A stretch of DNA of 20,449 nt, from positions 28,066-48,514 of the IMG/VR virus record IMGVR_UViG_3300030098_005157, one strand, 5' to 3'. Origin of the DNA: a virus. Numbering within the stretch: the first letter of the stretch is position 1; each line of letters begins with the position of its first letter. The notes beneath the pieces are model-generated. The model worked only from the letters and a program-made list of their open reading frames with translations. It was not told the origin of the DNA and searched no databases. Shown here piece by piece: positions 1-20,449 of the stretch. Position numbers and translations under genes: made by a program.

Positions 1-1429
1 CAAGCCACTGCTCTTTCGTAGCTCCGGTCAGCCACTCAGGAAGCACAGAGCCAACCTTGTACCCAAACCCTGTCCAGAACTGAGCGGCCTGCTCGTTCCT
101 TTCATCGAACTCCTTTTCCAAAAAGTCGATGTACTTAGCCATCTCCTCTTTGCTCTCAGAAGCCTTAAGCCGCATTGCGCGAGCTTCTTCTTCCTCGTCG
201 CTGCCAGCGTTGAGGACGCCCCCCTTGAGAATCATGTTCCTGGGAAGGTATGTAGCAACATCAACAAGATCGCCAGCAAGCTCGCCAGCGCGCACGGGAA
301 GCATGTCGTCAAGAAAAGACAGGCCAAGCCCTGAGCCGCCTAGCCCAGGCAAGCGATTCAGAACGTACTGAGCCTTGGCGACCTCGTTGCCGACATCAGC
401 TTCCCAGGTAGCCTTCTTCCAGTTCTCCTTAAAGCGCTCATCGAACTGCTCTTTAGAAAGGGTGTGTGGCGTGTTCTCTGGGTCTAGGATGCGGTTCTTT
501 TTGTGCTCGTACTCAGTGAGAACGGCAGCCCTCATCCGACGAGCGCCCTTGTCGATGAACCACATGGCCCCCATCAGGCTCCACCCATAGCCACCCCCAA
601 ACTTTGTTGGGTCTTGACCAAGTGGTTGCCCAGAAAGCGTTGCGTCATAACGCGGCCTGAACTCGTCGTCTAGCAGCTCTCTGAACTCAGGGTGGTACTT
701 GTTCGTGTAGTTCACCAGCGCAGAAATTTTCCTGCGCTTTGGCATTCCGTCTTCGTTGTAAATCTCCTGAACTTCGTCAAAGTCAGCAATGGCCTGGGGG
801 CGCTGATCTGGCGGCAAGTGATCTATGTGAGCCGGGTCTAGCTTTGTTTCAATCTTGTCTGGGAAAACTTCTGCAAGGTCTTCAAGCGCAAGGTCTTCTA
901 TCTTTGCGAGGCGCTTCTGGGTCTGCTGAAACTCCCAGTCTCTGGACAGCTCTTCTTGCCGCCTAGAGATGTAGTCTTCTTCGCTCTCATAGATTGAGCG
1001 TCCGGGCTCTCGGCCTGCGCCTGTAATGAACTTGGGGAACAAGCTCGGCCCTACGGCTGGCCTCGCAATCGTGTATCCGCCGAAGAACCCCTCCTTCTTT
1101 ACCCCAGGCTCCTGCATGATTCTCTCAGTAAAATCAGGAGCTTCCGCGTCTGAGGGGAAGAGCGTTTCCGCAACCTCTTCTCGCTCTTCGGCTCTTAGCT
1201 GCGCGTTTCCAGCCAGCCCAACCTCGTACCTTGCCTTGTCAAAAAGCGAAGGCGGCTCTGCCTCAGACCTCGGGGCCATTAGCTGACCAACAAACGAAGA
1301 GGGCTCTTCGGACGCAGGGGTGCCGGCCTCCTCTAGACCAGAAAGCGACCCGGTATCCCGAAGCTCATCAAAAAGACTTGAGTATTTCTTTTCGCCTGCC
1401 TCGGGAAGAAGGGCGTTCTCTTCGGCCAT
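1..1429 (-). CDS. Large virion protein, probably internal/ejection protein, 3' end outside window
   Basis: I do not recognise a named family. Reading leftward from ATG at 1429, the frame stays open for 476 codons and runs off the left edge, so this is the N-terminal part of a larger protein. It starts MAEENALLPEAGEKK, with GGAGAA about six bases before the ATG. The visible part is rich in Glu, Arg, Lys and Ala, mostly helical in character, with a Gly/Trp patch (GGGYGWSLMGAMWF) near residue 260 that could touch a membrane. No lysozyme or transglycosylase motif is visible in this part. It follows the 818-residue gene by 27 bases on the same strand, at the end of the structural operon. Podoviruses usually encode several large internal virion proteins there, which form the channel for DNA ejection. 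The role is inferred from position, size and composition. Confidence 0.75.
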   Translation of the reverse strand, partial: MAEENALLPEAGEKKYSSLFDELRDTGSLSGLEEAGTPASEEPSSFVGQLMAPRSEAEPPSLFDKARYEVGLAGNAQLRAEEREEVAETLFPSDAEAPDFTERIMQEPGVKKEGFFGGYTIARPAVGPSLFPKFITGAGREPGRSIYESEEDYISRRQEELSRDWEFQQTQKRLAKIEDLALEDLAEVFPDKIETKLDPAHIDHLPPDQRPQAIADFDEVQEIYNEDGMPKRRKISALVNYTNKYHPEFRELLDDEFRPRYDATLSGQPLGQDPTKFGGGYGWSLMGAMWFIDKGARRMRAAVLTEYEHKKNRILDPENTPHTLSKEQFDERFKENWKKATWEADVGNEVAKAQYVLNRLPGLGGSGLGLSFLDDMLPVRAGELAGDLVDVATYLPRNMILKGGVLNAGSDEEEEARAMRLKASESKEEMAKYIDFLEKEFDERNEQAAQFWTGFGYKVGSVLPEWLTGATKEQWL

Positions 1430-1456
1430 TGCTTTTCTCCAGGCGGCTATCGCTTA

Positions 1457-3913
1457 CTAAAACGGACTAGAAAAAGGGTCTTTCCGTCCACGCCCAGCGT
1501 TTTCTTCCGAGCGAAGACTACTAGGCCGCTCAAACGGGTCGGTCATTGCCCCAGGGCGATTGTAAGGCTCTCCCTCAGAGAGGGGAATCCGTTCTTGAAT
1601 CTCTTTGATTGCAGCTTCAATAAAAGGCGCTAGCTCTATCGGGTTTTCAACGCCTTCTTTTTTTAGCTCTTCAAGGACCCTGTTAAATGTGTTCCCCTGG
1701 ACAGAGAGGGGGTCTACACCAATGCCAGATGTCTCTTCGTTGTAGATTAACTCTGTCACTCGCCCGATCATCTGCGGCGTAATCGCTCCCTTTGGAGTTT
1801 CGATAACCCCAGTAGAAGCTGCATCGGAAGCCGGGCTAACATCTGGGATGGTCCCGGACCTAACAACCTCGCCCCTATCCAGAGTGGTGCCGTAAAGCTT
1901 TTCGAACTCGCTGTTAATCTTGTCGAAAAGCTCCTTCTCCCTTTCCATTCTCTTCTGAATGATGTCAGAGAAACCTTCCTTCTTTGACTCGATAAGAGTG
2001 TCGGCTTTCATCTCCTGAGCATCCATGAGGCTCTTGTGCAGGGGCTTCCACAGCTTAATCAGGGCGTTCATCCTGTTGACGCCAGCCTTCTGATCTCTGA
2101 GCTTGTCTGGAGTTCGGTAAGTAATCGTAGACCTGCTCGGAGTCTTCTTTTCCTCGATAGCCAGATCGCCCCGAGTCTTTACCAAGTCCATTGCGGACTG
2201 GTCTTTCATCGTCTGGTCAAAAGCTTCAACCCACTGGAGTCGCTCTCGGAGAGGCATCTTGAGGACCATCATTGCCTCGGCAATGCCTGACGGGTCTTCA
2301 AGGTCAAACACCTTGCGGTTGTACCTACGGTTCATCGAGGCCATCCAGACCTTCGCGGCCTCTTCCGGGCTGGCCCCTGCGTCCTGGGCAAGAGAGACAT
2401 CTTCCTCAATCATCTGAGCAAGCTTCCCTCGGTAAGCCTGAACATCGCCAGTAAGTCCTTCGCGGAAGCCCTTCTTAGACTTCTTAACGTCCATGCCCAT
2501 TTGTCGCATAAACCGGGTAGCCCTGGCATCCCCAGCGCCCTCAAGCTCAGCGATTGCAGCAAGCGTTGACGGGTCAAGGATCGTTCTCTTGTCTAGGCCA
2601 ATGTCCACTGCCGGGTTCCAAAGGCCACCAGAGATGTCCTCCTTGCCCATTCGACCTTCAAGCTGGGCCGACCGCTCTTCCATCTTGTTAAGAAGTCGGA
2701 GGGCGCTTGTTTCTCCATCAGTTCGGCCAACCATTTCAGGCGCTGGTTCAGGGCGCGCAAACATTTCTTCCATCATGCGACGAGTGTTTGGATCGAGGCT
2801 TTCTTCAGCCTTTGCAAAGTCGCGGTCACGAGCACTCTCGCCCATCAAGTACATCTTGTACTCATCAGGAGACATCCCTGCGCGTGCAGCAGCTTCTTCC
2901 TCAGCCGTCCCGAGCATCGTTCGGTAGGCGTCAGAAAGGGCCTGACGGCTTCGAGCTTGTCTCGGGTCAGGCTGCGGGAGCTGACGGGCAAAGCTGCTTA
3001 GAGGAGCGTCTGAGAAGCCTTCAGGGCCGCCCTGGTTAGCTTCGGCAATTCGACGGGCTTCTTCTCTTTCAGCCTCTCTAAGCTTGTCCATGCCTAGATT
3101 AGCTATCTCGAAGTCTGTTCGAGGCTCTAGTTCTTCGCGCCCAAAAGAGCGACGAAGCGAGGAGGGCTGCTGCAAAACCTTTAATGCCCTTATTAACTGA
3201 CCGGCTTGTCCTTCTGGGGTTTGCCGAAGCTCTCGGGCAAACTCCTCATCAGACATTGCGGCAAGCTCTCCTCGGTACCCGTCGTCAACGAGCCCTTCTC
3301 CAGGGAAAGCCTCGGCGTCTGCAATAAGGGCACCCCGAAGCGCCCTGGTCCCTTTGTCTTCCAGGGAGGCGTCCCGAGCCAATGCTTGAGCAATCGCTTC
3401 CTGGGAGAAGTCTTCCTGGCTAGGCATAAACTGAGCATCAGGGCCAGATGTCTCAACCGTCACCCTTGGCGTTCGTGGGATGCCCTCGTAAGCGGCCTGA
3501 GCCTCTTCGTACTCAGCCAAGGCCCTGTTAAGAGCCGCAATGTTGTGCGCCGCTTCAGCCCTGTCCTGAACCTCTCGCAGAGACACGGGGTCAGCGCCCA
3601 TCCCTCCAGCGGCAGCGCCGCCAGCGGCCCGTCCTCTAGAGGCCCTTCTTCCGCCAGTTGCCCCCGCAGCTTGCCCAGCCATTAGGTCGGCAAGCGGATC
3701 TCCAGAACCAAGAGCGCCAGCTAGGCCAGCAGCAAGCTCAGCGTTCTTCGCGCTCCTAGCTTCCCTAGCCGCACGGAGACGCTCTCTCGCCATATCCTGG
3801 GCCATAGCCCGGTCAAGGCCACCGAGCACGCCTTCGAAGAACCCCTCGGCCCCCATGTTTCGAAGGGCCGGGGTGTAGTAGTAGCCGGTTGGGATTACTG
3901 GTCCGTTTGCCAT
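1457..3913 (-). CDS. 818-residue virion protein, probable internal virion/ejection protein
   Basis: Unrecognised by sequence. It is long, helical and highly charged, with many Ala/Glu/Arg-rich heptad-like stretches. Near residues 60-110 is a low-complexity Gly/Ala segment containing GGRRASRGRAAGGAAAGG. The C-terminal third has mixed alpha/beta character and ends in a Pro/Arg-rich tail. I see no catalytic motif, signal peptide or clear membrane helix. The start MANGPVIPTG overlaps the stop of the preceding 265-residue gene as TAATG, so translation is probably coupled. Large helical proteins placed after the tail and fibre genes and following smaller Gln/Ala-rich proteins match the internal virion protein cluster of podoviruses (the T7 gp14/15/16 arrangement). 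The function is inferred from context only; another structural role is possible. Confidence 0.85.
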   Translation of the reverse strand: MANGPVIPTGYYYTPALRNMGAEGFFEGVLGGLDRAMAQDMARERLRAAREARSAKNAELAAGLAGALGSGDPLADLMAGQAAGATGGRRASRGRAAGGAAAGGMGADPVSLREVQDRAEAAHNIAALNRALAEYEEAQAAYEGIPRTPRVTVETSGPDAQFMPSQEDFSQEAIAQALARDASLEDKGTRALRGALIADAEAFPGEGLVDDGYRGELAAMSDEEFARELRQTPEGQAGQLIRALKVLQQPSSLRRSFGREELEPRTDFEIANLGMDKLREAEREEARRIAEANQGGPEGFSDAPLSSFARQLPQPDPRQARSRQALSDAYRTMLGTAEEEAAARAGMSPDEYKMYLMGESARDRDFAKAEESLDPNTRRMMEEMFARPEPAPEMVGRTDGETSALRLLNKMEERSAQLEGRMGKEDISGGLWNPAVDIGLDKRTILDPSTLAAIAELEGAGDARATRFMRQMGMDVKKSKKGFREGLTGDVQAYRGKLAQMIEEDVSLAQDAGASPEEAAKVWMASMNRRYNRKVFDLEDPSGIAEAMMVLKMPLRERLQWVEAFDQTMKDQSAMDLVKTRGDLAIEEKKTPSRSTITYRTPDKLRDQKAGVNRMNALIKLWKPLHKSLMDAQEMKADTLIESKKEGFSDIIQKRMEREKELFDKINSEFEKLYGTTLDRGEVVRSGTIPDVSPASDAASTGVIETPKGAITPQMIGRVTELIYNEETSGIGVDPLSVQGNTFNRVLEELKKEGVENPIELAPFIEAAIKEIQERIPLSEGEPYNRPGAMTDPFERPSSLRSEENAGRGRKDPFSSPF

Positions 3914-4710
3914 TAGGCCATGCCCCCAAACAGGTAATTCTGGTCTTCGTCCTGACGCCTTCTCGGCTGCCCGAACATGCTGCCTAGAGCCATTTGATTC
4001 GAACCAAACGGCTGATAATCAAGGCCCGTAGAGCCTCCGGGGTTCGTAATCCTTCGGCGGCTTGCCATAAAGGACTGAGGGCTAAAGTCTGCCGCCCTTT
4101 CCTGGGCCTTTCTCATCTCCTCAGCCATCGCCAAATCCATCAGCCCACTGCCAGCAGCGAGGCCAGCTCCAATGCCCTGCCCGCCAGGGACAAAAGAAGC
4201 CACCGCGCTTCCTCCCTTTAAGATGGCTGACAAAACTCTAAAGGGGTCCTGACGCTTTTGCTCAGCAGAAACAATTTCTCTGCCAATGTTTGTAATTGGG
4301 GCGTAAATATTGGGGTCTGACAAAAGCTTGTCTTCAAAGCTTTCCCTAGCCCTAGCCCTGCTTGCAGAAGCAGCTAAGCCCTGGGGCTTGCCGATTGTCC
4401 CCTCCATGCGAGTGACGGCCCCAGTCTGGGGAATGCCAGCTCTACTGCTTTGCATAGCAAGCCGCTGCCCAGCCCCCTGAAGCGCCCTTGAGTAGGAGCG
4501 GTCAAGCAAGCTATCAAACTGACCACGAGCTTTTTCAAGCTTCGGGTCAACAAAAAACTTACCAATGTCCTCAGCAGTAATGCCGTCTAGGTAATCATAG
4601 CGAGGCTTATTGCTTGCAATCCCCTCTACAAGCTCGTTGTAGAGCCTTGTCCTATCGCCGCCGAACTCGTTTTCGAGGGCGCTTGCCAACATTTCCGAAT
4701 AGCTAGCCAT
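3913..4710 (-). CDS. 265-residue virion protein with Gly-rich hydrophobic segment, probable ejection protein
   Basis: The protein starts MASYSEMLASALENEF. The ATG follows TAGGAGC, which overlaps the TAG stop of the upstream gene. Residues 1-160 look helical and charged. Around residues 165-195 lies a Gly/Ala-rich hydrophobic stretch (GGSAVASFVPGGQGIGAGLA), a type of segment common in phage pilot/ejection proteins that insert in membranes. The C terminus is Gln/Arg/Gly-rich and probably disordered. It sits between two other suspected internal virion proteins and overlaps the next start as TAATG. The size suits a small internal virion protein of the T7 gp14 class, but I cannot claim homology. 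A head-tail completion role is the main alternative. Confidence 0.8.
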   Translation of the reverse strand: MASYSEMLASALENEFGGDRTRLYNELVEGIASNKPRYDYLDGITAEDIGKFFVDPKLEKARGQFDSLLDRSYSRALQGAGQRLAMQSSRAGIPQTGAVTRMEGTIGKPQGLAASASRARARESFEDKLLSDPNIYAPITNIGREIVSAEQKRQDPFRVLSAILKGGSAVASFVPGGQGIGAGLAAGSGLMDLAMAEEMRKAQERAADFSPQSFMASRRRITNPGGSTGLDYQPFGSNQMALGSMFGQPRRRQDEDQNYLFGGMA

Positions 4711-4718
4711 GACTGCTC

Positions 4719-5276
4719 CTAGCCCAGGTAATTCGGGTTGTCCTGGAAGGCTTTGAAGTCAGCCATTCCTGGGAGTCGGCCCTGCTCTTGGGAGAACTGG
4801 TTGATAAAGTTCTGTCGGTTTTTCATCTTCTCGCCAGCCACCTCAAGCGCCGCCATAAAGTCGCCGTGCTTTTCGCCACCCGGACGAATCGGCGCAGTCG
4901 CTGTTCCTACGGCCTGAGTAAGGAGGTTGGCAAAAGCCCCGATATTTCTGCCTCGAAGGTTTTCAAGAGTTTGGTCTGTAGCAAACCTGTTAGCTAGGTA
5001 CTGCCTTCGGGCAGCGTCCTTGGCTAGGTCTGCATCAACCTGCCCTAGAGCCTGAGACTGAGCCTGTTGCTGCGCTAGACCCCGAAGCATTGCCTGCTGG
5101 TTTGCCAGCGCTCGCCCATACCCATAACCGCTTTGGCTTGTCGGCATGTCGTAGATTTGCCCGAGCCGCTGAGCGTACATCGGCTCTTGAGAAAGTCGGC
5201 GCATAATCCGCATCCTGTCGATAGGCGACAGGAATGGTTCGATTTCGCGAAGGTATTGCTGGGTACGTCGAGCCAT
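4719..5276 (-). CDS. 185-residue Gln/Ala/Arg-rich virion protein, probable internal virion protein
   Basis: Unrecognised. It begins MARRTQQYLREIEPFL with a basic, helical N terminus. The middle is rich in Gln and Ala (ANQQAMLRGLAQQQAQSQAL) and probably forms long helices. There is a short Pro/Gly break (TATAPIRPGGEK), then a charged helical end. No membrane helix or enzyme motif is seen. The ribosome site is poor: only weak purine-rich sequence precedes the ATG, which lies eight bases after the stop of the 244-residue fibre-like gene, so coupled re-initiation is likely. It is the first of four consecutive helical genes interpreted as the ejection-protein set. Gln/Ala-rich composition is common in such proteins. 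The role is an inference. Confidence 0.75.
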   Translation of the reverse strand: MARRTQQYLREIEPFLSPIDRMRIMRRLSQEPMYAQRLGQIYDMPTSQSGYGYGRALANQQAMLRGLAQQQAQSQALGQVDADLAKDAARRQYLANRFATDQTLENLRGRNIGAFANLLTQAVGTATAPIRPGGEKHGDFMAALEVAGEKMKNRQNFINQFSQEQGRLPGMADFKAFQDNPNYLG

Positions 5277-5284
5277 AATTAATT

Positions 5285-6019
5285 CTACTTATAAAAGGCA
5301 GTAGCGCACGTTGAACCACCTTCGCCCTTAATCTGGATTGCAGAGTAAGCGGCAGAGGCGGCGGTTAGGTCGTCAAAGTCGAAGGTAAGATTTATGTGTG
5401 CAGTGTGTACCCCAGCAGCCATGTTGGGTTCAATGTGATTAAAACAAATCGAGATGCCACGGAAATCTTGGTAGTTCGCGTAGTTGTTTGAAGTAGACAG
5501 ATAGATGTCTCGCTCAATGGTCTTCTCTGCAACGCTGTCAATCATTAGCTTTGCAGTGACCTTGACCTCTCCCTCTGTCCTTGACCCATACCCAGCCCCG
5601 CTCTCAAAGACAGAGCCAGACTTAATTCTTCTTAGGCTTACCTGGGAGCAAAACTGAACGTCCCCAGCAGCCCGCATGTAAAAACGAAGGCCAGAGCCAG
5701 AAACGTCGTAGTCGTTGTTGTAGACCCCGAAAGGCTCAGAGGACGCAGTTGCCCCAGGGGTAATTATTAAAAACGCCTCGTCCCCAGATGCGCCTCCAGA
5801 CCGGAGAGCTGAGCTTCTAAAAGACTCGACCAGGGTGTTTCGCCTAAACGAAGTGAAGTCCAAAGAGAGCCGGTCGTTCTTAATGTTCCGACCAGTGACC
5901 AAGGCATAGTCACCAACGCTTGAGTTCAAAACATCAGAGAGCTTTTCAAAGTTTCCACTAACGACTGAAGCCTCGAACGGAGAGACGTTAAACAGGTTTG
6001 TTGGAGAGTAAGTGCTCAT
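5285..6019 (-). CDS. Fibre/spike-like tail protein, third of three related copies
   Basis: A 244-residue protein starting MSTYSPTNLF, whose ATG overlaps the preceding stop (TAATG). Residues 15-51 contain GNFEKLSDVL followed by NIKNDRL. This matches a layout near the N termini of the two preceding genes (GNFTAL then NIENSSI; NNIRNSGI), so the three appear to share an anchor that binds the tail. The remainder is beta-strand-rich and full of Ser, Thr, Gly and aromatics, with alternating hydrophobic residues (VHTAHINLTFDFDDL) as in the beta-sandwich heads of phage receptor-binding or head-fibre proteins. It lies downstream of adaptor and nozzle genes. I infer a short tail or capsid appendage; whether it binds a receptor cannot be seen. 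There is no enzyme motif. Confidence 0.8.
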   Translation of the reverse strand: MSTYSPTNLFNVSPFEASVVSGNFEKLSDVLNSSVGDYALVTGRNIKNDRLSLDFTSFRRNTLVESFRSSALRSGGASGDEAFLIITPGATASSEPFGVYNNDYDVSGSGLRFYMRAAGDVQFCSQVSLRRIKSGSVFESGAGYGSRTEGEVKVTAKLMIDSVAEKTIERDIYLSTSNNYANYQDFRGISICFNHIEPNMAAGVHTAHINLTFDFDDLTAASAAYSAIQIKGEGGSTCATAFYK

Positions 6020-6558
6020 TAGCCCCTCACCGCGATTACCTGAATCTCAGGATCAATAACCTTGAAGGTAGTCCCGCCACCCTTAACGGTAAGCTGGATT
6101 TCAGTAGAGTTTGACGTAGCCTCAAACGCATAGCAGGTGCCGATTTGAAGCTTTTCCTGACCGATAGTCTTTACCGTCATGACGCGAACGTCTGAGCCAT
6201 CGACGCTTAGCCGCACATCAGCAGAGCAAGTGGCGCTTCCCATAGTCGCCGTGCTTTCAAGCTGAGCGATAGCAACAACCAAAACCATTTGCCCAGTCTT
6301 TGTCGTTGTCTTTGTAGATGCAGGTGAAGGGCAAACGTCGGTGTCGCCGGCTGGGTTCGTCGTGGTTCCGGCGTTCGTATGGAGAGTTACCTCTTTCCAC
6401 TCTCCTCGCCCTGTCGAGATGTGCCGCGTTCGAATCGAGCTGTTCTCGATGTTCGCTGTTGTGATTGCCGAAACGGTGTTCGCAAGGGCTGTGAAGTTGC
6501 CGTCAACGTGGCTAGTAACAACGTCGTCACCGGGCTTGATTAGCTTAGAAAGGCTCAT
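6019..6558 (-). CDS. Fibre/spike-like tail protein, second of three related copies
   Basis: A 179-residue protein starting MSLSKLIKPGDDVVTSHVDG. Its ATG overlaps the stop of the preceding 197-residue gene (ATGA), and no Shine-Dalgarno sequence is obvious, so translation is probably coupled. N-terminal residues 13-42 carry GNFTALANTV followed by NIENSSIRTRHIS, the anchor pattern shared with its neighbours. From about residue 52 it becomes a compact beta-rich domain (EWKEVTLHTNAG; QMVLVVAIAQLES; KVIDPEIQVIAVRG), consistent with a jelly-roll or beta-sandwich tip. At this length it would be a short appendage. A trimeric spike tip or capsid fibre are both plausible; receptor binding is inference. 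Confidence 0.8.
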   Translation of the reverse strand: MSLSKLIKPGDDVVTSHVDGNFTALANTVSAITTANIENSSIRTRHISTGRGEWKEVTLHTNAGTTTNPAGDTDVCPSPASTKTTTKTGQMVLVVAIAQLESTATMGSATCSADVRLSVDGSDVRVMTVKTIGQEKLQIGTCYAFEATSNSTEIQLTVKGGGTTFKVIDPEIQVIAVRG

Positions 6559-7148
6559 CGCGTGTAGCCAATCGCAGCAATGTTGGGATTCGTTACGGTA
6601 GGCACATCTGAGCCATGCGAGATGAAGCCTAGGTAAAGCTTGCAGTCACCCGGAGGAAGCAAGACCGTCGTAGAAATTAGGAAAGGAATCTCTACGTTGC
6701 CGGCGTGCGCTGCCCCAGAGAATGATTGGGGGATAGAGAGAAGTTCTCCGTTGTAAAAGATGGCGACATCAGCGCGAAGACAGTCGGTGCCACCGCCAGA
6801 AACCCCGCCAAACTGCCCCGAAGCGTAGATAGAAACCGGAGTTGTCGTGGCTAGGTTGAAGCTCAAGTCGGTCGTTGTGTAGACCCACTTTCCCTCCAGA
6901 AGGGTCGGGACTGTCAAGACCTTGTAAAGCACCCCCGACGCATCATCTAAATGAGTCCTAGTGCAGGCCCTCTTGCACGTTGCAGCGACGGCAGGGTCAT
7001 ACGTTGTGTCGTAGTTGATGCCTGAGTTTCGAATGTTGTTTTGGTCTAGGTTGTTTACCGCCTCGTCGGCTCGGTAAAACTCCCTCATTAGGGAGTCTGC
7101 GTCAGCGACCAAATCTGCGGAGATGCCTTCTTTAACGACGTAGTGCAT
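6555..7148 (-). CDS. Fibre/spike-like tail protein, first of three related copies
   Basis: A 197-residue protein beginning MHYVVKEGISADLVADAD, with its ATG overlapping the stop of the 64-residue gene before it (TAATG). The first 45 residues are helical and end in NNIRNSGINYD, corresponding to NIENSSI and NIKNDRL in the following two genes. The rest is beta-rich and small-residue-rich (TTTDLSFNLATTTPVSIYAS; ADVAIFYNGELLSIPQ), suggesting a beta-sandwich head. It contains several cysteines (CKRAC, TDCLRAD, GDCKLY). Three consecutive genes with a similar N terminus and differing C termini are typical of duplicated, diversifying appendage proteins. Position after the nozzle gene supports a tail location. 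No catalytic motif was seen. Confidence 0.8.
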   Translation of the reverse strand: MHYVVKEGISADLVADADSLMREFYRADEAVNNLDQNNIRNSGINYDTTYDPAVAATCKRACTRTHLDDASGVLYKVLTVPTLLEGKWVYTTTDLSFNLATTTPVSIYASGQFGGVSGGGTDCLRADVAIFYNGELLSIPQSFSGAAHAGNVEIPFLISTTVLLPPGDCKLYLGFISHGSDVPTVTNPNIAAIGYTR

Positions 7149-7342
7149 TAGACCTCTCCCTCAAGAATAAGGGCTGCTCGAATAAGAGCGCCTTCGTCCT
7201 CAAGACTTTCAATCTGGCTTCCGCCAACCTCACGCAAGGCTTGGTTAAGAGCGCCTAGAAAGTCGTTCCTGAACTTCTCTCTGCTTATGCCAAGGTCTAG
7301 CGAAGCTAGAGCGACCTGAATCCTTTTGATGATTCTATCCAT
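7148..7342 (-). CDS. Small 64-residue protein between nozzle and fibre-like genes
   Basis: Unrecognised. I prefer ATG at 7342, which overlaps the TGA of the nozzle gene by one base (TGATG); a TTG one codon earlier (7345) is also in frame. The protein (MDRIIKRIQVALASLDLG...) appears wholly helical and amphipathic, with an acidic C-terminal half ending in LEGEV, and has no membrane helix. Its stop overlaps the next ATG (TAATG), so it lies inside a tight chain of coupled tail genes. It could be a small connector, a chaperone for the fibres, or a minor virion component. The sequence does not decide. Confidence 0.75.
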   Translation of the reverse strand: MDRIIKRIQVALASLDLGISREKFRNDFLGALNQALREVGGSQIESLEDEGALIRAALILEGEV

Positions 7343-9408
7343 CAATCAGTTCCTTCGGCTCTGATTCCGTGATCCTCGCTGTGCAGCATAAACCCGACCA
7401 GCTTCCAGGGGGTCTTGTCGGCAGTAGTGGAGAACGTAAGCTTGATGCACTTTGCCGTAAGCGGCTGGTCTGACGGGTACTTCGCTGTGTCAGCTACGCC
7501 GAAGTTAATCCGCTTGCATCGAACGCGAGACTCGTCCCAGGTTTTTTGGGAGTAAATATCTCCCCATGTCAGAGGAGTCCCGTTTGAAACCTCATCCCAG
7601 GTAAGTGCATCGGGGTCACACAGCTTGAATGTCGTTGACCCAATCGAGTCTCTGTCCCAGTCCGTGTGCCACGTTACCGTCATGTCTTTGTTGGCTGTCT
7701 GAACGTAAAAGACATCGAGCCTAAAGTACGTCTTGTCTGTCTGAGGGTTTTTCCCGGTAATCCACCGAGTCTCAAACGTGCCTTCGTAACCACTGTCCGA
7801 CCGGCCTAGAGAGTTCGAGGCTCCCCACAGCCCAAGGTCGTAAACTGGAGAGCCTGCGGCGTCAGGGTAGTTGAACCCAACGATTGTCTCGCCCTTGTAA
7901 CGAACGGCAGAGGTGACTGGGAAAGGCAGCTTGGAGACTGCTCCTGTGTCGATATGGACTGACCAGACTTCGTTGTTTACCGAAGAGGCTCCTGAGACAA
8001 CGCTGAAGTAGACCCTGCGATTTATTGCGTCAGCCCAAGCAACAATGTCTTTCAGGTGTGCTGGAGGTAGATTCTTAACCTGCTCAGAAATCTTTGCGCT
8101 AATCGGCAAAACCTTTGAGCCGTCAAAAGCGTAAAGACCAGACTCCGAGATAAAGAAGATTTGATTGCCAAAGCCAGTAACAGCTCTGTCGGAAACAGCC
8201 CCAATAGTGCGGCTTACCGGGGTCATAATCGGCAGACCGTTTTTGTCATGGGTCAGCATGTGAGTGCTTCGGTTCGTAAAAATCAAAGCAAAGTCACTGC
8301 CTAGGCCGTAAGCCGTTACCTCGTCGCCGCTGCCATCAGAAGAGATAACGATAAAGTTGCTGGCTTTTACAGCTTCTTTCGCTCCTCCATCTTCTGAGTA
8401 GTAGAGAAGGAGCGGGTCTTCAGCCACAGCCCCGTAGTAGGTGCGGCCCCTGAACTCAAATGCCCACTTACACAGGGGAGGAGGCAGGTTTGTTCCGGCC
8501 TCTGCCAAAGCGGTAGAGAGGGTCAGCCCTGGAGGAGTTGAGTCAAAGTAAGTGTCGGTTGTGGTGCCTGGAAGGTAGGCAATCTCATAGTAAGTGATGC
8601 CATCCATCGACCTGTAAAGGATGCGGCCATTGATGTCGTCGGAGGGCGCGGTGTCAGAAAGGTTTGCCACCAAAATTGTGTAGAGCGCGTCTTCTCTAGT
8701 GTCTGCATCAGTGACAGAGTTGGAAGCTGCGCTGGCCTCTGACTCCTGACCAGCATCGTTTACCCAGGTGAGCTTGTAGCGGTAGGGGTCACTCGTTGTG
8801 GTGCTGTTCTTCTGGATTGAAAACCCGCTCCACATAGAAAGGCTGGAGCTTGGGTTTGTGTTGCTAATTGAGCTGCCGGTATTTACGTCTACCGTGCCGT
8901 TGCCTGGGTCGCGCTCTGCAATGATTGGGGCTGTCGGGGTTCCGGCAATCCCAAGAGGGCTAAGCTTTACTCCGTCCCACTTCAGGTTGGGGTCTTTGCC
9001 ATTCGTGATGACAAGCACATTGCCAACCTGCAAGAAGCGAGTTGCCTCATAAGGCGTCCTTGCGTTGTACCGGCCATCAATAAGCTTCGTTACTTCGTTG
9101 CCGTCTAGGTGGTACAGGCCACCCCCAAACTCCACGAGAATGTCCGTAGCGCCATCTCTCTGGAAAGAGCCAATGGAGACAATCGGATTGCCGATGAACG
9201 GGTTTACTGGAGTTGATGCTTTGTCGTTCCTGTGGTTCCACTCGTAGACAAGTGGAGCAATGCCTGGAGCTTTTAGGACTTCTCCTCGAAGGGAAAAGAA
9301 GACCCCCATCGAGTCTGTGGAAGATCCTTCTTTTTGCCAAACCTTGTCGTCAAGGCCGGCAACCTGACTAGGGTCAAACTGAATAGTTCTGCCACGGGCT
9401 CTAGACAT
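7342..9408 (-). CDS. Tail nozzle / DNA-stabilising protein (T7 gp12 or P22 gp10-like role)
   Basis: This 688-residue, almost wholly beta-structured protein follows the adaptor gene by two bases. Repeated strands with Gly turns (TDILVEFGGGLYHLDG; QVGNVLVITNGKD; DFALIFTNRSTHML; NQIFFISESGLYAFDG) suggest a beta-propeller-like ring, as in nozzle proteins of short-tailed phages. Residues about 207-290 form a fibronectin type III-like insertion (YRYKLTWVNDAGQESEAS, then ILYRSMDG), resembling one in the adaptor encoded just upstream. The C-terminal part (about 550-688) is again strand-rich with several Trp. The family is known to extend the portal-adaptor channel and retain packaged DNA. Assignment rests on fold-like patterns and gene order, not on a diagnostic residue. 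Confidence 0.75.
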   Translation of the reverse strand: MSRARGRTIQFDPSQVAGLDDKVWQKEGSSTDSMGVFFSLRGEVLKAPGIAPLVYEWNHRNDKASTPVNPFIGNPIVSIGSFQRDGATDILVEFGGGLYHLDGNEVTKLIDGRYNARTPYEATRFLQVGNVLVITNGKDPNLKWDGVKLSPLGIAGTPTAPIIAERDPGNGTVDVNTGSSISNTNPSSSLSMWSGFSIQKNSTTTSDPYRYKLTWVNDAGQESEASAASNSVTDADTREDALYTILVANLSDTAPSDDINGRILYRSMDGITYYEIAYLPGTTTDTYFDSTPPGLTLSTALAEAGTNLPPPLCKWAFEFRGRTYYGAVAEDPLLLYYSEDGGAKEAVKASNFIVISSDGSGDEVTAYGLGSDFALIFTNRSTHMLTHDKNGLPIMTPVSRTIGAVSDRAVTGFGNQIFFISESGLYAFDGSKVLPISAKISEQVKNLPPAHLKDIVAWADAINRRVYFSVVSGASSVNNEVWSVHIDTGAVSKLPFPVTSAVRYKGETIVGFNYPDAAGSPVYDLGLWGASNSLGRSDSGYEGTFETRWITGKNPQTDKTYFRLDVFYVQTANKDMTVTWHTDWDRDSIGSTTFKLCDPDALTWDEVSNGTPLTWGDIYSQKTWDESRVRCKRINFGVADTAKYPSDQPLTAKCIKLTFSTTADKTPWKLVGFMLHSEDHGIRAEGTD

Positions 9409-9410
9409 GG

Positions 9411-10718
9411 CTACGCCTTAAAGTCAGATTCACTGGTGCCAGTGCTGTACTGCCAAGTCATTCTGCCCATAGCGCGCCTTCGACCGCCCCAGACAATCGT
9501 GTTTTGCAGGTTGGTTTTATCGAGGCCACCCATCCTGGCAATCCCCATCTCAAACCTTTGACGGGCAGAGTTCGCCCTGCCCTGCTCATCTGCCGCATCC
9601 AGCATCAGAGCTTCTGCTCCATCGAGGATAATGTGATGGAACTCAGCGTCGAACAGAGGACGGTCGTTGTCCTCGCTCATTGGCTTTGCCTCCATCTGAA
9701 TGATGGAGCGAATGTCGTACTCATCATCCGGGATGGGATAAAGCTGCATGAACAGAGACGAGGCGCTGTTGGGGCCAGCAGGGCCTAGGTAATCGTCCGT
9801 GGTGTCGTCGGTCAGAGAGATGGTTACATTCTGCGGATCGTGCAAAAGGTACGGAGCAGTTCCGTTTGCTCGGCTTCTGTAGACCCTGATGTTGAAGTCT
9901 TTTCGCGCCGTAGTAGAAGGAATAGTGACCAAGCCAACAGCCGCGTCAGAGATTGTCACAGCCACAGAAGGGCTAAGGGCAGACTCGGCTCCGCTCTGCT
10001 TGTCTACATGAGTGAACCAGTAGTTGTAGGTTCCAACAGCAAGGCCGGAACCATTGACGACGGAGAGCCCAGAGAGGGCGTTCTGAGGAGCGGGGATAGG
10101 CTCCTTCCTGGTGGTCGCAAACCGAGTGGGCCGACCCTCGACATCCATCTCTAGGTAGGCAAGCTCAGACGGGCTAATAGCGGCCATAGAGAGCGGCGTG
10201 CCGTAGGAGGAAGCGCCTCCCCTGAACAGAGTCGTGTTGACGACGGTCAGCGACCCAACTGGCAGGGCAACCTCGTCATAGATAATTTTAATGGAGTGGT
10301 TTGCAGTAGGCCCAGCGGCGATGGTTTGAGCACAACGAAGCGGACGGTCTAGCGTCCACTTATTCCCCGTTGGATTGACGTTTACGACTCGGTAGAAATC
10401 GTTGTCGATTTTTACTCGCTTCCCCATAACAGTCACGGGAGTGTTTCCGTGCTGAGAGATTGCGATTATTCGCTTCCCGGTTTCTGTCCCAACAACGTAA
10501 ACGCCATCAGCGGCAGGGGTGTTGTTGTTGGCTCCGGTGTTTGCCTTGAAGAAGGCAGCGTAGGTGGCGTAGGAAGCTTCTCTGCGAAGCCATCCCCACC
10601 TTCTCCTAGAGCAGATGTCTAGGTACGCCTGATTGATTCGGCGGTTTAACTTTGCGTCAGACTGGGAGTAGTCCTCACGCCGCTCTTGGAGAGCTGTTCT
10701 GAGTTCCGAGAGGTTCAC
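9411..10718 (-). CDS. Head-tail adaptor protein with fibronectin-like insertion
   Basis: GTG at 10718 is chosen because AGGAGGG lies six bases before it; a TTG two codons upstream (10724) abuts that site with no spacer. The protein has about 435 residues. The N terminus (NLSELRTALQERREDYSQSD, then INQAYLDICSRRRWGWL) is the helical motif of phage adaptor proteins that dock on the portal. A beta region follows (GKRVKIDNDFYRVVNV), then at about 206-316 a fibronectin type III-like domain (GTYNYWFTHVDKQSGAESAL; IRVYRSRANG). The C-terminal part returns to the adaptor pattern (YPIPDDEYDI, then DRPLFDAEFHHIILDGAEAL). The role is to join portal and nozzle. Its place directly before the nozzle gene agrees. 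Confidence 0.8.
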   Translation of the reverse strand: MNLSELRTALQERREDYSQSDAKLNRRINQAYLDICSRRRWGWLRREASYATYAAFFKANTGANNNTPAADGVYVVGTETGKRIIAISQHGNTPVTVMGKRVKIDNDFYRVVNVNPTGNKWTLDRPLRCAQTIAAGPTANHSIKIIYDEVALPVGSLTVVNTTLFRGGASSYGTPLSMAAISPSELAYLEMDVEGRPTRFATTRKEPIPAPQNALSGLSVVNGSGLAVGTYNYWFTHVDKQSGAESALSPSVAVTISDAAVGLVTIPSTTARKDFNIRVYRSRANGTAPYLLHDPQNVTISLTDDTTDDYLGPAGPNSASSLFMQLYPIPDDEYDIRSIIQMEAKPMSEDNDRPLFDAEFHHIILDGAEALMLDAADEQGRANSARQRFEMGIARMGGLDKTNLQNTIVWGGRRRAMGRMTWQYSTGTSESDFKA

Positions 10719-10750
10719 GAACAACCCTCCTAGAGCGAGTGAGTTTTAGA

Positions 10751-11254
10751 CTACGCCTTGCGACGGTAACGAACGAAAAAGCAAAGTCCGTCAAGAGCAA
10801 GAGCAGAAACGTCGCCGTCCTCCTTCATTTCGAAGAAAAGGACCTTCCCCTTGGGAACAACCTGATTCTGGTCAACGCCAATATTAACAAGAGTCGTTGC
10901 GGGAATCTCGTGAGACTTACCAGCGCCAGCCGAAACAAGCTCGACAGAGTTAGCTAGGTTTCCGTCATTGTCCCCACGCTTAAGGCGAAACTCAAAATTG
11001 TCGTTCGCATTATGAGCCCCGACTTTTGCCCCAATCCAGATGTGAACGCTTTCGATGTAAACATCAGCGTCATCAGCAGGAAGAAGGGCAACATTAACCG
11101 GGGTAGTGTGGTCAGCAATCGTATGAGCGACCGCGCCAGAGTTAGACTCGCTGCCGGCCAATCGACCGTAAGCGATACTGACATCTGACATAATCGAATA
11201 GCCAAAAGGAGCGTACTCCTTGGCTACCCGACTAACGTGTGCTGCAACAGCCAT
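10751..11254 (-). CDS. Beta-rich virion protein, possible capsid accessory or connector protein
   Basis: A 167-residue protein starting MAVAAHVSRVAKEYAPFG, with TAGGAGA six bases before the ATG. It is predominantly beta (ADVYIESVHIWIGAKVGA; NFEFRLKRGDNDGN; GKVLFFEMKEDGDVSALAL; LCFFVRYRRKA), consistent with a jelly-roll or Ig-like domain. It lies between the decoration protein and the adaptor and is separated from the capsid genes by a strong hairpin, so it may be expressed less than the capsid proteins. No family is recognised with certainty. A minor capsid/decoration protein, head fibre or neck protein would all fit. Confidence 0.75.
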   Translation of the reverse strand: MAVAAHVSRVAKEYAPFGYSIMSDVSIAYGRLAGSESNSGAVAHTIADHTTPVNVALLPADDADVYIESVHIWIGAKVGAHNANDNFEFRLKRGDNDGNLANSVELVSAGAGKSHEIPATTLVNIGVDQNQVVPKGKVLFFEMKEDGDVSALALDGLCFFVRYRRKA

Positions 11255-11274
11255 AATAATCTCCTAGTTGCGTA

Positions 11275-11298
11275 GGCAGGGGGCCGAAGCCCCCTGCC
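11275..11298 (-). terminator. Strong UUCG hairpin after the capsid/decoration genes
   Basis: A perfect 10-bp inverted repeat, GGCAGGGGGC and GCCCCCTGCC, flanks four bases. In the minus-strand transcript the loop reads UUCG closed by a C-G pair, the very stable tetraloop often found in terminators. It lies between the decoration gene stop (11311) and the next gene start (11254). No uridine tract follows (the RNA continues UACGCAAC), so it is not a complete intrinsic terminator by the standard rule. It may cause partial termination, pause polymerase or protect the 3' end of capsid mRNA. Confidence 0.7.
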
Positions 11299-11310
11299 AA
11301 CACACGTTGT

Positions 11311-11772
11311 TTAGCCGCGCTGGTTGAAAGCGTTGATAAAGCACTTCTTCAGAGCCTGTCCCGCACCCGGTCCATTCTCAAGGCAAGTGCCAATAACAAA
11401 CGTCGCAGAAGCGTTGGCCGTAAAGCCAGTAGCTGCGGCGACATGCGACAGGTAGTCGTTGTTGGCAGTCAGCTTGACTGCATCGTTCTTCGTAGCGCCA
11501 GTGTTCAGCTTGGCATCCACAACTCCGCAAATGCGAATCAAGACATCTTCGCCAGTGGCAAAGGTGCTTTTTCCTACACTGCCGAGCACAACGCCAGGAA
11601 TGGCAACCTGATGCCAAACCTTGTCGAGTGCGTCCACAGCCATCGTTGTGTAGCCATCGTCAGCCGTATCTCGCGGGTCAATCATTACGACATCTCCTCG
11701 CGAAAGAGCAGCGTGAGCCTTTGCAGCAACATCCAGCACAAGAGCTGAACCACCATGAATAAAAGTAGACAT
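11311..11772 (-). CDS. Probable capsid decoration protein
   Basis: A 153-residue protein starting MSTFIHGGSALVLDVAAKA, with AGAGAGGAA eight bases before the ATG. It is small, rich in Ala, Val, Gly and Thr, and beta-structured (GDVVMIDPRDTADDG; GVVLGSVGKSTFATGEDVLI, then RICGVVDAKL). The pattern of a variable region followed by a Gly-containing segment with short hydrophobic strands recalls phage head-decoration proteins that stabilise the capsid surface. It is the first gene downstream of the major capsid gene (19 bases), the usual place for a decoration protein, although some phages put it upstream. A second small head protein such as a head-closure factor is the alternative. Confidence 0.7.
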   Translation of the reverse strand: MSTFIHGGSALVLDVAAKAHAALSRGDVVMIDPRDTADDGYTTMAVDALDKVWHQVAIPGVVLGSVGKSTFATGEDVLIRICGVVDAKLNTGATKNDAVKLTANNDYLSHVAAATGFTANASATFVIGTCLENGPGAGQALKKCFINAFNQRG

Positions 11773-11791
11773 ATCTGTGTTCCTCTCTTTC

Positions 11792-12853
11792 TTAGAACTG
11801 GACTGCGCCGGTAAACGTCGTGATTCCCTGACGGGCCAGCGACGATGCGGTCAGCATGCAAGTGAAATACTGGTGGGCCATGATGACATCGCTGTTCGGC
11901 GGCGTCATAAAGTCCGTCATGCGGAAATCGTCGTTCGACAGGATTCCAAGCTGCAACCCAACGCCCGTCGCCTTACCCTGAACCATCGGGTTCTTCCCGA
12001 TGACCGAGAAGTCTTCCGGCTTCAGGTTGAAGTCGTTGACTCCGCGCTTGCCAGTGGTGGTCAGGAAGTAAGCCTCGCCGCCCGTGAGCTGCTCTGCGGG
12101 GACAACCGGAGTGCCCTCGAAGAGAAGGTTCTGGAAGCCCTGGTCCCAAAGTGCGTTGTCACGCTCAATCTGGTTCGGAGCCACGAGCCGCTTGAAGAAG
12201 CGGTAGACGCGGGGGTCAACCAGAATGATGTCCGGGTGGGTGCCCTTCTTCGAGCAGTCCATGTAGACCTGCTCCCAGGCGTCCAGACCATCGGTGCCAA
12301 AGGCGGTGATGGTGGCGAACTGGTTCTGCCAGTTTGCGTAGTTTGCCTGGGTAATGCCGCCAACAGTTCCGACAGTACCCGTAGAGGAGATAAAGTCGGG
12401 AAGTCCCTCAATCTCCTTGGGGGCACCAGTGTTGCTCGTAAAGAGCTGACGCGAAAGCTCGTTCATCAAGCTAATCTTGGCGATTGCCATCTTAGCGTTG
12501 AGGAGGTTCACAATCTGGTACGCGCCACGGTTCTGAGAAAGCTCAGTGTTATCAACGATAACGGAGGCGCGGTTCTTGTACCAAGTGGGGTAACGAGCAG
12601 TGTCGGGACCATCCTCGGGAGTCGTCGCGAAAGTCTCGTAAGTGCTGATAGCAGAGACGTTGGAAGACTCGGTGAGGACGACCGGCAGGCGGCACTCAGT
12701 GCCACCTTCGTACATCACTGCACCCTGTCGGTACATATGAAAGAGCAGAGGGTTAGACTGGACGATTTCCATCGCCACAGTATCGCGAACAGCCTGGAGC
12801 GTAGTCGAATAGACCCGATCCAGCGCCAAACCATTAATTGTATTTGCAGGCAT
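11792..12853 (-). CDS. Major capsid protein, HK97 fold
   Basis: A 353-residue protein whose ATG is preceded by AGAGG with six-base spacing; that site overlaps the TAG stop of the scaffold gene. The N-terminal helix region (TLQAVRDTVAMEIVQSNPLL) is followed by the extended-loop pattern (MYEGGTECRLPVVLTESSNV, then DTARYPTWYKNRASVIVDNTE), as in capsid proteins of many podoviruses and siphoviruses. A spine-helix-like stretch (NLLNAKMAIAKISLMNELSR) and P/A-domain strands (PDIILVDPRVYRFFKRLV; DFSVIGKNPMVQGKA) follow. There is no protease-processing signature and no protease gene nearby, so assembly probably relies on the separate scaffold encoded next to it. Length, pattern and position between scaffold and decoration genes agree well. 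Confidence 0.9.
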   Translation of the reverse strand: MPANTINGLALDRVYSTTLQAVRDTVAMEIVQSNPLLFHMYRQGAVMYEGGTECRLPVVLTESSNVSAISTYETFATTPEDGPDTARYPTWYKNRASVIVDNTELSQNRGAYQIVNLLNAKMAIAKISLMNELSRQLFTSNTGAPKEIEGLPDFISSTGTVGTVGGITQANYANWQNQFATITAFGTDGLDAWEQVYMDCSKKGTHPDIILVDPRVYRFFKRLVAPNQIERDNALWDQGFQNLLFEGTPVVPAEQLTGGEAYFLTTTGKRGVNDFNLKPEDFSVIGKNPMVQGKATGVGLQLGILSNDDFRMTDFMTPPNSDVIMAHQYFTCMLTASSLARQGITTFTGAVQF

Positions 12854-12862
12854 TTAAGACCT

Positions 12863-13663
12863 CTAAAAGTTAATCCCCTGCTCCTTGAGGGCACGAGTAG
12901 CAGCTTCCAAAGCAGTTTCCCGCTTCTTCTGCCGAACCACCGTCCCCTTTCGGGATGCAACGGGTGCCGCTTCGCGGCGCTTCTTTGACTTCACTTGTGA
13001 CTTGGCGACCGTCATGTTGCTTTTGGCAACCTTGGCCGCTAGCCGTACTGCCCTTGTCGGGTCGGCCTCAGCCAACTCTCCAAGGTCAGGATCGGAGTCG
13101 AGTACACGGCCAACTTCTGCGGCAAGGACTTTGTGGTCAAGGTCCGGGTTCTCGGCTGCAAAAGACTGATACGCACGAACAACACGTTGCTGATTAACAA
13201 CGGGCTGCATTTCCTGCGCCGTCTGAGCGATACCAAGGTTGTCTAGCTTCTCTTGCACAGCCTTATTGACATAGTAGTTAATGACATCCTGTGGGGATGC
13301 GCCATCAGCTACGTCTGGAGGGCCTTCATCCTGAACAACCTCTTCTGCTGCGGGGGACTGCTTACTAAGCATAAGCTGGTCAACTACAGCGCGCTGGTCT
13401 TCAAGACGACGACGCTCCATTGCAAGAGCCTGAGTCTTCCTTGTGTAATCTGCCTGACGAAGAAACCCTTGCTTCAAAGTCTCTTTGAGGTCATCAGAAA
13501 TGTCTTCCTGACTCTCAAGAAACGCAATGGGGTCTTCGTTTATGTCCGGGGCTTGGCCCTCATCCTCTGTGTACTCAACGCTTTCGTCTGCCGAAGCGCC
13601 GATCCCCTCGTCAGAGTTGTCCTCAAATGGGATCTCTGTTCCGGGGTTGTCGGTGGCATCCAT
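12863..13663 (-). CDS. Capsid scaffolding protein
   Basis: I choose ATG at 13663 because AGGAAAGG lies eight bases before it; GTG at 13669 is in frame but too close to that site. The resulting 266-residue protein has a very acidic N-terminal quarter (FEDNSDEGIGASADESVEYT), a helical middle with a coiled-coil-like stretch (TLKQGFLRQADYTRKTQALA, then MERRRLEDQRAVVDQLML), and a strongly basic C terminus (KSKKRREAAPVASRKGTVVR). Acidic/helical/basic organisation is typical of phage scaffolds, whose basic C-terminal end contacts the capsid protein. It sits directly before the major capsid gene. It is the first gene of the leftward operon and is divergent from the portal gene. Confidence 0.85.
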   Translation of the reverse strand: MDATDNPGTEIPFEDNSDEGIGASADESVEYTEDEGQAPDINEDPIAFLESQEDISDDLKETLKQGFLRQADYTRKTQALAMERRRLEDQRAVVDQLMLSKQSPAAEEVVQDEGPPDVADGASPQDVINYYVNKAVQEKLDNLGIAQTAQEMQPVVNQQRVVRAYQSFAAENPDLDHKVLAAEVGRVLDSDPDLGELAEADPTRAVRLAAKVAKSNMTVAKSQVKSKKRREAAPVASRKGTVVRQKKRETALEAATRALKEQGINF

Positions 13664-13682
13664 TTGCACAACCTTTCCTGCG

Positions 13683-13736
13683 CTGACTTAATTGTCAGAC
13701 TGCTATTATCAGGGTGCATTTTATAATCGTTGTCAA
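13683..13736. promoter_or_regulatory. Divergent control region between portal and scaffold genes
   Basis: This stretch lies in the only divergent gap of the structural block (13664-13749). It holds an operator-like inverted repeat CTGAC-TTAATT-GTCAG at 13683-13698. Plus strand: a perfect TATAAT at 13722-13727, 22 bases before the portal ATG, but with no good -35 at normal spacing (TTGTCA at 13692 is 24 bases away). Minus strand: a perfect TTGACA at 13736-13731 facing the scaffold gene, with GATAAT at 13710-13705, a spacer of 20, which is too long for a strong sigma-70 promoter. Each strand therefore has one ideal element. A regulated or activator-dependent promoter pair is inferred. Confidence 0.4.
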
Positions 13737-13749
13737 GTACCATCGCGAC

Positions 13750-15738
13750 ATGGCACGACGAAAAAAAACACTGACAGACGATGAGATTTCTCTTTGGCAT
13801 CAGCGCATTGCTGCCGCAGAGGAATTTCTCGAAGACAATATCCTTCCACACTGGAGAAAAGTTTTTCTCGATTACGAAGGAAATTACAGAGATCAGAACA
13901 CCGACCCATATGCGGAAGACGACGTACCTTCCATTAATTATTTGCTGGCAACAGCCAACACAATTGTCCCCTCGGTAGTCTCTGCTGACCCATACGTTCG
14001 TTGCCTTCCACGGCGACCCGGCGACGAAGAAGGGGCAAAGATTGCAGAAAACGCCCTTAACTACGTCTTCAGAGAAGTTGATCTTAAGTCTGTCCTAAAC
14101 GACGTAGTGCTCGACTCAATCCTTTTTAACTGCGGATTCGCAAAGGTCGGCTATGACCCATCTGGCGCTTTCCTCATGGAAGAAGAGTACGAGGTAGGTC
14201 CAGAGAAGCTTGACGAGGAAGACGAAAGCGTTCTTTCTATCGACGCTCAAATGAGGCTTCGTCAAGCGCTTGCAGACGAAGACATTCCATTTGACGAAGG
14301 CCCACAGGACAACCCCACCATTGAGAGAGTTGCTCCCTGGGACATCCTTGTTCCTCCTGGGTATGAAGACATTCAAAAGTGCCCTTGGGTCTGTCAGAGA
14401 ATGACAGTTCGAGTCCAAGACCTTGAGGCTGACGAAAGATTCAAAATCCCCAAGGGCCTTGAGCCCGACTCTTGGCTGACCTCTGAAACCCCCTCTGCCT
14501 TTAACTACAAACAAGAAGATTACATGGGGTTCGATGACGACGACCGACCTGAGTATCTAACTGTTTACGAGATTAGGCACTGGGGCAAAACAAGGCTTGG
14601 CGGGCGACGACGATGCCTTTGGCTTATCCGGCCTCAAGAGGGAATCTCTCTAAGCGATTGCGTTATTCGCCACATTGACGACCCCCTTGAGATGCGTGGC
14701 TACCCCTACCAAATGCTGCGCTTTACCAAGGTGCCAGGAGTCTTTTACTCGCCAAAGGTTGCTGACCTTGCGGCGATTCATGGGCTAGCCGACCAGCTCA
14801 ACAAGGAGTGGCAGCACCTTATCCGCCACCACAAGATGACATCGAAGCGCAAGTGGGTCGGGCTTCCTGGAATCCTAGAGGACGGAAGCCTCCAAAACCT
14901 CCTTGAATCTGACTACGACATGGAGGTTGCTGAGCTTCCTGCCAACGTCGGAGACATTCGCAACGCCCTAATGCTCCTGCCGGAAGCTCCTCCCCCGAGC
15001 ACAACCCCGATGGTCCTTCAGGGCCTCGCTCGACTGATGTACGAAATCAGCGGTGTTGACGTTTACCAGCGAGGCGGCGTCGGCAGAAAGGGAACGACGG
15101 CGACAGAGGTTGCTGTTGCGGCCCAGGGTGCCTCGAACCGAGCAGGCGTTCGACTGGGAGCCACGGAGCGGTTCACTGAAAAGATTGCCCGTCAGGTTCT
15201 CTCGGTCATTCGTCAGTATTGGGATGACCCACGGTACATGCGAATTACTGGGGTTAGCGGTGAGCCAGAGTTCGTTATGTTCTCTGCCGCCGACATCATC
15301 GGAATGTTTGACGTTCGAATCGAGTCGGGCTCAACGCTTGGCAAGGACCCTGGAACAGAGCAGCAGGCTTTCATGGGACTGCTTCAAACTATCCAGGCAA
15401 CAGTCTCTTCCCTTATCCCTCTTGTTCAGGCTGGCATTGCACCGCCACAAACCATCCAGTCCTTTGTGGAAAAAGCCTTTTCAATCTGGCAAGCTGACAA
15501 GCGTATGCTTATGGAGCCGCTTGCAGCACTTCAGGGCGCAGCTACCCCTCAGACTTCTCAGCCCTCACCGGGCGGAATGACTCCTCCGGGCGGTCTTGAA
15601 GGACGAGGGATGGGCGCAGAAGGCCAGCCTCTTGCTGGTCCTCGACCAATGGAGGAAAGAACACCGGGCGGCGCTTCCAGTGGAACCGGAGGAGCGGCTG
15701 ATTTAGCCACCCTCATGGCAAGAGTTAGAGGATCTTAA
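13750..15738 (+). CDS. Portal protein
   Basis: ATG at 13750 gives 662 residues starting MARRKKTLTDDEISLWHQ; an in-frame GTG at 13714 would add 12 mostly hydrophobic residues and is less likely. Neither has a clear Shine-Dalgarno site. The N terminus (EEFLEDNILPHWRKVFLDYE, then DDVPSINYLLATANTIVPSV, SADPYVRCLPRR) is the characteristic wing region of portals of about this size. Further on, ERVAPWDILVPPGYEDIQKC and WVCQRMTVRVQDLE continue the fold, and MYEISGVDVYQRGGVGRKGT, then TATEVAVAAQGASNRAGVRL, is a typical crown/stem transition near residues 430-470. The last 80 residues are a Gly/Pro-rich linker ending in a short helix. The protein forms the dodecameric DNA channel that docks terminase. 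Oddity: it lies opposite in strand to terminase, scaffold and capsid genes. Confidence 0.9.
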   Translation: MARRKKTLTDDEISLWHQRIAAAEEFLEDNILPHWRKVFLDYEGNYRDQNTDPYAEDDVPSINYLLATANTIVPSVVSADPYVRCLPRRPGDEEGAKIAENALNYVFREVDLKSVLNDVVLDSILFNCGFAKVGYDPSGAFLMEEEYEVGPEKLDEEDESVLSIDAQMRLRQALADEDIPFDEGPQDNPTIERVAPWDILVPPGYEDIQKCPWVCQRMTVRVQDLEADERFKIPKGLEPDSWLTSETPSAFNYKQEDYMGFDDDDRPEYLTVYEIRHWGKTRLGGRRRCLWLIRPQEGISLSDCVIRHIDDPLEMRGYPYQMLRFTKVPGVFYSPKVADLAAIHGLADQLNKEWQHLIRHHKMTSKRKWVGLPGILEDGSLQNLLESDYDMEVAELPANVGDIRNALMLLPEAPPPSTTPMVLQGLARLMYEISGVDVYQRGGVGRKGTTATEVAVAAQGASNRAGVRLGATERFTEKIARQVLSVIRQYWDDPRYMRITGVSGEPEFVMFSAADIIGMFDVRIESGSTLGKDPGTEQQAFMGLLQTIQATVSSLIPLVQAGIAPPQTIQSFVEKAFSIWQADKRMLMEPLAALQGAATPQTSQPSPGGMTPPGGLEGRGMGAEGQPLAGPRPMEERTPGGASSGTGGAADLATLMARVRGS

Positions 15739-16334
15739 TGCCGTATTACCCGCTTCAATGCACGTTCAAGTCCTGTCTGATGGAGTTTGAGCACTTTACA
15801 ACTCCAGCTCTATACGCAAGAAGCAAGAATGACGGGTTCCGTGATGTTCGATGTACTTACTGCGGGAGCTTTGGCGCTCAGCGGATTTATCCTGCTGACT
15901 CAGCCCCCGCAAACTTGACTGTTAAGGGGACCTGGGGGAAGCACGCCTCGCCAGGGCTTAAGGGCAAGGAATACTACACAAAGCAAGAGCGTGACCGGCA
16001 GTTAGCTTCAGTGGGAAGCTCCGGCGGTGTTTACGACGGAGAGGGCTCTGAGCCCCAGACCCCTAGCAGCACAAAGACTTACAAGGCTGATAAGGACGGA
16101 AAGATTAAGCTTGTAAAGCGGCAGGGTAAGAAGCTTGTCCCAGTGGACTCGCAGCGAAAGCCCGCAGAGCTAATCAAGGAGTACGCAGCCAACAACAACG
16201 GGGTTGTTGATTTCGCTGGCCTAGCTGAAAAGACGAAGGTCGATAAGAGAAAGCTTCAAGGGGGAATCCTCGGCGCTCTTCGCCAAGGGTGGCTAGAGAA
16301 GACAGAGGCCCCTAGGGTTTACCGCCTTTCTTGA
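15738..16334 (+). CDS. Zinc-ribbon plus winged-helix-like protein coupled to the portal gene
   Basis: A 198-residue protein whose ATG overlaps the portal stop (TAATG), with AGAGGA just upstream. Residues 1-50 contain CTFKSC (C8, C13) and CTYCG (C39, C42), a four-cysteine zinc ribbon resembling the FmdB-like ribbons found in some phage structural clusters. A polar linker (about 60-135) follows. The C-terminal segment (about 141-198; ELIKEYAANNNGVVDFAGLA, ending EAPRVYRLS) has the helix-helix-hairpin look of a winged helix. It could bind DNA to regulate late genes, or assist portal or terminase assembly. Its last 16 bases overlap, end to end, the 3' end of the large terminase gene. Function is not established. 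Confidence 0.85.
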   Translation: MPYYPLQCTFKSCLMEFEHFTTPALYARSKNDGFRDVRCTYCGSFGAQRIYPADSAPANLTVKGTWGKHASPGLKGKEYYTKQERDRQLASVGSSGGVYDGEGSEPQTPSSTKTYKADKDGKIKLVKRQGKKLVPVDSQRKPAELIKEYAANNNGVVDFAGLAEKTKVDKRKLQGGILGALRQGWLEKTEAPRVYRLS

Positions 16335-18238
16335 GCTTTCATTAGCTTGCTTTTCACCCTTCTAGTCCAACGCTCATACTTATCCCACTCTTCTGAGGAC
16401 CATTGATTGTGGTCGCCAGAAGAAGCCTTTGGCGAGTCGGACCTGACCTCCGACCCGCTTCCTGGGCTGTAGTGAGCGACGGCGTTTGCAATCATCATTG
16501 ATACGCAAGCGTCGTCGTTCTTGCCCGGAGGAGCGTTCATCTTCGCGTCAGCATCGTGGCCGTCTGGAGTCTTTGTGATTGTGCGCCGATAGGCGACCAT
16601 CTCTTCTAAGACTTTCTGAGAGCGGATTTTGATGTAGCCCTCCTTGAGGGCCTTCTGCATCAGCCCAACCATCGCTGGCTTTGTCTTTTTGTTGGTGTCC
16701 CAACCGATTGTCGTTGATGGAACCGACAGAGAATCAACCGTCTTTCGACGGTACATATTCCAATACTTAGTCTGATTAAGCATGGCGATTAGGCCAGCCC
16801 CAAGGCCAGAGACTTCAGGCGCAAGCATCGCGTTGTTGTAGTGCAGAGCAATCATCAGCGAGACTTCAGCGAGGATGTCTAGCTCGACCTTCCCTCGCCA
16901 CTCAGCAACCTGCTCCATTGAAGCGATGTCCACAACTGTGATGTGGTCCCAGTCTCCTGAAGCTGCGCCTTTGCTTACGTCTACGCTAACAACGTACCTT
17001 CTTCGTGGTTTTGGATGCCTCCAAACTGAGAACCTGCCTGACCCCTCCATGCACTCTTCGAGCACAGGAGAGTAGCTAGAGAAGATTCTCGACCTTCCCG
17101 GCTCAGAACCAGAGCCGTCAACGATTTCGTACCACTGGTGCTCGGGGCAATCGTTCTCGTCGGATGTCCTAATCTTCTTCGCGCAAATGTCGCAAGGGCA
17201 TGCGTGCTCTCTGATTTGGTCCCAGATGATGTTCTGGTCAAACACCGGGCTTCCTGTGGTGGAGAAAGCTTCTTCGTCTGTGCTTGGGTACTCCTGGTGA
17301 AACCGCTCAAGAGATCCGCCGCACTTACTGACTAGGGTTTCCCTTCTCCACTGGAGGTTCTCAAGAGTTATCCAGTCTTCAAACTGCTCAAGAAGATCTT
17401 TTTCGTCCTGGTCTAGGCTCTTTAAAAACTCGTCTTCAGAAACTCGAAGAGGACGAGCGTACTCCTCCATCAAGAACCAGGGAGTAAAGAGCGCATACCA
17501 AGTGGAGTCAGGGTGGCCTGGATGCTTTCGCTTTAGCGTCATCCACGGCGGAATCTCATCCCACCAAACATTGGCAGCTAGGTACTGGGTGTGGTGAAAG
17601 TCGCCAGAGCCGTTGCAAGTAGACTCTGAGTAAACCATCGTTCCAGCCTCTTCAGGCACAGCCTGCAACGTGGCTAGGAAGAACTCTTCAGGCCGCTTGT
17701 AGAAAGCCACCTCTGAGCAGTGAACCTGACGAGCAGTAGCACCACGAGCATCGTCCACACTCTTTGCGGTCATAACCACAAAGCGAGAGCGAAGACCGGC
17801 TGGCCCCTGGGGCGCTCTAAAGTCTAGCTCGTACACGTTGTTGTAACGAGTTAGCGGCTTCACCTCGTTGGGCAAGTAGTCGTAGAAGACCTTGCACTTA
17901 GTGAAGATTGTCCGAACTGAAGGCTCTGTGTGTGCGGCAACGAGAGCAATCTCATCGTTGTTTGTCAGGCAGCGCCAAAACATTCTTGCCTGGACATGAG
18001 TCGAGCAGCCTAGCTGACGCGCTTTGGCTTCCCAAACTCGAACGGGCAATCCAGCTTTTTCGATTTCGCAAATCAGACCCTCTCTCATCAACTGAGAGCG
18101 GTTCAATTTAAGATTCAGGAATTCTCCATTCTTGGTCTGAATCTTAAGGTACTTCTCTGCGAATGCGATGAAGTCGCTGTGCTTGCCAGAGGTCAGCGTA
18201 TCAGCGGCCTCATCAACGTACTTCTTCTTCGCTGCCAT
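16319..18238 (-). CDS. terL: Terminase large subunit (packaging ATPase and nuclease)
   Basis: A 639-residue packaging motor. The ATPase domain shows the adenine/Q region near LKLNRSQL (about 43-50), a variant Walker A KARQLGCST (72-80), Walker B with catalytic Glu in VHCSEVAF (E176), and the coupling motif MVYSEST (201-207). EYPSTDEEAFSTTG (316-329) is a common terminase motif. The nuclease domain has D420 in VVSVDVSKG, acidic residues at GDWD (429-431), APEVSGLGAG (E475) and the final NDDACVSMM (D575/D576), consistent with RNase H-fold metal binding. Between the domains, C347, C349, C352, C364 and H367 form an unusual Cys/His cluster. The ATG overlaps the upstream stop (TAATG) with GGAGGGG just before. 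It cuts and pumps DNA through the portal, which here is encoded on the opposite strand. Confidence 0.95.
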   Translation of the reverse strand: MAAKKKYVDEAADTLTSGKHSDFIAFAEKYLKIQTKNGEFLNLKLNRSQLMREGLICEIEKAGLPVRVWEAKARQLGCSTHVQARMFWRCLTNNDEIALVAAHTEPSVRTIFTKCKVFYDYLPNEVKPLTRYNNVYELDFRAPQGPAGLRSRFVVMTAKSVDDARGATARQVHCSEVAFYKRPEEFFLATLQAVPEEAGTMVYSESTCNGSGDFHHTQYLAANVWWDEIPPWMTLKRKHPGHPDSTWYALFTPWFLMEEYARPLRVSEDEFLKSLDQDEKDLLEQFEDWITLENLQWRRETLVSKCGGSLERFHQEYPSTDEEAFSTTGSPVFDQNIIWDQIREHACPCDICAKKIRTSDENDCPEHQWYEIVDGSGSEPGRSRIFSSYSPVLEECMEGSGRFSVWRHPKPRRRYVVSVDVSKGAASGDWDHITVVDIASMEQVAEWRGKVELDILAEVSLMIALHYNNAMLAPEVSGLGAGLIAMLNQTKYWNMYRRKTVDSLSVPSTTIGWDTNKKTKPAMVGLMQKALKEGYIKIRSQKVLEEMVAYRRTITKTPDGHDADAKMNAPPGKNDDACVSMMIANAVAHYSPGSGSEVRSDSPKASSGDHNQWSSEEWDKYERWTRRVKSKLMKAQERR

Positions 18239-18840
18239 TACCCCTCCATGTAAACAGACATTCGACGGCTAGGAGGAGGAAGCTCGTTTGACTTAAAGCT
18301 TTTCTTCATCCTAGCTCGCCAGTCAGCCATGTTTTCCCTAATGCCCTCGACCTCATCTTCATGAATCATCCGGCAGTTCCACATTGTGGTCTTCATTGTC
18401 CTGTGAGGGTAAGTCACAAAAGCCACATCCAAGTGGTTTCGAACGACATCCATAAGCCTCTTAGCTAGATACCTGCCGACGCCAAGTCTTTCTCCCAAGG
18501 TTCTCGGGGAGATATACCCAGACTCGTTCGCTTTCTTGAAAGCCCTTTGAGCCACTTCGTCGGTAAAGACTGGAGCGCCTGGAAGAATGGGAGGGCCGAC
18601 ATGCCAGTTCTCGTCAGCCCCAATCCACTTCCTCCACCTTTGCTTGGTGAGGATAGCGTTCCTCCACTGCTCCATTTCCCAACCGTAACGAGCTTTATCG
18701 TCATCGAAATCTGGAACAACCACGTTTGTCTGAAGAACAGCCCTGCCTTCTTTTGAGACAGAAACGGGGCGGTATTCAGCATCAGGATTTGCTGCGGTGC
18801 GCCAAGAGCTGACGCCACCCACTCGGGAGTTTCTAGCCAA
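18238..18840 (-). CDS. Candidate terminase small subunit / DNA-binding protein
   Basis: A 200-residue protein directly before terL, with a TAATG overlap. The start is probably TTG at 18840 (reading MARNSRVGGV), which overlaps the preceding gene by eight bases; AAGGG lies immediately before it with almost no spacer, so coupled re-initiation is likely. Residues about 110-134 (ISPRTLGERLGVGRYLAKRL) look like a helix-turn-helix, in agreement with a small subunit that recognises packaging sites. The middle is Trp-rich (MEQWRNAILTKQRWRKWIGA) and the C terminus is basic and Pro-rich. Position is the strongest evidence; the sequence does not match a subunit I know. It might instead be a late-gene regulator. 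Confidence 0.7.
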   Translation of the reverse strand: MARNSRVGGVSSWRTAANPDAEYRPVSVSKEGRAVLQTNVVVPDFDDDKARYGWEMEQWRNAILTKQRWRKWIGADENWHVGPPILPGAPVFTDEVAQRAFKKANESGYISPRTLGERLGVGRYLAKRLMDVVRNHLDVAFVTYPHRTMKTTMWNCRMIHEDEVEGIRENMADWRARMKKSFKSNELPPPSRRMSVYMEG

Positions 18841-19165
18841 CCCTTATATACCGACCCGCCGAAACCATCTTCCAGTCACGGCGCTCGTTCTGAGAAAGCA
18901 GGCGAAAGGTAGGCTCGTCAATTTCTGCAACCGGCTCTGCCGCAACGGGCTGCTCTGCAACCGGCTCTGCCGCAACGGGCGCTTCGGCAAGTATTGAAGA
19001 AACTTCTCGGATGTCATCGCGAGCAGAGGTAACTGCATCAAGCAAAGACTTGCGCCCTTTTCCCTCAAGCTCAGCATCGTAAACTGCGCTAAGTTCTTCA
19101 TCAGTAAGTCCGTCAAGCTTGGCAATAGCCTTCTTAACGGTCAGGCTGTTAGGGTCAAATAACAT
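18833..19165 (-). CDS. 110-residue protein with Ala/Pro/Val-Glu repeat, first gene of terminase operon
   Basis: Unrecognised. It starts MLFDPNSLTVKKAIAKL, with GGAG six bases before the ATG. Residues 1-60 are helical and charged (ELSAVYDAELEGKGRKSLLD). A linker of repeated AAEPVAEQPV units spans about residues 62-82, encoded by a near-perfect 30-bp tandem repeat. The short C-terminal part (PTFRLLSQNERRDWKMVSAG, then RYIRVG) is conserved-looking and basic. Two small parts joined by a flexible linker suggest a bridging protein, perhaps between DNA or terminase and another partner, but this is a guess. Its gene is divergent from the basic-protein cluster, with only 22 bases between the two ATGs. 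Confidence 0.7.
   Translation of the reverse strand: MLFDPNSLTVKKAIAKLDGLTDEELSAVYDAELEGKGRKSLLDAVTSARDDIREVSSILAEAPVAAEPVAEQPVAAEPVAEIDEPTFRLLSQNERRDWKMVSAGRYIRVG
18924..18980. repeat. 30-bp-period in-frame tandem repeat
   Basis: A 27-base sequence at 18924-18950 (TCTGCAACCGGCTCTGCCGC, then AACGGGC) is repeated exactly at 18954-18980. The period is 30 bases, so the reading frame is kept and it encodes the Ala/Glu/Pro/Val linker of the overlapping minus-strand gene. Such repeats can change copy number by slippage without breaking the gene. Confidence 0.85.
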
Positions 19166-19187
19166 CTTAAACTCCAGGGTTACTATT

Positions 19188-19307
19188 ATGGCTTACACCA
19201 AAAAGAAGAAAACTCCAAAAAAGACTACCGCCAAGAAGCGACCGGCAGGAAGCTCTCGAAAGCGAAAGCCCGCAAAGAAAAAGAAAACGTATGGGGGGAT
19301 GTATTAA
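19188..19307 (+). CDS. 39-residue Lys/Arg-rich basic protein
   Basis: ATG at 19188 gives 39 residues beginning MAYTKKKKTPKK and ending KKKKTYGGMY, of which about 17 are Lys or Arg. An upstream in-frame ATG at 19119 exists, but it would lie inside the opposite-strand gene and its extra residues look non-coding. The preceding CCAGGG is a weak ribosome site. The stop overlaps the next ATG (TAATG), tying it to the 102-residue basic protein. Such proteins may neutralise or condense DNA, or be packaged in the head. Function is inferred only from charge. Confidence 0.65.
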   Translation: MAYTKKKKTPKKTTAKKRPAGSSRKRKPAKKKKTYGGMY

Positions 19308-19615
19308 TGCCCTTAAAGAAGAAACCGATGTCCAAGGCAGCAAGAGCTGTTAAGCGGGCTGGGGTTTCTGGCGTCAACAAGCCAAAGCGAACTCCTAAGC
19401 ACCCGAAGAAAAGCCACATCGTCGTCGCCAAGGTAGGCGAAACCGTGAAGACAATTCGGTTTGGAGAGCAGGGAGCCAGGACTGCCGGCAAACCAAAGTC
19501 TGGAGAAAGCGACCGGATGAAAAAGAAGCGAGCTAGCTTCAAGGCCCGACACCGGAAAAACATCGCCAAGGGCAAACTCTCAGCAGCCTACTGGGCAGAC
19601 AAGGTGAAGTGGTAG
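19307..19615 (+). CDS. 102-residue basic protein with RH-x-NI-x-KGK...AYWADKVKW C-terminal motif
   Basis: The protein starts MPLKKKPMSKAARAVKRAG with a disordered Lys-rich N terminus. It then has a compact part: HIVVAKVGETVKTIRFGEQG (about 37-56), a Lys/Glu loop, and RASFKARHRKNIAKGKLSAA followed by YWADKVKW (about 75-102). This C-terminal pattern (FG..G, a basic helix with RH, then a Trp-rich end) is one I have seen in small proteins of marine phages, and it is similar in layout to short proteins of large algal viruses. I cannot confirm a family here, and the function is unknown. It is coupled to the 39-residue gene upstream and followed two bases later by another basic protein. Confidence 0.8.
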   Translation: MPLKKKPMSKAARAVKRAGVSGVNKPKRTPKHPKKSHIVVAKVGETVKTIRFGEQGARTAGKPKSGESDRMKKKRASFKARHRKNIAKGKLSAAYWADKVKW

Positions 19616-19617
19616 CC

Positions 19618-19779
19618 ATGAAGAAGCCAAACGTTAAAGCAATCTGCGGAAAGCCCCGTATGGGAAAGAAACCTTCTTCCCGAAAGTACGGCAAGACCAG
19701 CAAGGCCAGCACAAGCAGCCGAGCCGACAACCGGAAGCGAGCTAGCGTTTACGGACAGTGGGCTAAGGGAAATCTCTAA
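19618..19779 (+). CDS. 53-residue basic protein
   Basis: ATG at 19618, two bases after the preceding stop, opens a 53-codon frame: MKKPNVKAICGKPRMGKK at the start and NRKRASVYGQWAKGNL at the end. It is rich in Lys, Arg, Ser and Gly and is likely disordered apart from a short C-terminal helix. It resembles the two genes before it in composition but not obviously in sequence. Its last codons (AAG GGA AAT CTC TAA C) resemble the prfB +1 frameshift site, and the +1 frame continues open into the membrane-protein gene, so it could also be the N-terminal part of a longer fused product. Confidence 0.65.
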   Translation: MKKPNVKAICGKPRMGKKPSSRKYGKTSKASTSSRADNRKRASVYGQWAKGNL

Positions 19780-19780
19780 C
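19764..19780 (+). promoter_or_regulatory. Possible +1 frameshift site (prfB-like layout)
   Basis: The end of the 53-codon gene reads TAAGGGAAATCTCTAAC. In frame this is AAG GGA AAT CTC TAA C, with the same order as the known E. coli prfB signal (AGG GGG TAT CTT TGA C): a Shine-Dalgarno-like stretch, one codon, a Leu codon, a stop and a C. The +1 frame is open from here to 20401. Against it: CTC slips less favourably than CTT, and TAAGG lies slightly further from the slip codon than in prfB. This is a hypothesis. Confidence 0.25.
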
Positions 19781-19963
19781 TGCTCTGTCAAAAGGGGAAA
19801 GCGGGCGATACTCCTCAGCGAGGGCAATGTCAGGCTTTCAGGGGAAACCCACAGCCTATCCGACTGCAATTTAGAGAACGGCTCTGTAGTCAGGATATAC
19901 AGCGAGTCCCCAAGCGAAAAAGAAGCAGACGCTATCGCTAAGCGCTGGGAAAGGAAGAAGGCC

Positions 19964-20401
19964 GTGGAAGAAGAAGTTGATGTAGAGCCCTCGTCTGAGG
20001 TCGTTGTCTCCGAAGAGATTAACCAAGTAACCAACGCAGCCGCTGAAGTCGGTGGCGAGTACGCCCCTGTGTTGGCAATTATACTGGCCTTGCTCGCTGT
20101 CCTCGGCGGAAAGAAGGCGTGGTCTTTCTACTCTGAGCGCGCGGAGCAGAAGCATGAGCTAGAGCTTAAGAAGCTTGAGATGCAGCGCGACATGGCGGGA
20201 GCTGGGGCCGTATCCCCTCCTCCTTGCCAGGCTGTGCAAGCAAAGCTCGAAGCCTCTCTGGAAGAGACTAGGGCGAAGGTCGCTTCGCTAGAGAAACGCC
20301 TTCTAGTTATTGGCGATGACTTCGACTCGGAGGACATCGAGCGCAAGGTCAAGCGACTACAGAAGGCCGTACGAGAGCTACAGGACGACTCTTCGGTCTG
20401 A
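19964..20401 (+). CDS. Membrane protein with one helix and C-terminal coiled coil; true start uncertain
   Basis: The first normal start in this frame is GTG at 19964, with AAGGAAG six bases upstream, giving 145 residues. The frame is open further back to at least 19780, and the upstream 61 codons read like protein (ILLSEGNVRLSGETHSL; SEKEADAIAKRWERKK), so the real product may be longer. From the GTG, an acidic N-terminal segment is followed by one hydrophobic helix at about 33-49 (YAPVLAIILALLAVLGG), then KK and a long charged coiled-coil-like tail. Basic residues after the helix suggest the tail is cytoplasmic. The stop overlaps the next ATG (TGATG). Possible roles include a membrane-bound lysis or tail-assembly accessory; none can be shown. 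Confidence 0.7.
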   Translation: MEEEVDVEPSSEVVVSEEINQVTNAAAEVGGEYAPVLAIILALLAVLGGKKAWSFYSERAEQKHELELKKLEMQRDMAGAGAVSPPPCQAVQAKLEASLEETRAKVASLEKRLLVIGDDFDSEDIERKVKRLQKAVRELQDDSSV

Positions 20402-20449
20402 TGTTTCTCTGGGGTCTTCTGCTTCTGGCGCAGGCTACAAACCCGGTAG
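20401..20449 (+). CDS. Start of a gene with signal-peptide-like N terminus, cut by window end
   Basis: ATG at 20401 overlaps the preceding TGA and opens a frame of 16 codons to the right edge: MFLWGLLLLAQATNPV. The hydrophobic run followed by AQA suggests a signal peptide or membrane anchor. No lipobox cysteine is visible in the part present. A lysis-related or exported protein is possible, but so little sequence is available that even coding status is uncertain. Confidence 0.45.
   Translation, partial: MFLWGLLLLAQATNPV

Follow-up and report, generated by a model that had tools for sequence, protein, structure and literature searches.

A portal–zinc-ribbon gene pair inverted between terminase and capsid genes in a clade of uncultured podovirus-like phages

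The window, that is, the whole stretch of DNA analysed (20,449 nucleotides), covers bases 28066–48514 of a virus record of 48,514 bases (IMG/VR IMGVR_UViG_3300030098_005157). Its minus strand carries, in the direction of reading, a probable small terminase gene (terS, 18238–18840), the terminase gene terL (16319–18238), the gene of the scaffolding protein (12863–13663), and that of the major capsid protein (MCP, 11792–12853), beyond which connector and tail genes follow on the same strand. TerL (639 residues) matches phrog_2 at 7.5e-18, and its profile matches the T4 gp17 structures at 4e-11; the scaffolding protein matches phrog_3927 (head scaffolding, 4.7e-11) and the MCP phrog_9953 (major head protein, 5.4e-40). 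The terS candidate adjoins terL and is assigned by position only: it has no family match in Pfam or PHROG profile searches, and it is homologous in most relatives. Upstream of the terminase operon and divergent from it, the plus strand at 19119–19615 contains very lysine-rich short ORFs, possibly encoding small basic proteins.

On the minus strand, terL and the scaffold gene are about 2.6 kb apart, and this space is filled by two plus-strand genes encoding the portal protein (13750–15738; 662 residues) and a zinc-ribbon protein, ZnR (15738–16334; 198 residues), the portal stop and the ZnR start sharing 1 bp. The portal matches two Pfam families above their curated cut-offs, SU10_portal (1.3e-25, 90.3 bits, cut-off 30) and P22_portal (6.6e-12, 45.2 bits, cut-off 26.1), as well as the PHROG portal profile (2.9e-17). 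Its start at ATG 13750 was fixed by comparison among relatives: a longer frame from GTG 13714 was rejected, as it contains a stop codon in contig L002. At one end, the island meets terL tail to tail, with a 16-bp coding overlap (16319–16334) that holds the stop codons of both genes; at the other end, the portal and scaffold genes face each other from a common control region of ~86 bp. The sequence-only reading had described this same arrangement, portal start included, and the ORFs, strands, and family matches agree with it.

ZnR looks like a zinc ribbon followed by a winged helix. Its four cysteines are invariant in 12 diverse homologues, seven of which match Zn_ribbon_8 (FmdB-type) with E values up to 0.5 and 5e-4 at best, while the window protein itself has no match; one homologue matches HTH_11 at 2.6e-4. 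In the AlphaFold model, the N-terminal part has a pLDDT above 90, and the C-terminal part is predicted, with lower confidence, as a helix-strand-helix-helix-hairpin arrangement. A fold search of the PDB with this model returned nothing at E ≤ 0.001. Such a domain composition may make ZnR a candidate regulator acting at the divergent region.

Scans in which the portal, TerL, and MCP served as queries gathered more than 200 IMG/VR loci, and the distinct portal-bearing contigs were sorted by gene order and strand using iterated profile HMMs. The portal gene is opposite to scaffold/MCP in all 49 distinct clade contigs that show it together with the scaffold or MCP gene, and in no clade contig examined has it returned to the capsid strand, the portals being 37 to 99% identical to that of the window. 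The ZnR gene lies beside the portal gene in every clade contig that reaches so far, and of the 52 contigs in which terL is visible, 50 have it on the capsid strand. The search for relatives in bacterial genomes found none. The inversion thus proves to be fixed in a lineage, as had been proposed with conservation of strand order among diverged relatives as its test, since the order is kept with portals down to ~37% identity; the contrary outcomes named beforehand, namely, canonical order in all relatives or an assembly inversion at the junctions, did not occur. That the island is an assembly artefact or a chimera has a negligible probability: the record is metagenomic and has a gap, but the only one seen is a run of 10 N at genome positions 28056–28065, just left of the window, no N-run lies inside the island, the same junctions recur in dozens of diverged, independently assembled contigs from many metagenomes, including one with a 99% identical portal (L012), and comparison with these independent contigs rules out an assembly inversion. 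The inverted architecture, taken alone, is held with near certainty.

The probable ancestral order is indicated by the three nearest outgroup contigs (L126, L132, and L211), which have TerL, portal, ZnR, scaffold, and capsid genes in this order on one strand, with a portal of ~30% identity and, where measured, an MCP of 36 to 41% identity; the connector and tail genes are syntenic in L126 and L132. In the outgroup, terL and the portal gene are contiguous, the portal start either overlapping the terL stop or lying right next to it. Since ZnR directly follows the portal gene in these contigs, a single in-place inversion of the two genes gives exactly the window order, with portal and ZnR reversed between TerL and scaffold. 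On a concatenated tree of portal, MCP, scaffold, and ZnR, portal orientation has to change once and TerL orientation twice, and one inversion is the simplest reading. It is not proven, because the inverted clade forms one branch with weak support (75/47) and a portal-only tree places the canonical outgroup inside it; an inversion with a later reversion, or two inversions, is consequently a live alternative.

The two TerL changes concern the contig pairs L085/L087 and L095/L198 and no other groups: here, TerL, and terS too where seen, is also on the portal strand, so that portal, ZnR, terS, and TerL form one series divergent from scaffold and MCP. As judged from gene order and tree, TerL was flipped twice, independently, giving a P2-like layout in phages with an SU10/P22-like portal. 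The TerL of the clade and that of the nearest outgroup gave no significant match in a profile comparison, which speaks against their orthology. This suggests a terminase replacement in L126, L132, and L211, ahead of a homologous portal-ZnR-scaffold-capsid series; as the outgroup TerL appears to be a different one, the replacement may belong to the inversion event. The tails of terL and ZnR overlap by 14 to 44 bp in 46 of 50 contigs, which leaves no intergenic room for a terminator.

On the scaffold side of the control region, a −35-like TTGACA (13731–13736, minus strand) is conserved among relatives and may belong to the scaffold/capsid promoter. The motif GATGGTACTTGACAA at 13730–13744 is the sole match within the window, and TACTTGACA is found in 129 of 230 loci, at the portal-scaffold junction and, with the exception of one locus, in a single copy per locus. 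Over 37 distinct regions, the per-base conservation of TTGACA amounts to 89 to 100%. No TTGAC is present between the ZnR start and the scaffold start in the three outgroup contigs. The candidate −10 of the scaffold, CTGATA (13707–13712, minus strand), placed after an 18-nt spacer, is weakly defined: an A at the fourth place is shared by 84% and a T at the fifth place by 73% of distinct regions. A consensus promoter scan gave no sigma-70-like site at 13.7 kb, with a total number of sites not above that of shuffled sequence.

The scaffold leader carries, ahead of the Shine-Dalgarno (SD) sequence, the inverted repeat CTGAC-AATTAA-GTCAG (13683–13698, minus strand), whose pairing seems to be kept in position: in many relatives, differing stem sequences, each folded singly, pair at the corresponding site. 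The lowest-energy fold of the whole window leader does not use the CTGAC/GTCAG stem. The scaffold gene starts at ATG 13663, with an in-frame GTG at 13669. Across the clade, the scaffold SD is strong, with a median of −9.3 kcal/mol versus −2.6 kcal/mol for the portal; the values for the scaffold genes of the three outgroup contigs are −3.3, −3.6, and 0 kcal/mol.

On the portal side, most starts in the clade have no SD, and a candidate −10, TACCAT (13738–13743, plus strand), lies 6 nt before the window ATG, which would imply a leaderless portal mRNA. Of the 25 distinct portal starts that lack an SD, 23 carry a TAnnnT motif 6 to 7 nt ahead of the ATG, counts that are not phylogenetically independent, and nearly all SD-bearing starts have no TAnnnT at this spacing. 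The variants TACCAT, TAGCAT, TATCCT, and TAAGAT share only T1, A2, and T6 as constant positions. Leaderless initiation is not universal, as an SD precedes the portal in some deep clades. L057, L061, and L077 retain TACCAT followed by a longer leader with an SD. A −10 farther upstream (TATAAT, with a gap of 22 in the window) was discarded, being absent from most relatives, and no conserved −35 for the portal promoter was found among the relatives compared. TACCAT is one base away from the TTGACA of the scaffold, and two polymerases could therefore not sit on both. These features suggest that the two divergent promoters overlap and that the portal message is weak and leaderless.

Promoter-like TTGAC-N17/18-TAC(C/A)CT sequences are also found at other operon starts, at genome positions 5991 (plus), 5720 (minus), and 656 (minus), and likely represent a promoter type shared within this phage; the portal TACCAT resembles their TAC(C/A)CT part. 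Pfam detected no phage-encoded RNA polymerase among the larger left-end proteins scanned, where a giant ORF on the minus strand, encoding more than 3,000 residues (genome 17863–28068, L133/L134) and lying left of the window, has no Pfam match. The left part of the genome, as seen in L133, also carries an AAA ATPase gene (4157–5050, minus) and a PD-(D/E)XK nuclease gene beside a recT gene (9459–11703, plus).

A tailed-phage head requires ~12 portal subunits against hundreds of capsid subunits, with one portal per head. How phages achieve this has long been asked, and the usual answers invoke translation and the kinetics of assembly inside one operon. In the reading that we favor, to which we give a probability of about 0.5 as a whole, the portal-ZnR cassette of an ancestor with the order TerL-portal-ZnR-scaffold-capsid would have been inverted precisely in place, and a large clade of uncultured podovirus-like phages would have inherited the new order as a fixed state. 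The portal would thereby have been separated from the late operon, and the ~86 bp that lie between it and the scaffold gene would have turned into a back-to-back control region. Scaffold and capsid would be driven by the strong TTGACA promoter, with the leader hairpin and the SD, and the portal-ZnR message by an overlapping, weaker promoter, SD-less and probably leaderless. Since the RNA polymerase sites would overlap, firing of one would tend to exclude the other, and mutual exclusion would yield few portals and many capsid subunits. Separate transcription had indeed been proposed, from the window sequence, to set the 12-to-hundreds ratio; the conserved scaffold promoter and the weaker, apparently leaderless portal start are compatible with such a role and support it in part. 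The stricter claim that the portal is its own transcription unit with a leaderless message and that polymerase exclusion at the DNA level fixes the ratio, an undescribed way of rationing, is advanced only tentatively. As this lineage has its portal outside the operon through a polarized inversion, and canonical outgroups are available for comparison, the role of transcription becomes testable.

A serious rival, possible rather than probable in our judgment, is a frozen accident: one inversion that brought no regulatory gain and whose reversal would break the terL/ZnR tails together with the newly evolved scaffold and portal promoters. The coding overlap of these tails in 46 of 50 contigs would make a clean reversal costly, and the head genes of all the canonical relatives inspected do without an inversion. 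However, the two TerL flips in subclades indicate that breakpoints there are tolerated, yet no reverted portal was seen in the clade, and there is specific conservation of the promoter and of the start signals.

According to another explanation, modeled on P2 Ogr, ZnR would bind the shared divergent region and turn on both promoters late, the inversion serving co-activation and not the ratio. The zinc ribbon and winged-helix-like C terminus of ZnR are consistent with this, as is the single annotated activator site between the two divergent head promoters of P2. We nevertheless consider it improbable: ZnR follows the portal gene in the canonical outgroup too, and its presence is thus independent of divergence, no operator repeat has been established, and the ZnR structure search gave no match at the threshold stated above.

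Compared with known systems, the arrangement is closest in outline to that of P2 (Peduoviridae), where the portal gene is likewise opposite to scaffold and capsid: the Q portal and P TerL genes diverge from the O scaffold and N capsid genes, and the control region between these divergent head operons carries the annotated activator site. The premise that head genes nearly always lie on one strand leaves P2 out of account and is thus not supported. The two systems differ in that P2 TerL goes with the portal and has its own start, instead of that of the portal, facing the scaffold, whereas the window TerL stays on the capsid strand, tail to tail with ZnR; moreover, the window portal is SU10/P22-like, with no evidence of P2 ancestry. 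Among annotated phages, MW202803, MW202692, Roseobacter phage CRP-7, and Mx9 have recognizable TerL, portal, and/or MCP homologues, and Escherichia phage Pollock (Schitoviridae, N4-like) has a distant portal (24.5% identity); the head genes that they show, including portal, MCP, and terminase in Pollock, lie on one strand in each, as they do in the three outgroup contigs, which share ZnR and scaffold with the window clade. In the open-access papers surfaced by the literature searches, judged by title and abstract except for PMC3091744, there is no report of an inverted portal or divergent portal/scaffold of this kind. The suggestion that the architecture is undescribed therefore stands in part: divergence of portal and capsid is known from P2, and what is new here is that only portal and ZnR are inverted, TerL keeping to the capsid strand, a layout that none of the annotated relatives inspected shows. 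One-strand head modules are not obligatory, and a P2-like divergence has been reached independently.
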